From Nitrospirota bacterium (GTDB lineage Bacteria > Nitrospirota > Thermodesulfovibrionia > Thermodesulfovibrionales > Magnetobacteriaceae), in assembly GCA_015233895.1 (NCBI GenBank), contig JADFXG010000012.1, positions 1 through 64,000 of the forward strand: DNA of 64,000 nucleotides. The letters run 5' to 3'. The position numbers and the translations under genes are program-made. This document shows positions 1 through 64,000 of the stretch, piece by piece; positions within the stretch are counted from its first letter, which is position 1; each line of letters opens with the position of its first letter. Below the pieces are notes generated by a model. That model was not told the origin of the DNA and did not search any database. It saw only the letters and a list, made by a program, of their open reading frames with translations.

Positions 1-95
1 GAGACAGCCATTGAGAAACTGGAGCCAGACTGTCTCTCAACTTGCTTTATTTTTTGAGGGTAGGCTAAAATTGGATATTACCGTTTAAGGTGATT

Positions 96-227
96 TCACA
101 CTTGACACAGTTTATTGAATATATCCGTTTGATTTTTTATAACTATATATTTCCCGTTGTATAGCGACACAAGCTCGTCTTGATGCTCTATAAAATAATT
201 AAACTCTTTTTCTAATACAGACGCCAT
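96..227 (-). pseudogene. Truncated small protein of DUF5678-like type
   Basis: A 43-codon reading frame starts at an ATG preceded by a good GGAGG ribosome site. It reads M-A-S-V-L-E-K-E-F, then a Y-F-I-E-H-Q-D-E-L-V stretch and an N-G-K-Y-I-V-I-K-N-Q stretch. This matches the N-terminal half of a widespread family of about 80-residue proteins of unknown function (DUF5678-like, from memory). The family's second half is absent: the frame runs into unrelated sequence and stops after K-L-C-Q-V. The sequence from about 84 to 112 looks like the outer end of an insertion sequence whose body would lie left of the window, which could explain the truncation. That is inference. Product probably not functional. 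Confidence 0.45.
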
Positions 228-318
228 TTTCCCATACCTCCTTTACTTATTTACAACTATCTAAACATATTTTAACACATTATGTGTAAAAACTGATAAA
301 TCCGGACTTTCAGCTTAG

Positions 319-369
319 TTAAACAACCAAATCCTTTGCCACCGTTAATATCAATTCCTTCTTATCCAT
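319..369 (-). CDS. Possible 16-residue remnant ORF after the restriction gene
   Basis: An ATG lies one base after the stop of the Mrr-type gene and opens a 16-codon frame reading M-D-K-K-E-L-I-L-T-V-A-K-D-L-V-V. The tight spacing suggests a former downstream operon partner that is now cut short. The sequence is too short to assign. It may be a chance frame. Confidence 0.2.
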   Translation of the reverse strand: MDKKELILTVAKDLVV

Positions 370-370
370 G

Positions 371-1858
371 TTATAGTCCTCTGTCAATATAATTTTTTTT
401 GGCTTCTTTTATGTCTATTTTTGCTTTATGACCATGTTTTTGTAAAAGATATAATAGATTACTGCCATCTAACAGTGTTAAAGGTTTACCTTTAGCAAAT
501 TCATATGCATCAGGGCCATAATGTGAAGTTGTAACTATAATCCCTTTTGTTGCCCCTTCGTTCATTACCGTGCCATAAAGATCGCGAACAGAGGAAACCC
601 CGACTACATTCGTGTAACGTTTCGACTGTATGACAATTTTACCACCACGGATTGGGTCTGGATCAAAAGCTATAGCATCAACCCCTCTATCATGGCTTGA
701 TTGTGTTATTTTAACTTCACCACCATTTACCTTAAATTCTTCTTCAAATAGTTCCCTGATTAAATGCTCAAAATCTTTCCAATCCATTTCTGCTAAATAG
801 GTTTCAGAATTAATATCATCAGTTACATTATAAGCATCAATAAATCTATCGTCTTCACGATTAATTTTAATTATAGGCGCAACAGGGGTAAGACCTGTTA
901 AGTTTGAACTTCCGACTCCTTTTAACTTCTTAAAACACATTTTTGGATCAACCTGAGATAAATTGATTTCAGAAAATATTTCTTTGTTCGCTTGTAGAGA
1001 AATAATACATGCAGTTACTTCTTTTCCTATCCCTTTGTCAATATGTTTTACCAAACCATTAAATGCTACCGATTTAAGTGCATTAATAATGTCTGCATTA
1101 TATAATTCATGAATAGTACGTAAAGCTATTTGATAAATTGTATTGTCATATAATTTTTGTTGCTCAGTTTCTGACAAACATATAACTTTATATTCTTTTG
1201 AAGATTTATTGTATTTAACACCCTTAACATTCGGCAATATGTTTGGCGCAGGCAAAAAGTAATCAACAATCAGAATTCCACTATCTTCAACATAAAAGAC
1301 TTTATATTCTTTTGTAATAAATTCAGGATAGTTTGAATTAGATAAAATAATTTCACAATATTCACTTATTGCAGATGAAATATTATCGAAATAATCTTGT
1401 TTAAATTTATCTATTTTAGAATTATGTTCCTCCTGCTTTTTTATGAATTCATCTCTCTTTTCCTCCCATTCTTTTAGTGAATCATTGTAAACTTTTTTAT
1501 TGTTTGATACAGCATGTTGATATGCTGTTAAATCAAAAAGATATCTCCTATCAGCTTCATTTAGTGCATCATTGTATGCTTTTTTGTTTTTTGATAAAGT
1601 ATGTTGATATGCTGTTAAATCATAAAGATATCTCTTATTTGCTTCATTTATTTTATCTTGTTTTTGCGATAGGAACATTTTATCTATTAATGTAAAATTT
1701 GGTTGATATTTAAAATCATCCCTATTTGGCATTTTCACAATAGATAGTTCTGGTTTGGCAATTTCAAAATTAGAAAAATCTTTTAATGTGTTCCAATCAA
1801 ACTTATTATTTGTTTTTAGACTATCCAGTAATAGACTTTTTAAAGAATCAATTTCCAA
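371..1858 (-). CDS. Mrr-type restriction endonuclease with coiled-coil N-terminal part
   Basis: The 495-residue protein ends in a restriction endonuclease fold of the Mrr_cat type (residues about 355-475). The visible catalytic pattern is R-G-V-D (Asp394) followed by Q-S-K (Gln411, Lys413) in I-V-I-Q-S-K-R-Y, with an upstream acidic helix around Glu364. It should cut DNA, perhaps modified DNA; the target is unknown. The N-terminal 135 residues are lysine-rich, probably coiled coil, and contain a tandem duplication of 29 residues (71-99 and 100-128). The only start in frame is a TTG. Immediately upstream lies a MITE that appears to have displaced an ATG start (see findings). The gene is visibly AT-rich compared with the biosynthetic genes, which fits acquisition by transfer. 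Confidence 0.8.
   Translation of the reverse strand: MEIDSLKSLLLDSLKTNNKFDWNTLKDFSNFEIAKPELSIVKMPNRDDFKYQPNFTLIDKMFLSQKQDKINEANKRYLYDLTAYQHTLSKNKKAYNDALNEADRRYLFDLTAYQHAVSNNKKVYNDSLKEWEEKRDEFIKKQEEHNSKIDKFKQDYFDNISSAISEYCEIILSNSNYPEFITKEYKVFYVEDSGILIVDYFLPAPNILPNVKGVKYNKSSKEYKVICLSETEQQKLYDNTIYQIALRTIHELYNADIINALKSVAFNGLVKHIDKGIGKEVTACIISLQANKEIFSEINLSQVDPKMCFKKLKGVGSSNLTGLTPVAPIIKINREDDRFIDAYNVTDDINSETYLAEMDWKDFEHLIRELFEEEFKVNGGEVKITQSSHDRGVDAIAFDPDPIRGGKIVIQSKRYTNVVGVSSVRDLYGTVMNEGATKGIIVTTSHYGPDAYEFAKGKPLTLLDGSNLLYLLQKHGHKAKIDIKEAKKNYIDRGL
1475..1648 (-). repeat. Two-copy 87 bp tandem repeat inside the restriction gene
   Basis: Positions 1562-1648 and 1475-1561 encode two adjacent 29-residue units, each with the core R-Y-L-[YF]-D-L-T-A-Y-Q-H followed by N-K-K-x-Y-N-D. 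The DNA copies are diverged but obviously related, so the duplication is in-frame and not recent. Confidence 0.85.
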
Positions 1859-1863
1859 ACTTG

Positions 1864-2159
1864 AGACCGTTGCATAATTCGATATTTTGAATTTTCACAA
1901 TAAAAAAACTCTTATAGCGATATGCATAATTACGTTAATTATTTTTAAAGGCTGAGATTGCCACGTCGCTATCGCTCCTCGCAATGACGAATAAAAAACA
2001 CAGTAAAAACTATTATTTATCGTCATTGCGAGCCCCCGCAGGGGGCGTGGCAATCTCATCCTTTTAAATAATCAATATGAATATCTTTTTGAATTTTGGT
2101 ATATTTACAATTGTGTTTTTTGTAAAGTTTTGGCTGAAAAATGATTTTTGCAACGGTCT
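1864..2159. mobile_element. MITE copy 1 (296 bp)
   Basis: The element begins AGACCGTTGCA and ends with its inverse TGCAACGGTCT. It is flanked by an 8 bp direct repeat CAAACTTG (1856-1863 and 2160-2167). No transposase frame is present. The inside carries a long imperfect palindrome of the type GAGATTGCCAC ... GTGGCAATCTC with a GCAATGACG motif, shared with the two other copies in the window. The AT-rich outer parts differ from those copies. It sits directly upstream of the restriction gene and within a short gene fragment. Confidence 0.85.
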
Positions 2160-2217
2160 CAAACTTGCCATTCTTGAGTCGTTCGTATACCTTTAATGTG
2201 TCTATTGTTATTGCCAT
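2056..2217 (-). pseudogene. 5' fragment of a small coiled-coil (DUF1640-like) gene, read-through into the MITE
   Basis: An ATG at 2217 has a strong ribosome site (AGGAGGG). It opens M-A-I-T-I-D-T-L-K-V-Y-E-R-L-K-N-G-K-F, which resembles the start of small DUF1640-like proteins (family match from memory). After these 19-20 codons the frame enters the MITE and ends at 2056 in sequence with no homology. Removing the MITE restores no longer frame: the joined sequence would stop after G-N. The gene was therefore already a fragment before insertion, or it was a short leader overlapping the restriction gene. Confidence 0.5.
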
Positions 2218-2344
2218 CGCCAATCCCTCCTGTTGACTAAGTCCCAAGACAAATTATTTAGTCTGTAAATTAGACCACTCAAATATCTACGTTGTCAAGA
2301 ATTTTTTATTTAAAATATACTTCAATTTACTTAATAAAAAAAAG

Positions 2345-2431
2345 CGGAGAGGGTGGGATTCGAACCCACGGTAGAGTTACCCCTACAACGATTTTCAAGA
2401 CCGTCGCCTTCAACCGCTCGGCAACCTCTCC
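2345..2431 (-). tRNA. tRNA-Ser (anticodon UGA)
   Basis: On the minus strand the sequence folds as a class II tRNA: acceptor GGAGAGG pairs with CCTCTCC, D-arm GCCGAGCGGTTGAAGGC, anticodon loop CTTGAAA with TGA, long variable arm, and T-arm GGGTTCGAATCCC. CCA is not encoded. It stands alone next to the mobile remnants. Confidence 0.95.
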
Positions 2432-2534
2432 CATATGCCCAAGCTCGGCTTATATAATACAACAACTGGTATAGTATTTATCAACTAAGAAATTAAAAAA
2501 CTATTATTAAATACAAGATATACTCAGAAATCGG

Positions 2535-2567
2535 AAAAAAGAAAGGCGGTAAGTTTGACTTACCGCC
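2535..2567 (-). terminator. Rho-independent terminator after the radical SAM gene
   Basis: A perfect 9 bp stem GGCGGTAAG / CTTACCGCC (2545-2553, 2559-2567) with a 5-base loop is followed, in the minus direction, by a T-rich run TTTCTTTTTT. It lies about 40 bases past the stop at 2606. Confidence 0.85.
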
Positions 2568-2605
2568 ACTAAGAGGGGTGTAATTTTTAAGAGGTAAACA
2601 ACATG

Positions 2606-3340
2606 TTAGATAAGGCCTTGCAGACTTTCTTTTAACCTCTCCAGAACATCCTTAACGAAGTTTTTGTCTGCCCACTGTGTGTAGCCTAATTCCTTATACA
2701 GATGCAACGTTTTATTTGACACGGAGTTACTATGGCTTATGATTACCTTATCTGTGTATAAACGTACTTTCTCAGCCAGTCTTTCCGGGTTCATCGGTAA
2801 AAGCGGGTCAATCTTTACGCATGTGTTAATGCCAACCTCATGAAGCGCTTTAAGAATGTTTATGCGCACAGCTATGGGAGATGCTTTAGGCTCAAATGCC
2901 CTTCGTACCATGTCGCTGTCTGTTGTGATGGTTATTCCAACCTCCAGTGTTTCTAACTGGCTAAGTACGTCAATGTCTCTGAGTATCAGTGGAGATTTGG
3001 TGAATAATTCAACAGGGAACTGATACGGGACAAGTGCCTCCATACAATTCCTTGTGATTTTGTATCTGCCCTCTGCCGGCTGATACGGGTCAGCTTGTGG
3101 GCTTATCCTGACGACGCCGCGCTCAGCAGTTGGCAGCTCCCGCTTTAACACCTCAGCACAGTTTATCTTAATGAGGTTAATACCTTCTCCCCACGTATCA
3201 CCGTAGCCACTGCTGTTTGTGTCACAGTACCTGCAACCATTGGTGCAAGTGCTGTATGGATTTAAAAAATAGTCAACTCCTTTTACGTGGCTCCGCTTCA
3301 GTGCTGATTTAGCTGATATTTTTTCAATCTTTACTGCCAT
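2606..3340 (-). CDS. Radical SAM protein of the spore-photoproduct-lyase-like (SPL/Rv2578c) family
   Basis: The 244-residue protein carries the [4Fe-4S]/SAM motif C-x3-C-x2-C at Cys32, Cys36, Cys39 (C-T-N-G-C-R-Y-C), placed as in SPL-like radical SAM proteins after an N-P-Y-x-x-C segment. The conserved blocks S-P-Q-A-D-P-Y-Q-P and E-L-F-T-K-S-P of that family follow. Substrate unknown; members of this group are often loosely annotated as DNA-repair photolyase-like. It is transcribed alone and ends at a good terminator. Somewhat shorter than the usual 280-300 residues, the difference being mostly C-terminal. Confidence 0.75.
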   Translation of the reverse strand: MAVKIEKISAKSALKRSHVKGVDYFLNPYSTCTNGCRYCDTNSSGYGDTWGEGINLIKINCAEVLKRELPTAERGVVRISPQADPYQPAEGRYKITRNCMEALVPYQFPVELFTKSPLILRDIDVLSQLETLEVGITITTDSDMVRRAFEPKASPIAVRINILKALHEVGINTCVKIDPLLPMNPERLAEKVRLYTDKVIISHSNSVSNKTLHLYKELGYTQWADKNFVKDVLERLKESLQGLI

Positions 3341-3403
3341 ATTAGTTTTTCTCCTTATCCAATTTTTATAATTTCTTTAACAGTATTTCAGTCGTTTACA
3401 GGT

Positions 3404-4153
3404 TTATGTCCTTACGTCTCTCAGCCGTATTTCCACCCTTCTGTTAAGTGCCCTGTGCTCGGCAGTATCGTTAGGGGTAACCGGATGTTCCGCTCCGCTG
3501 CCCTTTACAGAAAACCTTGCCGCTTCAATTGAATGCACGTTTGTAAGGTACTTAAGCACAGTTGTTGCCCTGGCTGAGGAGAGTTCCCAGTTGGACGGAT
3601 AACGGGAATTCTTTATCGGAACGTTATCCGTGTGGCCGTCTATTTCTACTATAAGAGACGGATACTTTTCTATTATTTCAGCTACTGAGTCAAGCATGGG
3701 CGCCGATTGCTGTAGAATCTCCGCATTGGCCGGCTCAAACATCACACTTTCTTTCATTGTAATCAATATCTCACGGTTTTTTGACTCTGCAGTTATATTT
3801 TTTTCAAGTTTCAGTTCTTTTATGACAGCGTTAAGCGTTTGTATCGCCTCCTTGCTTTGCTCTGACACTTGAAAGTCCTCAACAGATTGCTCAGTTTTAG
3901 ATAATTTACTGTCAGGCTGCCTCACAGCGCCAGACTTAGCGCGGGTTACTTTTTCATCATTCTGCACTTTCTTTAAAGTCCCCTGTGCGGCTGCTTTTTC
4001 CAACGCCTTTTCCTTGTTGCGTGTGATAATGAAAAACATGACAAAACACACCAAAAGTAAAGACATCAGATCCGTCATAGTAATTAGCCAGAGGTTTTCA
4101 TCCCCGGATGACTTTGAATGTCCTGTAAGTTTTCTGTGAGTCATCGCTATCAC
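3404..4153 (-). CDS. motB: Flagellar motor stator protein MotB
   Basis: The 249-residue protein has one N-terminal membrane helix (about 25-45) with the proton-accepting aspartate in T-M-T-D-L-M-S-L-L-L (Asp28). After a charged linker comes an OmpA/MotB peptidoglycan-binding domain (about 125-245) with I-D-G-H-T-D-N-V-P and the terminal N-R-R-V-E-I-R. It anchors the stator to the cell wall. It follows motA with a 2-base gap, so the two are cotranscribed and probably translated together. No other flagellar gene is in the window. Confidence 0.9.
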   Translation of the reverse strand: MIAMTHRKLTGHSKSSGDENLWLITMTDLMSLLLVCFVMFFIITRNKEKALEKAAAQGTLKKVQNDEKVTRAKSGAVRQPDSKLSKTEQSVEDFQVSEQSKEAIQTLNAVIKELKLEKNITAESKNREILITMKESVMFEPANAEILQQSAPMLDSVAEIIEKYPSLIVEIDGHTDNVPIKNSRYPSNWELSSARATTVLKYLTNVHSIEAARFSVKGSGAEHPVTPNDTAEHRALNRRVEIRLRDVRT

Positions 4154-4155
4154 TC

Positions 4156-4965
4156 CTACCTTGAAGTGTTTCCAAATGCAAGGGTTTTGCCGTAGTTGTT
4201 TTTGGAGTAACCAATCTCGTCAATATCATCATACCTACTTAACCGCTCTTCTACCTTAGAGGGATGTTCAAGTGAGGATATTGCTACTACACCCTCCAGC
4301 GTAACATTCATAAGACTCTCTGAGGTCATAGCGTAATCTTTTAGCTTAGCGCTAAGCGGCAGCGCTATCAGGTTAGATACGACAACGCCGTAAAAAGTTG
4401 ACATCAGAGCGACTGCCATCAGAGGGGCAAGAGCATCTATGGAGTCAAAATTCCTGAATAACTTTATGAGACTAATAACCGTACCGGTCAGGCCCAGGGA
4501 CGGTGTGAGCCGTGCTATGGTTTTAAGGACATTCTGACTAAAATTAAGATTAATCATTTTGTCAGTCATTTCCCGCTCCATGATTTCATAAATTGCCTTT
4601 TCACTGTGGTTATTGACTACAAGTGTAAGGCCAAAGCGCAGGAAATCGTCCTTAATATCTGAGGTCATTTCCTCAAGTTCCCGTATTCCCATGGTTCGGT
4701 TAGCCGACGCACACTCTACAATTTCTTGTACAAGCAAATCCCTGTCATGGTTACCCTTAAACGAGGCTGCTATATCCTTAATTGTATTTTTCACTCTGTC
4801 TACTGGAAATGCCAGAAACATTCCCACGATTGTGCCGCCAAATACGATGACAAGTGCATCGGCATTCAGAAATACGTTAAGCCCCATCCCCTTAAACACT
4901 GAAAACACCACTGCTGCAAGTACACCTAATATTACCGTAAATGACAGATAGTTCATTGCTTTCAT
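4156..4965 (-). CDS. motA: Flagellar motor stator protein MotA
   Basis: The 269-residue protein has four hydrophobic segments, two near the N-terminus (about 5-25, 32-52) and two after residue 150. The family signature R-L-T-P-S-L-G-L-T-G-T-V-I-S-L-I lies at the start of the third segment. Its large cytoplasmic loop would contact the rotor. With MotB it forms the torque-generating ion channel. The start at 4965 follows the strong ribosome site AGAGGAGG. Confidence 0.9.
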   Translation of the reverse strand: MKAMNYLSFTVILGVLAAVVFSVFKGMGLNVFLNADALVIVFGGTIVGMFLAFPVDRVKNTIKDIAASFKGNHDRDLLVQEIVECASANRTMGIRELEEMTSDIKDDFLRFGLTLVVNNHSEKAIYEIMEREMTDKMINLNFSQNVLKTIARLTPSLGLTGTVISLIKLFRNFDSIDALAPLMAVALMSTFYGVVVSNLIALPLSAKLKDYAMTSESLMNVTLEGVVAISSLEHPSKVEERLSRYDDIDEIGYSKNNYGKTLAFGNTSR

Positions 4966-5149
4966 TTTAACCTCCTCTGCTTTTCTTACCTATTTATTTA
5001 GCAAATATTGTGCCAATGGCTTAAATACAAGCTATTTAGCGTGATGGCAGAAAAACGGAGTTGAAACCAACGGGAAGATTTTTCCTGCTAAGCGTGAAAT
5101 TATTGCATTTATGCGGGGGTCAAAAAAATGTTATGTGTCAAAAAAGCGG

Positions 5150-7102
5150 TCAAACAGCAGATTTTTCAGTATAAGTACTGTCATTAACAAAGGGTATTTT
5201 CAGAAAAATATCTATTATACTTAGTGGAACAAACAGACAAAGCAACACTATAGCTGGTGAAAGGTAAATGTTATCAATAGCAGGAAATGATGTCACATCT
5301 ATTATCGAAAGGAGCATGAGACGGCTTATAATTCCAATTAAGAGAATTGTATCAAGACAGAACAGTAATGAAAATTTCCTGAATATGAGCAGGTTCATAA
5401 AGTAGCACAGAAGGGCTGTAAGGCAAAGATATGGGAAAATATTATGGTATGTTTCAGAGATAAGATTAAGCATTTGATACTTCAGAGCCGGTATGTCTTT
5501 AAGCAAATCATAAGCGTCATGTTCGAAAATCACCCAGTCGAAATTCACCTTCACGTTTTTATCGTAGAGTTTTATTCTGTCTTTTAGATTAATTATTGGA
5601 GACTCTGCAACCAAAACAGATGAGTTATCATAAAAGGCTAAAGCGCAATAGTTATGGTATTTTGTATAAATCTCAAATCTGGACCCATCAGCTGACGGCT
5701 CTTTAAGTGCAGCTACAATATCAGAGCTGTCTAATCTCTGTAAAGTTGTGGGTTGAAACGCACAGGGAAAAGCATAGGGGTTAGCGGCAATTGATTTGAG
5801 TTTTACCTGAAGCGGCGGAGAACCCTTCTTAAAAGCCCAGCCTCTGACTGTGCAAGAGCATGTATCCGGATAGATTCTGCTATTTGTGATGGTTTGAAAG
5901 ATATTAAGCAATTTTGTGTCACCATAGGAGTTTTCAAACTCATCGGGTGTAATCCTGGAAATATTGTTAAAAGCGGTCGTTCCTGCCGTGAAAAAGCTTT
6001 TTATAAAGTCAGTTAAGGCATATTTCCATATTGGAGGCATGAGAGTCTCGCGGCTTTGGGTACACTCCAGAACTTTTCTATCACACAAACCATTAACTTC
6101 ATGTGCCAACAGTTCATAAAAATTCAAAGCATTCTTAGCTGATGTATAGTATCCTGCACGCGCAACCGCCCCTCTGAAAGCCCAAAGAAACCATCCTCCC
6201 AAAATATCTCCATTTTCGTTAGGCCATCCAGGGTTGATGTTAGCTTTTATTTTTGCAAACAAAGGACTATGTTTTGCTATTTCCTCCATAGTGGACAACT
6301 GAACCGGCACTTGCGGTTTCCACGTTTTTGGTTTTATCCTTCTTATTGCTCCGTAAGCCTTGAGAAAGGATTTCTCTTTCAATTCGTTTACTGTATAGCT
6401 ACCATAGTGCACATTATTAATGTAAGAGATTAAACCTGAAAAAAGTAATAGTATTACAATTGGCATGCTTAACAAGGTTAGAGTTTTGAGTATTGTATCT
6501 CTGCTGTTAATTCTCAGTTTAAAAAAGATAACAAAATAAGCTATTGCAATTGATGGTAGCACCCAAACTCCCTCTTCACGTGTAAACCAGAACATTGACA
6601 GGGAAAGTCCTGTAAAAACAGCCCACTTATAATTTCTGTAAAGAATCATCCCAAATAAAGAGCAGAACAATAACACTACCTCAGATACATAAATACCATC
6701 TCTTATAACTCTGGTAAACTCAAAGTAGGTAAGAAGCGGGAGAAATGTGTAAAAAGCAAAAACAACGGCTGAAATAACCGTGTTTTTTGTAATACCATAG
6801 ACTGTGTACGAAAAGACCAACCCTGCAAAAATATAGAAAAGATGTTGAGTAAGCAAAAGAGGTAAGCCAATTAAAAAATTCGCGGCAATAAACAAGGGAA
6901 AAAACACTCCTTTGATAAGTGTAAGCTCATTGTAAGGACCAAGCCAAAGGCCGCCTAAAATATTTGCGGCAAGCCTGACAAACAGGGCATCGTCTATGTT
7001 ATTTATGCCAAAGGCAATTATTGACATGTTAGACACCAAAAACAGCCTGACAGTGGCAATGATTAACAGGGCTATTATGAGATATTTCTGTGTTCTTTTC
7101 AT
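5150..7102 (-). CDS. Large polytopic membrane protein, GT-C glycosyltransferase-like
   Basis: The 650-residue protein has about ten hydrophobic helices: several in residues 1-235, a long extracytoplasmic domain (about 240-545) rich in aromatic residues and cysteines, then three or four C-terminal helices. An early I-D-D-A-L-F motif after the first helix resembles the acidic motif of GT-C enzymes that use polyprenyl-phosphate sugars. It stands next to GT2 and methyltransferase genes, so a role in cell-surface glycan assembly is likely. The exact activity cannot be told from sequence. Confidence 0.55.
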   Translation of the reverse strand: MKRTQKYLIIALLIIATVRLFLVSNMSIIAFGINNIDDALFVRLAANILGGLWLGPYNELTLIKGVFFPLFIAANFLIGLPLLLTQHLFYIFAGLVFSYTVYGITKNTVISAVVFAFYTFLPLLTYFEFTRVIRDGIYVSEVVLLFCSLFGMILYRNYKWAVFTGLSLSMFWFTREEGVWVLPSIAIAYFVIFFKLRINSRDTILKTLTLLSMPIVILLLFSGLISYINNVHYGSYTVNELKEKSFLKAYGAIRRIKPKTWKPQVPVQLSTMEEIAKHSPLFAKIKANINPGWPNENGDILGGWFLWAFRGAVARAGYYTSAKNALNFYELLAHEVNGLCDRKVLECTQSRETLMPPIWKYALTDFIKSFFTAGTTAFNNISRITPDEFENSYGDTKLLNIFQTITNSRIYPDTCSCTVRGWAFKKGSPPLQVKLKSIAANPYAFPCAFQPTTLQRLDSSDIVAALKEPSADGSRFEIYTKYHNYCALAFYDNSSVLVAESPIINLKDRIKLYDKNVKVNFDWVIFEHDAYDLLKDIPALKYQMLNLISETYHNIFPYLCLTALLCYFMNLLIFRKFSLLFCLDTILLIGIISRLMLLSIIDVTSFPAIDNIYLSPAIVLLCLFVPLSIIDIFLKIPFVNDSTYTEKSAV

Positions 7103-7162
7103 TGAGATAACTTTTTATTGCTGCACTTATACCGAGTTGCGTTCAAAGATATAAATAAAATA

Positions 7163-7240
7163 CTGGATTCCTGCCTTCGCAGGAATGACAGGATAAGAAC
7201 CACCCCTTTGTCATCCCGCACTTGTTGCGGGATCCAGTCC
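7163..7240. repeat. Dispersed palindromic repeat
   Basis: Two hairpins lie in tandem: CTGGATTCCTGC..GCAGGAATGACAG and TGTCATCCCGCA..TGCGGGATCCAG, and the outer halves (CTGGAT / ATCCAG) are inverted. Repeats of this form are common between genes in many bacteria. It occupies the 246 bp gap between two glycan genes; nothing else is seen there. Confidence 0.65.
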
Positions 7241-7348
7241 TTTTTCTCCACCATTACATTATATTACCTTTTTGGCAGCTACGTGGTATGAATCAAAAAT
7301 AAAAATTGCTTAAAACAACCTGAACGAGGGTAAATCCTTTTGATACTA

Positions 7349-8542
7349 TCATTTTTTTGGCCATTTCTTAAGTGACTGCTGTGTTTCTATATCTGATTTC
7401 AGTCCAAGAATGCTCAGATAAAAGCTTGAAATAATGATCAGAATTCCCACAGTAAGAGTGGTGACAGCAGGTATCGTAATGCGCATCATCATGGCAGCGT
7501 TTAACTTTCCAAAGGCTGCTTTGCTCCAAAGTTCAACTGCATACACAGAGCTTACAAGTCCTATTAATGTAAGCAGCATTCCCAGAATTATGCCTTTTTC
7601 AAGAGTGAAAGATTTAACAATTTCTATAAAACGATCGTTATCCGGAACAAGCTTTGAGTTTATTGCAAATACTTTTGAAAACAGCGCAAACACAACGGAC
7701 TGTACGCCAATTATTATCGCAGCAGATGCGTAAAGCATGGTGTGTATATCAAGATTGGCGCCCAGAAATGGCATAGGGCCCCGCATAATCAGTGCATTTA
7801 AGAGTGTGCCGATAAAAATCATCAGTATTCCCGGGTACAGAAAAAGCCACCTGGGGCTGAAAATTAGGAGAAATCTGAGATAACGCCATCCGTCACGAAA
7901 ACTCCTCAGATGCGGTGCTCTGCTTCTGCCGTCAGGGGAAAGAGTGGTAGGAACCTCTGTTAGTTTAAGCTTAAACAGTGTTGCCTTGACAACCATCTCG
8001 CTGGCAAACTCCATACCAGGCGTTTGAAGGTTTATCTTTTCGATTGATTCTTTGTTAAAACCGCGGAGGCCGCATTGGAAATCTCTGACAGGACTTCTGA
8101 AAAACAACCGTCCTAAGCCGCTAAGGAAAGGATTCCCGAAGTATCTGTGAAGAGGAGGCATGGCGCCTTTTTTTATCCCGCCCTTAAATCTGTTTCCCAT
8201 TACCAGCTCATAGCCCTCACGAAGTTTTTCGACAAATGGCTCAAGATTTGTAAAATCGTAACTGTCATCACAATCGCCCATTATCACGTATTTTCCGTTT
8301 GCCTGCGCAATGCCTCCCATAAGAGCAGCTCCGTAGCCGCGTTCTTTTATATCAATTACCGTAGCTCCATGGCTTATGGCTATCTCTTTAGAGCCGTCCG
8401 TGCTGCCGTTGTCTGCCACCAGTACCTCAGCTGAAATTCCTGAGCGCTTTATAAATCCCATCGCTTTTTCTACACAGATACCCAGTGTTTCTGCCTCGTT
8501 AAGGCATGGCATGAGAATTGTCAGTTCCACCTTAGTGCTCAC
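7349..8542 (-). CDS. GT2 glycosyltransferase, dolichyl-phosphate-sugar-synthase-like, with membrane tail
   Basis: The 397-residue protein begins with a GT-A domain (about 5-225): L-T-I-L-M-P-C-L-N-E-A-E-T, then D-N-G-S-T-D-G-S, then the D-C-D-D-S-Y-D-F metal-binding motif, and G-L-R-G-F near the acceptor site. Four membrane helices follow (about 230-385). Such enzymes move a sugar from a nucleotide donor to a polyprenyl phosphate at the inner face of the membrane, supplying GT-C enzymes like its neighbours. It overlaps the upstream methyltransferase by 4 bases (ATGA type). Confidence 0.8.
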   Translation of the reverse strand: MSTKVELTILMPCLNEAETLGICVEKAMGFIKRSGISAEVLVADNGSTDGSKEIAISHGATVIDIKERGYGAALMGGIAQANGKYVIMGDCDDSYDFTNLEPFVEKLREGYELVMGNRFKGGIKKGAMPPLHRYFGNPFLSGLGRLFFRSPVRDFQCGLRGFNKESIEKINLQTPGMEFASEMVVKATLFKLKLTEVPTTLSPDGRSRAPHLRSFRDGWRYLRFLLIFSPRWLFLYPGILMIFIGTLLNALIMRGPMPFLGANLDIHTMLYASAAIIIGVQSVVFALFSKVFAINSKLVPDNDRFIEIVKSFTLEKGIILGMLLTLIGLVSSVYAVELWSKAAFGKLNAAMMMRITIPAVTTLTVGILIIISSFYLSILGLKSDIETQQSLKKWPKK

Positions 8543-9255
8543 GTGCGCATCGCAATTGCCACAAGAGATTGCCCTATCGGGGGTTTTATAATTCCCTCTA
8601 TCTTTTCCACCAGTGGTATAATAGCGTTCATTACGTGAAAGTTATCGTTTGTATGTGTGCTGTGCTTAAGAATACGCCCCTTTATAAACCAGCCCAAGGC
8701 CCCAGGAAAATTGAAATAGTGCATCTTAAGTATTTCAAGTGGCTGATTTGAAAGTATTTTCTTTAGAGAGGCTTTCGTATATCTTCTGTAATGAAAACCA
8801 AAAGTATCAAGCGTACCAAAAAGAAACTGAAAAGCCGGCACTAAAATACATAAGGTACCGCCTTTTGGCAGCACGTTACAAATATTTTCTACAACTTCAG
8901 AGTCATTTTCAACATGCTCAAGAAGATTCATACACAGAACGGTGTCCAGTTCTAGTGCTCTTAGCTCCTTAACGGCAACCTCGTCGGTTATGTCATGATG
9001 TAGAAATTTTATATTAGATCTGTCCATATATTTTAATTTTAATTCAGTGATAAACTCAGAATTGCTGTCAACTCCGACATACAGGTCTTTGTCTTGTAAT
9101 AAGTCAGTAAAGTTACCGTAGCCGCAGCCTATATCGCACACTCGTTTTCCTACAGAGCCGTTAAACTGTCTCAGTTGCAGGCCGAAATACGGTTTAGCAA
9201 GAGCATTCCATCGCTTGTAGAAATCGTTATGAGTCTCCGTCACTTCATATTCCAC
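8539..9255 (-). CDS. Class I SAM-dependent methyltransferase
   Basis: The 238-residue protein has motif I V-C-D-I-G-C-G-Y-G-N-F (about 39-49), the acidic V-G-V-D-S end of strand 2, and the L-L-E-H-V-E motif of UbiE/UbiG-like enzymes, with a G-G-T-L-C-I-L-V-P block. It is translationally coupled to the GT2 gene, suggesting methylation of a lipid-linked sugar or related surface molecule. Substrate not determinable. Confidence 0.75.
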   Translation of the reverse strand: MEYEVTETHNDFYKRWNALAKPYFGLQLRQFNGSVGKRVCDIGCGYGNFTDLLQDKDLYVGVDSNSEFITELKLKYMDRSNIKFLHHDITDEVAVKELRALELDTVLCMNLLEHVENDSEVVENICNVLPKGGTLCILVPAFQFLFGTLDTFGFHYRRYTKASLKKILSNQPLEILKMHYFNFPGALGWFIKGRILKHSTHTNDNFHVMNAIIPLVEKIEGIIKPPIGQSLVAIAMRT

Positions 9256-9362
9256 TGCACAAATATTATAAGTTTAACGATCTTAAAAAATCAAGCAAAA
9301 GGCATCCATAATGTAATACGTTTTTATCTGTAATTATCCTTACTGATTCAGTTTAGAAACGG

Positions 9363-10091
9363 TTAACGCTGAGCCTCGGCAAACAACTGATACCCGCCCC
9401 ACGGAAAGCAGAGTTTAAACGCTGAGTGAACAGCATTGGAAAGCAGCTTATGTTTCCATGTATATGGCTTTTCAGACATAAATGATTCCGTCATTTTCTC
9501 AGGTGATATATTGATAGCGTGCTTATAGAGGTTAAAAAACGGAAATCCCCAGCACTGAATATTGATAACCCTTAAACCAGCTTTTTCGATAGCGTTTTGT
9601 ATTTCTTTAGCCGTAAAATGCTTAGTGTGTCCCACAATACGGTCTATTGCAAACACCGGCCCGCAGGGGACTGAGATAATGAGGCGTCCTCTTGTCATCT
9701 CTGCCAACCTTCTTACGGAATCTGTGTAATCGCAGCAGTGTTCTATCACCTCAAGGCTGGTTACAACGTCGAATTTCTCAGGCAGTGTTTCCTCGTTGAG
9801 GTTAAGCTGATAAAACTTCATATCTTTAAATCTTTTGCTGGTGCTCTCTATGACATTTGATGATATATCTGCTCCTGCAAGTGATATGTTGCCTATACTG
9901 TTTCCTACATCTTTTAAAAATTCACCGTTTCCACATCCCACATCAAGTAAGGATTTAAACGGTACTTTTTTAAGGAGTGCAATAATTCTCTCGCGTCTTA
10001 TCCGAGGAGCAGGAGAATAATAATGCATATCATCCCACTCTTTCCAGAGCTTATCATAAAAAACCTGGTCTTTTGCACTTACTTCTTGCAT
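9363..10091 (-). CDS. Class I SAM-dependent methyltransferase
   Basis: From the ATG at 10091 (M-Q-E-V-S-A-K-D) the protein is 242 residues; a longer frame to 10133 exists but its extra 14 residues look unlike coding. Motif I reads L-L-D-V-G-C-G-N-G-E-F and motif II-like T-S-L-E-V-I-E-H-C. The C-terminal part contains a lid region with G-H-T-K-H-F. It is a second methyltransferase of the glycan block and may act on the same product as its neighbour. Confidence 0.7.
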   Translation of the reverse strand: MQEVSAKDQVFYDKLWKEWDDMHYYSPAPRIRRERIIALLKKVPFKSLLDVGCGNGEFLKDVGNSIGNISLAGADISSNVIESTSKRFKDMKFYQLNLNEETLPEKFDVVTSLEVIEHCCDYTDSVRRLAEMTRGRLIISVPCGPVFAIDRIVGHTKHFTAKEIQNAIEKAGLRVINIQCWGFPFFNLYKHAINISPEKMTESFMSEKPYTWKHKLLSNAVHSAFKLCFPWGGYQLFAEAQR

Positions 10092-10143
10092 TGCTACCTT
10101 ATAAGTATAACAAATGTGGAGAACAGGAGACAAGGCTAAAACG

Positions 10144-12324
10144 TTAGTATTCTGCCCTGTTTGAGGGAATACAGTAAAAATTGTGGTAATTGTTTTTAAT
10201 CACAAAAAAATATCTCTTAGTAAATTTTTTAAGCTCCAACTCGGTATATTTGTCAATTTTAATGCCGCTGTATTCGTAGTATGAGTTTAGAGCAAAAAGT
10301 TTAATTGTTAAACTCTTAGTGTCCGGTGTCTTATTAAATTGTGGGAAATCAACTTTATCTACAAATAAGTAAACATCTAAGTCCTGTCGTGTTAGAACAG
10401 GCAGAAATCCGCTCTTTTTTTCCTTTCTGAGCTTATCCTGATACTCAGATTGGTAAAATAACTCTTTGTCATTAGAAATGACCGACTTGGGGTCAAAATA
10501 AAATGGCAGTGCAGTGTTTTTATCCCCTAAGGCAGTCAAAACGTCGACAACCATTGCGTCTTTTAATACATCAGGGAAATCAGCAATTCTCACATAGAGT
10601 AAGTCTGTCCATACTGGCCTGGTTTTAGCAACATAGCCAATATGCCGCAAGTTTAGATTAACTCCGGGAAATACAAAAGCTGCAGCATGTTTTTTCCACC
10701 TATAATTTTCTGTGCTTTTAGCAGCCTCCATAAGCCCCTCCTCACTTAGGTTCATACTGTAGCTGTTTACCATAGGTTCACTAAAGTAGTACTCATACGG
10801 ATTGTTACAATATACTTGTGTAAAAAGGATTTTCCATCCATAGGTGTTATAGTTAGCATTAATTCTTATGGGCATTTCCTTTGAGTGCAGAACGTTTATA
10901 TAAAATAAAAAAATAAAAATAGCGATAAAAGCAGTTGAAAACACCTTCTTAAATTTTACAAGCCTTAACGCTATAAAGAGAAAGAGAAAAAGACTTAAAA
11001 AATTAGCAAACACCTCTACCCATATATGATCTCTTAAAATAAAACGTGTGCCTATAAAAATGTTAAGATAGCAAAAAAAGCAGACAGCCGCAAGTATTAC
11101 AAACTCCATCCATTGTGCCCGTATCAGCTTCAGAAAGTACCCTGAAATTAAAAAAGCAATTAACAGCAAATTAGTAATAAAAAGTGCAGGATTATACAGG
11201 AATTGCTCAGATGTCTTATTAAAATAGCCCATAAAACCACCTGCTCCCGTAAATAGAGGATCAAAAAACACTGCTTTGAGATCAGCTAAAAGGTAAACAT
11301 AACCAGACGATGTGCTTTTAAGCAGTAAAAAATGAGAAAAAACAGACAAAATAAACCCAAATAGCATGAGATTAACAAACACTACAGCTTGCACGAAATT
11401 CCCATAAAATCTTTTCACAAAAAACAAAAGTGTTGTAAAAAAGAACATAAATCCAAGCATTATTGTAAAGGATATTGAAATTTTGGTAAATCCATAAACA
11501 CCAGTAAATAGAAGTGTAAGCTCCTCAGGCATTATGAAATTATAGGCACTAAAAAGTAGTATTCCCATTGTAACTGTATTAAAAATACTGACGGCAAACA
11601 GCCAAACCGGCATTTTTTTAACACCATCGGTCTCTTTTTTTTGTGGTTCACAGACATAAAGGACAAAACATGTGAGCAATGGGAGAAAAAAAGCAGTTAG
11701 TATATAAGCCTGCACTTTTGTCATAAATGCTAACCCTGACAGAGTACCTGCTATCACTAAGCTTATGGTTTTTACACTCAACTTTTGAGTTTTAGCTGCA
11801 AGCAATATAAAAAACACCTCAGAACAAAGATAAAAAACACTGTAAAGCTCGCTTCGTATCATACTGCAATGGTAAATAAGTGATTCCTCAAGACCCAGAA
11901 AGAGCAGTATAAAAATACTAAGTTTAAAATCAGGCTTAAAATAAACCTCAAGTGACCCCCACAATAATAGCACTATGGATAAAGCTAAGAACGGGGACAC
12001 AAGACGATTGAAATCAGTCAATTCCGCTACACATATAATTGGATTCAGGGAAAAATTAACGCTAGATAAATCACTTACCGAAAGGGCGCCAGTAAGATAA
12101 CCGATTTTTTGTATAAAAAACAGCAGAAACTTTAAACCATATCCAGGGTGCGTTAAATTACTTGGAAGACGGCCACTCTGCAAAAAAAGCAAATCCACAG
12201 TAACCGAATGGTCCATGTCCCAGATGAAATAAAAAGGATAGGCACGGCTAACTCCAACATACAGAAAGGCTAAAAAAACAACTACAATAGAAAACAGTAT
12301 ATTTTTTATAAAAGACGGATTCAT
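10144..12324 (-). CDS. Large polytopic membrane protein, GT-C-like
   Basis: The 726-residue protein has about twelve hydrophobic helices in residues 1-480 and a soluble C-terminal domain of about 240 residues, presumably periplasmic. An acidic motif W-D-M-D-H after the first helix is the position where GT-C transferases carry their catalytic aspartate. No family is recognised with certainty. It is cotranscribed with the methyltransferase downstream (10 bp gap from the longest frame). Confidence 0.5.
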   Translation of the reverse strand: MNPSFIKNILFSIVVVFLAFLYVGVSRAYPFYFIWDMDHSVTVDLLFLQSGRLPSNLTHPGYGLKFLLFFIQKIGYLTGALSVSDLSSVNFSLNPIICVAELTDFNRLVSPFLALSIVLLLWGSLEVYFKPDFKLSIFILLFLGLEESLIYHCSMIRSELYSVFYLCSEVFFILLAAKTQKLSVKTISLVIAGTLSGLAFMTKVQAYILTAFFLPLLTCFVLYVCEPQKKETDGVKKMPVWLFAVSIFNTVTMGILLFSAYNFIMPEELTLLFTGVYGFTKISISFTIMLGFMFFFTTLLFFVKRFYGNFVQAVVFVNLMLFGFILSVFSHFLLLKSTSSGYVYLLADLKAVFFDPLFTGAGGFMGYFNKTSEQFLYNPALFITNLLLIAFLISGYFLKLIRAQWMEFVILAAVCFFCYLNIFIGTRFILRDHIWVEVFANFLSLFLFLFIALRLVKFKKVFSTAFIAIFIFLFYINVLHSKEMPIRINANYNTYGWKILFTQVYCNNPYEYYFSEPMVNSYSMNLSEEGLMEAAKSTENYRWKKHAAAFVFPGVNLNLRHIGYVAKTRPVWTDLLYVRIADFPDVLKDAMVVDVLTALGDKNTALPFYFDPKSVISNDKELFYQSEYQDKLRKEKKSGFLPVLTRQDLDVYLFVDKVDFPQFNKTPDTKSLTIKLFALNSYYEYSGIKIDKYTELELKKFTKRYFFVIKNNYHNFYCIPSNRAEY

Positions 12325-12386
12325 GATTTAAATAGCCGCACGCTGTTTGATTTCTTTGACTCAGTAAAAACGCTTATACGACAAAC

Positions 12387-12420
12387 CCTGACGGTTTGCT
12401 TAAATCATACAAACCGTCGG
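12387..12420 (-). terminator. Possible terminator after the NlpC/P60 gene
   Basis: A 9 bp inverted repeat GACGGTTTG / CAAACCGTC (12390-12398, 12410-12418) lies about 40 bases past the lipoprotein stop. The following T-tract in the minus direction is poor, so this could be a simple hairpin. Confidence 0.4.
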
Positions 12421-12459
12421 AATCCCATATAAAACAGCTTAACGCACCTATACCGATTT

Positions 12460-13275
12460 TCAATTGAGATCGGCAGAGCTGCTGCTGTTGTTTTTAGCGA
12501 TACTGTCAGATTTTGCAAAGACATCTTTGCGCCATCTGCCGAAGGAGTGAAAATGTTTTTCCCAGTAAGAATGCCAGTCTCTGGAGTTGGTAGAAGTTTC
12601 AACAACTCCATAGTCGGAGGAGGCGTGTGTAAAGTATATTGTATCGCCATTAACTTTTGTTACTATTGCAACATGGTAAATTCTTGATCCGGCGGGGTGT
12701 TTTGCTTTGGAATACTTCTTTCCTCTGCACTTTTTGTGTTTAGCGTAGTATGGTTTCTTAAAAAAGACAAGGTCTCCGGGTTTTACTTCTTCTTTCTGTA
12801 TAGTGTATGTGTAGTTAGCTTGAATAGTCTGTGACGGAATATAATTCGGAACAAATGTGTAGCCAGAGTCGGTCAAACTTCTTTTAGTTATAGCGCAGAC
12901 AAGATGAGAACAGTCAGAATATGGGGATTTATCAGGGTCTGAACCACGTCTGTAACGCAGCCCTAGGTAGTGGAGCGACACCTTAGGGACATTGATTTCA
13001 ATAACACTCTTTTTTGAGGCATGAGTGTTCTCCTCAGGTTCTGTAGTGAGTTTATTATAGTAGTGTTCAGCAGTATTGGCAGAGGAGAATTCATCCGTTG
13101 CAGATTCGTTTTGTATTTTAGTATCAAGCAAGTTTGCTTTTAGTTCGTTATTATTCCATGAATTTCCATCAGCATAGTAAAAATCCCCTTTGTTTGCCTG
13201 ATGTTCTGCGCATCCGTACAGGAATACAAAAAGTGCGCTTAGTACAAAAAGTTTTTTTAGCATCATTTTCAGCAT
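12460..13275 (-). CDS. NlpC/P60-family cell-wall hydrolase lipoprotein
   Basis: The 271-residue protein has a lipoprotein signal ending in L-Y-G-C (Cys22) and a low-complexity linker to about residue 95. An NlpC/P60 papain-like domain follows (about 98-245). The catalytic set is visible: Cys122 in Y-S-D-C-S-H-L, His201 in I-Y-H-V-A-I-V, and His217 in Y-F-T-H-A-S-S. The P-G-D-L-V-F-F block is typical. It should cut peptide stems of peptidoglycan from its membrane anchor. It has its own promoter and a structured leader. Confidence 0.8.
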   Translation of the reverse strand: MLKMMLKKLFVLSALFVFLYGCAEHQANKGDFYYADGNSWNNNELKANLLDTKIQNESATDEFSSANTAEHYYNKLTTEPEENTHASKKSVIEINVPKVSLHYLGLRYRRGSDPDKSPYSDCSHLVCAITKRSLTDSGYTFVPNYIPSQTIQANYTYTIQKEEVKPGDLVFFKKPYYAKHKKCRGKKYSKAKHPAGSRIYHVAIVTKVNGDTIYFTHASSDYGVVETSTNSRDWHSYWEKHFHSFGRWRKDVFAKSDSIAKNNSSSSADLN

Positions 13276-13377
13276 CTTTGATTCCTTATTAAAAACTATA
13301 AGATCAAATCTAAAAATTAGATTTTTACTACCTCAGAAGCAGTTCCCACGGCTTTATCTGAGGCTTAAGCTCAGCAC
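13276..13377 (-). promoter_or_regulatory. Structured 5' leader of the NlpC/P60 gene
   Basis: Between the predicted transcription start (about 13377) and the gene are about 100 transcribed bases with two inverted repeats: GCCTCAG ... CTGAGGT enclosing a GCCGTGGGAACTGC loop, and AAATCTAA-TTT-TTAGATTT. The conserved-looking loop and the position before a cell-wall hydrolase recall riboswitch leaders. I could not match it to a known class. Confidence 0.35.
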
Positions 13378-13383
13378 GTGCGT

Positions 13384-13412
13384 ATCGTAGCACACAATTT
13401 TAGAAATGTCAA
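13384..13412 (-). promoter_or_regulatory. Sigma-70 promoter of the NlpC/P60 gene
   Basis: On the minus strand TTGACA (13407-13412) and TACGAT (13384-13389) are separated by exactly 17 bases. Confidence 0.75.
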
Positions 13413-13500
13413 GTATAAAATATACTTTTTTTATTTTTTTTTATTTTTTTTTAACTTGTGTGGTTTAAAGAAGACCGGAGGAATGCGATGAGAAGAAGTA

Positions 13501-13544
13501 AAAAAACACGCTGCGGTATTTTTTTAAATATTGCAGCGTGTTTT
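13501..13544 (-). terminator. Rho-independent terminator after the DUF928 gene
   Basis: A 12 bp perfect stem AAAACACGCTGC / GCAGCGTGTTTT (13503-13514, 13533-13544) is followed by a run of T in the minus direction. It lies about 20 bases past the stop at 13567. Confidence 0.85.
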
Positions 13545-13566
13545 ACAACACAAAGGCTATATTGTT

Positions 13567-14274
13567 TTATCTCTTTGAAGTCTTTTTATCAGAAGCAGCC
13601 GCTTGTTCCAGTCCAACCTGCTGTAAGAGAGATGCTCTGATACCTCGTAAATTCTTGTCCTTAGGGTGTTTTGTTATTAATTCAGAAACACTTTCCACTG
13701 CATCATACCAATATCCACTGCTTGCGCTTACAAAGGGCACTTGAGTATCCTTTGCTTCGGATATTTTTTTTATGAATTCATCTGAGGGTTCAGTTACAAT
13801 TATATTTCCGCCACCGTAGATGCCTTTTGAAATTTGTCCCTTTTCATCAATAGCCGAAATCAACCACTTATATTCCGCCTTCTTTTCAAGAGTAACTCCG
13901 GAGTCTTTCAGGTTAGCGCAATAAATCCCACCCCTGGCTGGCTTTGCAATCTCTTTGTCTAATACAGGGGCTGTTGCCTCAGATGTAAGTGCCCTAATTT
14001 CTAACTTTGCCTTTCTCGGTTTGGACATGTACCAACAAATGGCTGGCTGTGTTTTTGAGGTTAAGCCCGCATGTTCTGGTACAAGAGCCAATAAGACATC
14101 GGCATTGCCGCCAATAGTTCGAGTTCCTGCTCCAACACGCACAGTGGGCATTCCAAGCTTAGGAGGTGTGTATGTTATAGCCTCCTCTGCGGCTGCTGTA
14201 AATATTCCGTATGATAACGACAACAAGGTGACTACCAAAACGCCAAACACTATACTTTTCATAAAACCCTCCAT
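13567..14274 (-). CDS. DUF928-type exported protein
   Basis: The 235-residue protein starts with a clear export signal (hydrophobic residues about 6-27, then A-A-A-E-E). The DUF928 features follow: A-L-V-P-E-H-A-G-L-T, the P-A-I-C-W-Y strand, E-Y-K-W, and the helical Y-W-Y-D-A-V-E-S-V tail. The family is common beside sensor or surface-protein genes but has no known activity. It is a single-gene unit with its own terminator. Confidence 0.65.
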   Translation of the reverse strand: MEGFMKSIVFGVLVVTLLSLSYGIFTAAAEEAITYTPPKLGMPTVRVGAGTRTIGGNADVLLALVPEHAGLTSKTQPAICWYMSKPRKAKLEIRALTSEATAPVLDKEIAKPARGGIYCANLKDSGVTLEKKAEYKWLISAIDEKGQISKGIYGGGNIIVTEPSDEFIKKISEAKDTQVPFVSASSGYWYDAVESVSELITKHPKDKNLRGIRASLLQQVGLEQAAASDKKTSKR

Positions 14275-14378
14275 TGTTTCTTATTTTTGAACCCCCGCAA
14301 CACAGTGTCACTCGAAACGGCTAACGTCTCTGTAAAAACTGCTTTTTAAGTTTATAAACTTTAAGCTGAGTTTGTCAA

Positions 14379-15488
14379 TTACTGCACAAAGCCTGTCAGA
14401 AAACTCTCGTATTTTAGCGCTATAGAGTCCCAGAGGAATTTAGAGGCATAGGCGCGGCCTCGTTTTCCAAAAGCCTGCCGGAGTGATTGATCGCCAATCA
14501 GTTGCTGCAATTTAGCAGCGAGACTTTCATAGTTTTGAGACTTAAATGTCAACCCGATGTCGTTTTCACTGACAAACAAGAGCTCGTCAACATCACTGAC
14601 TATAACCGGCTTTTCGCAAGCTGCTGCCTCTAATATGCTGACTGGCTGGGATTCATGCCGTGAGGGCAGCACCACAATCATCGCCTCTTGCAGGAGTTTT
14701 ATTTTTTCGGCCCCCGATACAAACCCAACGTATTGAATCCGCTGTCTGAGTTTTTGATTCTGCCTTGCTATCAGAAGTGAGGCATTATCAAATTCATAAC
14801 CGGCTAGTTTTAGTGTTATATCGGGATACTTATCAGCTATCTCATTAAAAGCCCTCATTAATATATCGAGTCCCTTAGTGTAAATATCAATGCGGCTGAA
14901 AAAAAGCACGTATGGTTTTTCAACCGGTTCAACCTCCAAAAGTTCCTGATTTACACCGTTAGGGATGACTGTGCTTATTGCATTTCCCATTGAGACATTA
15001 GACATGACCTTGCGCCTTGTCACTTCAGAGACAAAAAGCAACCGGTCGTAAAAGCTTGGATAAACACTTTCCACCCCGTACATGGGTATAGAGTAGAGCG
15101 GGCTGAATTTATTAAACGAGTGCTTTTCCATTATCCCCTGCACCTGAAGCACCACTGGGGTGGAGGTAAAAAATTTAGAGAAAAAAGGTGTTGACGGAAG
15201 GAAATTTTCAACTATTATATCAAAATTGCCACCAAATTTCTTTACATACCGCCCTGCTTTAAACGTATAGGCAATAACGCTTTTGGTGAGACTTCTGTTT
15301 TCAATGCCGACAAAGACATGTTTAAGACCGTTTTTAACCCCATCCCTTGCTCCCTTATATTTCATGCACAACAGGGTTATATCGTGCCGTTCGGTAAGCC
15401 TGCTGTATATTTCGTACGCCCTTACCCCAGCCCCTCCAAATCCAAAAGGACTACCCGCACTTTCATATATTATCTGTAGTATCTTCAA
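14379..15488 (-). CDS. GT4-family glycosyltransferase
   Basis: The 369-residue protein has the GT-B fold: the N-terminal donor-site glycine loop G-F-G-G-A-G-V-R, an F-F-S-R-I-D block after the linker, and the C-terminal E-x7-E motif in L-P-S-R-H-E-S-Q-P-V-S-I-L-E-A-A-A-C (about 280-295). It is a retaining transferase adding a sugar to a surface glycan. Last gene of the envelope block. Confidence 0.8.
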   Translation of the reverse strand: MKILQIIYESAGSPFGFGGAGVRAYEIYSRLTERHDITLLCMKYKGARDGVKNGLKHVFVGIENRSLTKSVIAYTFKAGRYVKKFGGNFDIIVENFLPSTPFFSKFFTSTPVVLQVQGIMEKHSFNKFSPLYSIPMYGVESVYPSFYDRLLFVSEVTRRKVMSNVSMGNAISTVIPNGVNQELLEVEPVEKPYVLFFSRIDIYTKGLDILMRAFNEIADKYPDITLKLAGYEFDNASLLIARQNQKLRQRIQYVGFVSGAEKIKLLQEAMIVVLPSRHESQPVSILEAAACEKPVIVSDVDELLFVSENDIGLTFKSQNYESLAAKLQQLIGDQSLRQAFGKRGRAYASKFLWDSIALKYESFLTGFVQ

Positions 15489-15619
15489 CTATATATACCC
15501 ATCCTGCACAATTTGCTAAACCAAAAATAAGGCACTGTGCCGAGATTTTAACACATCATCAGGAAAACAAGCTACTTTTTTTTTATAATTATGTAGAATT
15601 CCGCGCTTGGTTGACACTG

Positions 15620-15841
15620 TTACATGGTAACAATCTCGACACCAATTTTTTCTTTTACTTTATGTTCACTACCAAGAACTCTATCAATGTTTTCCAGTGT
15701 TTTTATATGAAAATATCTTTCTCCACATTCTGTACAGACTTCTGCTTCAACATTTTCAACGATATATAACCTGTCATGAAGCCAATGCTGTCTCTTGACT
15801 CTTTTAACGGTAGTGTTGCCACCACAAAATTCACAAATCAT
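15620..15841 (-). CDS. YgiT-type zinc-finger protein, probable antitoxin
   Basis: The start at 15841 (ATG overlapping the upstream stop as ATGA) gives 73 residues, M-I-C-E-F-C-G-G. Two Cys-pairs, C-E-F-C and C-T-E-C-G, form the YgiT/MqsA N-terminal zinc-binding domain. The MqsA helix-turn-helix half is missing, as is usual for the short form. It pairs with the DUF4258 protein upstream as a likely toxin-antitoxin unit. Confidence 0.7.
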   Translation of the reverse strand: MICEFCGGNTTVKRVKRQHWLHDRLYIVENVEAEVCTECGERYFHIKTLENIDRVLGSEHKVKEKIGVEIVTM

Positions 15842-16122
15842 AATCCCTCCGTTACCATATATGCTGTAACTATTATAAGATTTCCATTTTCTTTGAACCG
15901 GCATATAACATATACAATCTCTCCATTCAAAGAAAGACCTTCTATCCTATATCTCGTCCCTCTGACGTCTGTAAGAAGTTTTTTATCTATCCTGCCTGTC
16001 AATATTACATTTTCAATATCATCTCTGTTTAATCCGTCATCAAACATTTCATCTTCAGCGTGTGAAGATATGTAATAATCCTTATCAATTATCTTTTGCC
16101 TAATCCTCTTTAATACTGTCAT
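15838..16122 (-). CDS. DUF4258 protein, probable toxin partner
   Basis: The 94-residue protein contains I-S-S-H-A-E-D-E-M near the N-terminus and R-Y-x-I-E-G with V-Y-V-I-C-R-F, matching DUF4258, whose fold resembles RelE/BrnT ribonucleases. It overlaps the YgiT-type gene by 4 bases, the standard arrangement of a small TA module. Toxicity is inferred from the pairing, not shown. Confidence 0.7.
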   Translation of the reverse strand: MTVLKRIRQKIIDKDYYISSHAEDEMFDDGLNRDDIENVILTGRIDKKLLTDVRGTRYRIEGLSLNGEIVYVICRFKENGNLIIVTAYMVTEGL

Positions 16123-16270
16123 TTTAATGATGGAGTATGATTTTTAGTGAATTTCATCACTCTTTTAAACTGCATTGCCAAAGTTAATAAGTAATCCGCC
16201 TCTATTTTATGTATTTATTCATTATATCATAGTTCAGAAAATCATTCCGTTTCTTTAATCATAGTTTTTA

Positions 16271-16316
16271 GCGTTGGAGCAGTTTTTCAGACTGCTCCAA
16301 CAGGAAGGATGGAGTC
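16271..16316. repeat. Short inverted repeat related to the GGAGCAGT family
   Basis: TTGGAGCAGT ... ACTGCTCCAA forms a 10 bp stem with a 7-base loop, sharing its core with the longer repeats at 17851 and 25803. It is the only feature seen in the 304 bp gap 16123-16426, apart from AT-rich sequence and a GGAG ribosome site before the next gene. Confidence 0.6.
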
Positions 16317-16426
16317 CTTCCCCTTAAGTAATCCTAAAAATATTCATTATTTTAAGTTATGCAGAGGTCTTTATATGATATATTAAATGATATTTACTTA
16401 TTTTTTAATAAAAGGAGAAACTTATA

Positions 16427-17359
16427 ATGGGTGATGTTGCAACATTAGAAGGAAAGATTAGAGATTTAATAAACAATCAAAATAAACAGAATATTTTAAT
16501 AAAAGATACGAAATTATGGCATCAACTATGCAGTTCTCTTGATGTTATTGGAGATACGGAGATAGCCATTGAAAGTTACCTTAGTTGTGATGATATTTCC
16601 GATAAAGGGTTAATTTATATATTTATTTATGGAATTCTACAATGTCTATTTTTACAACAAGATGCCATAAAACACATGACGGAGTCATTAAAAATACTAC
16701 GGGAAAAAAATGATAAACTGGGAAAAATCAGACATATTCGAAATGACTCAATTGGACATCCAACAAAACGTGATAAAAATGTGGAAACGACAAGTAATTT
16801 TATTGAACGGATGTCTATGAGTAAAAATGGTTTTATTTTGATGATAGCAGGTAATGATGAAAACGAATTATATAAACGTGAATATATAGATATAACTGAA
16901 TTGATCAAAATACAGAGAGAATGTCATAAAGTCATTTTGCAAAGAATCTATAATAAATTGATTGAGGAACAGAATATGCACAAAGCAAAGTTTAGGGCCG
17001 AGAAGCTAGTTGATATTTTTTCAAAATCAGATTATATAAAACAAAAGGTAATTGAAGGATGCTCTTCATCAGACAAGAGAATTGGTTTAACTCATATTGA
17101 GATGATTGATGACATTATTAAAAAATTTGAAGCCTTTCTTAAAAAGAGAAATATTTTACCATTTTATATGAACATTGAATACGAAATGAAAATAATTAAA
17201 TATACCATTGATGAGCTAAAAGTTTTCTTTTCTGATAATGATACCTGCTACCTAAATAACAACTCCGCTTACATATTTGCTAATTATTTAAACAATAAAT
17301 GTGAAGATATGAAAAATATAGCTCATGAAATAGATGAGGATTATGAAAAAGATTTGTAA
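16427..17359 (+). CDS. HEPN-like protein of unknown family
   Basis: The 310-residue, strongly AT-rich gene encodes a mostly helical protein. Residues 99-113 read G-K-I-R-H-I-R-N-D-S-I-G-H-P-T: the R-x5-H spacing (Arg105, His111) after a long helix is the hallmark of HEPN ribonucleases, here in the form seen in HEPN proteins with an I-R-N-x2-x-x-H-P core. No membrane segments. It stands alone between two TA-type loci. A defence or toxin RNase is plausible but not established; I recognise no named family. Confidence 0.5.
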   Translation: MGDVATLEGKIRDLINNQNKQNILIKDTKLWHQLCSSLDVIGDTEIAIESYLSCDDISDKGLIYIFIYGILQCLFLQQDAIKHMTESLKILREKNDKLGKIRHIRNDSIGHPTKRDKNVETTSNFIERMSMSKNGFILMIAGNDENELYKREYIDITELIKIQRECHKVILQRIYNKLIEEQNMHKAKFRAEKLVDIFSKSDYIKQKVIEGCSSSDKRIGLTHIEMIDDIIKKFEAFLKKRNILPFYMNIEYEMKIIKYTIDELKVFFSDNDTCYLNNNSAYIFANYLNNKCEDMKNIAHEIDEDYEKDL

Positions 17360-17602
17360 CCGTAAACTTTCCCATTAGTTAGGCAGTTCCAAAGAAGAGA
17401 TTTCGGTACTTTATTTCATATACTCAGAAGGTGTAAAGCCACAAGTAGAAAGTGGTGGGGATGTTGGGTGGTTAGCGATTCTTATGCTTACTTAAATTAA
17501 GCTTACAGGCAAAACGTCTAATAAGGCTACTCTTTTTAAGCGACAGTGGTTTGTTCTTTTTTCTAAACGCTCAATTTGAAAATGAGCCATATAATGTTTA
17601 GC

Positions 17603-17812
17603 CTAAGCATAAATCAAACGTCCTTTTGGTTGTGGGATAGTGCGTCCTAATTCTTTTGCTGTTTCTATCCACTCTAAGATAACTACTTCAATGTTTGCTA
17701 AGGCTTCTTGATAAGTGCCGCTGTCTGACGCACATCCAGGAAGTTCGGGTGCTTCAGCTATGAATGATTCGTCCTCATTGCTCCAATAGATAATTATCTC
17801 ATATTTATTCAT
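17603..17812 (-). CDS. HicB-like antitoxin without a visible HicA
   Basis: The 69-residue protein has the HicB partial RNase H-like fold: E-D-E-S-F-I-A-E-A-P-E-L-P-G-C-A, then G-x-T-Y-Q-E-A-L-A-N-I. No HicA frame is found within 250 bases either side, so this is an orphan antitoxin or a HicB-like regulator. A member of the GGAGCAGT repeat family follows its start. Confidence 0.75.
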   Translation of the reverse strand: MNKYEIIIYWSNEDESFIAEAPELPGCASDSGTYQEALANIEVVILEWIETAKELGRTIPQPKGRLIYA

Positions 17813-17850
17813 CTTCTTTTACAGGCATTTTAACATTTTTCCTCTGTTAT

Positions 17851-17955
17851 GGAGCAGTCAATAAGACTGCTCCATAAAGTTTTGGATTGCAGTACCCGCA
17901 TTTTCCAAATTCCAAACACTGAGGTACAATCTACAAGATTGCACCAACGGAGGGA
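17851..17955. repeat. 105 bp dispersed repeat, copy 1
   Basis: Begins GGAGCAGTCAATAAGACTGC and ends AGATTGCACCAACGGAGGGA. It is about 75% identical by eye to 25803-25909, with the same order of hairpin, ATTCCAAACA block and AGATTGCACCAAC tail. Both copies lie against a toxin-antitoxin type gene. No coding potential. Confidence 0.7.
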
Positions 17956-18140
17956 TGCGGTCATGCAGCATTCATATCGATAATATTTATAAATCTTTTA
18001 ATTTGTTCGTCTGTTGTTCGGGCGGAGCTCGCAATGAGAGTTTTTAAGCGGCGGAACGCTGGTTAAAAAATTCGCTACCCACATGGAAAATAAAACAGCA
18101 TTAGAATAAACCACCCAATCATTGTCAAAAAACCGGGGGT

Positions 18141-18200
18141 CACGGGGAATCATTCCCCGTGTGGGATAGGGTTAAGGGAAAGGGCAGCACCCTTTCCCTT
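18141..18200. repeat. Pair of perfect hairpins before thrC
   Basis: CACGGGGAAT-C-ATTCCCCGTG (18141-18161) has a 10 bp stem. AAGGGAAAGGG-CAGCA-CCCTTTCCCTT (18174-18200) has an 11 bp stem. They are the main features of the 551 bp gap 17813-18363, together with the 105 bp repeat; the rest shows no coding potential. Possibly dispersed repeats or a terminator region shielding the operon downstream. Confidence 0.6.
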
Positions 18201-18363
18201 ACTTCTCTTATTAATTTACTTTTTTTATAAATCATCACCCCGCAGTTTACAAAATATCTTTAAATATTTTAGTATTGTGTTGTGTGGACATTAGCTTCCC
18301 CGCAATAAGCTCATTTCACGTGCGGCAGCGCCGTGGACAGAGAGCTGTTAAGGAGGTCTGTAG

Positions 18364-19602
18364 ATGGGTTTTGTTTCAGGGTTAAAGTGTCGTGAGTGCG
18401 GAAGGGAATATCCGATAGATCCTATATACGTATGTGAGTTTTGTTTTGGGCCACTTGAGGCCGTCTATGACTATAATAAGATAAAGAAGGCATTAAATCG
18501 CAAAAAAATAATGCAAAGACCCGCTAATCTGTGGCGTTACAGGGAGCTTCTGCCTATTGACGGCGATCCTCAGGTCGGGCTTGACTCTGGGTTTACTCCT
18601 CTTGTTGAGGCCAAAAATCTCGGTAAAGCGCTTGGGCTTAAATCCCTCTATATAAAAGACGATACGGTTGTCCATCCCACCCTTTCTTTTAAAGACAGAG
18701 TGGTTGCAGTAGCTCTTACAAAAGCAAAGGAGTTTGGATTTGACACTGTTGCCTGCGCTTCAACCGGTAATCTTGCACATTCAGTTTCAGCACATGGCGC
18801 AAAGGCTGGATTTAAACGTTTTATATTTATCCCGGGCTCCCTTGAAGCCAGTAAAATTGTGGCTTCTCTGGTCTATGAGCCTAATTTGCTTGCCGTTGAT
18901 GGTAACTACGATGACGTCAACAGACTGTGCAGTGAAATCGCCAATAAGTACAAATGGGCATTTGTAAACATTAACATCAGGCCGTTTTATGCCGAAGGGT
19001 CAAAGACCCTCGGATTTGAAATCATAGAGCAGCTTAACTGGACTGCTCCCGATAACGTGATAGTGCCGTGTGCCAGCGGCTCCCTGCTTACAAAAGTGTG
19101 GAAGAGTTTTACAGAGTTTCAAAAAATAGGAGTGCTCAAAAAACTGGAAACCCGTGTGTTTGCAGCTCAGGCTGAAGGGTGCAGTCCTATCATTACAGCC
19201 CTCAATAACCACACAGACGCTATAAGGCCGGTTAAACCCAACACGATAGCAAAGTCTTTGGCAATAGGGAATCCGGCTGACGGTTACTATGCCCTTAAGA
19301 TTACACAAGAGACCCAGGGGGGCGGAGCCAGTGTAACCGATCAGGAAATCATAGACGGCATTAAACTTCTGGCTAAAACCGAGGGGATTTTTGCCGAGAC
19401 TGCAGGCGGTGTAACTGTGGCAGTCACTAAGAAACTTGCGGCACAAGGGGTTATCGGGAAAAATGAAACCACGGTAATTTGCGTAACCGGCAACGGACTT
19501 AAAACCCAGGAGGCGTTAAACGGCCACATGGGTGGTCCGCACCACATTGCTCCAAACATGAAATCTTTTGAAGAAGCATTGAAAAAAATTCAAAATACAT
19601 AA
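18364..19602 (+). CDS. thrC: Threonine synthase, zinc-ribbon form
   Basis: The 412-residue PLP enzyme converts O-phosphohomoserine to threonine. It begins with a zinc ribbon (Cys9, Cys12, Cys24, Cys27). Its PLP lysine is Lys110 in L-S-F-K-D-R, with the phosphate loop A-S-T-G-N-L-A-H. Start by ATG after AAGGAGGT. It opens a six-gene operon that holds a second, shorter threonine synthase, so one of the two may act on another acceptor (see findings). Confidence 0.85.
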   Translation: MGFVSGLKCRECGREYPIDPIYVCEFCFGPLEAVYDYNKIKKALNRKKIMQRPANLWRYRELLPIDGDPQVGLDSGFTPLVEAKNLGKALGLKSLYIKDDTVVHPTLSFKDRVVAVALTKAKEFGFDTVACASTGNLAHSVSAHGAKAGFKRFIFIPGSLEASKIVASLVYEPNLLAVDGNYDDVNRLCSEIANKYKWAFVNINIRPFYAEGSKTLGFEIIEQLNWTAPDNVIVPCASGSLLTKVWKSFTEFQKIGVLKKLETRVFAAQAEGCSPIITALNNHTDAIRPVKPNTIAKSLAIGNPADGYYALKITQETQGGGASVTDQEIIDGIKLLAKTEGIFAETAGGVTVAVTKKLAAQGVIGKNETTVICVTGNGLKTQEALNGHMGGPHHIAPNMKSFEEALKKIQNT

Positions 19603-19616
19603 ATCAAGGAGGTCAT

Positions 19617-19910
19617 ATGGCTGTCAAAGTGAGAATCCCAACCCCTCTCCAGAGGCTGACAGAGGGGAAAGATGTAGTGGAGGCCACAGCAGGCACTGTC
19701 ATAGGCATAGTATCTGAACTTGACTCAAAGTATCCGGGGATAGCCGAGAGGATTTCTGATGGCGGTAAAATTCGCCGCTTTGTCAACGTATATGTTAATG
19801 AGGAAGACATTCGCTTTCTGTCGGCAGAAGAGACGCAGGTTGTAGATGGGGCTGAGATTTCCATTGTGCCAGCAATTGCCGGAGGATGCCCGACTGACTC
19901 TGGGGTTTAA
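19617..19910 (+). CDS. MoaD/ThiS-like sulfur-carrier protein with masked C-terminus
   Basis: The 97-residue beta-grasp protein follows thrC by 14 bases, with an AGGAGGT site. The family end I-S-I-V-P-A-I-A-G-G places the diglycine at residues 89-90. Seven residues (C-P-T-D-S-G-V) follow, so the carrier tail is not exposed as synthesised. In the QbsE/CysO-like systems a JAMM protease removes such extensions; none is in the window. Position between threonine synthase and a NIL protein suggests sulfur transfer in methionine/homocysteine or threonine-pathway chemistry. Inference. Confidence 0.75.
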   Translation: MAVKVRIPTPLQRLTEGKDVVEATAGTVIGIVSELDSKYPGIAERISDGGKIRRFVNVYVNEEDIRFLSAEETQVVDGAEISIVPAIAGGCPTDSGV

Positions 19911-19913
19911 CCT

Positions 19914-20150
19914 ATGAAAAGGCGCATAAAATTAACATTTCCCCCGGATCTGATAAAGGAGCCGATCGTTTTTACGGTAGCCAGACAATTTGATATTACG
20001 CCAAACATCCGGCGGGCAAGGATTACCGATACAGTAGGCGAAATGGTGCTTGAAATAGATGGCACGGATGAGCTTGTGGATAAGGCGGTTGCAGCCTTAA
20101 GAGAAAAGGGTGTAGAGGTTGAGCTTGTAGAGGGAGACATCTTACAGTAA
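19914..20150 (+). CDS. NIL-domain protein
   Basis: The 78-residue protein matches the NIL domain: I-K-L-T-F-P-P-D-L-I-K-E-P-I at the start and the T-V-G-E-M-V-L-E-I-D-G strand. The domain is known as the methionine-binding regulator of MetN transporters, and as part of ferredoxin-type proteins in homocysteine synthesis. Here it stands free, 3 bases after the MoaD-like gene, which suggests sulfur amino-acid metabolism. No cysteines are present, so it carries no iron-sulfur cluster. Confidence 0.75.
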   Translation: MKRRIKLTFPPDLIKEPIVFTVARQFDITPNIRRARITDTVGEMVLEIDGTDELVDKAVAALREKGVEVELVEGDILQ

Positions 20151-20175
20151 ACTCACGGAGGTTAACGGAGGTTAA

Positions 20176-21276
20176 ATGTCATTAGATGCAGACGGAGGTA
20201 CGATGCCTGCAAAGTTACAGTGGAATGGACTAATAGAAAAATACAGGGAATATCTTCCAGTTACCGAAAAAACCCCTGTAATTACACTTAATGAGGGAAA
20301 CACTCCCTTAATACCGGCAAGGAATCTTTGTAAAAAGATAGGCCTCAAAGCCAACTTGTATTTTAAGTTTGATGGCTTAAATCCAACCGGCTCTTTCAAA
20401 GACAGGGGGATGACAGTAGCAATATCAAAAGCTGTGGAGGAGGGCTGCCGTGCCGTTATATGCGCTTCTACTGGTAACACATCCGCTTCAGCCGCTGCTT
20501 TTGCCGCAAGGGCAGGTATAAGCGCCATCGTGATTATTCCGGAGGGGAAAATTGCTATGGGAAAGCTTGCTCAGGCAATTATTCATGGCGCTGCAGTGCT
20601 TCAGATAAAGGGAAATTTTGACGATGCTCTTAATATAGTGAAAGATGTGGTTACAAAATATCCAGTGACCTTGGTTAATTCGATAAATCCTTTCAGATTG
20701 GAGGGACAAAAGACTGCAGCGTTTGAGATTTGTGACCAGATGTCTTGCGCTCCGCACTATCATGTCTTACCGGTTGGAAACGCCGGCAACATCACGGCTT
20801 ACTGGAAAGGGTACAATGAATACAAATCCCACGGCAAGATAGATTCCCTGCCTAAGATGGTCGGATTTCAGGCAGCAGGAGCAGCTCCCATAGTGCTTGG
20901 CAAGCCAATAGCAAAGCCAGAGACAGTGGCATCGGCTATAAGAATCGGAAATCCTGCCAGCTGGAAACGCGCAGAGGCGGCAAGGGATGAATCCGGCGGT
21001 CTTATTGACTCCGTGACGGATGAGGAGATTCTTGAGGCTTACGCGCTTGTTGCCAAAGTTGAGGGAGTTTTCTGTGAACCCGCTTCGGCTGCCACAATTG
21101 CAGGAGTTATAAAGCTCACAAAGACAGGATATTTTGAACAGGGTACATCCATTGTTTGCACCCTTACCGGAAATGGCCTGAAAGACCCTGACACAGTGTT
21201 TAAAGTTACCAAAGACCCCCTTCAGGTGTGGTCAGATATGGCTTCCGTTGAGGAATATATTGAAAAGCTTCTGTAA
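20176..21276 (+). CDS. thrC: Threonine synthase (short form)
   Basis: The 366-residue PLP enzyme carries its cofactor lysine at Lys75 in T-G-S-F-K-D-R-G and the loop A-S-T-G-N-T-S-A. It lacks the N-terminal zinc ribbon of the operon's first thrC. Two starts are possible, 20176 and 20203, each with its own GGAGG site; the second begins M-P-A-K-L-Q-W, closer to the usual family start. It probably makes threonine using phosphohomoserine from the next gene. Confidence 0.85.
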
Positions 21277-21309
21277 GATAATAATCTTCTGATAAGGAAA
21301 CACAACAAC

Positions 21310-22515
21310 ATGAAATACATAGTGCTGATAGGAGACGGGATGGCAGACCGTCCGATTGACTCCATTGGTGGCCAGACTCCGCTTATGAAAGCACACACGC
21401 CAAACATGGATATGCTTGCCTCACGGGGCACAGTTGGTGGGGTTCAGACAGTGCCGGAGAGTTTGCCGCCGGGCTCTGATGTAGCGAACTTAAGTATTTT
21501 AGGTTATGACCCCACTCTCTACTACACAGGCAGAGCACCGTTTGAGGCTCTCAGTATGGGTATTGACCTGAAACCCACTGATGTTGCCTACCGCTGCAAT
21601 CTTGTCACATTGAAAACCGTGGATGGGCAGACCATCATGGAGGACTACAGTTCCGGCCACATTACAACTGAGGAGGGTGGGGCGCTCATTGAGGCAATGG
21701 CAGCCTCGGTTCCTTCTAATAGCGATTTCAAATTTTATCCCGGCATAAGCTATCGTCATCTGATGGTCTGGGAAAACGGGCTGACTGACATTGACTGCAC
21801 TCCGCCTCACGATATAACCGGTAAACCGATAGCACAGTTTTTGCCTAAAGGACAGAAATCAGATGTTTTGATAGATCTTATGACGGCATCAGAGGGTGTG
21901 CTTAAGACGCATGAGGTAAATACCCGCAGGGCTCGAGACGGCAAAAAACCAGCCACAAGCATATGGCTATGGGGACAGGGCAAGCGTCCTTTGTTGCCGC
22001 TATTTAAAGAAAAATATAAACTTAACGGAGCTCTCATTAGCGCTGTTGACTTAACACGAGGACTTGGGGTTGCCGCAGGATTAAAAATAATTCAAGTTCC
22101 CGGCATAACCGGCTATATTGATACCAATTACGAGGGCAAGGCAAGCTACGGGGTTGATGCCCTGAATGATGCCGACTTTGTCTATATCCACGTTGAGGCC
22201 CCAGATGAGGCCGGACACACGGGAAATCTTAATGATAAGATCAAGGCTATTGAGGATTTTGATAAATACATTGTTGGCGGAGTGTTAGATAAACTAAAGG
22301 GCAGGCATGATTTCAGGCTGTTGATAATGCCGGATCACGCAACCCCGATATGTATAAAAACCCACAGCCGGGAACCGGTGCCGTTTATTATTTATGATTC
22401 AGCAGACGATGTGAAAAGTCCGGTAAAATCTTACGATGAAAACATAATTACAACTGCGGGTGTTATGACAATAACCTCAGGGCATACGCTTATGGATTAT
22501 TTTATAAGCGTCTAA
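21310..22515 (+). CDS. Phosphoglycerate-mutase-like protein, proposed homoserine kinase
   Basis: The 401-residue alkaline-phosphatase superfamily protein has I-G-D-G-M-A-D-R-P at the start, the phospho-acceptor serine in P-P-G-S-D-V-A-N (Ser56), and metal ligands in E-A-P-D-E-A-G-H and M-P-D-H-A. It belongs to the archaeal-type apgM group. A subset of that group, always beside thrC/lysC as here, has been proposed to replace ThrB as homoserine kinase. The context favours this over a glycolytic role. Only genetics or assay would decide. Confidence 0.7.
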   Translation: MKYIVLIGDGMADRPIDSIGGQTPLMKAHTPNMDMLASRGTVGGVQTVPESLPPGSDVANLSILGYDPTLYYTGRAPFEALSMGIDLKPTDVAYRCNLVTLKTVDGQTIMEDYSSGHITTEEGGALIEAMAASVPSNSDFKFYPGISYRHLMVWENGLTDIDCTPPHDITGKPIAQFLPKGQKSDVLIDLMTASEGVLKTHEVNTRRARDGKKPATSIWLWGQGKRPLLPLFKEKYKLNGALISAVDLTRGLGVAAGLKIIQVPGITGYIDTNYEGKASYGVDALNDADFVYIHVEAPDEAGHTGNLNDKIKAIEDFDKYIVGGVLDKLKGRHDFRLLIMPDHATPICIKTHSREPVPFIIYDSADDVKSPVKSYDENIITTAGVMTITSGHTLMDYFISV

Positions 22516-22535
22516 AGAAACGGCGGTGAAATAAT

Positions 22536-23756
22536 ATGTTAATAGTGCAAAAGTATGGGGGCACATCGGTTGGCAGCAAGGAGCGAATCAAGGCGGTAGC
22601 TGAGCGTGCGGTTAGAACAAAGCGTGAGGGACATGATGTCGTGCTTATTGTGTCAGCGATGTCTGGTGAGACCGATAGATTAATAAATCTGGCACAGGAG
22701 ATAAGTCAAAATCCGTCAACTCGTGATATGGATATGCTGCTATCAAGTGGAGAGCGCATAAGCGCCGCTCTAACAGCTATAGCGATAGAGTCACTGGGAG
22801 AGAGGTCGTTGTCGCTTTCCGGCAGACAGGCCGGAGTTTTCACAACTTGTGAACACACACGGGCAAAGATAGAAAAGGTTGATGCAGCACGGGTATTAGT
22901 GGCTCTAAAAGAAGGCTTTATACCTGTGATAGCGGGGTTTCAGGGGATTACAAATACGGGAGCAGATGTAACAACCCTTGGCCGTGGTGGATCTGACCTC
23001 AGTGCAGTGGCAATGAGTGCCGCAATACGTGCCGATCTCTGTGAAATATACACCGATGTGGACGGAGTTTATACGACAGATCCAAACGTTGTAAAAAACG
23101 CACGGAAACTAACCAAAATCTCTTATGATGAGATGCTTGAGTTGGCAAGTCTGGGCGCTAAGGTGCTTCAGACAAGGTCTGTGGAATATGCTAAGAAATA
23201 CGATGTGCCGGTAGTGGTGCGGTCAAGTTTTAATGATGTGCCAGGCACTTTAGTAATAAAGGAGGACAGTGAGATGGAAAAGGTAGTGGTCTCCGGTGTG
23301 GCCTATGATAAAAATCAGGTGAAGCTAACGGTACGTGGCGTTCCGGACAGACCGGGTATTGCCTCAACTCTGTTTACAAACATTGCCGATGCAGGTATTG
23401 TTGTTGATATGATAGTGCAAAACATTAGCACAGACAGTAAAGCCGCTGATATTTCTTTCACAGTGCCTAAAACGGACTCAAAGGCTGCACAGGCAATAAC
23501 CGAGAAGGTGGCAGGAGAGCTAAAAGCTGAGGGAGTGGTCTTAAACGACAACATATCTAAAATTTCCATCATAGGGGCAGGTATGAGAACCCACTCCGGG
23601 GCAGCCGCAAAGATGTTTCAAACCCTCTCGTCAAACAACATAAACATTATGATGATAAGCACGTCTGAGATAAAAATATCCTGCGTGATAGACGCCAAAT
23701 ATACGGAGCTTGCCGTGCGAGAGCTGCACGATGCTTTTGAACTGGCTGCTGCGTAA
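22536..23756 (+). CDS. lysC: Aspartate kinase
   Basis: The 406-residue protein has the amino-acid kinase domain (K-Y-G-G-T-S-V-G at 5-12, G-R-G-G-S-D-L-S around 150) and two C-terminal ACT domains (about 265-400) typical of feedback-inhibited aspartokinase. It makes aspartyl phosphate, the entry to threonine, methionine and lysine. Last gene of the threonine operon, 20 bases after the kinase-like gene. Confidence 0.95.
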   Translation: MLIVQKYGGTSVGSKERIKAVAERAVRTKREGHDVVLIVSAMSGETDRLINLAQEISQNPSTRDMDMLLSSGERISAALTAIAIESLGERSLSLSGRQAGVFTTCEHTRAKIEKVDAARVLVALKEGFIPVIAGFQGITNTGADVTTLGRGGSDLSAVAMSAAIRADLCEIYTDVDGVYTTDPNVVKNARKLTKISYDEMLELASLGAKVLQTRSVEYAKKYDVPVVVRSSFNDVPGTLVIKEDSEMEKVVVSGVAYDKNQVKLTVRGVPDRPGIASTLFTNIADAGIVVDMIVQNISTDSKAADISFTVPKTDSKAAQAITEKVAGELKAEGVVLNDNISKISIIGAGMRTHSGAAAKMFQTLSSNNINIMMISTSEIKISCVIDAKYTELAVRELHDAFELAAA

Positions 23757-23805
23757 AAGATGGCTGATTGACCCATAGATAACATGCAGGAATTATTTAA
23801 AGTCA

Positions 23806-24432
23806 CTACTTACGATATTTGTTTAGTTCCTCGACCAGTTCATGAACTGTTGTTGACGGATTATCTCGTTCAGGGTTTAAACCGTTAGGGTTGCTAGTCT
23901 TATGATGCTCTATTAATTTTTTAGCATTTATTATTGCGGTTGTCTGTCTATCTAATAGTGTGCTATACATACTTTTTGAGTTCTTTTCGTATTTAAATCC
24001 TAAGCGTGTTGTAAGCTTTTCTTTATACTGGTCTCTTGATAACCCTGCATCAATATAAGCGTAATGCAGCAAGTACCACAACTCAAAAGCCTCATTTGAA
24101 TAGGCAACACGAATATTACACTTTTTTGCTGAATCAATTGCTTTATTGAAATTTTCAGATGCAAAAGAGTCTTTGTCAAACACTACCCAGGTTATTTCAA
24201 AATCTTTTCCTTCTTTTTTGAGTTCTATTCGTAAATCTTTTGCTTTTTGCACTAAAGAGCAAGTGTTATATCCTGTGCCAATTATTTTAACATCTTGTAT
24301 ATTTATCAGACTATTATGAAGATCTTTCCGAAAACTCTCAAAATAATTCTTCTCTGTTTTTTCTCCTTCACAGACAATCAAAATTGTTTTGCTAACTTTT
24401 CTATAGTTTTGTTTGCGTTTTAAATTATTCAT
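23806..24432 (-). CDS. RloB-family protein (AbiLii-like), phage defence
   Basis: With the ATG at 24432 (M-N-N-L-K-R-K-Q-N) the protein has 208 residues and overlaps the upstream ATPase gene by 8 bases. It shows the RloB signature: T-I-L-I-V-C-E-G-E-K-T-E-K-N-Y-F with a Toprim-like glutamate, W-V-V-F-D-K-D-S-F, and S-N-E-A-F-E-L-W-Y-L-L-H-Y. RloB partners with an SMC-like ATPase in the AbiL abortive-infection arrangement. AT-rich like the other defence genes in the window. Confidence 0.8.
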   Translation of the reverse strand: MNNLKRKQNYRKVSKTILIVCEGEKTEKNYFESFRKDLHNSLINIQDVKIIGTGYNTCSLVQKAKDLRIELKKEGKDFEITWVVFDKDSFASENFNKAIDSAKKCNIRVAYSNEAFELWYLLHYAYIDAGLSRDQYKEKLTTRLGFKYEKNSKSMYSTLLDRQTTAIINAKKLIEHHKTSNPNGLNPERDNPSTTVHELVEELNKYRK

Positions 24433-25675
24433 TTGCCGTCTCATGTTCTTTAGTAAGTGTTGAGAAATCACCAATAAAAGGTACCGCCCCATATTTCCCC
24501 ATTATATAGTCTTTATTATACGAGGCATCATTTCTTACTTTAAATTCTACTAGAGAGTATAAGTCAGTAGCCCCATATCTGTCCTTTTCAGTAAACCAAA
24601 TCTGGTCTCTTCTAAAGTATTCCTTTTTTAACAAATTAGTGTCGTGCGTTGCCATTATAAACTGTGCATTTTTATTTTTGGTATTAAATATTTTAACTAA
24701 CTCTTTGGTTATTATTGGGTGTAACCTTGCATCCATCTCATCAATAACCAAAATTGTACCATCTGCAAGTTTCTCAAGTATTGGAGCTGATAAGGATATT
24801 ATTTTCAATGTTCCTTCAGATTCAAAATTTATTGGTAATTTAACATGACCACTTGCTTTCCTCTCATTATCGTATTTATTGTGTAAAGTGAAAGATAGTG
24901 ATGCGTCCTTTTCTAACAATGCCTTTCTTAATTCTTCTGGAAAATCTTCTGGAATTTGTTCTGCAGTTACCTTTATTTTTTCACTTTTAATATCCTCAAT
25001 TTGTAAATCAGCAATTTTTATAAAGTCTAAAATACTGTTCTTATTTGTTTCATCTTCAAGTTTTTTCAATGAATATGGCAAGATGCGCCTGTCATCTATC
25101 CCTGAAATTATGTTAACATTTGAAAACCAATTTGAAATATTAGTTGAGATTTCACCATTCCACTGAGCACAAACTGACAAAAACAAAGCGTTAGGACGAG
25201 TCCTCTCCTCTAAACCTTTGCCCTCCTTAAATTTAGGTTCTATGTTACCAAGCTCTCTTTTAAAAAGTTTCCTTTCCTTAGCTTTCAGACTTGAATAGAG
25301 CCATTCACTTTGGACTTTGCCTTTCAAAAGTTCAAAACCATATCTGTACCTTACTTCGCCTAACATGAAAATAATCTCAAAGTGTGAATTTCTATTTATG
25401 CTTTCTGTGTCAAAAAGAAAGGGATAACTAGTCTCTAACCATTTCTCATTTGCAGATTCCAATACACAGTTTCTCATGAAAGTTATTGATTTAATCAGAT
25501 TACTTTTACCGCTTGCATTAGCACCATATATGACAGCGCTTTTTAAGAGTTTTAGTTTAGGGTTAGGTGTGAGAATAAGGTGATCCGCATGTTCTTTAAC
25601 TGAGGCGGCAACCATGCTTAGTGTTACTTTCTTTTTAAAAGACAAATTGTTTGCTACGCTAAAAGTCACTAACAT
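24425..25675 (-). CDS. AAA15-type ATPase (RloA/AbiLi-like), phage defence
   Basis: The 416-residue protein has Walker A G-A-N-A-S-G-K-S (51-58), Walker B/D-loop L-V-I-D-E-M-D-A-R-L-H-P and a switch histidine in M-A-T-H-D-T-N-L-L. This is the ABC/SMC-type ATPase fold of AAA_15/AAA_21 proteins found in abortive-infection and OLD-like systems. It is the sensor or motor partner of the RloB protein directly downstream. Starts after TTATCC..AAATGAA sequence with a weak ribosome site. Confidence 0.8.
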   Translation of the reverse strand: MLVTFSVANNLSFKKKVTLSMVAASVKEHADHLILTPNPKLKLLKSAVIYGANASGKSNLIKSITFMRNCVLESANEKWLETSYPFLFDTESINRNSHFEIIFMLGEVRYRYGFELLKGKVQSEWLYSSLKAKERKLFKRELGNIEPKFKEGKGLEERTRPNALFLSVCAQWNGEISTNISNWFSNVNIISGIDDRRILPYSLKKLEDETNKNSILDFIKIADLQIEDIKSEKIKVTAEQIPEDFPEELRKALLEKDASLSFTLHNKYDNERKASGHVKLPINFESEGTLKIISLSAPILEKLADGTILVIDEMDARLHPIITKELVKIFNTKNKNAQFIMATHDTNLLKKEYFRRDQIWFTEKDRYGATDLYSLVEFKVRNDASYNKDYIMGKYGAVPFIGDFSTLTKEHETANE

Positions 25676-25802
25676 TTCATTTATCCTTTTTATAAGTATT
25701 TTAGCTATAGCATATAAAATATTTAAAATAAAGTCAATAAATGTGATAAATTCTCATAATATTACGATTTATGTTTGGATAAAACTATTTAAAGCCTGCG
25801 TT

Positions 25803-25909
25803 GAAGCAGTCTTGCAGACTGCTCCATAACGTTTGGGATTGTAGTACCAACATTTTCAAAATTCCAAACATTACTGCGCAATCAAGAAGATTGCACCAAC
25901 GTGGTAATG
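25803..25909. repeat. 107 bp dispersed repeat, copy 2
   Basis: Begins GAAGCAGTCTTGCAGACTGC and ends AGATTGCACCAACGTGGTAA; the second copy of the element at 17851. It ends exactly at the stop of the PIN-domain gene, in the gap between that gene and the defence ATPase. Confidence 0.7.
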
Positions 25910-26299
25910 TCAGAGTAAATCTAAGAATTCTCTTGGGCTTAAAATTTTTACTCCCTCGTACTCATCAAGAGGAAAATGTTTTTTATTTCCAGTGATAATT
26001 ACGTTGGCTTTAGCTGTCAATGCTGTGGCAAGGTAGGTTTCATCGTTGGGATCAGCAAGTTTAAAAGAGAGTTGCACTGGTTTAACTATAATTGCTACTG
26101 TTCCTAAATCCTGCAAAATCAAATTAAAAGCAGGGACTTTTTGAAATTTCGGCCTGTTGATTACAACGGTGTATTCCTCGATAATTTCTGGTGAAAAGTA
26201 CACTGTATGATGTTCAATCAGTTCATAAATTAAATCCCGGCAAGTACCTCTGTTTAAACCTGCAGAAATAAAAATGTTGCAATCTATTACGACCTTCAT
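25910..26299 (-). CDS. PIN-domain ribonuclease toxin
   Basis: The 129-residue protein has the PIN-family pattern: V-I-D-C-N-I-F-I-S-A at the start (Asp6), a mid-protein E-x-x-E-E-Y, D-P-N-D-E-T-Y-L-A-T-A, and I-I-T-G-N-K-K-H-F near the end. This is the group annotated as 'putative toxin component, PIN family', which cleaves RNA. The antitoxin gene lies 8 bases upstream. Confidence 0.85.
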   Translation of the reverse strand: MKVVIDCNIFISAGLNRGTCRDLIYELIEHHTVYFSPEIIEEYTVVINRPKFQKVPAFNLILQDLGTVAIIVKPVQLSFKLADPNDETYLATALTAKANVIITGNKKHFPLDEYEGVKILSPREFLDLL

Positions 26300-26307
26300 T
26301 TTATAAA

Positions 26308-26607
26308 TTACTGCTTCTTTCGTTCCTTTCTGCTTTTTCTAATTTCTTCATTGGCAATTGTCATTATTTCATCCTCTGAAAGATTACTAAACTCATTTTC
26401 CTGTTGATTCTCCAATATATGTTTCAACTTTTGAACCATTTCTTTTCTTCTTATCACCTCCACCGGTCGTAATATAAACATGTCGTCCTTTTGCTCAAAC
26501 TCAATCATGTCTCCGATATGAAGACCAAAAGTTTCTCGCAGGGTTCGTGGGATAGTTATTTGAAACCCCCGGCTTATTTTTCTAACGATTGTTTTTTGTT
26601 CGTTCAT
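26308..26607 (-). CDS. AbrB/SpoVT-type antitoxin
   Basis: The 99-residue protein has the swapped-hairpin DNA-binding domain (about 8-50: I-S-R-G-F-Q-I-T-I-P-R, G-D-M-I-E-F) and a charged C-terminal tail for binding the toxin. It would repress its own promoter and neutralise the PIN toxin downstream. Confidence 0.85.
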   Translation of the reverse strand: MNEQKTIVRKISRGFQITIPRTLRETFGLHIGDMIEFEQKDDMFILRPVEVIRRKEMVQKLKHILENQQENEFSNLSEDEIMTIANEEIRKSRKERKKQ

Positions 26608-26778
26608 AGTGCTCCTTATTAAATTACTAAATTAGTAAAATACATTTTTAGTATAAAATAAATGGGTAAAGAAAAACAAGACGTTGACTCTAAGCTGGAA
26701 TCCTAATTTATTTGCACACAAAATGAGGTCTTAGACTGATGTGGGCAATTGTCCTATTTTAAAACCAACACCAAATAG

Positions 26779-27031
26779 AGACCGTTGCAAAAATATTATA
26801 AAACCAAAGTTGAGTTCAAAAATATAACAAAATGTTATAGAAAAAGGATGAGATTGCCACACCCCCTGCGGGGGTTCGCAATGACGGCGTGGGGCTGTGC
26901 GTGGGCGTACCTATCCGTCATTACGAGGAGCGATAGCGACGTGGTAATCTCATCATTATTATATTTTAGGCTGCTACTCGGTATTAATTGGGAAATACTT
27001 TTCCCCCATTTTGGGAATTTTGCAACGGTCT
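26779..27031. mobile_element. MITE copy 2 (253 bp)
   Basis: Ends AGACCGTTGCAAAAA and TTTTGCAACGGTCT are inverted repeats, flanked by the 7 bp direct repeat CAAATAG (26772-26778, 27032-27038). It is almost identical to the copy at 46874, in the opposite orientation. Its core is an imperfect palindrome GAGATTGCCACACCCCC ... GTGGTAATCTC. No transposase. It is the main content of the 768 bp gap 26608-27375. Confidence 0.9.
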
Positions 27032-27073
27032 CAAATAGCAATCTAAAGAGTATTATGTTATACTATCTTATAG

Positions 27074-27229
27074 CCTGCATATTCACCGAAGCTGAACCTA
27101 CAGAACATCTTTGGGAAAATTGCACACCAGTATTTTGACATCAGTGCTGAGGCTGTTTTTGCTCCCTGTCTTAACGATGTACCGGTTCTCATAAAAACTC
27201 TCAAGCAGATCATTGATGATTTACTATAA
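27074..27229 (+). pseudogene. Possible C-terminal gene fragment behind the MITE
   Basis: After an in-frame stop, 51 codons read as protein-like sequence ending F-D-I-S-A-E-A-V-F-A-P-C-L-N-D-V-P-V-L and K-T-L-K-Q-I-I-D-D-L-L, then a stop. There is no usable start. It looks like the tail of a helical protein whose front has been lost. Not assignable. Confidence 0.3.
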
Positions 27230-27375
27230 AACTTAACAGTTGCTTTGTTATTACCATTGACTTTTCTATACCTGTAAGCGTTAAAATAGAAACACAAACA
27301 AATGGATTCTACTTAAATGCTCCTATCCACACAAGAGATAAATTAAGAACTAAGTGACAGCATAGGTAGAGAAAG

Positions 27376-28680
27376 ATGACAGATTATTTAATCAAAAACG
27401 GACACATCACTGACCCCTCACAGGGGATAGACGCTGTTGGCTGCGTATTAATCACAAACGGCAGAGTTGAAAAGGTGTCTGTTGGAGCAGATTCAATCAA
27501 GGTTGGCGATTCCAATATAACTGTGGTTGATGCGGCAGGACTGCATGTTTTCCCGGGGTTTGTTGACATGCACGCTCATTTAAGAGAGCCTGGGTTTGAG
27601 TACAAAGAAACCATACGAACCGGCACACTTGCCGCAGCACGTGGCGGATTTACCTCTGTCTGCCCAATGCCAAACACAAAGCCAGTAAACGATAACGAAA
27701 CAGTGACGGAGTTTATCGTAAGAAAGGCAATGGTTGAGGGGTATTGCGATGTGTTTCCAATTGGCGCTATCACAAAGGGACAGGAGGGCAAGGAGCTTGC
27801 CGAAATGGGTATGATGAAAACGGCCGGATGTGTTGCATTTTCAGATGACGGAAAACCTGTTATGAACTCTCTTATAATGAGGAGGGCGCTTGAGTATTCT
27901 AAAGTGTTTTCCTGTCCTGTAATTTCCCATGCTGAGGATGCTCATTTATCCGAGGGCGGGGTGATGAATGAGGGGTATTTGTCAACCATACTGGGGCTTA
28001 GAGGAATTCCAGCCGAGGCAGAGATTATCATGATTAAGCGTGATATTGATTTAGCGGCTCTTACCGGAGGCAGACTGCATGTGGCACACGTCTCAACGGC
28101 AGGCGGAGTCAGAGCAATTCGAGAGGCTAAAAAAGACGGGATAAATGTCACTGCCGAGACCTGCCCGCATTATTTTAGTATAACGGAGGATGCTGTCTCA
28201 GGATACAATACCAACGGTAAGGTTAATCCTCCGCTTAGAACCCAACGCGATGTGGAGGCCGTAAGAGAGGGCCTAAGTGACGACACAATTGACACAATCG
28301 CAACCGACCATGCCCCTCATCACAGGGACGATAAGATGTGTGAGTTTGACAGGGCGGCATTTGGGATTTCAGGCTTTGAAACGGCTTTTGCTCTAAGTAT
28401 CAGACTGGTGCATGACGGAGTGTTGACGCTAAATAGATTAATACAAAAGATGACCAGTCAACCGGCACTTATATTAAACATAGATAAGGGCACCCTTCAT
28501 GAGGGCAAAGACGGTGACGTTGTGGTGGTTGATATGGGGGCGGAATTTATAGTGGAAAGCGAACAGTTTTTATCAAAAGGTAAAAACACTCCCTTTTTAG
28601 GATGGCAACTTAAAGGGCAGCCGGTGTTAACTATAAATCGAGGCAGAGTCACTTATGATAATATTTCGGAGAGACACTAA
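27376..28680 (+). CDS. pyrC: Dihydroorotase
   Basis: The 434-residue amidohydrolase closes carbamoyl-aspartate to dihydroorotate. Metal ligands are visible: H-A-H at 66-68 in [24 protein letters not shown], and T-D-H-A-P-H. Class I (long) form. Its stop and the carA start share one base (TAATG), so the two are translationally coupled. Confidence 0.95.
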
Positions 28681-29822
28681 TGCTAAAGGCAACGCTTGTG
28701 CTGTCGGATGGTTTGGTTTTTGAGGGTGAGAGTTTTGGCGCCTCAGGTGAGGCCGCAGGTGAGGTTGTGTTTAACACCTCAATGACCGGGTATCAGGAGA
28801 TTCTTACCGACCCCTCATACACAGGACAAATTGTAGCCATGACATACACACAGATGGGTAACTACGGAGTTAATCCGGAGGATGTTGAATCCAAGGGCGG
28901 CCCAAAAGTTGAAGGTTTTATCGTAAAAGAGAATTTCGATTGCCACAGCAATTGGCGCTCTAAGGGCTCTCTTGACAGTTATTTAAAAGACCACGGCAAA
29001 GTAGGCATTCAGGGAATAGACACACGGGCACTCACCTCACACCTTAGAGACAACGGCTCTATGATGGGAATTATTGCAACAGGAGAGACTAACGCTAAGG
29101 ATTTATTAAAAAAAATAAGAGCACATGCTGGAATTGCGGGTGTTGATCTGGTTAAGGATGTGACTACCAAATCCGATTACAGCTGGAATGAAAAGCTGTG
29201 GGAATGGGGCAAGGAAAAACAACGCAGCAGGCATTTGTATCAGATAGTGGACAGGGCTAAACCCAAAGTTGTGGTCTATGATTTTGGCGTTAAATTTAAC
29301 ATACTACGGAATTTGTTTAATACAGGGTTTGACATAACAGTGGTACCGGCAAAAACATCAGCCGAGGATGTGCTTGGCATGGAACCGGATGGAATTTTTT
29401 TAAGTAATGGCCCCGGTGACCCTGAGGCTGTAACATACGCCATTTCTAATGTAAGAAAACTAATCGGCAAAAAGCCCATATTTGGTATATGTCTTGGACA
29501 TCAGATAATTGGGCTTGCTTTAGGCGGAAAGACGTATAAACTTAAATTTGGCCACCACGGCGGTAATCATCCGGTTAAAGACCTCGAAAGCGGAAAGGTG
29601 GAAATCACATCCCAAAACCACAACTACTGTGTTGACGTTGACTCCCTGAAGGGTAAAGTGGAACTTACTCACGTTAACCTCTACGACAACACGGCTGAGG
29701 GAATGCGGCATAACGAGTACCCGTTGTTTTCAGTACAGTACCACCCGGAGGCAGGCCCCGGGCCTAACGACTCTATGTATCTCTTCAGGCGCTTTATGGA
29801 TATGGTTGAAAAAAATGTGTAA
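28680..29822 (+). CDS. carA: Carbamoyl-phosphate synthase small subunit
   Basis: The 380-residue protein has the CPSase small-chain N-domain (about 1-150) and a class I glutaminase domain with F-G-I-C-L-G-H-Q (nucleophile Cys about 265) and Y-H-P-E-A-G-P-G-P. It supplies ammonia to CarB, whose gene is 3.3 kb downstream beyond a block of unrelated genes. Confidence 0.95.
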
Positions 29823-29850
29823 AGAAAACATTTACAGAAAAGGGATAGTC

Positions 29851-29904
29851 CACAGATGACGCAGATGAACGCAGATAAAAAATATCAATCTGTGAAAATC
29901 TGCG
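29851..29904. repeat. Common dispersed repeat (CACAGATGACGCAGATG type)
   Basis: CACAGATGACGCAGATGAAC ... CAATCTGTGAAAATCTGCGA is the well-known intergenic repeat seen in many bacteria, with inverted CAGAT / ATCTG ends. It occupies the carA-Rieske gap. Confidence 0.65.
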
Positions 29905-29943
29905 AATAAAGAATTCTTTAAAAACACTTGGTTAATATATGCT

Positions 29944-30297
29944 ATGGAGGATAAAAATTTGATACGAGTGAGTGTTGATAAATTAGAGAAAAACGGCATG
30001 ATGGGAGTTGAAGAGGGTGGCAACAACGTGCTTTTAATAAAAGTTGGTAGTGACTATTTTGCTTTGGGAGACATATGTCCGCACAAAAAGTGCAGACTTC
30101 ATACAGGCACATTAAAAGGCACTCAGGTAATATGTCCATGTCACGGAGCGACTTTTGACGTAACCACGGGGAAACTTCAGGCCTGGTATAAGATTTTTCC
30201 CCCATTTTTAATAAAACTCATCGCTAAAATCGGCATTATGAACGTAAAGACATATAAGTGCACAGTCAGTGGCGATGAGGTTTTAATTGAAACGTGA
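29944..30297 (+). CDS. Rieske-type [2Fe-2S] protein
   Basis: The 117-residue protein has both Rieske motifs: C-P-H-K-K-C (Cys-x-His) and C-P-C-H-G-A-T-F-D (Cys-x-x-His) 18 residues later. It resembles the ferredoxin components of dioxygenase or nitrite-reductase systems. An unusual stretch W-Y-K-I-F-P-P-F-L after the second motif is also found in free-standing Rieske proteins of anaerobes. Its redox partner is not in the window. Confidence 0.85.
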   Translation: MEDKNLIRVSVDKLEKNGMMGVEEGGNNVLLIKVGSDYFALGDICPHKKCRLHTGTLKGTQVICPCHGATFDVTTGKLQAWYKIFPPFLIKLIAKIGIMNVKTYKCTVSGDEVLIET

Positions 30298-30381
30298 AGG
30301 AAAACTTGGGGAAATAGAGGTTATTAAAATGATAAGTATCCTGGCAAGCTGTTACTTGATGAGAAGGCATAGGTCTAAATT

Positions 30382-31302
30382 ATGATTCCTGATTTCCAGA
30401 CATTGATGCTTCCGATACTTTGTTTTTGTAAAGACCGAAAGGAACATAGAACAAGTGAGATAGTAGATTCTATTGCAAAGGAATTTAGTTTATCTGATGA
30501 TGAGTTAAATGACAGATATTCAAGTGGTCAAAAAATTCTATACAATAGAATTGGTTGGGCTGTGAACTATTTAAAAAAGGCATTATTAATAGAATCGAAA
30601 GGTCGTGGAGTAATAAAAATACTTGAGCGGGGATTGGATGCGCTAGGGCAAAATCCAGCTAAAATAAATTTGCCTTTTCTCAAAAAATATCCAGAGTTTT
30701 CTCTATTATTAAAGGGTATAGCTGATGATAAAAAGTCTGCAACGGTAGAGAAAAATGATAATGCAGAGTTTGAAGAAACAACCCCTGAGGAAATGATAGA
30801 GGACGGATATAAAAAGATTAGAAACGCACTGTCTGACGAGCTGCTTGATAAAGTTAAAGTATGTTCACCTAGTTTTTTTGAGATGTTGGTAGTTGATCTC
30901 CTTGTAAAAATGGGATATGGCGGCTCAAATAAAGAAGCTGGCAGGGCTGTCGGTAGAACGGGTGATGATGGAATAGATGGGATAATAAAGGAAGATCATT
31001 TAGGTCTGGACGTAATATATATACAGGCAAAAAGATGGGATAAAGTGTCTGTTAGTGTGTCGGAGGTCAGAAGTTTTGCCGGAGCTATGCTTCAAAAAGG
31101 TGCTAAAAAAGGAGTGTTCATAACAACTTCAAAATTCACGTCAGATGCTCTGTCTTATATTGAAAAATTGGGTGATACAAAACTAATATTGATAGATGGA
31201 GAAAAATTAACGGAACTAATGATGAATTTCAATGTTGGAGTAAAACTTTCAAGCTCCTACGAGCTTAAAAAAATTGATTCAGACTACTTTTCTGAGGATT
31301 AA
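30382..31302 (+). CDS. mrr: Mrr-family restriction endonuclease
   Basis: The 306-residue protein has the Mrr N-terminal winged-helix domain (about 3-90: P-D-F-Q-T-L-M-L-P-I-L) and the C-terminal Mrr catalytic domain. Visible active-site residues are Glu167 in F-F-E-M-L-V-V-D-L-L, Asp199 in G-D-D-G-I-D-G, and Gln215-Ala-Lys217 in Y-I-Q-A-K-R-W. Mrr enzymes cleave methylated DNA. It sits inside the carA-carB gap, next to HicAB, suggesting an inserted defence block. Confidence 0.9.
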   Translation: MIPDFQTLMLPILCFCKDRKEHRTSEIVDSIAKEFSLSDDELNDRYSSGQKILYNRIGWAVNYLKKALLIESKGRGVIKILERGLDALGQNPAKINLPFLKKYPEFSLLLKGIADDKKSATVEKNDNAEFEETTPEEMIEDGYKKIRNALSDELLDKVKVCSPSFFEMLVVDLLVKMGYGGSNKEAGRAVGRTGDDGIDGIIKEDHLGLDVIYIQAKRWDKVSVSVSEVRSFAGAMLQKGAKKGVFITTSKFTSDALSYIEKLGDTKLILIDGEKLTELMMNFNVGVKLSSSYELKKIDSDYFSED

Positions 31303-31401
31303 GTTGTATGAAAAAAAGGCGAACCGATCAGGCTGTAGAAATGACATCCGGAATAAACACATTTAATTTGCATGTCAGTAGTCAATGAAGAACTGCGTTA
31401 C

Positions 31402-31620
31402 TTAAAGCAATTCTAAAAACTCGTTGACGGTAAGTCCGGCCTGTCTTATAATTGCTCTTAATGTTCCTCTGTCTAACGTTGCATGGTCAGGCACTACTAT
31501 TAGTGAATAAGGATTATCTCTTGCAAGTATTATATGGCTGCTATGCTGTCTTTTAAATATAAACCCTGTTTTTGCAAGAGCTTTAACGCATTCACTGCCT
31601 GAAACAACAGGCAATTTCAT
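31402..31620 (-). CDS. hicA: HicA mRNA-interferase toxin
   Basis: The 72-residue protein has the HicA fold (dsRBD-like) with the catalytic histidine in R-Q-H-S-S-H-I-I-L and the G-T-L-R-A-I-I-R-Q-A-G-L tail. It overlaps its antitoxin gene by 4 bases. Confidence 0.9.
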   Translation of the reverse strand: MKLPVVSGSECVKALAKTGFIFKRQHSSHIILARDNPYSLIVVPDHATLDRGTLRAIIRQAGLTVNEFLELL

Positions 31621-31817
31621 ACCGTTACTAATTCCAGATTATCCTCCGGTACTGAGTGCCCATCCTCGGTTAATGTCTCAATATACAGTATTATGGCTTC
31701 TTTGATATTTTCAAGCGCTTCAGTTCTTGTAATCCCCTGGCTTATACATCCCGGCAGAGACGGACACTGCGCGACCCAATATCCATCCTCTCCGGGATAA
31801 ATTATTACACGTCTCAT
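31617..31817 (-). CDS. hicB: HicB antitoxin
   Basis: The 66-residue protein shows the HicB core: E-D-G-Y-W-V-A-Q-C-P-S-L-P-G-C and G-I-T-R-T-E-A-L-E-N-I-K-E-A-I. It lacks the DNA-binding helix-turn-helix tail found in longer HicB, which is normal for this short form. It is placed before the toxin, the reverse of the E. coli order. Confidence 0.9.
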   Translation of the reverse strand: MRRVIIYPGEDGYWVAQCPSLPGCISQGITRTEALENIKEAIILYIETLTEDGHSVPEDNLELVTV

Positions 31818-31948
31818 CTTTGTCCTCCTGTTTAACTAATAATATCAAGTGTTGGAATTTTTTTGCAACCACATCTAACCTGACGGCACAATCTCTTGCA
31901 TATTGACTAGTTAAAAAACGCAGCCGTGTTGCTGGCAATATACGATAT

Positions 31949-32407
31949 ATGTTACAATCAATCATGAAGAGCGTAGCGATAGCCGTATTTGTGTTGTTTT
32001 GTCTGTCAACCGTTGCTTTTTCAGCAGATTCATCATTTACGCAGTCGGACAGGGATCGCTTGATTCGCCTTGAAGAGGGGCTGAAGGCTACAAACCAAAA
32101 GATTGACGATGGGCTGAAAGCTACAAACCAAAGGATTGACGATTTGAAAGCTGATATGAATAGAAAGTTTGACCAGATGACAACTTTCATGCTTTGGGGC
32201 TTTGGAATACTGTTTGGACTATTTTTTAGTGGCATGGGATTTTTAATGGGATTTGTACTATGGGACAGACGTACTGCACTTGCTCCCGCCGTACGAAAAA
32301 CTAAAGAACTCGAGGAACGGGCTGAATTGCTTGAAAAAGCCCTTAAAGAAGTATCCATCAAAAACCCTGACATCAAAGAGGCTCTTAAACACGTCGGGCT
32401 ATTATAA
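31949..32407 (+). CDS. Small exported/membrane coiled-coil protein
   Basis: The 152-residue protein (a start at 31964 is equally likely) has a signal-like N-terminus ending A-F-S-A. A duplicated 11-residue unit G-L-K-A-T-N-Q-[KR]-I-D-D forms a coiled coil, and a single membrane helix follows near residue 75-95. The C-terminal tail is charged. No known function; similar proteins recur in Nitrospirota-like genomes (recollection). Confidence 0.6.
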   Translation: MLQSIMKSVAIAVFVLFCLSTVAFSADSSFTQSDRDRLIRLEEGLKATNQKIDDGLKATNQRIDDLKADMNRKFDQMTTFMLWGFGILFGLFFSGMGFLMGFVLWDRRTALAPAVRKTKELEERAELLEKALKEVSIKNPDIKEALKHVGLL

Positions 32408-32429
32408 TGAGAACATAGTTTTACCAGCA

Positions 32430-33080
32430 ATGGGGGGTACTGTCTCAGTTTTAAAAGATAATAGTAATAGTGGACACAACTATGACATATACTATGAAGG
32501 CAATTGTCTGCTTCTAATCTCAAAATCTTTTAAGTCGGAAAAGACGAGTGTGCTGCATGTGGGGATATTTAACGCTGAAATGTCAGCAGCATTTGTTTCA
32601 GGAGGGGTTGCGCTGTTATATGTGTTTATCGTATACAGAGTCAGCGTTTTGACAATTAGCCACTACGTTATAGCTTTAGTGCTTGCAATTACCTCATTTC
32701 CACTATCAAGAATTCTACTTTTTAAAGAGCCGGCTCTTGAGCTGTTAATAGATAAAGACGTTGGACTAATAAAGTTAACTAAAAACGGGACATTTAGAAC
32801 CAATGTTTTTGAAAGGCCATTAAGTGATATTAAGGATGTTATAGTTAAACACACAGAGTTTAAGATGTCTAACCCTGACGGGGTTGAGTTTGTAAAGAAA
32901 ATTGCTCTTGGCCATGGGACAGTCATCCCGGGCTTTGGGCTTTCCGAACATATTTATACTGTTGAGTGTATTTTCAAAAACACTTCTGACTTGGCAGAAA
33001 ACATAATAATATACAGCAGTAAAACCAAAGAAGAGTCTCAGGAATTAGCGGATAACGTGTTGCATTATATAAAAACATAA
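32430..33080 (+). CDS. Membrane protein of unknown function
   Basis: From the ATG at 32430 (M-G-G-T-V-S-V-L) the protein has 216 residues: a short N-terminal domain, two adjacent membrane helices (about 54-95), then a beta-rich domain (about 100-216) with L-E-L-L-I-D-K-D-V-G-L-I-K-L that looks like a bacterial PH-type domain. The frame is open farther upstream but that part overlaps the previous gene. Start uncertain. Confidence 0.55.
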   Translation: MGGTVSVLKDNSNSGHNYDIYYEGNCLLLISKSFKSEKTSVLHVGIFNAEMSAAFVSGGVALLYVFIVYRVSVLTISHYVIALVLAITSFPLSRILLFKEPALELLIDKDVGLIKLTKNGTFRTNVFERPLSDIKDVIVKHTEFKMSNPDGVEFVKKIALGHGTVIPGFGLSEHIYTVECIFKNTSDLAENIIIYSSKTKEESQELADNVLHYIKT

Positions 33081-33095
33081 ACCAAGAGGAAGAAA

Positions 33096-36000
33096 GTGCC
33101 AAAAAGAGGCGACATTAAAAAAATTCTAATAATAGGCTCCGGGCCTATAATAATCGGCCAGGCTTGTGAGTTTGATTATTCGGGTACTCAGGCGTGTAAG
33201 GCGCTGAGAGAAGAGGGGTATGAGGTAATTTTAGTAAACTCCAACCCTGCAACTATAATGACTGACCCCGATATGGCCGATGTGACCTACATTGAGCCGC
33301 TTACCAGTGAAATCCTTGAGATGATAATCGAAAAGGAACGCCCCGATGCCCTGTTGCCAACTATGGGCGGGCAGACAGCCCTTAATCTCACCGTGGAATT
33401 ATGTGAGCTTGGTGTGGTGGACAAATACGGTATAAAGCTGATAGGGGCCGGGCTGGATGCAATAGTAAAGGCTGAAAACAGAGAGCAGTTTAAGCATTCT
33501 ATGGAGCGAATCGGGCTTGAGATTCCCCGAAGTGTCGCTGTAACTACGGTTGAAGAGGGAATGAGGGCGGTTGAGTACGTAAGGTTTCCGGCTATTTTGC
33601 GGCCTGCCTTTACACTGGGCGGCACCGGAGGAGGGGTTGCCTATAATCTTGAAGAGTACGGTGCGCTTCTTAAAAATGCGCTTGATCTCAGTCCTGTCAC
33701 TCAGGTGCTCATAGAGGAATCGGTCATAGGCTGGAAAGAGTATGAGCTTGAAGTGATGAGAGATAATGCCGACAATGTGGTTATAATCTGCTCAATAGAA
33801 AACTTAGACCCTATGGGGGTACACACCGGGGATTCTATAACGGTGGCTCCGGTTCAGACCCTTACCGACAAAGAGTATCAGAGGATGAGAGACGCTTCAA
33901 TCGCTATTATCAGAGAAATTGGGGTTGATACCGGAGGGAGCAATATTCAGTTTGCACTAAGTCCGGAAACAGGCAGAATGCTTGTCATTGAAATGAATCC
34001 GAGAGTGTCAAGAAGCTCGGCGTTGGCAAGCAAAGCAACCGGATTTCCGATAGCCAAAATAGCCGCTAAACTTGCCGTAGGATTACGGCTTGATGAAATC
34101 CCAAACGATATAACCCGTGAAACTCCGGCCTCTTTTGAGCCAACCATAGATTATGTGGTAACAAAGATTCCTCGTTTTGCGTTTGAAAAATTTCCGGAGG
34201 CAGAGCCCATTCTAACCGTCGCCATGAAGTCTGTGGGTGAGGTTATGGCTATAGGGAGAACTTTTAAGGAATCACTTCAAAAAGCGATGCGAAGCCTTGA
34301 AGCAGACACATACGGCTTTGAAAAGCCCGATGAAACTTTAAACGAAAAGGCTCTGATGTTAAAACTCAAAGTGCCAAACTCAGAAAGACTCTGGTTTATT
34401 GGTGAAGCCCTAAGAAGGGGTTATACGGTTGATGCCATAAACTCAGTGACCAAAATGGATCCCTGGTTTTTAAACAATATTAAGGAAATTATTGATTTTG
34501 AAAAACAACTATCCGACATAGCTTTAAACGGCAAGAATCTGTCAGATATAGATTCCGGGCTGCTTAGAAAAGCAAAAGAGTTTGGGTTTTCAGACCGGCG
34601 GCTTTCAGAGCTTCTAAAAACCGATGAGGACACAGTCAGAGCATTAAGAAAACTCAGAGGAATTATACCGGTATATAAAATCGTTGACACCTGCGGGGCA
34701 GAATTTAAGGCACGCACCCCATACCTGTATTCAACGTATGAAAGGCCGTTTTACAAAATAACCGAGGATGGCGCAGGTAAGGCAGAAGTAAACGCCGTAT
34801 CGGCCTGTGAGGCTAACCCAACTGATCGGAAAAAGATAGTGATTCTTGGCTCAGGCCCAAACAGGATAGGGCAGGGGATAGAGTTTGACTACTGCTGCGT
34901 ACAGGCGGTTTATGCCCTTAAGGAGCTTGGGTATGAAACCATAATGATAAACTGTAACCCGGAAACTGTTAGCACCGACTATGACACCTCGGACAGGCTG
35001 TACTTTGAGCCTCTTACTATTGAAGATGTGCTTTCAATTATAGACGTTGAAAAACCTGAAGGAGTGATAGTGCAGTTTGGCGGGCAGACGCCGCTTAAAC
35101 TTGCCGTGCCGCTTGAAAGAGCTGGAGTCAGGGTGCTTGGCACATCTCCCGATGCTATTGACAGGGCTGAAGACAGGGCCAGATTCAAAGACCTTCTCCA
35201 TAAGTTAAATTTGAAACAACCACTTAGCGGCATAGCACGCTCTGTTGAAGAGGCGGTAAAGACGGCAGATGGGATTGGTTATCCGGTTATGTTAAGGCCC
35301 TCGTATGTATTAGGGGGACGCGCCATGGAAATTGTCTATGACAGCGAGTCGTTATATGATTACATGGGGCGTGCCGTTAAGGTGTCTCATGAAAAACCGG
35401 TGTTAGTGGATAAGTACCTGGAGGATGCCATAGAGGTTGATGTGGATGCCATATCGGATGGCACCAAAGTCATAATAGGCGGAGTCATGGAACACATTGA
35501 GGAGGCTGGAATTCACTCAGGAGATTCGGCCTGTTCACTACCACCATACTCCCTGCACCCCCGCATAGTGAACGAAATAAAGGAGCAGACGAAAGCGCTG
35601 GCTCTTGAGCTTCGCGTTATAGGGCTGATGAACGTACAGTTTGCCGTAAAAGAGGGTGAGATATACATTTTGGAGGTTAACCCCAGAGCCAGCCGCACGG
35701 TGCCATTTGTCAGTAAGGCCACAGGGGTATCAATCGCCAAAATTGCGGCAAAGATAATGGCCGGCAGAACTCTTGATGAGTTGGGTGTCACAAAGGAGCC
35801 GGTAATTAAACACATTGCGGTAAAGGAATCAGTGTTGCCATTTGGGAGGTTTCCCGGAGTTGATACAATACTTGGACCTGAGATGAAATCAACCGGTGAG
35901 GTTATGGGAATAGACGTGGATTTTGGTCTGGCCTATGCTAAAGCTCAGGCCTCGGCCTATAACAGGATTCCGATGGCGGGTAAGATTTTTATAAGTGTGC

Positions 36001-36389
36001 GGGATAAGGACAAGCACTCATGCGTGGAAATAGCGCGCACCTTCATTAAAAACGGTTTTACAATTGCTGCAACAAAAGGCACTACGGAATTTCTGATGGG
36101 GCAGGGGATTGAGGCTGAGCCGGTTAATAAAGTAAATGAGGGACTGAGGCCTCACATTGTTGATTTAATAAAAAGCAAAGAAATCAGCTTCATAATCAAC
36201 ACAATATCAGATTCCAAATCTAAACAAGACTCCCAATCAATAAGAACATCAGCACTCACCTATAAGATTCCCTACGCAACTACGATTTCTGCGGCAAGGG
36301 CTGTCGCAAATGCTGTGGAAATGTTAAAATCAAACAAGGTGGGGATTAAATCTATTCAGGAATACCACAGGACGGCATCAGGGCTATGA
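33096..36389 (+). CDS. carB: Carbamoyl-phosphate synthase large subunit
   Basis: The 1097-residue protein has two ATP-grasp synthetase halves (about 1-400 and 555-940) with G-S-G-P-I-I-I-G-Q and G-S-G-P-N-R-I-G-Q, the oligomerisation domain between, and the C-terminal MGS allosteric domain (about 945-1090). The start is a GTG at 33096 with an AAGAGGAAG ribosome site. Full length and intact. It makes carbamoyl phosphate for pyrimidines and arginine. Confidence 0.97.
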
Positions 36390-36457
36390 AAGACTTTTTT
36401 ATAAACAAAGACAAACAACGGGTATCGTTGGTATGTTAAAGGAGACAGGAAAGACTT

Positions 36458-36757
36458 ATGACGGAAACAAAGGTAAAAGTGACTGAAGCACCGGAGTGCC
36501 CCTACTGCGGACATAAGATGAGCAAGATGGAACCACCCACGTTTAATTTAAGTGACGGTCTTGGGTGGTGTACCCCGTTTTTGTATGTATGTTTTAATGA
36601 TGAGTGCAGCTTTTACATAAATGGATGGGAACATATAAAGGTAAACTACGGAAAGACTGCCTCCTACAGGTGTATGATTTATCCGGATAGTGGAAACAAG
36701 GATGCCATATGCGTTTACACCCCAGATGGACTGAAAGGGCAGATTTTAGAGGATTAA
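36458..36757 (+). CDS. Small zinc-ribbon protein
   Basis: The 99-residue protein has two cysteine pairs, C-P-Y-C-G-H-K-M and C-F-N-D-E-C, spaced as a zinc ribbon. The second half contains C-x-x-Y-P-D. Ogr/Delta-like zinc-finger proteins share the pattern. Function unknown. Good ribosome site AAAGGAG. Confidence 0.6.
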   Translation: MTETKVKVTEAPECPYCGHKMSKMEPPTFNLSDGLGWCTPFLYVCFNDECSFYINGWEHIKVNYGKTASYRCMIYPDSGNKDAICVYTPDGLKGQILED

Positions 36758-36885
36758 CGAGTGGACAGAGGATTGTATCAGGCCGATATAATGAAATGAT
36801 GTAACAACATAGTTAACAAAACTATTGTTTTATGTTAATATAGCCGGAAAGTTTAAAGCAAATACCAAAAAAAAAGGAGTTAGCA

Positions 36886-37083
36886 ATGCCTATATATGAA
36901 TATATATGTGAGGACTGTAAGAAGCTTTTTTCAGTGTTTCAGAAGATGGGTGAAACTGATGCCGTTTGCACCTTGTGTAATTCTAAAAACGTGAAAAAAC
37001 AATTTTCTACCTTTAGTTGTGCGGACAGTTCATCAGATTTCTCTAATAATCCCATGCCCTCAGGCGGTTTTGGCGGCTCATGA
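36886..37083 (+). CDS. FmdB-family zinc-ribbon protein
   Basis: The 65-residue protein starts M-P-I-Y-E-Y-I-C-E-D-C, the FmdB/CxxC_CXXC_SSSS signature, with a second pair C-T-L-C. A Ser/Gly-rich tail follows. Often annotated as a putative regulatory protein. Preceded by AAAGGAG. Confidence 0.9.
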   Translation: MPIYEYICEDCKKLFSVFQKMGETDAVCTLCNSKNVKKQFSTFSCADSSSDFSNNPMPSGGFGGS

Positions 37084-37187
37084 GGTGTTTCCTCCTGTTA
37101 AACCGTGTGTTTAACAATATTAAAATTTGACATATCTTTCCGGTAGTTTTTTGTGCCGGAACACAGGGTAAAGAGTGAAAATGGCTG

Positions 37188-38759
37188 ATGGCTAATAAGC
37201 TTTTGTTAGTAAATAACAGTGTGACCATTCTAAAAGTGGTTGAGCTGATTCTCTCTGAGGAGAATTACGAGATTGTTTTTGTTAACGATGGGGAGGAGGC
37301 TCTTTCTAAATTAAAGTCATTTGTTCCGGACATTATCCTTGCTGACGTGGAGCTTCCAAAGCTTGGCGGCTACGACCTCTGTAAACAGGTAAAAGCTAAT
37401 AAGGCCCTCAAAGATGTGCCCTTTGTACTGCTCATTGGAGCATTTGAATCCCTTAATGAGCAAAAAATAAAAGAGGTCGGAGCTAACGATTACCTGTTTA
37501 AACCTTTTGATTCCAAAGAGTTTTTAAATAAGATACATACTTATATAAAATCATCTGCTGCCGTTGAGAATATGGACTCTGGTGATGTGGAGGATCCACA
37601 CAAGGAGGAGGAGCCTATTGAGCTTGGTGAGACCTCCATCATGGATGAAAAAGACATTGACAGTTTGTTTGAAGACACTCATGTAGAGGAAACGGCTGTG
37701 TTTGAGGATTCTCTGCATGGCGAAAAAGATGACTTTCAGGATTTCACAGATAATGATTTAACCACACGGGAACTTAAAGATGTGTTGGAGAGTCTGACAG
37801 GCGACGACAATGAAGATTCCATGGATGAGATTATGGATGAACCCATGGAGTTGGATAATACCTCTATGATGAGCGATGCCGACATAGAGGCTCTTCTTAA
37901 TGAGACGATGGTTGAGGAGACAGTTTCCTTTGAAGGCGATGCAAGGAAACTGGAGGATGCAAATCTTGAAGAGCTGTCCTTTGATGATTTTGACACCACT
38001 CAGGATGTAATTCTCCAGGCTAAAGATGGTAAAGACAACGGCGATGACTCTGTTGCTTCACTTTTTGATGAACTTACGGATGAGCTTAAAGAGGGTGACC
38101 CTGTCCCAACTCAGGAGTTCTTAGAAGAGGAGATAACCGCAACCGAATTTTTAGATCAAGAGGAGCTGCAGGAGCTCTCCGGCAGTTTCTTTACAAAAGA
38201 TAATCAACCAAAGGCTGAAACTAAAGATACAGTTTCTTACACCCCTAAAGAAGACAGATACAGAGAAATCCCAATGGATGCCGGCTTAAGGCCGCAAGGT
38301 GATGTCCTTCTTACGTCTTTTGATGTAATCAGCATTCTTAAAAGAAGTCTTGACCACAAGATAGATATGGTTTTTGACGAAGGGAGTATTCTTTCCGTAT
38401 TTCAGGAGTCGGTAAATCTGTATGTTAAGGAAAACTTTAAAGATATCAGTATAGACCTTGATGACCGTGTCTCGGAGGCTATTAACAGGAAAATAAATGA
38501 TGTTGTAGGCCAGATTAACCTTGATGCCATAATAAGCCAGGTAATATCCTCTACCATTAAGGGGATTTTATCTAACACAGTCAGCGAGATGTTTAAGATG
38601 ACAAAGGAAATAACAGAGCGTGTCATAAAAAACACTTTGGAGGAAAACATCCCAACACTCAGAGAGGAGGTAGAAAAGGTAATATGGGAGACAGTCCCGC
38701 AAATGGCAGAAAAACTAATAAAAATCGAAATAGAGCAGATAAAATCGGAATTCATGTAA
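37188..38759 (+). CDS. Receiver-domain protein with acidic repeats and helical tail
   Basis: The 523-residue protein begins with a CheY-like receiver (about 1-122), with Asp53 in L-A-D-V-E-L-P-K-L-G-G and Lys105 in L-F-K-P-F. The acidic pair normally present after strand 1 is N-N (Asn9, Asn10). An acidic, low-complexity middle holds two copies of a motif E-L-x-x-T-S-x-M-x-x-x-D-I (about 145-173 and 221-249). The C-terminal 170 residues form helices with repeated I-x-x-V-I spacing. Possibly a scaffold protein in motility or polarity. Unknown family. Confidence 0.6.
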   Translation: MANKLLLVNNSVTILKVVELILSEENYEIVFVNDGEEALSKLKSFVPDIILADVELPKLGGYDLCKQVKANKALKDVPFVLLIGAFESLNEQKIKEVGANDYLFKPFDSKEFLNKIHTYIKSSAAVENMDSGDVEDPHKEEEPIELGETSIMDEKDIDSLFEDTHVEETAVFEDSLHGEKDDFQDFTDNDLTTRELKDVLESLTGDDNEDSMDEIMDEPMELDNTSMMSDADIEALLNETMVEETVSFEGDARKLEDANLEELSFDDFDTTQDVILQAKDGKDNGDDSVASLFDELTDELKEGDPVPTQEFLEEEITATEFLDQEELQELSGSFFTKDNQPKAETKDTVSYTPKEDRYREIPMDAGLRPQGDVLLTSFDVISILKRSLDHKIDMVFDEGSILSVFQESVNLYVKENFKDISIDLDDRVSEAINRKINDVVGQINLDAIISQVISSTIKGILSNTVSEMFKMTKEITERVIKNTLEENIPTLREEVEKVIWETVPQMAEKLIKIEIEQIKSEFM

Positions 38760-38870
38760 CATATTTTACAGTTAGGTTCTTTTGTAAGATGCCAATCACC
38801 GTAAGGGGTCGGGCATTTTTTTGGAAGAGAAATTATTAATATGGAAAGAGTTATTTGGTTTTTGCAAAAA

Positions 38871-39006
38871 GAGGAGATTGCCACACCCCCTGTGGGGGTT
38901 CGCAATGACAGCTCGTGGCCTTGTGGTTGTACAATGATGGCGTGGAACTATGCATAGTATTCCTATCCGTCATTACGAGGAGCGACAGCGACGTAGTAAT
39001 CTCCTC
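38871..39006. repeat. Palindromic repeat related to the MITE core
   Basis: GAGGAGATTGCCAC ... GTAGTAATCTCCTC carries the same inner motifs (GCAATGACG, GAGGAGCGA.AGCGACGT) as the MITE cores but not the AGACCGTTGCA ends. It fills most of the 330 bp gap 38760-39089. A short GC hairpin with T-run (38789-38822) may end the preceding gene's transcript. Confidence 0.75.
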
Positions 39007-39089
39007 TTTTCCCTTATCAATCATTGTAAGAATTCATGTAAACAGACGTTTACAAATGTATAGTCACTGAGGTATAAGGAATCATACTA

Positions 39090-41945
39090 ATGGAAGACAC
39101 AAAAAAAGAGCCTTCAAAGGGATATATTCCCTCAGAAATAGAAGATAAATGGTATAACTTTTGGCTGAAAAATAATCTCTTCAGCCCGGAAAGCGACAGT
39201 GGGCGTCCGTCGTTTTCAATTGTGATTCCGCCCCCTAATGTTACCGGAACACTTCACATGGGACATGCCTTAAACGCAACCCTACAGGATACGCTTTGCA
39301 GATGGAAACGGATGAAGGGATTTAAGGTGCTGTGGGTGCCCGGCACAGACCACGCAGGCATAGCCACCCAGAATGTTGTGGAAAAAATGCTTGCTAAGGA
39401 GAATTTAACCCGCCACACGCTGGGACGTGATGAGTTTATAAAAAGGGTCTGGGAGTGGAAACGCAGTTATGGCGGGCAGATAATACATCAATTAAAAAAA
39501 ATTGGCGCATCCTGTGACTGGACAAAGGAGCGCTTCACACTTGATGAGGGACTCTCTAACGCTGTGCGTGAGGTGTTTGTTTCCTTGTTTAACGAGGGAC
39601 TTATATACAGAGCGCTGAGACTGATAAACTGGTGTCCGCGATGTTACACTGCGCTTTCCGACCTTGAGGCGGAACATGAGGAACTTGAGGGCAGACTCAC
39701 CTACATCAAGTATCCACTTGAGGACGGCTCTGGCCATATCGTGGTAGCAACCACCCGACCTGAGACAATGCTTGGGGATACGGCAGTGGCCGTCAATCCC
39801 TTAGATGTAAGGTATCAGCAACTGGCAGGAAAACGTTTGATACTCCCGCTTACCGACCGGGCCATTCCCATAGTTACCGATACTGAGGTTGACCAGGCTT
39901 TTGGCACAGGTGCTGTAAAAGTGACCCCGTCACATGATTTTAACGATGAGGCGATTGCAAAGCGCCAAAATCCGAACCTTCCATTTATTACAGTCATAGG
40001 GCTTGACGGCACGATGACAGCCGATGCCGGACGGAGGTTTGCCGGCCTTGACAGATATGAGTGTAGAAAACAAGTTGTAGCTGACCTTAAGGAAAAAGGG
40101 CTTATCCAAAAAGAGGAAAAACATGTCCATTCGGTAGCCAGTTGCTACAGGTGTAAAACCATAATAGAGCCGCTCCCTACTGCCCAGTGGTATGTTAGTG
40201 TCTCTTCAATGGCAAAAGATGCTATTGATGCCGTAAAAGAGGGAAAGATTCGGATTATTCCCGATGGGTGGAAAAATAATTATTACTCATGGATGGAAAA
40301 CATAAGAGACTGGTGCATATCAAGGCAGATATGGTGGGGGCACAGAATTCCTGTCTGGTACTGCCCTAAGTGCACAGATGATCAAGGCGCTTCTAACAGC
40401 GAATCCATTTTTATAGTGCTTTCGAAAAAACTAAGGGGACTTAACGAGGGAACATATAAGCAACTGACTGAGGCCGGTGTGGAACACAAGGATATAATCC
40501 AAAATGTCAGAAGTTTAACTGTTGGAATATCTGTTAAACCGTTTTCCGCAAGCGTTGACCCAACAAGTTGCCCGCACTGTGGATGTGGTGACATTATCCG
40601 CGACCAGGATGTCCTTGACACATGGTTTTCCTCGGCACTTTGGCCATTTTCCACCATGGGCTGGCCTGATAAGACAAAAGACCTCAGTGAATACTATCCG
40701 ACAAGTGTGCTTGTCACAGCATTTGATATATTGTTTTTTTGGGTGGCGCGAATGATAATGATGGGGTTAAAGTTTATGAAAGACCGCCCGTTTAACGATG
40801 TGTACATTCATGCGCTCATAAGGGACGAAAGCGGGCAGAAGATGAGCAAGTCTAAGGGCAACGTGATTGACCCTCTGATTATGATAGATGAGTATGGGGC
40901 TGATTCTTTCAGATTTTCGCTGGCTGCGTTTGCTGCTCAGGGCAGAGATATCAGGTTTTCCGAGGAGAGGGTAGAGGGGTATAAGCACTTCATTAATAAA
41001 CTCTGGAATGCTTCACGGTTTATAAATCTTAACATAGAAAAGTATGGATTTGATAAGGGATTGAAAATAGAGGAGATTGCAAAGGAACTCCTTGTGACAG
41101 ACAGGGCTCTGATGCGCTTGCCTGAGAGGTGGATTCTAAACAGGCTGTCTTTTGCCGCAGCTGAGGTCAACAGAGGACTTGAGGAGTACAGGTTTAATGA
41201 TGCAGCAAACGCTGTGTATCAGTTTGTGTGGTATGAGTTTTGCGATTGGTACATAGAGCTATCTAAGACCTCCTTTGAAAGGAGTAAAGAGTATTCTGAG
41301 GCTGCCCTTAAATGTCTTCTGTATGTGCTTGATGCCTCAGTGCGGCTTCTTCACCCCTTCATGCCCTTTGTAACAGAAGAGATTTGGAACTCATATCCTC
41401 ACGAGGGAAAAACCATTATGCTCACCTCATATCCCGACATGTTGGCAGAGGACGCAGAAGCGCTGGAGCGTATGGATTTTGTCATTAACGCCGTAACCGG
41501 CATAAGAAGTATCCGCGGGGAGTTCAATATTTCACCGTCAAAGAAGATTTCGGCTTTAATCAGGACTTTTTCAGATGCAGCTCGCCTGAATCTGTTAGAA
41601 CATAAGGATTATATCTCAGCGCTAACAAGGTGCGGGGAAAACCTTGAAATAGGTGAAAACGTGGAAAAGTCAAAGGGTTCGGTTACCTCGGTAAAGACAG
41701 AGATGGAAATATATGTTCCTTTAAGCGGACTGTTTGACATTGAGGCAGAGACGGAGAGGCTTGATAAGGAACTTAAAAAGGTTGATGAGGCGATACACGG
41801 GTTAAATATAAAACTCTCTAATGAGGATTTCATAGAGCGAGCGCCAAAGGCTGTAGTTGATAAAGAAAAGCTTAAATATAACGAGCATATTCTTAAAAGA
41901 GAGCGGATAGTGGAAAACATCAGTAAACTTAAGGAAATAAAATGA
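39090..41945 (+). CDS. valS: Valyl-tRNA synthetase
   Basis: The 951-residue class I synthetase has the HIGH motif as P-N-V-T-G-T-L-H-M-G-H-A and the KMSKS motif as G-Q-K-M-S-K-S-K-G-N. The editing domain (CP1, about 200-420) has T-T-R-P-E-T, and a C-terminal coiled coil (about 875-950) completes the ValS domain set. Overlaps nadC by 4 bases. Confidence 0.97.
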   Translation: MEDTKKEPSKGYIPSEIEDKWYNFWLKNNLFSPESDSGRPSFSIVIPPPNVTGTLHMGHALNATLQDTLCRWKRMKGFKVLWVPGTDHAGIATQNVVEKMLAKENLTRHTLGRDEFIKRVWEWKRSYGGQIIHQLKKIGASCDWTKERFTLDEGLSNAVREVFVSLFNEGLIYRALRLINWCPRCYTALSDLEAEHEELEGRLTYIKYPLEDGSGHIVVATTRPETMLGDTAVAVNPLDVRYQQLAGKRLILPLTDRAIPIVTDTEVDQAFGTGAVKVTPSHDFNDEAIAKRQNPNLPFITVIGLDGTMTADAGRRFAGLDRYECRKQVVADLKEKGLIQKEEKHVHSVASCYRCKTIIEPLPTAQWYVSVSSMAKDAIDAVKEGKIRIIPDGWKNNYYSWMENIRDWCISRQIWWGHRIPVWYCPKCTDDQGASNSESIFIVLSKKLRGLNEGTYKQLTEAGVEHKDIIQNVRSLTVGISVKPFSASVDPTSCPHCGCGDIIRDQDVLDTWFSSALWPFSTMGWPDKTKDLSEYYPTSVLVTAFDILFFWVARMIMMGLKFMKDRPFNDVYIHALIRDESGQKMSKSKGNVIDPLIMIDEYGADSFRFSLAAFAAQGRDIRFSEERVEGYKHFINKLWNASRFINLNIEKYGFDKGLKIEEIAKELLVTDRALMRLPERWILNRLSFAAAEVNRGLEEYRFNDAANAVYQFVWYEFCDWYIELSKTSFERSKEYSEAALKCLLYVLDASVRLLHPFMPFVTEEIWNSYPHEGKTIMLTSYPDMLAEDAEALERMDFVINAVTGIRSIRGEFNISPSKKISALIRTFSDAARLNLLEHKDYISALTRCGENLEIGENVEKSKGSVTSVKTEMEIYVPLSGLFDIEAETERLDKELKKVDEAIHGLNIKLSNEDFIERAPKAVVDKEKLKYNEHILKRERIVENISKLKEIK

Positions 41946-42781
41946 TAACGCCGCAAGTCAGGGAATTCATAAGAGATGCCTTAGCTGAGGACATAGGACA
42001 CGGCGATATAACGACAGAGAGCACAATTGATGATAATTCAATGTCTGAGGCTGTTGTGCTTGCCAAAGAGACAATGATTTTAGCCGGTATATTGTTTTTT
42101 AAAGAGGTTTTTGATATTCTCAAGCAGGGTGTAACGGTGGCCGTATTGGCCACAGACGGTACGACTATGCAACGCGGCCAGAACATTGCAAGACTTACCG
42201 GCAACACCGCCTCATTGCTTACAGGAGAGAGAGTTGCTTTAAATATTTTGCAGCGGTTATCAGGAATAGCAACATTAACCGCAAAATTTGTAACAGAGGT
42301 CAAAGATCTTGGGGTCAAAATTCTTGATACAAGAAAGACAACGCCCAACATGCGGCACATGGAAAAGTATGCGGTAACAGTGGGAGGCGGGTCAAACCAC
42401 AGGTTTGGACTATATGATGGGGTACTAATTAAAGACAATCACATAAAGGCCTCAGGAGGAATTACAAAGGCAGTAACCAGGGCAAAAAAGAATGTCCCGT
42501 TTCTTACAAAAATAGAGGTTGAGGTGCAAACCCTCTCAGAACTCAATGAGGCTCTCAGTTGTGGCGTAGATGCTGTGATGCTGGATAATATGAATATAGA
42601 GCAGATGAAAGAAGCAGTCGGAGTAGTCAGAAGCACAGGAGGCAGGATTTTAATAGAGGCCTCCGGCAACGTGACACTGCAAAACGTGCGGAGAATTGCG
42701 GAAACCGGAGTTGATGTTATATCAACAGGGTTTATCACCCACTCGGCTCAGGCTGTTGACTTAAGTATGAAGATAATTTAA
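41942..42781 (+). CDS. nadC: Nicotinate-nucleotide pyrophosphorylase (quinolinate PRTase)
   Basis: The 279-residue enzyme turns quinolinate and PRPP into nicotinate mononucleotide. Visible motifs are D-T-R-K-T-T-P-N-M-R, the H-R-F-G-L-Y-D-G-V-L-I-K-D-N-H loop and V-E-V-Q-T-L-S-E. Translationally coupled to valS. Confidence 0.95.
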   Translation: MITPQVREFIRDALAEDIGHGDITTESTIDDNSMSEAVVLAKETMILAGILFFKEVFDILKQGVTVAVLATDGTTMQRGQNIARLTGNTASLLTGERVALNILQRLSGIATLTAKFVTEVKDLGVKILDTRKTTPNMRHMEKYAVTVGGGSNHRFGLYDGVLIKDNHIKASGGITKAVTRAKKNVPFLTKIEVEVQTLSELNEALSCGVDAVMLDNMNIEQMKEAVGVVRSTGGRILIEASGNVTLQNVRRIAETGVDVISTGFITHSAQAVDLSMKII

Positions 42782-42816
42782 TAGGATCTGTTTTTTCAAA
42801 AACAGCGATATAAAGC

Positions 42817-43833
42817 TTAGTTTGATAAAGACACGGAGACTCTCTTTATTTCCTCTAACTTCTTAAGTGCCCGTCCGCTGTCCAATGCCTCAGTTACAGT
42901 ATTAACTGCCGTATCAATATCATACTGTCCCTCAGATACCATAAGAGCGCAAGCGGAGTTCATGACAACTATGTCGTGCATGGGGCCTTTTTTACCGCTT
43001 AGAATTTCTTGTGTAATACGAGCATTGTCCTCACGGCTCCCGCCTGCTATGTCAGTAAGCGTCGCTCTGTCTAAACGAAAATCCTCAGGTGTAAACACCA
43101 GATTATCAACGGTACCTCCTGAAAAACGTGATACCCGTGTGCCGTTCGTTATAGTTACCTCATCGAGTCCGTCCGTTCCATGAAACACCATAGCATCAAT
43201 GGCGCCCAGATTACCAAGCACCCTTGCAAGCGGCTCCGTTAATGCTGAGTCATAGACGCCTACTGTTTGCCGTTTAGCTCCTGCAGGATTTGTCAGAGGC
43301 CCAAGTATATTAAAAATCGTTCTAATTCCGATTTCTCGCCTTGGGGTAACTGCATATTTCATAGCAGGGTGAAAAAGTGGCGCAAAAAGGAAACCAAACC
43401 CTGTATCAAACAAACATTTTTCAACGTTTTCGGGACTCAGGTCTATTTTTATGCCAAGCGCTTCAAGCACATCGGCGCTTCCGCTACGGCTTGACGAGGA
43501 ACGGTTACCGTGCTTTGCCACAGGAATTCCGCACGCTGAGGTAACAATGGCAGCGGTTGTTGATATGTTAAATGTGTGAGAAAGATCGCCACCAGTGCCG
43601 CAGGTATCTACAACCCCTTCAGGCGCATTTATTTTTATAGCCTTCTTTCTCATCACAGAGACGGCTGCCGTTATCTCTTCAACTGTTTCGCCTTTAATCT
43701 TAAGGGCTGTCAAAAACGCCGCTATCTGGGCATCCGTTGCTTTGCCCTCCATTATTTCTGTCATGCAGTCAATCATCTCGGCACCACTAAGGTTTATCCC
43801 CTGAGTCACTATGCTTATCGCCTCTCTTATCAT
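42817..43833 (-). CDS. trpD: Anthranilate phosphoribosyltransferase
   Basis: From the ATG at 43833 (M-I-R-E-A-I-S-I) the enzyme has 338 residues, the usual length. Earlier starts overlap trpG. The PRPP-binding glycine loop V-D-T-C-G-T-G-G-D and K-H-G-N-R-S-S-S-S-R-S-G-S-A are clear. Converts anthranilate to phosphoribosyl-anthranilate. Third gene of trpEGD. Confidence 0.93.
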   Translation of the reverse strand: MIREAISIVTQGINLSGAEMIDCMTEIMEGKATDAQIAAFLTALKIKGETVEEITAAVSVMRKKAIKINAPEGVVDTCGTGGDLSHTFNISTTAAIVTSACGIPVAKHGNRSSSSRSGSADVLEALGIKIDLSPENVEKCLFDTGFGFLFAPLFHPAMKYAVTPRREIGIRTIFNILGPLTNPAGAKRQTVGVYDSALTEPLARVLGNLGAIDAMVFHGTDGLDEVTITNGTRVSRFSGGTVDNLVFTPEDFRLDRATLTDIAGGSREDNARITQEILSGKKGPMHDIVVMNSACALMVSEGQYDIDTAVNTVTEALDSGRALKKLEEIKRVSVSLSN

Positions 43834-43837
43834 AGGC

Positions 43838-44440
43838 TTAGTCTCCACCTGTGCTGTGATGGCTGTTAAAAACATCGGCAAGTGTCAGGAAATTTGAAAG
43901 TATATCCTTGCCAGCTTTGGTTAGTATTGACTCCGGGTGAAACTGCACCCCATCCAGTGGGTATGACTTGTGCCTGACCCCCATGATTTCATCTGCGTCA
44001 GTCCACGCGGTGATTTCAAAATCCTCGGAAAGTGTACCATTTTTGATAATGAGGGAATGATACCGGGTAGCTTCAAACGGATTTGGTATGCCTTTAAATA
44101 TGCCGCGGTTGTCGTGGTAAATCAGTGAGGTTTTGCCGTGCATAAGCCTGTCCGCTCTGACAATGTCTGCGTTAAATGCGGCTCCTATGGACTGATGTCC
44201 CAGGCAAACGCCAAAAATTGGGATTCTGGTACAAAATGTTTTAATCAAATCAACGGAAACACCGGCCTCATTTGGTGTGCAGGGGCCTGGAGAAATCACA
44301 ATTTTTTCCGGCCTTAGTTTCTCAATTTCATTGAGGGTGATTTTATCGTTTCTGAACACTTTTATGTTCTGTCCAAGTTCCCCAAGGTACTGAACCAGAT
44401 TGTACGTAAAGGAATCATAATTATCTATCATTAAAAGCAT
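43838..44440 (-). CDS. trpG: Anthranilate synthase component II (glutaminase)
   Basis: With the ATG at 44440 ([12 protein letters not shown]) the protein is 200 residues. Class I glutaminase: nucleophile in G-V-C-L-G-H-Q and the His-Glu pair in Q-F-H-P-E-S. The 19-base gap to trpE and the close trpD start mark one operon. Confidence 0.95.
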
Positions 44441-44459
44441 AATACCGCCATATTTTTGG

Positions 44460-45950
44460 CTAATACCCGCTCTTAGCCATGTTAACGGCACGAAACATGC
44501 CTTTTGCTTTATTAACAGTTTCATCATACTCATTTTCGGCAACCGAGTCAGCAACAATTCCGGCCCCTGCCTGCACATATACCTTGCCCTCTGTAATCAG
44601 TATGGTGCGTATTGTAATACACGTATCCATTGAGCCGGAAAAGCCGAAATATCCTACAGCTCCGGCATAGGGCCCACGCATGACAGGTTCAAGCTCATCT
44701 ATAATTTCCATTGCCCGCACCTTAGGCGCTCCCGTTACGGTTCCAGCCGGAAAACAAGCTCTTAACACATCAAAGGAGTCAAGCCCCTCTCGTAAAACAC
44801 CCTCCACATTTGACACTATGTGCATGACATGGCTATAGCGCTCTACGTCCATTAGTTCGGTAACCTTAACTGACCCTGTGACAGCCACACGTCCAACATC
44901 GTTCCTGCCAAGATCAACCAGCATTATGTGCTCTGCCCGTTCTTTTGGGTCAGCCTTCAATTCAACCTCAAGGGCACTGTCCTCATCGCTTGAGCGTCCG
45001 CGTTTACGAGTGCCCGCAATCGGGCGCAGTGTAATTTTGCCATCCTCTACCCTGACAAGAATCTCCGGTGAGGACCCGACGATTTTTATATCCCCAAAGT
45101 TAAGATAAAACATGTACGGCGAGGGATTGATTACCCGCAGGCAGCGATACACATCAAATGGGTCTATATCTATGTCTGCCTCAAACCGCTGAGACACCAC
45201 TATTTGAAAGGCATCCCCTGCTCTTATGTATTCCTTTGATTTTTCCACTGCAGCAAGAAACTGTCCTTTTTCAACAAATGATGACTTAAATCCATCAGAG
45301 TCTTTAACATTAGTGAGATTTTCAGCAATTGAGAGAGTGCGGCTGGTTGACGGTTTTTTTAGCATTTCAACAAGAGCGTCAATTTTTGCCGTGGCCTCTT
45401 TGTAACTTTCCTCAGGGGTTTTACCGCCAATGAGGGAGGCATTAGCGACCACTTTAATTGCCTGTCTCAGGTTGTCAAAAATTACAATAGTATCCATAAG
45501 CATAAACATCGAATCAGGAAAATCAAGGGATGGTTTCTCCCTTACCGGAACGCTTTCAAAAAACCGCACGCACTCATATCCGATATATCCGACAAGTCCG
45601 CCATAAAATCGCGGCAGCCCCTGAATCTTGACAGGAACATGCTGCGAGAGTTCTGCTCTTAGAACCTCTATAGGGTCTGGCACCGTTTTTGTGATGGATT
45701 TACCATCAGTTATGATTTCAACATCATTTCCATACGATCTTATAATTTTTTCAGGCGCCACTCCTAAAAACGAATACCTTGCCCACTTCTCGCCCCCCAT
45801 AACGCTCTCAAGCAGGAAACTGTTAGGTCCGCACAGTTTTAAATAGGCCGAAACCGGAGTCTCGGTGTCTGCTAAAATCTCGGTATAAACAGGGATTAGA
45901 TTACCCTCTTCAGATATTTTTTTAAATTCCTCTATTTTTGGATAATACAT
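44460..45950 (-). CDS. trpE: Anthranilate synthase component I
   Basis: The 496-residue protein has the chorismate-binding domain: [20 protein letters not shown] and [10 protein letters not shown]. The N-terminal L-L-E-S-V regulatory segment binds tryptophan. First gene of trpEGD; feedback control by tryptophan is expected. An imperfect CCGTGA/TCACGG hairpin lies upstream of the start. Confidence 0.96.
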
Positions 45951-46103
45951 ATTGACAAACTCTGCCGTTTTCCTTTAGAATTATTTCCGTGATTCATTCA
46001 CGGTACGTTACTGTATGATACATAGAAAGATGTTAAAGTTACAAGAGCAAACTTGTAAAACTTGAAAGTATTATAGTAAGATACCGGTAGAGGCATCACC
46101 AGA

Positions 46104-46178
46104 GCGGGCGTAGCTCAGTGGTAGAGCACAACCTTGCCAAGGTTGGGGTCGCGAGTTCGAGTCTCGTTGCCCGCTCCA
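46104..46178 (+). tRNA. tRNA-Gly (anticodon GCC)
   Basis: GCGGGCG pairs with TGCCCGC as acceptor stem, D-arm TAGCTCAGTGGTAGAGCA, anticodon loop CTTGCCA, and T-arm GCGAGTTCGAGTCTCGT (with G-T pairs). The 3' CCA is encoded. Standard 75 bases including CCA. Confidence 0.96.
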
Positions 46179-46237
46179 TATTTCCTCAGCGTGGCATTGA
46201 AAAAGGGGTGGAGGGGAGAGGGAGAGAGGGTTCACTT

Positions 46238-46765
46238 GTGACAAAACTATTTGTGGATGGCTTATACACGATAATACCTCTGGTAGAGTTTAGAAACACA
46301 CCGAGTGTAAAATTCCACGTACTTCCTGAAAATAAAATACCGCGTATAGACTCGGTGGACAGAGTTGAGCACGGACCAAATGCTGTTTCTCCAACCATAA
46401 AAGGGAGCACAGGACAGTTTTGGTATTATCACAAAGCACAGACCGATAATCTCCTTGTTTTCCTTGGCTCAAGGATAACGGAACTCTATACCCCTAAACA
46501 TGGAAAGATAGAAACTTTTGAAGTAACGCCTGAGTCAATCAAACACAATGGTGAGCTGGTTATAGACACCCCTGCAATACTGTCATGGCCGCCTGGCGTG
46601 TTTCACAGGGTGTCCAGTGGACAGGATGGATCACTTTCATTGAATTTTGCAGTGCACGAATTAGGGTTTTCCCTCAAAGACAACTTTGACATTTATGAAG
46701 TTAATACGGAAAGTGGGCGATATAGTGTCATACGGCATGGTTTTTTAGACCAAAATACCAAGTAG
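46238..46765 (+). CDS. Cupin-like protein
   Basis: The frame is open back into tRNA-Gly, so the real start is taken as the GTG at 46238 after GGGAGAGAGG, giving 175 residues (V-T-K-L-F-V-D-G). The middle has the beta-rich cupin pattern, with W-Y-Y-H-K-A-Q-T-D near one side and P-P-G-V-F-H-R-V (a cupin-type His) at the other. No enzyme family recognised. Confidence 0.55.
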   Translation: MTKLFVDGLYTIIPLVEFRNTPSVKFHVLPENKIPRIDSVDRVEHGPNAVSPTIKGSTGQFWYYHKAQTDNLLVFLGSRITELYTPKHGKIETFEVTPESIKHNGELVIDTPAILSWPPGVFHRVSSGQDGSLSLNFAVHELGFSLKDNFDIYEVNTESGRYSVIRHGFLDQNTK

Positions 46766-46873
46766 CGTTCTATCGCCTAACTTTGTTGGCATCGTTAAAA
46801 GCTCCTCAACGTACTAAAAGTACGCCTGCGTCGCTTTCTCCTTGCCGCCTTGTTATGCTCTGACTGCTACTCG

Positions 46874-47124
46874 AGACCGTTGCAAAATTCCCAAAATGGG
46901 GGGAAAGTATTTCCCAATTAATACCGAGTAGCAGCCTAAAATATAATAATGATGAGATTACCACGTCGCTATCGCTCCTCGTAATGACGGATAGGTACGC
47001 CCACGCACAGCCCACGCCGTCATTGCGAACCCCCGCAGGGGGTGTGGCAATCTCATCCTTTTTCTATAACATTTTGTTATATTTTTGAACTCAACTTGGT
47101 GTTATAATATTTTTGCAACGGTCT
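46874..47124. mobile_element. MITE copy 3 (251 bp)
   Basis: AGACCGTTGCAAAAT and the inverse end TTTTTGCAACGGTCT are flanked by the 7 bp direct repeat CTACTCG (46867-46873, 47125-47131). It is nearly identical, inverted, to copy 2. The target CTGCTACTC|CTACTCGGTATTAA resembles a stretch inside this element family, so this copy seems to have landed in an older relative. The left flank 46790-46866 holds another common repeat with CGTACT/AGTACG hairpin. No gene in the 403 bp gap 46766-47168. Confidence 0.9.
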
Positions 47125-47168
47125 CTACTCGGTATTAAAAAGAAAGTAGAGCAGATGTGTTTTGCTCT

Positions 47169-48830
47169 CTAAAGAAAAATACTCCGCTGATCCTCTCTCA
47201 ATAGCGGATCTATTTCTTTTGGGAGGTGGAAATTATCCTTAAAAATCCTGTTCATCACCGAAACCAGTTGTCTGAACTTATATGCGTCGTGATGGGAATC
47301 ACCTTTCTGTTCCGATTCCTCCCAACTCTGTTTATCCGATATTCTTAATTCAACTGGTAGCGTGTGTTGTTCTGTAAAAAACGGCGTGGATATTCCTCCG
47401 CAGTGATTATCAGCATACGGCAGAAGGATTTTTCTCGTTTGCTTGCAACGGTGTATTGGTACGGGAAAATTTAACTTGCACTGAAACTTTTTTTGGCCTT
47501 TTGAGGTATGTGCATTTCGGATGGCATTTCTGCTCAGTGCGCCGTAGAAATCCCTTGCGCTTTGAGAAATCTCCTCATTTTCAGGCATATAATCTTTGTG
47601 GGCACTTTTGTTCAGACTTGTCATTAACCTCTTTATGGCCTCTGTCATGTCCTCCGGGGTGTCAAATATTGTCTGCATAATGGATGAGGAGACTACGGTC
47701 TCCTGCAGAATTACACCTCTTTTTTGCAAGGCGTGAAAAAGCTTAAGTGTATCGTCTCTGTCATTTAATATAAACGTAACGGCCAGCGGATCTTTTATTA
47801 TGTGGGCTTCACCTTCAAAATCATTTCCAAGTTTAGTTGCCATACTGTATATGGTCTTTAATCTGGAGGAGATTTCCGAAATCTCCACATCGACACCGTC
47901 ACCGCTTTTGAAAATAAAGAGGTTTTTTACCCTGTCAAAATCTATGAATTCTTTGAGACGCTCAAAGAAGGTTGAAACCTTAACATATGCCCTGAATGAA
48001 GACTCATTCTCAATTAGAGTTGGAGGAGGGTTCCTCCAGTCAAAATCAAACAGATTATTGAGGGATAAGCCGTTTGAAGTAAAATAAAGGCCGAGCTGAA
48101 CAAAATCGTTTATATCCTGGCTGTCCTCCTCGGTTGATTTTATCAGATGACAGACTTTTAGAAGGGCGCAGGCCATTTGCTGGAATTCACTGGATATTGC
48201 CATATCTGTCCCTTTATATCCATAAAACATGTGTGGGTACTTTCTCGATGATGCCATTAAAAAAAGATGTCTTGGATCTTCATCGACAAGGCTGCAGAAT
48301 TCATTGTTTTCAAGTTTCTGTTCTATTTCTTTTAATGAATCATTAACCGTTTCATAATAATGAAGAGCTGGTGAGTTTAACCTTATCAGTGTTGCAAGTT
48401 GTTCCTTTAAAAATGGAAACAGGTATTGATGGCAATAACTGAGAGCCATATCTACATATCGTTTTGCCCTGCTATTTTCACCGGTGGTTAGCTCATCGGC
48501 TCCTCTTATGTCAAACCCGCGATTTCCCATCATTTTTGTAGCCTGTGAGAGAGCGGTTTTATAATCATATGCGGAGAGCATAAGGTAAGGGGTCATTTCG
48601 GTTCGGTCAAGTATAGAACCAAATATGCTGTGATAAAGCTCGTGTTTGTTAGCAGCGGTATCCATCAATAATCTCCCGATAACATAACTCAAATTCCAGG
48701 TACGCAGATAAGATTGTGCCTGTTTTGGCTTCTTAAAGTCAACATAATATGATATAATATCAGCATTAGCTATAGTTTCTGTACTATAATATAGAAGGTC
48801 ATAAGGTGTGTGGAGGTTAACATGCCTCAA
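47169..48830 (-). CDS. Hypothetical protein, 553 residues
   Basis: A long, largely helical, soluble protein with no signal, no membrane segments and no motif I recognise. It contains several Tyr/Arg-rich helices and a patch of His/Cys in the C-terminal third (about 450-500: N-H-C-G-G, H-R-C-K-Q). The base composition is moderate and codon use normal, so the gene is likely real. It is divergent from the nitroreductase gene with about 60 bases between. Confidence 0.5.
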   Translation of the reverse strand: MRHVNLHTPYDLLYYSTETIANADIISYYVDFKKPKQAQSYLRTWNLSYVIGRLLMDTAANKHELYHSIFGSILDRTEMTPYLMLSAYDYKTALSQATKMMGNRGFDIRGADELTTGENSRAKRYVDMALSYCHQYLFPFLKEQLATLIRLNSPALHYYETVNDSLKEIEQKLENNEFCSLVDEDPRHLFLMASSRKYPHMFYGYKGTDMAISSEFQQMACALLKVCHLIKSTEEDSQDINDFVQLGLYFTSNGLSLNNLFDFDWRNPPPTLIENESSFRAYVKVSTFFERLKEFIDFDRVKNLFIFKSGDGVDVEISEISSRLKTIYSMATKLGNDFEGEAHIIKDPLAVTFILNDRDDTLKLFHALQKRGVILQETVVSSSIMQTIFDTPEDMTEAIKRLMTSLNKSAHKDYMPENEEISQSARDFYGALSRNAIRNAHTSKGQKKFQCKLNFPVPIHRCKQTRKILLPYADNHCGGISTPFFTEQHTLPVELRISDKQSWEESEQKGDSHHDAYKFRQLVSVMNRIFKDNFHLPKEIDPLLREDQRSIFL

Positions 48831-48889
48831 ATAGGGGAGTTGTTTTTAGCTGCAAAATAACAGAGGTTTTTTTATAAAAGGAGTAATAT

Positions 48890-49714
48890 ATGACTAACTT
48901 TTCAGTTAACAAAGAAAGATGTCTTAAGTGCGGTGAGTGCATAGAGGATTGCGTAATGAATATTATTGCATTTGAAGGACAATACCCTGCTATTATTCCA
49001 GGAAAGGAAAGCGAATGCGTTCAGTGTGAGCATTGTTTTGCTGTCTGCAGTGAAGGGGCAGTTAGCATCTTAGGCCTTAATCCGGACAATGCAATCAGGC
49101 TTGAAGGAAATCTGCCCGAAACCAGTAAGCTTGAGGTACTTATGAAAGGACGGCGGGCAGTGAGACGTTATTTGAAAGAGCCTGTACTGTGGGAGACGAT
49201 AAGTGGTCTGTTGGATGTTGTAGCAAATTCGCCCACAGGCAGAAATACAAGACAGAATCTTTTTACAGTTGTTAGTGACCCTCTGGTTATGGATAAAATA
49301 AAACAGGAAACTATGGAAGGACTCCGGAGGGCAGTTGCAAACTATGCTCTTCCAAAGGGATTTGAATTCTACTCTTTTGTAGTTGATGCCTGGGATGCAG
49401 GCAAGGACATTGTTTTCCGTGGCGCACCACACATGCTTGTTGTATCATCACCAAAAGATGGCCCGTCTCCTGAGGCAGACACCCTTATTGCACTAACTTA
49501 TTTTGAGTTGTTGGCACAAAGCATGGGAATAGGTACACTTTGGAACGGCCTTTTAAAATGGGCTGTCACTGCCGTTGTGCCAGAGCTTAGAAAGAAAATT
49601 GGAATTCCTGAAGATCATTATATAGGGTATTGCATGGTATTTGGCAGACCTGCCGTACAGTATTACCGCACTGTTCAGAGAGGCCCGGCACAGATAAACA
49701 GGGTTACATTCTGA
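48890..49714 (+). CDS. Nitroreductase with N-terminal ferredoxin domain
   Basis: The 274-residue protein has two [4Fe-4S] motifs (C-L-K-C-G-E-C-I-E-D-C and C-V-Q-C-E-H-C-F-A-V-C, residues about 10-60) followed by an FMN nitroreductase domain with R-R-A-V-R-R-Y and S-P-T-G-R-N. Such fusions pass electrons from ferredoxin to FMN; the physiological substrate is unknown. Good AAAGGAG site. Confidence 0.85.
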   Translation: MTNFSVNKERCLKCGECIEDCVMNIIAFEGQYPAIIPGKESECVQCEHCFAVCSEGAVSILGLNPDNAIRLEGNLPETSKLEVLMKGRRAVRRYLKEPVLWETISGLLDVVANSPTGRNTRQNLFTVVSDPLVMDKIKQETMEGLRRAVANYALPKGFEFYSFVVDAWDAGKDIVFRGAPHMLVVSSPKDGPSPEADTLIALTYFELLAQSMGIGTLWNGLLKWAVTAVVPELRKKIGIPEDHYIGYCMVFGRPAVQYYRTVQRGPAQINRVTF

Positions 49715-49726
49715 AACAACAATAGG

Positions 49727-51604
49727 TTATCGTTTGAAAACAGCCTTAATAGAGCACGAGCCCTCCTCGTCGTGTCTTTCCATAGTGGCCTCCAGTGACT
49801 TTAGTAAGGCAATCATAGAATGGTTTTCTGATATGGTCTCTGCAATAAAGCCAAGAAGTCCTTGTTTCTGAGCTATAAATGTCAGATGTTTGATCAACTC
49901 CTTGCCTATCCCCTTTCCCTGGTAGTCATCTCTGACTACAAAGGCAGCTTCAGCCATGTAAGTATCCTTAGAAAGTGCATACTGGCCCACCCCAGCAATC
50001 CACTCCCTGTTGTCCGTTTGTATGATGGCAACAATAACAATTTTTGAGCTGTAATCAATAGAGATAAACTCCTGAAGCCTCTCATGCGGCATATCTTTCC
50101 TTACCGATGTAAAGCGGCTATACAACGTTTCATCAGAGAGAGAATAAAAAAACTCCTTCATGAGCGGTTCATCAGTTATTTTAATCGGTCTGATAAAGAT
50201 ATCAAGACCAGATTTAAGCCTCTTGTGCGTTTCAAGTTCAAACGGATAGCTGCCTGTAACATTGGGCTGATCTTTATAGATTAAGTTAAGGCTCTTAGCC
50301 TCTTCAATAAGCCATGCCCTGAAATATGGATGCGATATGGATATAAGCTGCATAGCCCTTTCTCTGATGTTTTTGCCATGAAGATAGCTGATTCCATACT
50401 CTGTCACAACATAATGGATATCACCACGGTTGAGTGTTACCCCAGCTCCCTTATCAAGCAGGGGAACTATCCGTGAAATTGTTTTTGTTGCTCCGGTGCT
50501 ATCAACAATGGTAGCAGTTGACTGAATAGTTAAAATGGTCTTACCGCCTTTGGATAAAACCGCTCCACGCATGAAATCTGCCTGACCCCCTATGCCGCTG
50601 TAAAACATCTTTCCTATGGATTCCGAAGAGGCCTGTCCGGTTAAATCCAACTGCAGAGCACTGTTTATTGCCACCATGTTGTCGTGTGAGGCTATTACCA
50701 TTGGATCATTTGTATAGTCTATGGTTCTGAACTCTATTGAGGGATTATTATTAATAAAATCATAGGTGCTCTGAGAGCCCATGGCAAAAGATGCCACGGT
50801 TTTGCCGCGGTTTCTGTTCTTTTTAAAATTGTTAACATTGCCATTTTTTATTAAATCCACTATCCCATCTGAAAGAAGCTCTGTGTGTATTCCTAAGTTG
50901 TTTTTACCAGAGAGATTTGCCATAGCTGCATTTGGAATACTCCCATGGCCAACCTGAAGTGTATCACCGTCTTGAATCAACGCTGAAACATACCGCCCGA
51001 TAGCTTGTCCGGTTTCACAGTCAGCCTCTGAGTGGTATTGCAGTATGGGTTCATCTGCTTGCACGATGTAATCCACATCATTTAAATGAATAAAGCCGTC
51101 GCCGTGCACAATGGGGCTATGTGTATTTATCTGAACAACAACCATAGAGGCTGCCTCAAGAGCAGCCTTAACTATATCTACACTTACTCCGAGATTCATA
51201 TAGCCATGTGTATCCGGTGGTGAGCACTGTATAAGAGCTACGTCAACAGGAACAACTCTCCGTATAAATAACCCAGGCACTTTTGAAAGAAATATAGGGG
51301 TATAGTCGGCTAACCCCTCATTTACCGCCGATCTGGCGCCGCCGCCTATAAAAAATGAATTATACCTGAAGTTGTTCTTAAACTTTTCGTCAGTGTATGG
51401 AGTCACTCCAAGTGACCAGACATGAAAAATCTCAGTGTCAAAAAAAGCCTTTGGGTGGGTCTCCGCATATTTTATTAGTGCCTTTACGAGGTACTGAGGT
51501 TCGGCACACCCAGTGCCCACAAAAATCCTTGAGCCACGCCTGATGTGACTGAAAATTGTCTCCTCAGTTACACATTTCTTGCTGTATAGCTCATCCAGGC
51601 TCAT
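49727..51604 (-). CDS. Acetyl-CoA hydrolase/CoA-transferase fused to GNAT domain
   Basis: The 625-residue protein has the acetyl-CoA hydrolase/4-hydroxybutyrate CoA-transferase N-domain (about 5-185) and C-domain (about 270-430, with G-G-Q-A-D-F-M-R-G and V-T-E-Y-G-I-S-Y-L). A GNAT acetyltransferase domain (about 475-620) carries R-D-D-Y-Q-G-K-G-I-G-K-E-L. It would move CoA between acyl groups; the GNAT part may acetylate the protein or another. This domain pairing is known in anaerobes. Convergent with the nitroreductase. Confidence 0.85.
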   Translation of the reverse strand: MSLDELYSKKCVTEETIFSHIRRGSRIFVGTGCAEPQYLVKALIKYAETHPKAFFDTEIFHVWSLGVTPYTDEKFKNNFRYNSFFIGGGARSAVNEGLADYTPIFLSKVPGLFIRRVVPVDVALIQCSPPDTHGYMNLGVSVDIVKAALEAASMVVVQINTHSPIVHGDGFIHLNDVDYIVQADEPILQYHSEADCETGQAIGRYVSALIQDGDTLQVGHGSIPNAAMANLSGKNNLGIHTELLSDGIVDLIKNGNVNNFKKNRNRGKTVASFAMGSQSTYDFINNNPSIEFRTIDYTNDPMVIASHDNMVAINSALQLDLTGQASSESIGKMFYSGIGGQADFMRGAVLSKGGKTILTIQSTATIVDSTGATKTISRIVPLLDKGAGVTLNRGDIHYVVTEYGISYLHGKNIRERAMQLISISHPYFRAWLIEEAKSLNLIYKDQPNVTGSYPFELETHKRLKSGLDIFIRPIKITDEPLMKEFFYSLSDETLYSRFTSVRKDMPHERLQEFISIDYSSKIVIVAIIQTDNREWIAGVGQYALSKDTYMAEAAFVVRDDYQGKGIGKELIKHLTFIAQKQGLLGFIAETISENHSMIALLKSLEATMERHDEEGSCSIKAVFKR

Positions 51605-51722
51605 TGCAGGAACCCCTTCGCACTAATCTGTAAGACATTTAGTATTGTTAAACTATGCTAACACAATTGAGTAGATAAATCAAAAAAAATGTGACTTGCC
51701 TGTTAACGTAAATACTCTGCTT

Positions 51723-51752
51723 TTGTAAAATACTGTGCAATACAGCTATAAT
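51723..51752 (+). promoter_or_regulatory. Sigma-70-like promoter of rmuC
   Basis: TTGTAA (51723-51728), 18 bases, then TATAAT (51747-51752), 48 bases before the GTG start. The ribosome site AAGGAGGT precedes the start. Confidence 0.6.
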
Positions 51753-51800
51753 GGACGTGGTTGTACAGGTAGTTTTAGTGGGTAAAAAAGGAGGTTAAGT

Positions 51801-53132
51801 GTGACTGGCATTAATATAATGCTGCCCGTTATTTTCATTATGCTGATAACAGTGATAGCTCTTCTTTTTAAGCTATTGATAAAAGCACCACAAACATCAA
51901 CGCTTGATTACCGTCTTGATGCTTTTGAAAAAGCCCAGGAACGTACCGAACGCGCTCTCAGGCAAGAACTGATACAAAGCAGAGAAGAGCACAGTAACGC
52001 AGCAAGACAACAGCGGCAGGAACTGACAGAGACGATGATAACGACAATCGGCGAGTTGGCTAATGTTCAAAAGACTCAGCTTGAGCTCATGTCGTCTGCA
52101 ATAGGAAGGCTTTCTGAATCAAATGAGAAAAAACTGGAGGCAATCAGGGCCACTGTTGAAGGAAAGCTCCAAAACATACAGAACGATAATGCTAAACAAC
52201 TTGACCAAATGCGGCAGACCGTGGACGAAAAACTGCAGGGGACGCTGGAAAAGCGCTTAGGCGAATCCTTCAAACAGGTCAGTGAGCGGCTGGAGCAGGT
52301 GCATAAAGGGCTTGGTGAGATGCAGACCCTTGCTACGGGTGTTGGTGATTTAAAGAGGGTACTGACAAACGTTAAAACGCGTGGGACGTGGGGTGAAGTG
52401 CAGCTTGGGGCGTTGCTGGAGCAAGCTCTGAATTCCAATCAGTTTGCCCGTAATGTAGCCATGAAAGATGGCGGTGAGAATGTCGAGTTTGCGATTAAGT
52501 TGCCTGGACAGGAAAAGGATGAAACTGTCTGGTTACCGATTGACGCCAAGTTTCCTATCGAGGATTATCAGCGTTTGGTGGAGGCTCAGGAGCGTGCTGA
52601 TGCAGATGGTGTGGAGGCGGCAGGAAAGCATCTGGAGAGCCGTGTTAAGGCCTGCGCACAAGACATCTGTACAAAATACCTGAACCCGCCCAAGTCAACA
52701 GACTTTGGGATCCTGTTCTTACCCATAGAGGGTCTTTTTGCCGAGGTTATTCGCAGGGTTGGATTAACTGAGGTTATTCAACGGGAGTCCCGTGTGGTTA
52801 TAGCTGGGCCAACTACATTATGGTCAATTTTAAACAGCCTTCAAATGGGATTTCGCACTCTGGCAATCCAAAAGCGCTCCGGAGAGGTATGGAACCTCCT
52901 TGCTGCTGTCAAAACTGAGTGGACTAAGTATGGAGATGTACTGGATGCAGTGCAAAAAAAGCTGCATCAGGCATCCGATACACTTGAAAAAGCCAAAGTG
53001 AGGTCAAAAGCAGTTGGCCGGAAACTAAAGGATGTGCAAGAGCTTCCAGTGAGTGAGGCTGCATCGCTGCTTCCCCAAAATCTGATAGAAGATGAGCCAG
53101 AGGTTGGTGAGGCAGATAAGACAGATTATTAA
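51801..53132 (+). CDS. rmuC: DNA recombination protein RmuC
   Basis: The 443-residue protein has one N-terminal membrane helix (about 3-25), a long coiled coil (about 35-190) and the RmuC nuclease-like domain (about 190-400) with G-T-W-G-E-V-Q-L, L-P-I-D-A-K-F-P and F-L-P-I-E-G-L-F-A-E. The GTG start is set by the ribosome site. Its end overlaps the convergent gene by 4 bases. Confidence 0.92.
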   Translation: MTGINIMLPVIFIMLITVIALLFKLLIKAPQTSTLDYRLDAFEKAQERTERALRQELIQSREEHSNAARQQRQELTETMITTIGELANVQKTQLELMSSAIGRLSESNEKKLEAIRATVEGKLQNIQNDNAKQLDQMRQTVDEKLQGTLEKRLGESFKQVSERLEQVHKGLGEMQTLATGVGDLKRVLTNVKTRGTWGEVQLGALLEQALNSNQFARNVAMKDGGENVEFAIKLPGQEKDETVWLPIDAKFPIEDYQRLVEAQERADADGVEAAGKHLESRVKACAQDICTKYLNPPKSTDFGILFLPIEGLFAEVIRRVGLTEVIQRESRVVIAGPTTLWSILNSLQMGFRTLAIQKRSGEVWNLLAAVKTEWTKYGDVLDAVQKKLHQASDTLEKAKVRSKAVGRKLKDVQELPVSEAASLLPQNLIEDEPEVGEADKTDY

Positions 53133-55747
53133 GCTGGAATTAAAAAACGTTCCTTAACTAACGCTATCTCATCGTCTTTGTCTCTAATGAGTCCTGAGAT
53201 TTTTGCATTAATTATTTGGTCAAACACTTCTCTATAGATTGGTCCTGGCGTTAAACCCATGTCCTTAAGTTCTTTGCCTGTTAAGAGAGGTTCTATGTGT
53301 CTGTGCTGTACCAGATACCTCGATATGGCCTGTTGTCTGCCCTTGTGTACTGCCATTAAAAACAATATGGTCTCTATATTTAAATTTTTACAGAAATGAT
53401 ATAACACCTCAGGGTTGTCAGAGTCGGGCAAAGCAAAAAAAGCAGCCGAGTGCTTCAAAGAGTTTATTATGTTCTCTGTTATGTTAGGTGGTGTTGTTAG
53501 TCTCATAAGAGCATCCCTGCGTGAGCTTTCAGGAAGGGTTGACATTATTCCCATGAGATAAATCCGGCCAATATCCGGTTCACTCGAAAAAAAAGTCAGT
53601 TTGTACCATGATATGGCGGCGTGGATACTTTTTAAAATGCTCTCAAGGTCCTTATTAAATGTAAAGTCCGGATGAATTGCTTTCAGCAGCTCATAGCCGG
53701 ATAATCTCTTTAGAGCCTTAGCCGGGTCTAATTCTCTGAACACAGCCGACATTTCATCATAAACCCTTGTGCCTGAGACTTTTCCAAAGAGATCAAACTT
53801 AACTGCCGTCTTTATTAATCTCTCGGTGTGTTTACTTATCTTAAAGTCAAACCGCTCGGAAAATCTAACTGCTCGGAAAGCCCTCGTAGGATCCTCTATG
53901 AAACTCAAATTATGAAGCACCCTGATGGTTTTCTCTTTCAGGTCGCGTTGAGCGCCAAAGTAATCTATAAGCTTACCGAAATCCTTTTTATTCAAACACA
54001 CTGCAAGCGTATTTATCGTAAAATCCCGCCTATAGAGGTCTTTTTTAACCGAGGAAGATAAAACTTGAGGGAGCGCTCCCGGCTCTTCATAGTACTCGGT
54101 GCGTGCTGTGGCTATATCTATTACAAAATCCTTGGTACCTTGCAGCCTGATTCCAAACACCTTTGCCGTTTGAAATCTTTCATGGGTTTTTACCCGTCCG
54201 TTAAGTCGCAGTGAAATCTCTCTGGCAAGCGCTATCCCATCTCCCTCGACAACTATATCTATATCCAGATTTTGTTCAAACCGCAGGAGGTCTCTCACAG
54301 CACCTCCTACAAGAAATACCTTCATACCAAGCGAGTCAGCTGCGTCTCCAACGTCTTTCAATATTTTAAAAACTGAGGCCGGAAACCTTTCTTTAAGAAG
54401 TGAAGCGATGTTTCTTACCGATGACGTTTTAATATCATTCTTAGATGCCGACCTGTCACGTCTTACGTAGTCCTCATATAGGTTTCTTAACAAATCAGTT
54501 CTTGTTATCGCTCCCACTATCGTATCCCCGGTAAGTACCGGTAAAAAGCGCTGATTCTTTTCTACCATTGTCTCTTCAATTTCACTGACAGATGTGCCAG
54601 TGTCTGCTGTTGCCGCATCGGTAGTTATAAAGTCATCAATCGCACTTTTTTGAAAACCATGGAAAATTGCCTTTTCCACAACTTCACGGGATATTACCCC
54701 AACGTAAGAGTCCTCTTTGACAACCGGCAGCACATTTATTTCATACTTCGTAAGCAGCAGCCCGGCCTCCTTTATTGTGGAATTTAACTTTATTGTGATA
54801 ACAGGACTTGTCATTATCTCTTTTGCCGTCTTAACTGGTTTGATTAACTTTTTAATAGCGTCCTTTATCCCCTCAACAACAATCTCAGGGATTTCCTCTC
54901 TTATTGTCGCTGAGGCAGCCACAGAGTGCCCTCCGCCTCCATACATTCCCATAAGCTCTGCCATATTAAGCTCCGGCACTCGTGAGCGTCCGACAAGCAG
55001 AGTTTTCCCCTCCATGGAAAACACCAAGACCACAGCGTCTGTCTCCTCCATGTCCATTATATAGTGTGCCATGTAGGCGACATCGCCAAAATAGCTATCT
55101 CTGACAGCAATGCCGATTTTTACCCTTATCCCTGAGACAAACACCTCAGAGAGTGAGTTAACCAGTTCATTTAACAGCTCAAAATCCTCTTTACTTAACA
55201 GAGGCCTCAGAAACGCCGACACGATGTTGAGGTTTGCGCCGCGCCTAAGCAGATATGCTGCCGCTTTCAAGTCTCTCTCAGTAGTTGAAGAGAATCTCAT
55301 CGAGCCAGTTTCCTCATATATCCCCAGACACAGAATGGTAGCCTCAAGGGCTGTGATGGTGACAGAGCTCTTTAACAAAAGTTCGGTAATTATTGTTGCC
55401 GTAGCTCCTGCCTCTTCAATTGTCTCAAAGGTGGCCATGATGTCGTTTTGCTTTTTAACATGATGGTCATAGATAAAAGTGATGACACCACTTTTGCCAA
55501 CCACATCTGCAAATTGTCCTATCCTTATAGCGCTCTGAGTATCTACTATGATAAGACGCTTGATTTTTTTTATTGGAATATCTTTTATTTTTGAAAACTC
55601 TACAGGATATGCTTTAAGGAAATCTCTGACAGGTTTTTCCATAGAGCCTGGGAAAGCAATTACAGCCTCCGGAAACAACCTTTTTGTACCCACCATTGAA
55701 GCCAAACAATCAAAGTCAGCATTAATGTGGCATGTAATGACATCCAC
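53129..55747 (-). CDS. DHH phosphoesterase - CBS - tRNA nucleotidyltransferase fusion
   Basis: The 872-residue protein joins a DHH/DHHA1 phosphoesterase (about 1-300: C-H-I-N-A-D-F-D, Y-D-H-H, G-G-G-G-H-S) and a pair of CBS domains (about 310-430). A class II polyA polymerase/CCA-type nucleotidyltransferase follows (about 460-870: L-V-G-G-A-V-R-D, D-I-D-I-V-V, R-R-D-F-T-I-N). This architecture is known in Aquifex-like and deltaproteobacterial species, where it adds A or CCA to tRNA ends. The DHH part may cut small nucleotides. Confidence 0.9.
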   Translation of the reverse strand: MDVITCHINADFDCLASMVGTKRLFPEAVIAFPGSMEKPVRDFLKAYPVEFSKIKDIPIKKIKRLIIVDTQSAIRIGQFADVVGKSGVITFIYDHHVKKQNDIMATFETIEEAGATATIITELLLKSSVTITALEATILCLGIYEETGSMRFSSTTERDLKAAAYLLRRGANLNIVSAFLRPLLSKEDFELLNELVNSLSEVFVSGIRVKIGIAVRDSYFGDVAYMAHYIMDMEETDAVVLVFSMEGKTLLVGRSRVPELNMAELMGMYGGGGHSVAASATIREEIPEIVVEGIKDAIKKLIKPVKTAKEIMTSPVITIKLNSTIKEAGLLLTKYEINVLPVVKEDSYVGVISREVVEKAIFHGFQKSAIDDFITTDAATADTGTSVSEIEETMVEKNQRFLPVLTGDTIVGAITRTDLLRNLYEDYVRRDRSASKNDIKTSSVRNIASLLKERFPASVFKILKDVGDAADSLGMKVFLVGGAVRDLLRFEQNLDIDIVVEGDGIALAREISLRLNGRVKTHERFQTAKVFGIRLQGTKDFVIDIATARTEYYEEPGALPQVLSSSVKKDLYRRDFTINTLAVCLNKKDFGKLIDYFGAQRDLKEKTIRVLHNLSFIEDPTRAFRAVRFSERFDFKISKHTERLIKTAVKFDLFGKVSGTRVYDEMSAVFRELDPAKALKRLSGYELLKAIHPDFTFNKDLESILKSIHAAISWYKLTFFSSEPDIGRIYLMGIMSTLPESSRRDALMRLTTPPNITENIINSLKHSAAFFALPDSDNPEVLYHFCKNLNIETILFLMAVHKGRQQAISRYLVQHRHIEPLLTGKELKDMGLTPGPIYREVFDQIINAKISGLIRDKDDEIALVKERFLIPA

Positions 55748-55755
55748 TGTGAGGT

Positions 55756-57375
55756 CTAAGTTACAGCGGCTTTACGGTTTACATACGTCTGCTGCGCAAT
55801 ACTTAGCAAATTGCTCACAAGCCAGTACAAAACCAAACCTGAGGGAAAACTTAAAAACATAAAAGTAAAGACAATTGGCATAATCATCATGATTTTGGCC
55901 TGAGTCGGATCCATAGTGGTAGGTGTCATCTTCTGCTGTATGAACATGGTGATACCCATTATGACAGGAAGCACGTATATGGGGTCTTTTGCAGAAAGAT
56001 CAGTGACCCAAAAGAAAAATGGTGCTCCCCGTAACTCAACAGATACTAATAAGGCCTTATAAAGGGCAAAAAACACCGGTATCTGAATCACTATCGGAAG
56101 ACATCCGCCCATAGGGTTAACCTTATGGACTTTATAGAGCTCCATCATTTCCCGCTGCATTTTCTGGGGGTCTTTCTTGTGTTTTTCCCTTATCTCGGTC
56201 ATAAGCGGCTGAATCTTTTGGAGCTTTTTCATTGAACTCTGCCCTTTGTTGATAAGCGGAATGAAAGGAATTCTAACTATAAGTGTAAGAACAATAATGG
56301 CAACTCCAAAGTTCCCAAGATATTTGTTAAGGAACAACAGAAACCAGAAAAGCGGCCGTGCGATTATAGAGAAGTACCCAAAGTCCACAATAGGTTCAAG
56401 GGAGACATTTAGAGCCTTTAAGAAATCGTACTTTTTTGGGCCTGCGTAAATAAGAAACTCGTTGCTGGAGTTTGTGCTCTTAAATGCCACCAGAGACTTT
56501 TGTTTAACAGATGGAGTGGCTGGAATTTGCCACACCGTTGTCTCTGCCATAGGACCTTGAGGCACCAGAGCGGTGCAAAAATATTTGTTTTCCTCAGCAA
56601 TCCATTTTACACCATCAGGATATTTTTTGATGTCATCCATTTTTTTGTCTTCATTAAACTCTACTCTGTCCATACCATTTAAGACAACTGGCCCAAAATG
56701 CGCAGCGTAGCCATCTCCGCCATCCCGGCTAAAACCGCTGCCGATAGTTATGTAGTATGGGCTTATGCCGGAGGTTTCGTCCTTAAGTTCCACCTTGTAG
56801 CTGTTTGCATAAAAGGTATAAGTCCTTCTAATTTTTTTACCGTTTGACTCATAATCCAAAATCACCTGTCCTGTGTCAGTTCCGTTTAAGGTGATATTCT
56901 TTGAGTCTGTGGCAAATGCCGCCTGAGAGAGTTCAAAATCAGTTGTAGCTCCAATTACAAAGGCGCCGTACTTAGCGGTTTTATCAATCAGTTCAATATC
57001 TTTTTTGTCATTGTTTTTATAATCCTTAAGCTTAAACGATTCAATCGTACCACCAACAGAGTTCACAATTGCAGTGTAGTGCAGAGTATCAACGGTTATC
57101 TGTTTAATGGGAACATGTGCGTTTGGCGTTTCGTTGGCTAATGCTGGAGTGTTAACAGCAGTGTTGTTTTTAGCTTCTGTAGTAGGAGCAGTAGCTTCTT
57201 TAGGTGTATTATCGGCAGCAGTCGTCTTAGTTTCCACTTTAACCTGAGCCGCTGTTTGAGCTGCCTGTTGAGCCGCCAGCCTTTGTTTTTCCGTAAGCGG
57301 TTTTATGTAGAAAAATTGGTATAATAACAGTACTGCAACTGAGAGCACTATAGCCGTAAGAGCTTTCTTTTCCAT
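55756..57375 (-). CDS. yidC: Membrane protein insertase YidC
   Basis: The 539-residue protein has an N-terminal helix, an Ala/Thr-rich linker, a periplasmic beta-domain (about 85-330) and the conserved core of five helices (about 340-535), with the M-x-x-L-Q-K-I-Q-P helix and G-C-L-P-I-V-I-Q-I-P. It inserts membrane proteins alone or with SecYEG. Placed after yidD in the classic order. Confidence 0.95.
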   Translation of the reverse strand: MEKKALTAIVLSVAVLLLYQFFYIKPLTEKQRLAAQQAAQTAAQVKVETKTTAADNTPKEATAPTTEAKNNTAVNTPALANETPNAHVPIKQITVDTLHYTAIVNSVGGTIESFKLKDYKNNDKKDIELIDKTAKYGAFVIGATTDFELSQAAFATDSKNITLNGTDTGQVILDYESNGKKIRRTYTFYANSYKVELKDETSGISPYYITIGSGFSRDGGDGYAAHFGPVVLNGMDRVEFNEDKKMDDIKKYPDGVKWIAEENKYFCTALVPQGPMAETTVWQIPATPSVKQKSLVAFKSTNSSNEFLIYAGPKKYDFLKALNVSLEPIVDFGYFSIIARPLFWFLLFLNKYLGNFGVAIIVLTLIVRIPFIPLINKGQSSMKKLQKIQPLMTEIREKHKKDPQKMQREMMELYKVHKVNPMGGCLPIVIQIPVFFALYKALLVSVELRGAPFFFWVTDLSAKDPIYVLPVIMGITMFIQQKMTPTTMDPTQAKIMMIMPIVFTFMFLSFPSGLVLYWLVSNLLSIAQQTYVNRKAAVT

Positions 57376-57398
57376 AATATATTTTAAATCCTCTCCTT

Positions 57399-57448
57399 AA
57401 TAACGCAAGGGGTTGCTAACCCCAATAACGCAAGGGGTTGCTAACCCC
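57399..57448. repeat. Perfect 25 bp tandem repeat with hairpins, yidD-yidC gap
   Basis: Two identical units AATAACGCAAGGGGTTGCTA + ACCCC (57399-57423, 57424-57448). Each forms a GGGGTT-GCT-AACCCC hairpin. They occupy most of the 87 bp between yidD and yidC in the transcribed region. Confidence 0.9.
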
Positions 57449-57462
57449 CAGATTCATTGTTT

Positions 57463-57672
57463 TTATTTAACCGGATCATAGCCGCCGCGGCTTATCGGAT
57501 GACACCTTAAAACCCTCTTTAAAGACATTAACAACCCTGTAAAAGGGCCGTGTTTTTCTATCGCCTCTGCACAGTAATCGGAACAGCTCGGATAGAATCT
57601 GCATGATGACGGTAACAGTGGCGAAAACATTGCCTTATAGAACTGAATAAGCGTAATGAGAATCGTCTTCAT
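57463..57672 (-). CDS. yidD: Membrane protein insertion efficiency factor YidD
   Basis: The 69-residue protein has an amphipathic N-terminal helix and the cysteine core [14 protein letters not shown]-x-S-R-G-G-Y-D-P-V closes it. Overlaps the rnpA frame by 4 bases. It assists YidC-dependent insertion. Confidence 0.95.
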
Positions 57673-57929
57673 TTTAGTTTATCAAACAAAGACTGAAGTT
57701 CTATGCTCACACTATTGAAACCAACAGTTGAAATCACAGGTTTTGCGGCAACAACAACGTCAAAAGGCAGCGCACTGGCTCTTTCCAATAAAATCAACCT
57801 GACCGCTTCCCTGAAATACCTTTTAATGCGGTTTCTTACCACAGCGTTTCCGACTTTTTTACTAACAACAAGCCCAAGCCGCAAGTGCGTGTTAGATGTT
57901 GCCAAAAAATAAATGTTCAACATTTTCAA
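57669..57929 (-). CDS. rnpA: Ribonuclease P protein component, start unclear
   Basis: The frame holds the RnpA core [25 protein letters not shown], which binds RNase P RNA. The only ordinary start codon is TTG at 57929, giving 86 residues, which is short. Conserved-looking sequence continues upstream in frame to about 57989 ([17 protein letters not shown]), as in normal RnpA, but no ATG, GTG or TTG lies between that point and the stop at 58031. See findings. Confidence 0.85.
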
Positions 57930-57979
57930 GGTGAATTTGCGGCCTTTTTTAAAGACATCCTGAAACTCAGAGCTTTTCC

Positions 57980-58123
57980 TTAAGCGCTCAGCTCTTTTCG
58001 TCCTTTTGCCCTTCTTCTTTTGATGACGTTACGGCCTGACGCTGTTGACATCCGCTTTCTGAACCCGTGTTTCCTTTTCCTCTTAATGTTGTGTGGATGA
58101 AATGTCGTATATGCTCCGCCCAT
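57980..58123 (-). CDS. rpmH: Ribosomal protein bL34
   Basis: The 47-codon gene is too short for usual length cut-offs. It reads [22 protein letters not shown] and ends [12 protein letters not shown], the bL34 pattern (H-G-F-R-x-R-M). Ribosome site AGAGGAAG. It overlaps the extended rnpA frame. First gene of rpmH-rnpA-yidD-yidC. Confidence 0.95.
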
Positions 58124-58163
58124 TGCTATATCTTCCTCTGCTCTTTAGATTTACACAAAACCT

Positions 58164-58193
58164 ATTATATTAGGTTCTTATTAGTATTGTCAA
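58164..58193 (-). promoter_or_regulatory. Sigma-70 promoter of the rpmH operon
   Basis: On the minus strand TTGACA (58188-58193) and TATAAT (58164-58169) with an 18-base spacer: consensus hexamers, as expected for a ribosomal protein gene. Bases 58194-58420 hold no gene. Confidence 0.85.
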
Positions 58194-58420
58194 CTGAGGG
58201 ATAAAAATGTTTTTTTTATTTTTCGTTTTTTTGAAGTAAAGTGGTTTATTGTGAGAATGAGATGGGAAAGAAAAGAGCCGTTGCCTCAGAAAGAGCAACA
58301 CTCAGACAAACCCCCGGGAAAATGACTTAAGCTGACCTTACAGAAAAAAACTATAATGGAGCTCCGGTTACCAAAATTACTTGACATTCCTGTTGGTATT
58401 TTTCGGTGTAATATTGTTTT

Positions 58421-59269
58421 TTAGGTCAAGAAGGATTTTAAAGCATCGACAATTCTGTCTGTATCTATGAGATTCATGCAATGTTTCAACTTATCTAAAG
58501 AACATGGTATCGAATAGTTAATGTGGCTGTATCCAGGCTGTATGCATTTGTCGAAGAACTCGCACCTTTCTTCTCCTTTGATATGTACTTGACCGCAATA
58601 TCCATAAATCAAGCTGTCAGTAGGTCCCCAAAGAACTATGGCCGGAACTCCGGCATAATGTGCAGTGTGCATTATAAAATTATCAGACGTGATTACGACA
58701 TCACATTTATTTATAACGTTAATAAGACTGCGAGGAGTCGTTAGACCTATAATTGAGTATGTTCCTTTTATATACTGCTGCCCTAAACGTCCTGCTTGAA
58801 TTATAAGAGTGTCATCGGATTTGATTTTTTCTACGAATTCATGCCACTTGTTGAAATCCATTTCTTTACGAGGAGAATCAGACCATGGGGCTATCAAAAT
58901 ATTCTTATTTCGAAAGGGGATTATTGTATTTAATTCAAAATCGGTAGAAATTATATCTGGGAAATAGAGACGCTCTTCTACAGGAGTTTCAAGATTGAAA
59001 ATTCGAGCCAAAATCTGGAAGGCTCGACGATTCCCTTGTCCAAGAACCTCCTTACTCCAGTAGTCTGTTCCAATAATAAAAGCATCTTTGGGTGGAAATC
59101 CTACGTAAGAAATCGCAGGATGTCCTTTTAAAATACTCAAATATTTTGTCCGCCTAACCAAATTAAACTTTCGGGAAGGCTCTCTTTCGATGTCAAGTTT
59201 CAGGACTCCTGAAATCATAAGAGCATCGCCCAACCCGCCAATTGGGTTAATCCAGATATTTTCAGCCAT
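58421..59269 (-). CDS. GT9-type glycosyltransferase in the peptide-modification cassette
   Basis: From the ATG at 59269 (M-A-E-N-I-W-I-N) the protein has 282 residues; a second ATG 9 bases earlier is possible. It resembles the heptosyltransferase (GT9) fold: N-P-I-G-G-L-G-D-A-L-M at the start, I-L-I-A-P-W-S mid-protein, and V-I-T-S-D-N-F-I-M-H-T-A-H with V-L-W-G-P-T-D near the end. The usual W-x-P-x-x-W motifs are absent. Its place right after the radical SAM genes (gap 13 bases) suggests that it glycosylates the modified peptide rather than LPS. Inference. Confidence 0.7.
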   Translation of the reverse strand: MAENIWINPIGGLGDALMISGVLKLDIEREPSRKFNLVRRTKYLSILKGHPAISYVGFPPKDAFIIGTDYWSKEVLGQGNRRAFQILARIFNLETPVEERLYFPDIISTDFELNTIIPFRNKNILIAPWSDSPRKEMDFNKWHEFVEKIKSDDTLIIQAGRLGQQYIKGTYSIIGLTTPRSLINVINKCDVVITSDNFIMHTAHYAGVPAIVLWGPTDSLIYGYCGQVHIKGEERCEFFDKCIQPGYSHINYSIPCSLDKLKHCMNLIDTDRIVDALKSFLT

Positions 59270-59282
59270 ATCTACCATGAGA

Positions 59283-60380
59283 TTAAAACGTGAGCCCAGT
59301 TATAGGTTCAAAAAATTTTTCTATAAATCTCTTTTTTGATAAACACCATCGGGTTTTATGCACAAAATCTCCGTGTTCGTCATATGAGTCTAAAGGACAT
59401 CCACCGTGGCATATGCTCCAAAAGCGGCAATCCTTACAGTCCTTTTCCAACAGGATTTCATTGCGGCTGATCAACTGTCCACGTTGAGAATCGTAAAGTA
59501 TTTCATGAAGAGACCGGTCGAGTATGTTTCCATAAGAGAGTAAACCCCAGTCAGAGGACCTTCCACATTGGGATGTCTCACCGCGGGGATCAATATTTAC
59601 ATGGTTATAGGCACAATCCCCTGAATCGACACAGGATAGACTGAGAGCATCTCTTTTTGCATTTATCGAAAACGATTTAAATGGTTCGATTTCGTAATAT
59701 ATTTCTTTATATTTCCACCATACGGGAAATATTTCACCTAAAAAATCGGCATATTCATTGGGGGTTATGGCTATGTCTTTAATCTCACTGTCATAGATGA
59801 GCACTTGATTTAAATTAATCCCCCCATTAATGAATAAGTTAGTCAAATAGTAGAATATATCTAAAGGTCTTTCAAGTGATCTTTTTGTAACTACATAGAT
59901 AATTCCTACGTTAAAAGCAGATTCACGTGATAACTTTAGCCCACTGAGAAACATCTTGTTATAAATCTCAGAATCGATATTTTTACCAGGCCCTCTTACG
60001 TTTTGAATAGGGTCGTAACTTGACCCTAAATGACCTATACCCATTTTCTTAAATATTTCCAAAAAATCCTTCGATAAAAGGGTGAGATTCGTTTGAATGT
60101 TGTGATTTATACGGGATAAAGTAGCAGTACAATGCTTTTCCTGTATATCTAAAGCCGTTTTAAAAAAATCCACACCCAAAAGCAGTGGTTCGCCTCCATG
60201 CCACAAAACCGTTATATTATCATCAGGATTCGACATTAAAAAGGTATTTATTCTCGAAAAACACACATCCAGGATTTCATAAGACATTATCGGGGTGGTT
60301 GAAGGCTTTCTACGGACTACGTCGCAGTATATACAATTAGAGTTACATTTTTCCGTTGCTTTTAGAATTATAGTTGCCAT
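59283..60380 (-). CDS. Radical SAM/SPASM enzyme (peptide maturase-like)
   Basis: The 365-residue protein has the radical SAM motif C-x3-C-x2-C at Cys12, Cys16, Cys19 (K-C-N-S-N-C-I-Y-C), G-G-E-P at 62-65, and a full SPASM domain with eight cysteines (250, 256, 272, 315, 318, 324, 328, 346), enough for two auxiliary [4Fe-4S] clusters. This is the anSME/peptide-maturase layout. It overlaps the gene before by 13 bases. It probably changes side chains of the repeat peptide, such as by C-C, C-S or C-O bond formation or oxidation. Reaction unknown. Confidence 0.8.
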   Translation of the reverse strand: MATIILKATEKCNSNCIYCDVVRRKPSTTPIMSYEILDVCFSRINTFLMSNPDDNITVLWHGGEPLLLGVDFFKTALDIQEKHCTATLSRINHNIQTNLTLLSKDFLEIFKKMGIGHLGSSYDPIQNVRGPGKNIDSEIYNKMFLSGLKLSRESAFNVGIIYVVTKRSLERPLDIFYYLTNLFINGGINLNQVLIYDSEIKDIAITPNEYADFLGEIFPVWWKYKEIYYEIEPFKSFSINAKRDALSLSCVDSGDCAYNHVNIDPRGETSQCGRSSDWGLLSYGNILDRSLHEILYDSQRGQLISRNEILLEKDCKDCRFWSICHGGCPLDSYDEHGDFVHKTRWCLSKKRFIEKFFEPITGLTF

Positions 60381-61144
60381 AGTTGGTTTGAATCACTTGT
60401 TCTTTTTTTATAGTAGTATTCTGCGGCTTCCAAAACATCCACAAATAACTTTTGACAACCGTATTTCTGGTTTGATGAGTCGGGAAATTTACCTAAACAT
60501 ATCCGCCAGCCTTGGCAATAAGCGCATCCCTCTGGCTTAAGAAAAAAATCTTCACGAGACAGTAGCCTTTCGTGAAACAGCGATAATATTCCGAAACTGC
60601 TTATATGAAAATATCTTTCGGGGTCGTTAAAATAAACCGCACCATAATCGATATATTTTCCTCGTTCATAATTTAACAATAAATAACCGAAAGGTTCGAT
60701 TTGTCCACGTGAAACCATGCCGTAAACTGCGTAATGCATCAGATCGTTAACCGATTCCCAATCGGGATTTTTACGGTCGAAGACAATTCCACAAGCTATA
60801 CCTAAAGATGATAATATCCTTAACCCTGAAAATGTTTCGCTATCGCTCTCAGGCAAAAAAACTCTAATATTTAGTTTTCTAAACATTTTTATTTTCTTAA
60901 TAAAATCAGAAATCTCACCAATCCCCGGCGTATATAATGCTATCGGTATATCTGCATATTCTTCATAAATCGTCAATGAATCGAGTTTTTTCGGGTAATT
61001 AATCATTATACAATGTAATCTGTTATTTTCATTTACAGCATTGGCAACGGCTATTATTTCGGAAAAAGCATCATATCGTATTACCAGTGTTTCGTTTCTG
61101 AAGCGGTCTATCAGAGCCTTATCGAAGGGGCAGCATTTAATCAT
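60368..61144 (-). CDS. SPASM-like partner protein without radical SAM motif
   Basis: The 258-residue protein follows the first radical SAM gene with no gap (TAA then ATG). It has an alpha/beta barrel-like sequence but no C-x3-C-x2-C at its start. Its C-terminal C-A-Y-C-Q-G-W-R-I-C (207-216) and Cys230 resemble the end of SPASM domains. Radical-SAM-less SPASM partners are known in some peptide systems (e.g. the GeoRSP type). It could bind the leader peptide or carry one auxiliary cluster. No closer family recognised. Confidence 0.6.
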   Translation of the reverse strand: MIKCCPFDKALIDRFRNETLVIRYDAFSEIIAVANAVNENNRLHCIMINYPKKLDSLTIYEEYADIPIALYTPGIGEISDFIKKIKMFRKLNIRVFLPESDSETFSGLRILSSLGIACGIVFDRKNPDWESVNDLMHYAVYGMVSRGQIEPFGYLLLNYERGKYIDYGAVYFNDPERYFHISSFGILSLFHERLLSREDFFLKPEGCAYCQGWRICLGKFPDSSNQKYGCQKLFVDVLEAAEYYYKKRTSDSNQLWQL

Positions 61145-62170
61145 TTATATTTTCCCTGTCTCATCTGAAATTACGTACATTTCATCCAAACGTATAGGGG
61201 GCTCATCCCTAAATGACGATAAGATATGAGCTTTGCATCCTCCATGGCAAAGGCCGTTTTCACGATAAACACAATCGTCACAGCGCTCGAAAATGCCGCA
61301 TGCTTCTGTCTGGATTTTTGAAAACAGATCGTTATAATATTCTATTACTTCACTAAAAGAATTAAATTCAAAGAGAGATTTCTTATGAAAAGACGACAAA
61401 GGAAAACACGGCCATACCTCCATGTCGGGTCCAATATCGATAGCCGGTACGCAGTAAAACCTGAAATCTCCCGTTGTTAACCTGTACATCTGGCCCAGTT
61501 GATTGTCGTTAAGTGCACACATTGGGAAACCACAATCGAAAGCTGGTTTTATCCTTAATTCCTTAAAAATATCAAAACAAGACGATAACCGCTTTATTAT
61601 ATTATCAAAGCTGCCAATATCAACGTAGATATTATCCTTTCCAACAATCCTGTGGGCTAACCCTAAACGAAGTACACGAATCATGCCATACATATTTATT
61701 GCCTGGAACAGGAAATTCATATCAAAATCATTTCTGTAGATATTAAATCCGGCAATCGTACGGTTTCCGAAATGTTCCAGGAATCGCTTTACACTGACTG
61801 TTTCGGCTACAGGAGATAGTGCTGGGTCGTTAAGATTGCAGACAAATGTCAATCTGCCCATTGGAACGTCTTCAAGTGTTTTTATCGATTTACTTAGCTT
61901 ATCTTTAGTCATGATACCGCTTGTAAAAACGCTGACGTCAAACCCACGTTCTATGAGATAAACTACAAAATCGTTAAAGGAAGGGTGCAGTGTAGGCTCC
62001 CCCCCAAGCAAAGACAGATGGCGGTGCCCTGAACACTCAAGCAAATCGGCAATATAGATTAAGTTCTCCCACGACAGCATCTTGTCTGAGGTACTGTTTT
62101 CCATATGTTTTAAAGCAAAACAATACGGACACTTGCGAACGCATTGCTGCGTTAAAAGAACGTTTGCCAT
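61145..62170 (-). CDS. Radical SAM protein with divergent cysteine-rich tail
   Basis: The 341-residue protein has C-V-R-K-C-P-Y-C (Cys10, 14, 17) and G-G-E-P at 56-59. A later set of cysteines (213, 218, 240, 255, 291, 297, 300, 308, 312), including C-D-D-C and C-H-G-G-C, is SPASM/Twitch-like. It is the first enzyme after the precursor gene (68-base gap) and adjoins the SPASM-only gene. With the second radical SAM enzyme it makes a two-maturase cassette. Confidence 0.75.
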   Translation of the reverse strand: MANVLLTQQCVRKCPYCFALKHMENSTSDKMLSWENLIYIADLLECSGHRHLSLLGGEPTLHPSFNDFVVYLIERGFDVSVFTSGIMTKDKLSKSIKTLEDVPMGRLTFVCNLNDPALSPVAETVSVKRFLEHFGNRTIAGFNIYRNDFDMNFLFQAINMYGMIRVLRLGLAHRIVGKDNIYVDIGSFDNIIKRLSSCFDIFKELRIKPAFDCGFPMCALNDNQLGQMYRLTTGDFRFYCVPAIDIGPDMEVWPCFPLSSFHKKSLFEFNSFSEVIEYYNDLFSKIQTEACGIFERCDDCVYRENGLCHGGCKAHILSSFRDEPPIRLDEMYVISDETGKI

Positions 62171-62238
62171 GGTTATCCGATCTCCTACCCTGCCGTTTCA
62201 AAAAATTTTGCATAGATAAACGAATGTTCATCTATTTA

Positions 62239-62589
62239 CTATGAGCAGCTTCTGTACAAAAAGTAACGACCGCTGCTGCTGTAGCAGCTGCTGCTGTTGT
62301 AGGAACCGCTGCTGCTGTAGCCACTGCCGCTGTTGTAGGAACCGCTGTTGTAGGAACCGCTGCTGCTGTAGCGACTGCTGCTGTAGTGACTGCTGGAATA
62401 TGCACTGTTATATGCTGTAAGATTACTATCCTCAAACTGGTGCGCCTCGCCATTCCTATCTGCAACCGAACCTTTCGCTAATTTGGGTAAGCACAGAACA
62501 CTCGATGCTCCTAAAACTCCTAATGCTATACGCTTCAGAGCCTCACGCCTGATCATTTGCTGATCTTCTTTTTTCTTTTTATCGTCCAT
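62239..62589 (-). CDS. Candidate RiPP-like precursor peptide with Tyr/Ser/Gly repeats
   Basis: The ATG at 62589 lies 9 bases after GGAGG and gives 116 residues; a TTG 6 bases earlier is a weaker choice. Residues 1-11 are charged; residues 12-40 (R-R-E-A-L-K then a hydrophobic run, L-P-K-L-A-K-G-S) look like a twin-arginine export signal. The tail from about residue 58 is almost only Tyr, Ser, Gly, Asn: tyrosines at 60, 64, 69, 74, 80, 85, 91, 97, 103, 109, 112, each mostly followed by S-S-S or N-S. No Pfam-type domain recognised. Context suggests it is the substrate of the radical SAM genes downstream. Confidence 0.75.
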   Translation of the reverse strand: MDDKKKKEDQQMIRREALKRIALGVLGASSVLCLPKLAKGSVADRNGEAHQFEDSNLTAYNSAYSSSHYSSSRYSSSGSYNSGSYNSGSGYSSSGSYNSSSCYSSSGRYFLYRSCS

Positions 62590-62619
62590 AGTCAAAAGCC
62601 TCCATTATTATATGATTAT

Positions 62620-62640
62620 TTCTCCTTCCATTAAGGAGAA
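62620..62640 (-). promoter_or_regulatory. Leader hairpin before the precursor gene
   Basis: TTCTCCTT (62620-62627) and AAGGAGAA (62633-62640) form an 8 bp stem with 5-base loop in the transcript, about 25 bases before the ribosome site. Its AAGGAG-like strand could compete with, or mimic, a ribosome site. Role unknown. Confidence 0.5.
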
Positions 62641-62723
62641 TAAGCACTACAGATAAATGTCAATTCAACATGCAGCTTTTAAGGCGACATTCTGTGCCGT
62701 ATTTATGCTACACAGTATGGTAG

Positions 62724-62752
62724 ATTTTACATAAAAATGAAAAGAATGTCAA
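62724..62752 (-). promoter_or_regulatory. Promoter of the peptide cassette
   Basis: On the minus strand TTGACA (62747-62752), 17 bases, then an extended -10 TG-TAAAAT (62724-62729). It places the start near 62717, leaving a leader of about 125 bases. The oppF gene ends upstream at 62840 with a short TATGCAA/TTGCATA hairpin (62817-62833), so the cassette is a separate unit. Confidence 0.75.
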
Positions 62753-62839
62753 GCAAAAAATTGTCAATTATGGACAAAAATTTTTTTATTTTTGTTTTTT
62801 AATCCATTACACTAAATATGCAATCCTTGCATAGGTTTA

Positions 62840-63808
62840 TCATAACAGATGACACGATGCAAGCCGTCCATTGTGAGTCAGTAGCTGTGGAATCTCCCTT
62901 TTACAGATGTCTGAACACTTAGGGCACCTCGGATGAAACGGACATCCTGATGGTATGTCTATCGGGCTTGGCACATCCAGTGAGGTGACATCAAAAGTCT
63001 TTCTTTGCGGTTTTGAGGTTTTTCGTATCTTTGGCGCTGATTCGATAAGCATCACCGTGTATGGATGCATGGGTGCGCTAAAGAGATCCTCTGATTTAGC
63101 CAGTTCCACAATTTTCCCCAGATACATCACACCGATTGTATCGCTAAAGTATCTGACCACGTTTAAGTCATGGCTGATAAATAAAAAAGAAAGTCCATAA
63201 GCAGCCTTTAAATCTTTCAGCAGGTTAAGCACCTGTGCCTGTATAGAGACATCAAGAGAGGACAGTGGTTCATCGGCAACAATCAGCTCAGGTGACAGCG
63301 CAAGCGCACGCGCTATACAAATCCGCTGACGCTGCCCTCCGCTAAACTCGTGCGGATAGCGATTCATAACGTCTGGCTCAAGACCGACATTATTCAGCAG
63401 CTTTCCCACTCGCTCACGAAACTCAGACCGCGGACAGAGTTTGTGAATCAGGAGCGGCTCGGATAGTGTCGTAAATATCTTCATCCTTGGATTTAACGAT
63501 GCAAACGGATCCTGAAAAATTATTTGCACAGCCCGTCTGTATGCTTTAAGGTTGCCAACTTTGAGGCTAAACACACTTTTTCCTTTAAATAATACATCCC
63601 CTCCGTTAGCCTCAATCAACCTCAAGACCAACCGCGCCACAGTTGACTTACCACATCCGCTCTCTCCAACAAGGGCAAACACCGTGTTTTTCTCTATCGC
63701 AAAATCCACGCCGTCAACAGCTTTGACATATCCGGTTTTTTTCAAAAATCCAGATCCAACGGCATATTGTTTTTTAAGCTCCGTTACTTTTAGCAAAGTT
63801 TCTGTCAT
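62840..63808 (-). CDS. Oligopeptide ABC transporter ATP-binding protein (OppF/DppF type)
   Basis: The 322-residue ATPase has Walker A G-E-S-G-C-G-K-S-T, the signature F-S-G-G-Q-R-Q-R-I-C, Walker B L-I-V-A-D-E-P, and the C-terminal oligopeptide/dipeptide extension C-P-F-H-P-R-C-P. It follows the partner ATPase gene by 7 bases. It powers uptake of peptides or nickel-type substrates. It may be unrelated to the peptide cassette. Confidence 0.9.
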   Translation of the reverse strand: MTETLLKVTELKKQYAVGSGFLKKTGYVKAVDGVDFAIEKNTVFALVGESGCGKSTVARLVLRLIEANGGDVLFKGKSVFSLKVGNLKAYRRAVQIIFQDPFASLNPRMKIFTTLSEPLLIHKLCPRSEFRERVGKLLNNVGLEPDVMNRYPHEFSGGQRQRICIARALALSPELIVADEPLSSLDVSIQAQVLNLLKDLKAAYGLSFLFISHDLNVVRYFSDTIGVMYLGKIVELAKSEDLFSAPMHPYTVMLIESAPKIRKTSKPQRKTFDVTSLDVPSPIDIPSGCPFHPRCPKCSDICKREIPQLLTHNGRLASCHLL

Positions 63809-63815
63809 AAATTAC

Positions 63816-64000
63816 CTATAAAGACAACCTTTCATTTCTTATACACCTAAGCAGCCGTCCATCCCCAACATCCCTAAGCTCCGGCTCCTCTGCTCTGCAC
63901 TTTGGCAGCACAAAGCGGCACCTGTCGGAAAACTTACAGCCGGCAGGCAGTCTGTCGGCTCGCGGCACTGTGCCCGGTATTGACTCAAGTGCATCGCCTT
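63816..64000 (-). CDS. Oligopeptide ABC transporter ATP-binding protein, C-terminal part
   Basis: Only the last 61 codons are in the window; the gene continues to the right. They encode I-P-G-T-V-P-R-A-D-R-L-P-A-G-C-K-F-S-D-R-C-R-F, the cysteine-containing C-terminal extension of OppD/DppD-type ATPases. Confidence 0.8.
   Translation of the reverse strand, partial: GDALESIPGTVPRADRLPAGCKFSDRCRFVLPKCRAEEPELRDVGDGRLLRCIRNERLSL

Follow-up and report, generated by a model that had tools for sequence, protein, structure and literature searches.

The 64,000-nt stretch of DNA analysed here (the window) carries a cassette of five genes on the minus strand, for which our gene calls agree with those of the original prediction. 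The cassette consists of a precursor peptide gene (62239..62589, 116 aa) followed by genes for radical SAM protein 1 (rSAM1; 61145..62170, 341 aa), a predicted pseudo-radical-SAM/SPASM partner (P3; 60368..61144, 258 aa), radical SAM/SPASM protein 2 (rSAM2; 59283..60380, 365 aa) and a GT9, heptosyltransferase-like glycosyltransferase (58421..59278, 285 aa). The genes are as tightly packed as had been described, with intergenic distances of 68, 0, -13 and 4 nt from the peptide gene to GT9, and these five are the only genes between rpmH (57980-58123) and the gene for an oligopeptide ABC ATPase (62840-63808). The presence of two radical SAM proteins was also borne out, as the CX3CX2C motif is found in two of the cassette proteins, rSAM1 and rSAM2, and is missing from P3.

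A sigma-70-like promoter box (TTGACA-17 nt-TAAAAT, 11 of 12 matches) does exist on the minus strand at 62724..62752, but it is not above shuffle expectation, the region having 15 promoter-like sites versus 15.9 in shuffled sequences. Nor is the leader hairpin above chance, folding of the 5' leader being no stronger than that of shuffled sequences (z = -1.07). An Rfam match to isrG at 62272-62387 (24 bits versus a gathering threshold of 100) was rejected as a chance match to the repeat.

The precursor peptide and its Tyr-Xaa-Ser triplets

The window peptide starts at ATG 62589, preceded by a AATGGAGG ribosome-binding site, and is composed of a leader with the sequence RREALKRIA and a hydrophobic stretch, followed by a Tyr-repeat core. 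The core holds 11 Tyr within the final 57 residues, spaced 3 to 6 residues apart, and 10 of them have Ser two residues later. The six peptides found next to cassettes of this type (see below) align poorly with one another and carry 11-23 Tyr each, but Ser occupies position Tyr+2 in 77 of 106 cases versus 35 expected (z = 10). No other offset between -4 and +5 gives a comparable Ser signal, the next being -2 (z = 3.1). The Tyr-Xaa-Ser triplet is the conserved element of these otherwise divergent peptides and, because the Tyr and Ser codons are mixed, selection acts on the protein. This rule gives good support to the proposal that modification of the peptide falls on its Tyr/Ser units. The fixed Ser at Tyr+2 had itself escaped the original prediction.

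Five of the six leaders retain the RR pair; the peptide of locus L013 has CR in its place and a weak hydrophobic stretch. The Tat model TIGR01409 scores 16.4 bits with the L022 peptide and 15.0 bits with the L016 peptide, against a cut-off of 16.7, and in one of the six peptides a lipobox-like LSGC follows the RR signal. TatC is encoded in all five genomes that hold a cassette, and no protease, dedicated exporter or RRE-domain gene was found inside the cassette. Tat export of the product is plausible from these sequences, and would fail in one of the six peptides.

Conservation of the cassette as a unit

The cassette was found six times in five Nitrospirota genomes, one of which holds two copies. 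The original prediction had proposed a search for the same five-gene order elsewhere, and it was recovered in other Nitrospirota genomes: all six cassettes show the single order rSAM1-P3-rSAM2-GT9 with a peptide adjoining each, and their gene junctions are similar, with tiny gaps plus overlaps of the -4/-13/-17 type. Deep profile searches covered 396 genomes of the phylum Nitrospirota, in which orthologues of P3, rSAM2, GT9 and rSAM1 are confined to the same four genomes. Among these 396, the best rSAM2-profile score outside the cassettes was 150 bits, versus 659-689 for cassette members, and nothing beyond cassette members passed 1e-20 with the GT9 profile. The peptide profile detected a single peptide beside each cassette, with no orphan copies in the rest of the five genomes. 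A search of plasmids with P3 gave no matches, and with rSAM2 it gave distant enzymes only (23-26% identity), one of them annotated as DarE. The identity matrices of rSAM1, P3 and rSAM2 agree (rho 0.63-0.79), while that of GT9 shows no clear agreement with the other enzymes (rho 0.1-0.3), both values resting on six loci only.

The five genes are co-inherited as one conserved cassette, and our confidence in this cassette as a system is high. In the Nitrospirota genomes searched, the enzymes are not found mostly away from such peptides, nor do relatives lack the peptide gene or carry it out of frame, either of which had been named beforehand as speaking against the system. The arrangement by which radical SAM-modified RiPPs are recognized, an enzyme beside a small precursor peptide within a conserved unit, is present at all six loci. 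The peptide could also be a plain exported Tyr/Ser-rich structural protein whose neighbouring enzymes act on some other substrate, as low-complexity Tyr/Ser proteins can be structural and the leader resembles a Tat signal. We consider this highly improbable given the one-to-one co-occurrence of the peptide and the four enzymes at six loci with no orphans, the translational overlaps within the cassette, and a triplet rule that is typical of a modification site.

The enzymes of the cassette

rSAM2 falls in the DynA/anaerobic sulfatase maturase/cyclophane-former group, and its SPASM Cys set is intact. Its best NCBIfam matches are DynA (156 bits, cut-off 450), anaerobic sulfatase maturase TIGR03942 (134.6 bits, below the cut-off of 349.45), DarE (124 bits, cut-off 650), GrrM/OscB and YhhB. 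The last two, together with XyeB, FxsB and AmcB, score 63-104 bits against cut-offs of 310-450, and HxsB scores 77 bits against 370; none of the cassette enzymes scores high enough to pass the curated cut-off of a cyclophane-former model. It may be observed that rSAM2 is almost equally close to sulfatase maturases and to DynA.

One reading of this closeness is that rSAM2, like a sulfatase maturase, converts the conserved Ser to formylglycine-type aldehydes and forms no crosslinks; the repeats would then provide reactive groups through which the peptide, once outside the cell, attaches or crosslinks to itself. An anaerobic sulfatase maturase is indeed the best solved relative of rSAM2 (E 5e-28) as well as its second-best NCBIfam match, sulfatase maturases take H from the beta-carbon of Ser or Cys, and a sulfatase-family gene lies directly downstream of the L022 cassette. 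However, all six rSAM2 orthologues have Gly at the position aligned with Asp277, the catalytic Asp of the Clostridium perfringens enzyme, and the Tyr at i-2 would go unexplained. Moreover, inspection by eye showed no CxPSR-type motif in the L022 sulfatase-family protein where one would be expected, and this protein does not occur with the other cassettes. We regard this reading as unlikely, and rSAM2 is likely the crosslinking enzyme.

P3 had been described as a SPASM-only protein. The absence of the SAM-cluster motif CX3CX2C held in all six P3 proteins, but the predicted fold matches a whole radical SAM/SPASM maturase: the best Foldseek match is 5WHY_B (probability 1.00, E 5e-4, TM 0.51), obtained with a model of moderate confidence (pLDDT 77) of an orthologue without the ~27-residue gap of the window P3. 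The model of the window P3 itself (pLDDT 58) gave no usable structural match. Four Cys are invariant at the C-terminus of P3. The window P3 matches no NCBIfam model, HxsD included, and profile-profile comparison of P3 with rSAM1 and rSAM2 was not significant except for a short Cys stretch. On the strength of the modelled fold, pseudo-radical-SAM is a better name for P3 than SPASM-only, and the protein represents a new family.

rSAM1 has its CX3CX2C motif at residue 10 and eight more conserved Cys with SPASM-like spacing. Its likeness to known families is limited to the first ~100 residues (a viperin/MoaA-like core), and it is weakly similar to PqqE and the mycofactocin maturase. These relatives raise the question of whether the Tyr could be converted to redox groups, as happens with mycofactocin and PQQ, both of which also use a radical SAM enzyme; the exported product would then be a redox-active peptide or a source of cofactor. 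In mycofactocin, a radical SAM/SPASM enzyme is accompanied by a glycosyltransferase that acts on a Tyr-derived product of a ribosomal peptide (PMC7491314). However, mycofactocin has a single C-terminal Val-Tyr site with no repeats, a GT2 instead of a GT9 and the RRE protein MftB, as opposed to 11-23 Tyr in triplets here, and the cassette contains no partner oxidoreductase, all of which makes the redox reading very unlikely.

The glycosyltransferase of the original prediction was confirmed by PF01075 (25.5 bits, gathering threshold 22), although of the genome's 11 matches to this family it is the weakest. Each of the six cassettes has a GT9, and in locus L016 it is fused with rSAM2, a fusion that connects the sugar step with the radical one. 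TibC and AAH, ADP-heptose transferases with four metal-binding Cys, act on Ser-rich repeats of exported proteins (PMC4358343). By this precedent the peptide could be mainly a glycoprotein scaffold in which GT9 heptosylates many Ser and the radical enzymes separately modify the sugar or the Tyr, yielding a surface glycopeptide, to which the constant presence of GT9, its one fusion with rSAM2 and the lipobox-like LSGC of one peptide would be suited. Yet the cassette GT9 has no match to autotransporter heptosyltransferase models, only weak matches to LPS heptosyltransferases, and a different Cys spacing from TibC and AAH, and this reading, which we find quite unlikely, leaves the Ser fixed at Tyr+2, and not elsewhere, without explanation. 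A TibC-like iron finger, suggested by four invariant C-terminal Cys in GT9, was discarded as generic, since ordinary GT9s of the LPS type in the same genome have a similar motif.

The proposed product and its relation to known systems

We consider it fairly probable that the cassette makes a ribosomal peptide on whose repeated Tyr-Xaa-Ser triplets the two radical SAM enzymes act, giving a poly-cyclophane product of RiPP type with Tyr-Ser crosslinks, probably glycosylated and exported. In the chemistry that we infer, rSAM2 would take H from the beta-carbon of Ser at i+2 and join this carbon to the ring of Tyr (i) or, less likely, to its phenol oxygen, so that, as in triceptides, small cyclophane rings, up to about ten of them, would follow one another along the peptide. 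rSAM1 would perform a second oxidation or crosslink, and P3, as a catalytically dead radical-SAM fold, may present the leader or hold the peptide between the enzymes. GT9 would attach one or more sugars, most simply on Ser/carbinol or Tyr hydroxyls. The leader would be the recognition site and usually also a Tat (once Tat-lipoprotein-like) export signal, and the mature product would end at the cell surface or outside.

More tentatively, the cassette could possibly define a novel class of RiPP, a glycosylated poly-cyclophane ribbon of at least ten three-residue Tyr-Ser rings that is exported from the cell. Two radical SAM enzymes needing a dedicated pseudo-radical-SAM scaffold would make it, and a GT9, in one lineage fused to the crosslinking enzyme, would attach the sugar. 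If true, Tyr-Ser would join the known radical crosslinks, in a many-site peptide useful for processivity studies and rigid peptide ribbons; a pseudo-radical-SAM partner family would enter peptide modification; and radical SAM chemistry and a heptosyltransferase-type enzyme would be joined in one polypeptide. A little-studied, mostly uncultured phylum would gain a concrete, testable product, and the Tyr-Xaa-Ser peptide with the P3 family would form a gene signature minable elsewhere.

As in the original prediction, the gene set fits no described system that we found, and neither it nor the repeat is described in the literature searched. The His-Xaa-Ser system (HxsA-D), reportedly described by Haft and Basu, likewise combines an aromatic-Xaa-Ser triplet-repeat peptide with two radical SAM enzymes, and rSAM2 is weakly HxsB-like. 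However, the cassette has Tyr instead of His and an extra GT9, P3 does not match HxsD, rSAM2 scores below the HxsB cut-off, and HxsC is not among the matches listed for the window rSAM1. Dynobactin and darobactin, whose enzymes are the closest (DynA) and third-closest (DarE) NCBIfam models to rSAM2, differ in that they rely on a single radical SAM enzyme, that their core is short and crosslinked through Trp/His/Tyr, and that the product is an antibiotic.

In triceptides, the bond formed by a radical SAM enzyme runs from an aromatic ring to the i+2 beta-carbon. Their i/i+2 links, a spacing shared by Tyr-Xaa-Ser, include Phe-Ser (MscB) and Tyr-Asp (YxdB) (PMC11002830); we found no direct precedent in the literature for Ser as the i+2 partner of Tyr. 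As in the cassette, the radical SAM/SPASM enzymes of triceptides (3-CyFE: XncB, OscB/GrrM, MscB, YxdB, YhhB) adjoin a peptide with aromatic-Xaa-Xaa triplets. Unlike them, the cassette has about ten or more Tyr-Xaa-Ser copies per peptide and adds a second radical SAM enzyme, a pseudo-radical-SAM partner, a GT9 and a Tat-like leader, and the scores of rSAM2 with models of cyclophane formers stay far under their curated cut-offs. Outside the cassettes, the best-scoring relative of rSAM2 adjoins a small peptide with NHSNYSDRHSDHHDHSD, which is the classic Aro-Xaa-Asn/Asp triceptide pattern.

Gene order and distribution of the cassette

The cassette is read from the minus strand and is flanked by rpmH (57980-58123) and an oligopeptide ABC ATPase gene (62840-63808). 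It encodes, in order, a 116-aa Tyr-Xaa-Ser repeat peptide (ATG at 62589), the radical SAM protein rSAM1, P3, a second radical SAM protein (rSAM2) and the glycosyltransferase GT9, with intergenic distances of 68, 0, -13 and 4 nt. A promoter-like box is present, as originally noted, but such boxes are no more numerous in the region than in shuffles; the leader likewise folds no better than its shuffles (z = -1.07). A short direct repeat around 'ccccaataacgcaaggggttgctaacccc' occurs at 57400-57448, between yidC and a small yidD-like ORF (57463-57672).

A search with P3 among 177 genomes of the order gave two further genomes, and public genome contigs, scanned with one query sequence, yielded two named records, Nitrospirae bacterium nDJH13bin3 (locus L013, taken as G072:C67) and Nitrospiria bacterium Hainich H41-bin024 (L014, taken as G213:C23). 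With a second copy in G072 (L015) and the loci in G016 (L016) and G223 (L022), the same five genes are found in six cassettes from five genomes, the window included. The order is kept in five of the six, with overlaps of 4, 13 and 17-26 nt nearly everywhere; in L016, rSAM2 and GT9 form a single 674-aa protein and the peptide lies immediately downstream on the opposite strand. Identity to the window copies is 47-62% for rSAM1, 32-45% for P3, 52-58% for rSAM2 and 46-58% for GT9.

The peptide and the enzymes travel together, in agreement with the original prediction. Within the five genomes, a peptide profile found exactly one peptide per cassette and no orphan. Each of the four enzymes was searched for in 396 genomes distributed across the phylum, and each time the identical four genomes came up. 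In this set, rSAM2 orthologues scored 659-689 bits (next best 150), rSAM1 orthologues 595-612 (next 239 and 140) and GT9 orthologues 473-506, with no other GT9 match below 1e-20. Two closer, same-genus relatives retain the yidC-rnpA-rpmH side without the cassette (in G090 the contig breaks off after a further 5.4 kb), showing that the cassette is accessory, with a patchy distribution. In G223 only, two alkaline-phosphatase-superfamily genes (sulfatase family and type I phosphodiesterase) lie directly downstream of the cassette (L022:4816-8710, contig C10).

Sequence rule and leader of the peptide

The peptide has no Pfam or NCBIfam match at meaningful score, and the six peptides align poorly, sharing a leader motif and a Tyr/Ser-rich core. 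Of 106 Tyr residues, 77 have Ser at Tyr+2 (35.3 +/- 4.2 in shuffled cores, z = 10; p <= 0.0012 for each peptide); in the other cases this position is frequently Tyr or Asp. The next strongest positive offset is -2 (z = 3.1), and Ser is depleted at Tyr+3 (z = -3.8). Since Tyr and Ser codons are mixed, the pattern is not a simple DNA repeat; the L016 peptide finishes with consecutive YSS triplets.

The leader motif approximates RR-x-A-x-K-R-x-A, with CR for RR in L013 and I for K in L014, whose peptide also has an LSGC lipobox-like site. Two RR leaders score 16.4 and 15.0 with TIGR01409 (cut-off 16.7), and TatC was found in all five cassette genomes. From the RR leaders we infer that the product is probably exported, plausibly through Tat as first proposed. 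The L013 leader lacks the RR pair and a strong hydrophobic stretch and retains the A-x-K-R-x-A part; this suggests a further role of the leader, in recognition by the enzymes.

rSAM2, GT9 and the proposed chemistry

rSAM2 carries CX3CX2C at residue 12. Its best match is DynA (156 bits, cut-off 450), followed by an anaerobic sulfatase maturase (135 bits), DarE, AmcB, GrrM/OscB and YhhB. It aligns over its full length with a sulfatase maturase structure, with the Cys set for two auxiliary clusters intact, and all six proteins have Gly at the position aligned with Asp277, the maturase's catalytic base. The nearest rSAM2 outside the cassette, at L057, adjoins a small peptide ending in NHSNYSDRHSDHHDHSDCTCFIGGL, that is, in aromatic-Xaa-Asp/Asn triplets. 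This locus is a small cluster of its own (L057:6043-8170, G196:C17), made up of a radical SAM/SPASM protein that resembles DynA (230 bits against a cut-off of 450), an unassigned 267-aa protein and the small peptide, whose NHSNYSDRHSDHHDHSDCTCF marks it as a triceptide-like precursor of aromatic-Xaa-Asp/Asn type; the peptide matches no family.

The radical SAM/SPASM enzymes of triceptide pathways bond an aromatic residue at position i to the beta-carbon two residues further on, at i+2; Phe-Ser (MscB), Tyr-Asp (YxdB) and Tyr-Arg (YhhB) are among the known pairs (PMC11002830). Three observations favour triceptide-type crosslinking, in which Tyr would be joined to the beta-carbon of Ser at i+2 in about ten copies per peptide: the Tyr-Xaa-Ser rule, the families to which rSAM2 is related, and the peptide beside its relative at L057. 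GT9, which passes PF01075 (25.5 bits, cut-off 22) and at 24 bits scores lowest among the genome's 11 GT9 matches, would add a sugar, a step to which its conservation and its fusion to rSAM2 point. The gene system is solid, the chemistry inferred.

The cassette resembles triceptides in motif and enzyme type, but all of its enzymes score below the cut-offs of the cyclophane-former models, and therefore we do not claim membership. It also shares its outline, an aromatic-Xaa-Ser repeat with two radical SAM enzymes, with the His-Xaa-Ser system, but rSAM2 stays below the HxsB cut-off, HxsC is not among the matches listed for rSAM1, and P3 does not match HxsD. The combination of a Tyr-Xaa-Ser peptide, the P3 family and GT9 was absent from the libraries and open-licence literature searched; as one phylum was searched in depth and public genomes were scanned with one sequence, relatives in other phyla may exist.

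P3, rSAM1 and related gene groups

P3 had been labelled SPASM-only. It indeed lacks CX3CX2C and matches no Pfam or NCBIfam family at meaningful score, but a structural model of an orthologue, built with six sequences (pLDDT 77, pTM 0.78), has as its sole PDB match below E 0.001 the radical SAM/SPASM sactipeptide maturase 5WHY (E 5e-4, probability 1.00, TM 0.51). On this model, P3 is therefore best interpreted as a pseudo-radical-SAM/SPASM protein that has a single four-Cys site. All five orthologues have about 27 residues between their barrel and C-terminal Cys region that are missing from the window copy (60368-61144), which is in frame.

rSAM1 carries CX3CX2C at residue 10 and eight additional conserved Cys with SPASM-like spacing, and its resemblance to known families (viperin, MoaA and similar) is almost confined to the first ~100 residues. 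Its nearest outside relative (239 bits; L055:1-7829, G055:C219) is grouped with genes for an ABC exporter, NTP_transf_5, a Kdo/WaaP-type kinase and a radical SAM protein that binds B12. This gene group also resembles peptide biosynthesis and is a possible RiPP cluster; no precursor was identified in it, and it includes an additional fragment with SPASM-like cysteines. Two more loci, L056:873-11328 (G300:C63) and L058:6038-9057 (G160:C34), encode several radical SAM proteins consecutively, with small or odd proteins alongside, and look like other undescribed peptide-modification clusters of the same phylum.

Follow-up and report, generated by a model that had tools for sequence, protein, structure and literature searches.

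Sec signal peptides are a rare feature of RiPP precursors (PMC12452194), which agrees with the premise of the first-pass annotation of the locus described here that most such precursors have soluble leaders. In the bufferins and other MNIO RiPPs with signal peptides, and in the recently described lipidated RiPPs (DAG-RiPPs), the peptide is modified in the cytoplasm and then exported by means of a cleavable signal peptide, in some cases with a lipobox (PMC12452194, PMC12636315). Bufferins use Sec for this step, and any RiPP with a signal peptide must somehow avoid being exported before it has been modified (PMC12452194). Neither paper mentions Tat, and in the open-licence literature that we searched there was nothing relevant on the combination of Tat, RiPPs and radical SAM enzymes, nor a description of the gene cassette reported below, which appears to represent a hitherto undescribed family of enzyme-modified and exported peptides.

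Whereas the bufferins, MNIO RiPPs and DAG-RiPPs have Sec or lipoprotein signals and MNIO enzymes, this cassette has radical SAM enzymes and a twin-arginine leader, and a Pfam scan of its four non-precursor proteins returned radical SAM, SPASM, GT9 or nothing, with no MNIO (DUF692) maturase. Also comparable are the cyclophane radical SAM/SPASM systems (GrrM/OscB, DynA, DarE, YhhB, AmcB), to whose enzymes the second radical SAM protein of the cassette is a full-length relative and which are similar in having repeats with aromatic-x-x motifs; the cassette differs from them in its two radical SAM enzymes and pseudo-enzyme, its Tat-like leader and a precursor that matches no precursor family. The His-Xaa-Ser system (HxsA/HxsB) likewise has a radical SAM maturase for a target peptide with repeats; there is no His-Xaa-Ser array in our precursor. 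Finally, the autotransporter heptosyltransferase TibC (PMC4358343) resembles one part of the cassette in its GT9-like fold, its four Cys near the C-terminus and its Ser-bearing exported repeat substrate.

A five-gene cassette and its relatives

The cassette lies on the minus strand of the window, by which we mean the whole stretch of 64,000 nucleotides analysed. Its first gene encodes the precursor (62239-62589, 116 residues, ATG at 62589, homologues at 13 other cassette loci), with a GGAGG ribosome binding site at 62599-62603, and is followed by the genes for radical SAM 1 (61145-62170, 341 residues), a pseudo-radical-SAM/SPASM partner (60368-61144, 258 residues), radical SAM 2 with SPASM (59283-60380, 365 residues) and a GT9-like (heptosyltransferase-like) protein (58421-59278, 285 residues). 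The genes are closely packed, being adjacent, overlapping by 13 bases or separated by a gap of 4 bases. An oligopeptide ABC transporter ATPase gene upstream and a rnpA/yidC-like region downstream seem unrelated, and neither an ABC exporter nor a RiPP protease or leader peptidase was seen within the cassettes. A sigma-70-like promoter (TTGACA-17-TAAAAT, 11/12) at 62724-62752 on the minus strand is a consensus match only, the promoter scan having performed no better than chance (15 sites found, 15.6 expected). Just upstream of the precursor GGAGG there is a perfect 8-bp hairpin, TTCTCCTT-AATGG-AAGGAGAA (62620-62640, minus strand), the stem of which contains a second SD-like AAGGAG. Elsewhere in the window we noted by eye an AAA-type ATPase and RloB-like pair (23806-25675, minus strand) that is possibly a defence module, and Mrr-like restriction genes at 371-1858 and 30382-31302.

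Radical SAM 1 and the middle protein served as queries for relatives in about 1,700 genome scans, some of them overlapping, and in one collection scan. The same gene set occurs at 14 further loci (15 with the window), which belong to Bacteroidota, to a deltaproteobacterium and to the phylum of the window itself. L021 and L022 are from Muribaculaceae and Bacteroides, and L053-L057 and L079 come from the order and phylum to which the L022 genome belongs. L023 is the deltaproteobacterial locus, and L024, L025, L042, L043 and L044 are from the family, order or phylum of the window. Wherever the contig permits, HMMs for the four partners match in the same order (the contig of L079 ends within the middle protein), and a Tyr-repeat precursor is present at 13 of the 14 further loci, or 14 of 15 with the window, the exception being L054, where the contig ends. 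Only one of the four sampled genomes of the window's genus carries the cassette, which leads us to believe that it has been gained or lost often.

Several other loci touch on this family. Radical SAM 1 relatives at L003/L026 (G064), L058 and L072 were set aside because they have no matching cassette. At L067 (4024-10339) there is a sister system, in which the neighbours of a Tat-type lipoprotein precursor with SYSDY repeats are a relative of radical SAM 1 and two ORFs that match the profile of radical SAM 2. Radical SAM 1, radical SAM 2 and a weak relative of the middle protein stand in a row at L070 (1215-4422) and L071 (4513-7595), and within these two intervals no recognisable Tyr-rich precursor was found. 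In L021 (9913-10599) and L022 (9155-9868), the closest of the Bacteroidota loci, a conserved ORF of 228-237 residues directly follows the precursor; a proteasome/Ntn-hydrolase label suggested by eye was dropped, as the ORF has no Pfam match and the L021 copy no NCBIfam match.

The precursor and its leader

The translation of 62239-62589, which begins MDDKKKKEDQQMIRREALKRIALGVLGASSVLCLPKLAKGSVADRN and ends TAYNSAYSSSHYSSSRYSSSGSYNSGSYNSGSGYSSSGSYNSSSCYSSSGRYFLYRSCS, confirms the observation that a twin-arginine-like leader and a repeat core occur in one peptide. Four Lys are followed by RREALKRIA, a 14-residue hydrophobic stretch, PKLAKG, a spacer and a 57-residue tail. The Tat-like motif RREALKR occupies residues 14-20 (62530-62550, minus strand), and the hydrophobic h-region, IALGVLGASSVLCL, which precedes PKLAKG, lies at 62488-62529 (minus strand) and has a mean Kyte-Doolittle value of 2.27. 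Among the 107 ATG ORFs of at least 60 residues in the six frames of the window, the precursor alone has RRxxxK and a hydrophobic run near its N-terminus; on sequence grounds, this pattern is in excess of chance, and homologues in distant bacteria keep its motif. We consider the ORFs that overlap the precursor in other reading frames of the repeat to be ghosts, because the conserved leader sits only in the precursor frame. The window's genome yielded no further copy of the leader, and the precursor matches no NCBIfam or Pfam family above cut-off.

For comparison of leaders we assembled 16 precursors, from 14 cassette loci (L056 has two) and from the sister system L067. In 14 of the 16, from several phyla, RR stands directly before the hydrophobic run, which supports the description of the leader as twin-arginine-like. 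The longer pattern RRxA[LIFM][KI]R[IMA][AG] is matched by 13 of them; the full leader motif appeared in none of 32,000 shuffled leaders, whereas RR alone appeared in 21% of shuffles. The window leader has Ala where SRRxFLK usually has Phe. L067 has SRREFIEK, a textbook Tat form, together with a lipobox (SGC), and lacks the KR-I-A part; a lipobox (LSGC) is also present in L043. By eye, the hydrophobic run is followed in most precursors by an AxA-like or lipobox site, for instance ADA|Q in L021 and AHA|G in L079, and several have K/R ahead of the cleavage site, which is a known Sec-avoidance feature of Tat signals.

Two members depart from this pattern. The L057 leader reads KKKEALKRMA, with KK replacing RR, an intact hydrophobic run and an ANA site. 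L025, a second cassette copy (7606-7920, minus strand) in the same genome as L024, has CR for RR in xRDAIKRIA, the Cys codon TGT being one transition from the Arg codon CGT, and an Arg that breaks its hydrophobic run; these two changes lead us to think that this leader may be decaying. Both retain the flanking A-x-K-R-[I/M]-A, which suggests two overlapping constraints on the leader, RR and the h-region being kept for export and A-x-K-R-[I/M]-A for another role, probably recognition by the maturases.

Is the leader, then, a Tat signal? The claim that it sends the peptide through the Tat pathway gains from the conservation of RR, whereas the NCBIfam Tat-signal model TIGR01409, which gave 10.9-15.0 bits in three homologues, stayed below its cut-off of 16.7. 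TatC (PF00902) is above cut-off in each of the 14 genomes that carry the cassette, G000 among them, as well as in the L067 genome, although this is weak evidence without discriminating power because 124 of 149 genomes (83%) in one carrier order also encode it. The leader might instead be an ordinary Sec signal or membrane anchor, in which RREALKRIA served purely for maturase recognition and RR was incidental. The L057 leader fits such a reading, and so do the loss of RR in L025, the conservation of A-x-K-R-[IM]-A beyond what the Tat consensus requires, and the use of Sec by known exported RiPPs such as the bufferins (PMC12452194). We regard it as unlikely, since 14 of 16 precursors, from several phyla, retain RR, since distant L067 has RR though it lacks the KR-I-A part, and since several leaders carry K/R ahead of the cleavage site, which speaks against Sec. 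The outcome that the first-pass annotation had named as pointing to Sec or an anchor, retention of the hydrophobic run with loss of RR, was encountered once, in L057. To judge from the leaders, it is quite probable that most family members use Tat; because L057 has KK and L025 CR, Tat is likely for most but perhaps not all of them.

The repeat core

The core of the window precursor (62242-62412, minus strand) has 57 residues, of which 27 are Ser and 11 Tyr. Its Tyr spacings are 4, 5, 5, 6, 5, 6, 6, 6, 6 and 3, so that the growth from 4-5 to 6 noted previously holds along the tail until the last spacing. The underlying DNA is an imperfect tandem array with periods of 18 (6.4 copies) and 36 (3.3 copies). 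Composition varies widely among the cores, the extremes being 47% Ser in the window and 66% Tyr in L053; for instance, the L056 core consists of YNYYNYSYSD repeats and that of L079 of GYGVSGDY repeats. Over the whole precursor set, Ser/Asn is found at positions +1 and +2 from Tyr 1.4-2.0 times as often as expected from composition.

Repeat number varies as had been anticipated for a repetitive core. Apart from an indel of 24 residues, the cores of L021 and L022 are nearly identical (their leaders share RREALKRMAK and have diverged hydrophobic runs), and the two paralogous precursors of L056 differ in length.

The putative maturation enzymes

Radical SAM 1 (Pfam PF04055, E 8e-12) has a CxxxCxxC motif and a C-terminal Cys set that is invariant in alignments of the family. 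It matches no NCBIfam equivalog above cut-off, and its similarity to MoaA, PqqE, SkfB and viperin is N-terminal only. Radical SAM 2 is DynA/anSME/GrrM-like: it scores 46.4 bits against the NCBIfam SPASM model TIGR04085 (cut-off 27) and aligns end to end with anSME in a PDB profile search (E 2e-29), whereas it falls below the NCBIfam cut-offs of DynA (155.9 of 450 bits), DarE (124.4 of 650), GrrM (102.5 of 310) and HxsB (77.2 of 370).

The 258-residue middle protein has four conserved C-terminal Cys and no CxxxCxxC. It gave no Pfam or NCBIfam match, no usable PDB sequence match and no Foldseek match below 1e-3, its fold being given only by VIA-align: the AlphaFold2 model (pLDDT 87) is a radical-SAM barrel with a SPASM remnant and matches anSME (4k39, Z 10.1), CteB (5why, 9.7), ChlB (9gmc, 9.5) and TigE (8vpo, 8.6), with rmsd of 3.9-4.7 over 222-239 residues. 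Because this model has the radical-SAM fold without CxxxCxxC, the protein most likely serves as a non-catalytic partner.

In the PqqA and mycofactocin systems it is Tyr that is modified, and radical SAM 1 is weakly similar, at its N-terminus, to PqqE and to mycofactocin maturase models. It is conceivable on these grounds that the precursor is the source of a small redox cofactor excised from the peptide, as are PqqA and the mycofactocin precursor. We consider this very improbable, given that single-site cofactor precursors do not resemble long cores of many repeats behind an export signal and that the cassettes have no recurrent partner peptidase or dehydrogenase. The first-pass annotation had spoken of a cofactor-modified peptide, and for this part of its interpretation we found no support, whereas the Tat-like leader and the variable repeat core beside radical SAM genes, on which it also drew, are both conserved.

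The GT9-like protein (PF01075, 25.5 bits) has four conserved Cys after its C-lobe in the alignment, and its model has a heptosyltransferase fold (Z 20.2-17.6; 3tov 20.2, WaaF 19.4, WaaC 18.0, TibC 17.7). TibC has an N-terminal beta-barrel (residues 1-97) and a four-Cys iron finger (PMC4358343). Our model aligns only to TibC residues 91-388, over 265 residues, with the barrel missing, and its Cys set recalls the iron finger but differs in spacing; a sequence-profile search did not recover TibC. Having the GT fold and four Cys but no barrel, the protein falls outside the BAHT class. GT9 is absent in L022 and L057 and is short and divergent in L021. The three cores that lack an intact GT9 also have the smallest Ser fractions (0.09-0.10 versus 0.13-0.47 elsewhere), a suggestive trend with few independent cases, involving three loci of which two are closely related. 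In L044 (2135-4159) radical SAM 2 and the GT9-like protein are fused in a 674-residue ORF, with the precursor after it on the opposite strand.

These features raise the alternative that the product is chiefly a surface protein, rich in Ser/Tyr, glycosylated and exported, like the heptosylated autotransporter repeats, the role of the radical SAM enzymes being minor or separate. The GT9 fold with its four C-terminal Cys and its alignment to TibC, the Ser-rich core and the L044 fusion are all consistent with it. That the sequence profile missed TibC and that L022 and L057 lack GT9 yet keep both radical SAM genes and the partner make it improbable.

A model for modification and export

The anatomy of the cassette, its gene order and conservation, the variation of its repeats and the predicted folds of two of its partners are established. 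Taken as a RiPP system, it presents a small precursor in a conserved maturase cluster (15 loci, with the precursor at 14) and, within that precursor, a leader and a variable core. We return to the reading that we favour, and lean to the view that the cassette is RiPP-like, its repeat core being modified in the cytoplasm and its leader then acting as a Tat signal for export.

How leader recognition, modification chemistry, glycosylation and Tat use would combine to give the product an extracytoplasmic location and function we infer as follows. The precursor would be synthesised in the cytoplasm, where its leader, probably including the A-L-K-R-I-A part, would tether it to a complex that the two radical SAM enzymes form with their pseudo-radical-SAM partner, the partner holding the leader. 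These two enzymes would act on the Tyr/Ser/Asn repeats, the likeliest chemistry being crosslinking of side chains or oxidation, at Tyr or at adjacent residues, and the GT9-like enzyme, where present, would probably add a sugar, plausibly on core Ser. The same leader, now as a Tat signal, would take the rigid modified peptide across the membrane and would be cut off by signal peptidase I, or by signal peptidase II in members with a lipobox. Because signal peptidase would remove the leader, a dedicated transporter or protease would be unnecessary. A more ambitious version, to which we give slightly less than an even chance, is that of a multi-phylum RiPP family in which a Tat-signal leader doubles as the docking site of the maturases, export being limited in this way to finished, rigid, crosslinked Tyr-rich repeat peptides, often glycosylated and some of them lipoproteins.

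Tat transports folded, finished cargo, and a Tat leader would therefore prevent export before modification. It would thus resolve the premature-export problem of signal-peptide RiPPs, the reported ones being Sec-dependent. In addition, the family combines two radical SAM enzymes, a radical-SAM-like partner that probably lacks catalytic activity and a GT9 enzyme with substrates of up to 66% Tyr, and this combination of enzymes on such extreme Tyr repeats makes new crosslinking or glycosylation chemistry plausible.
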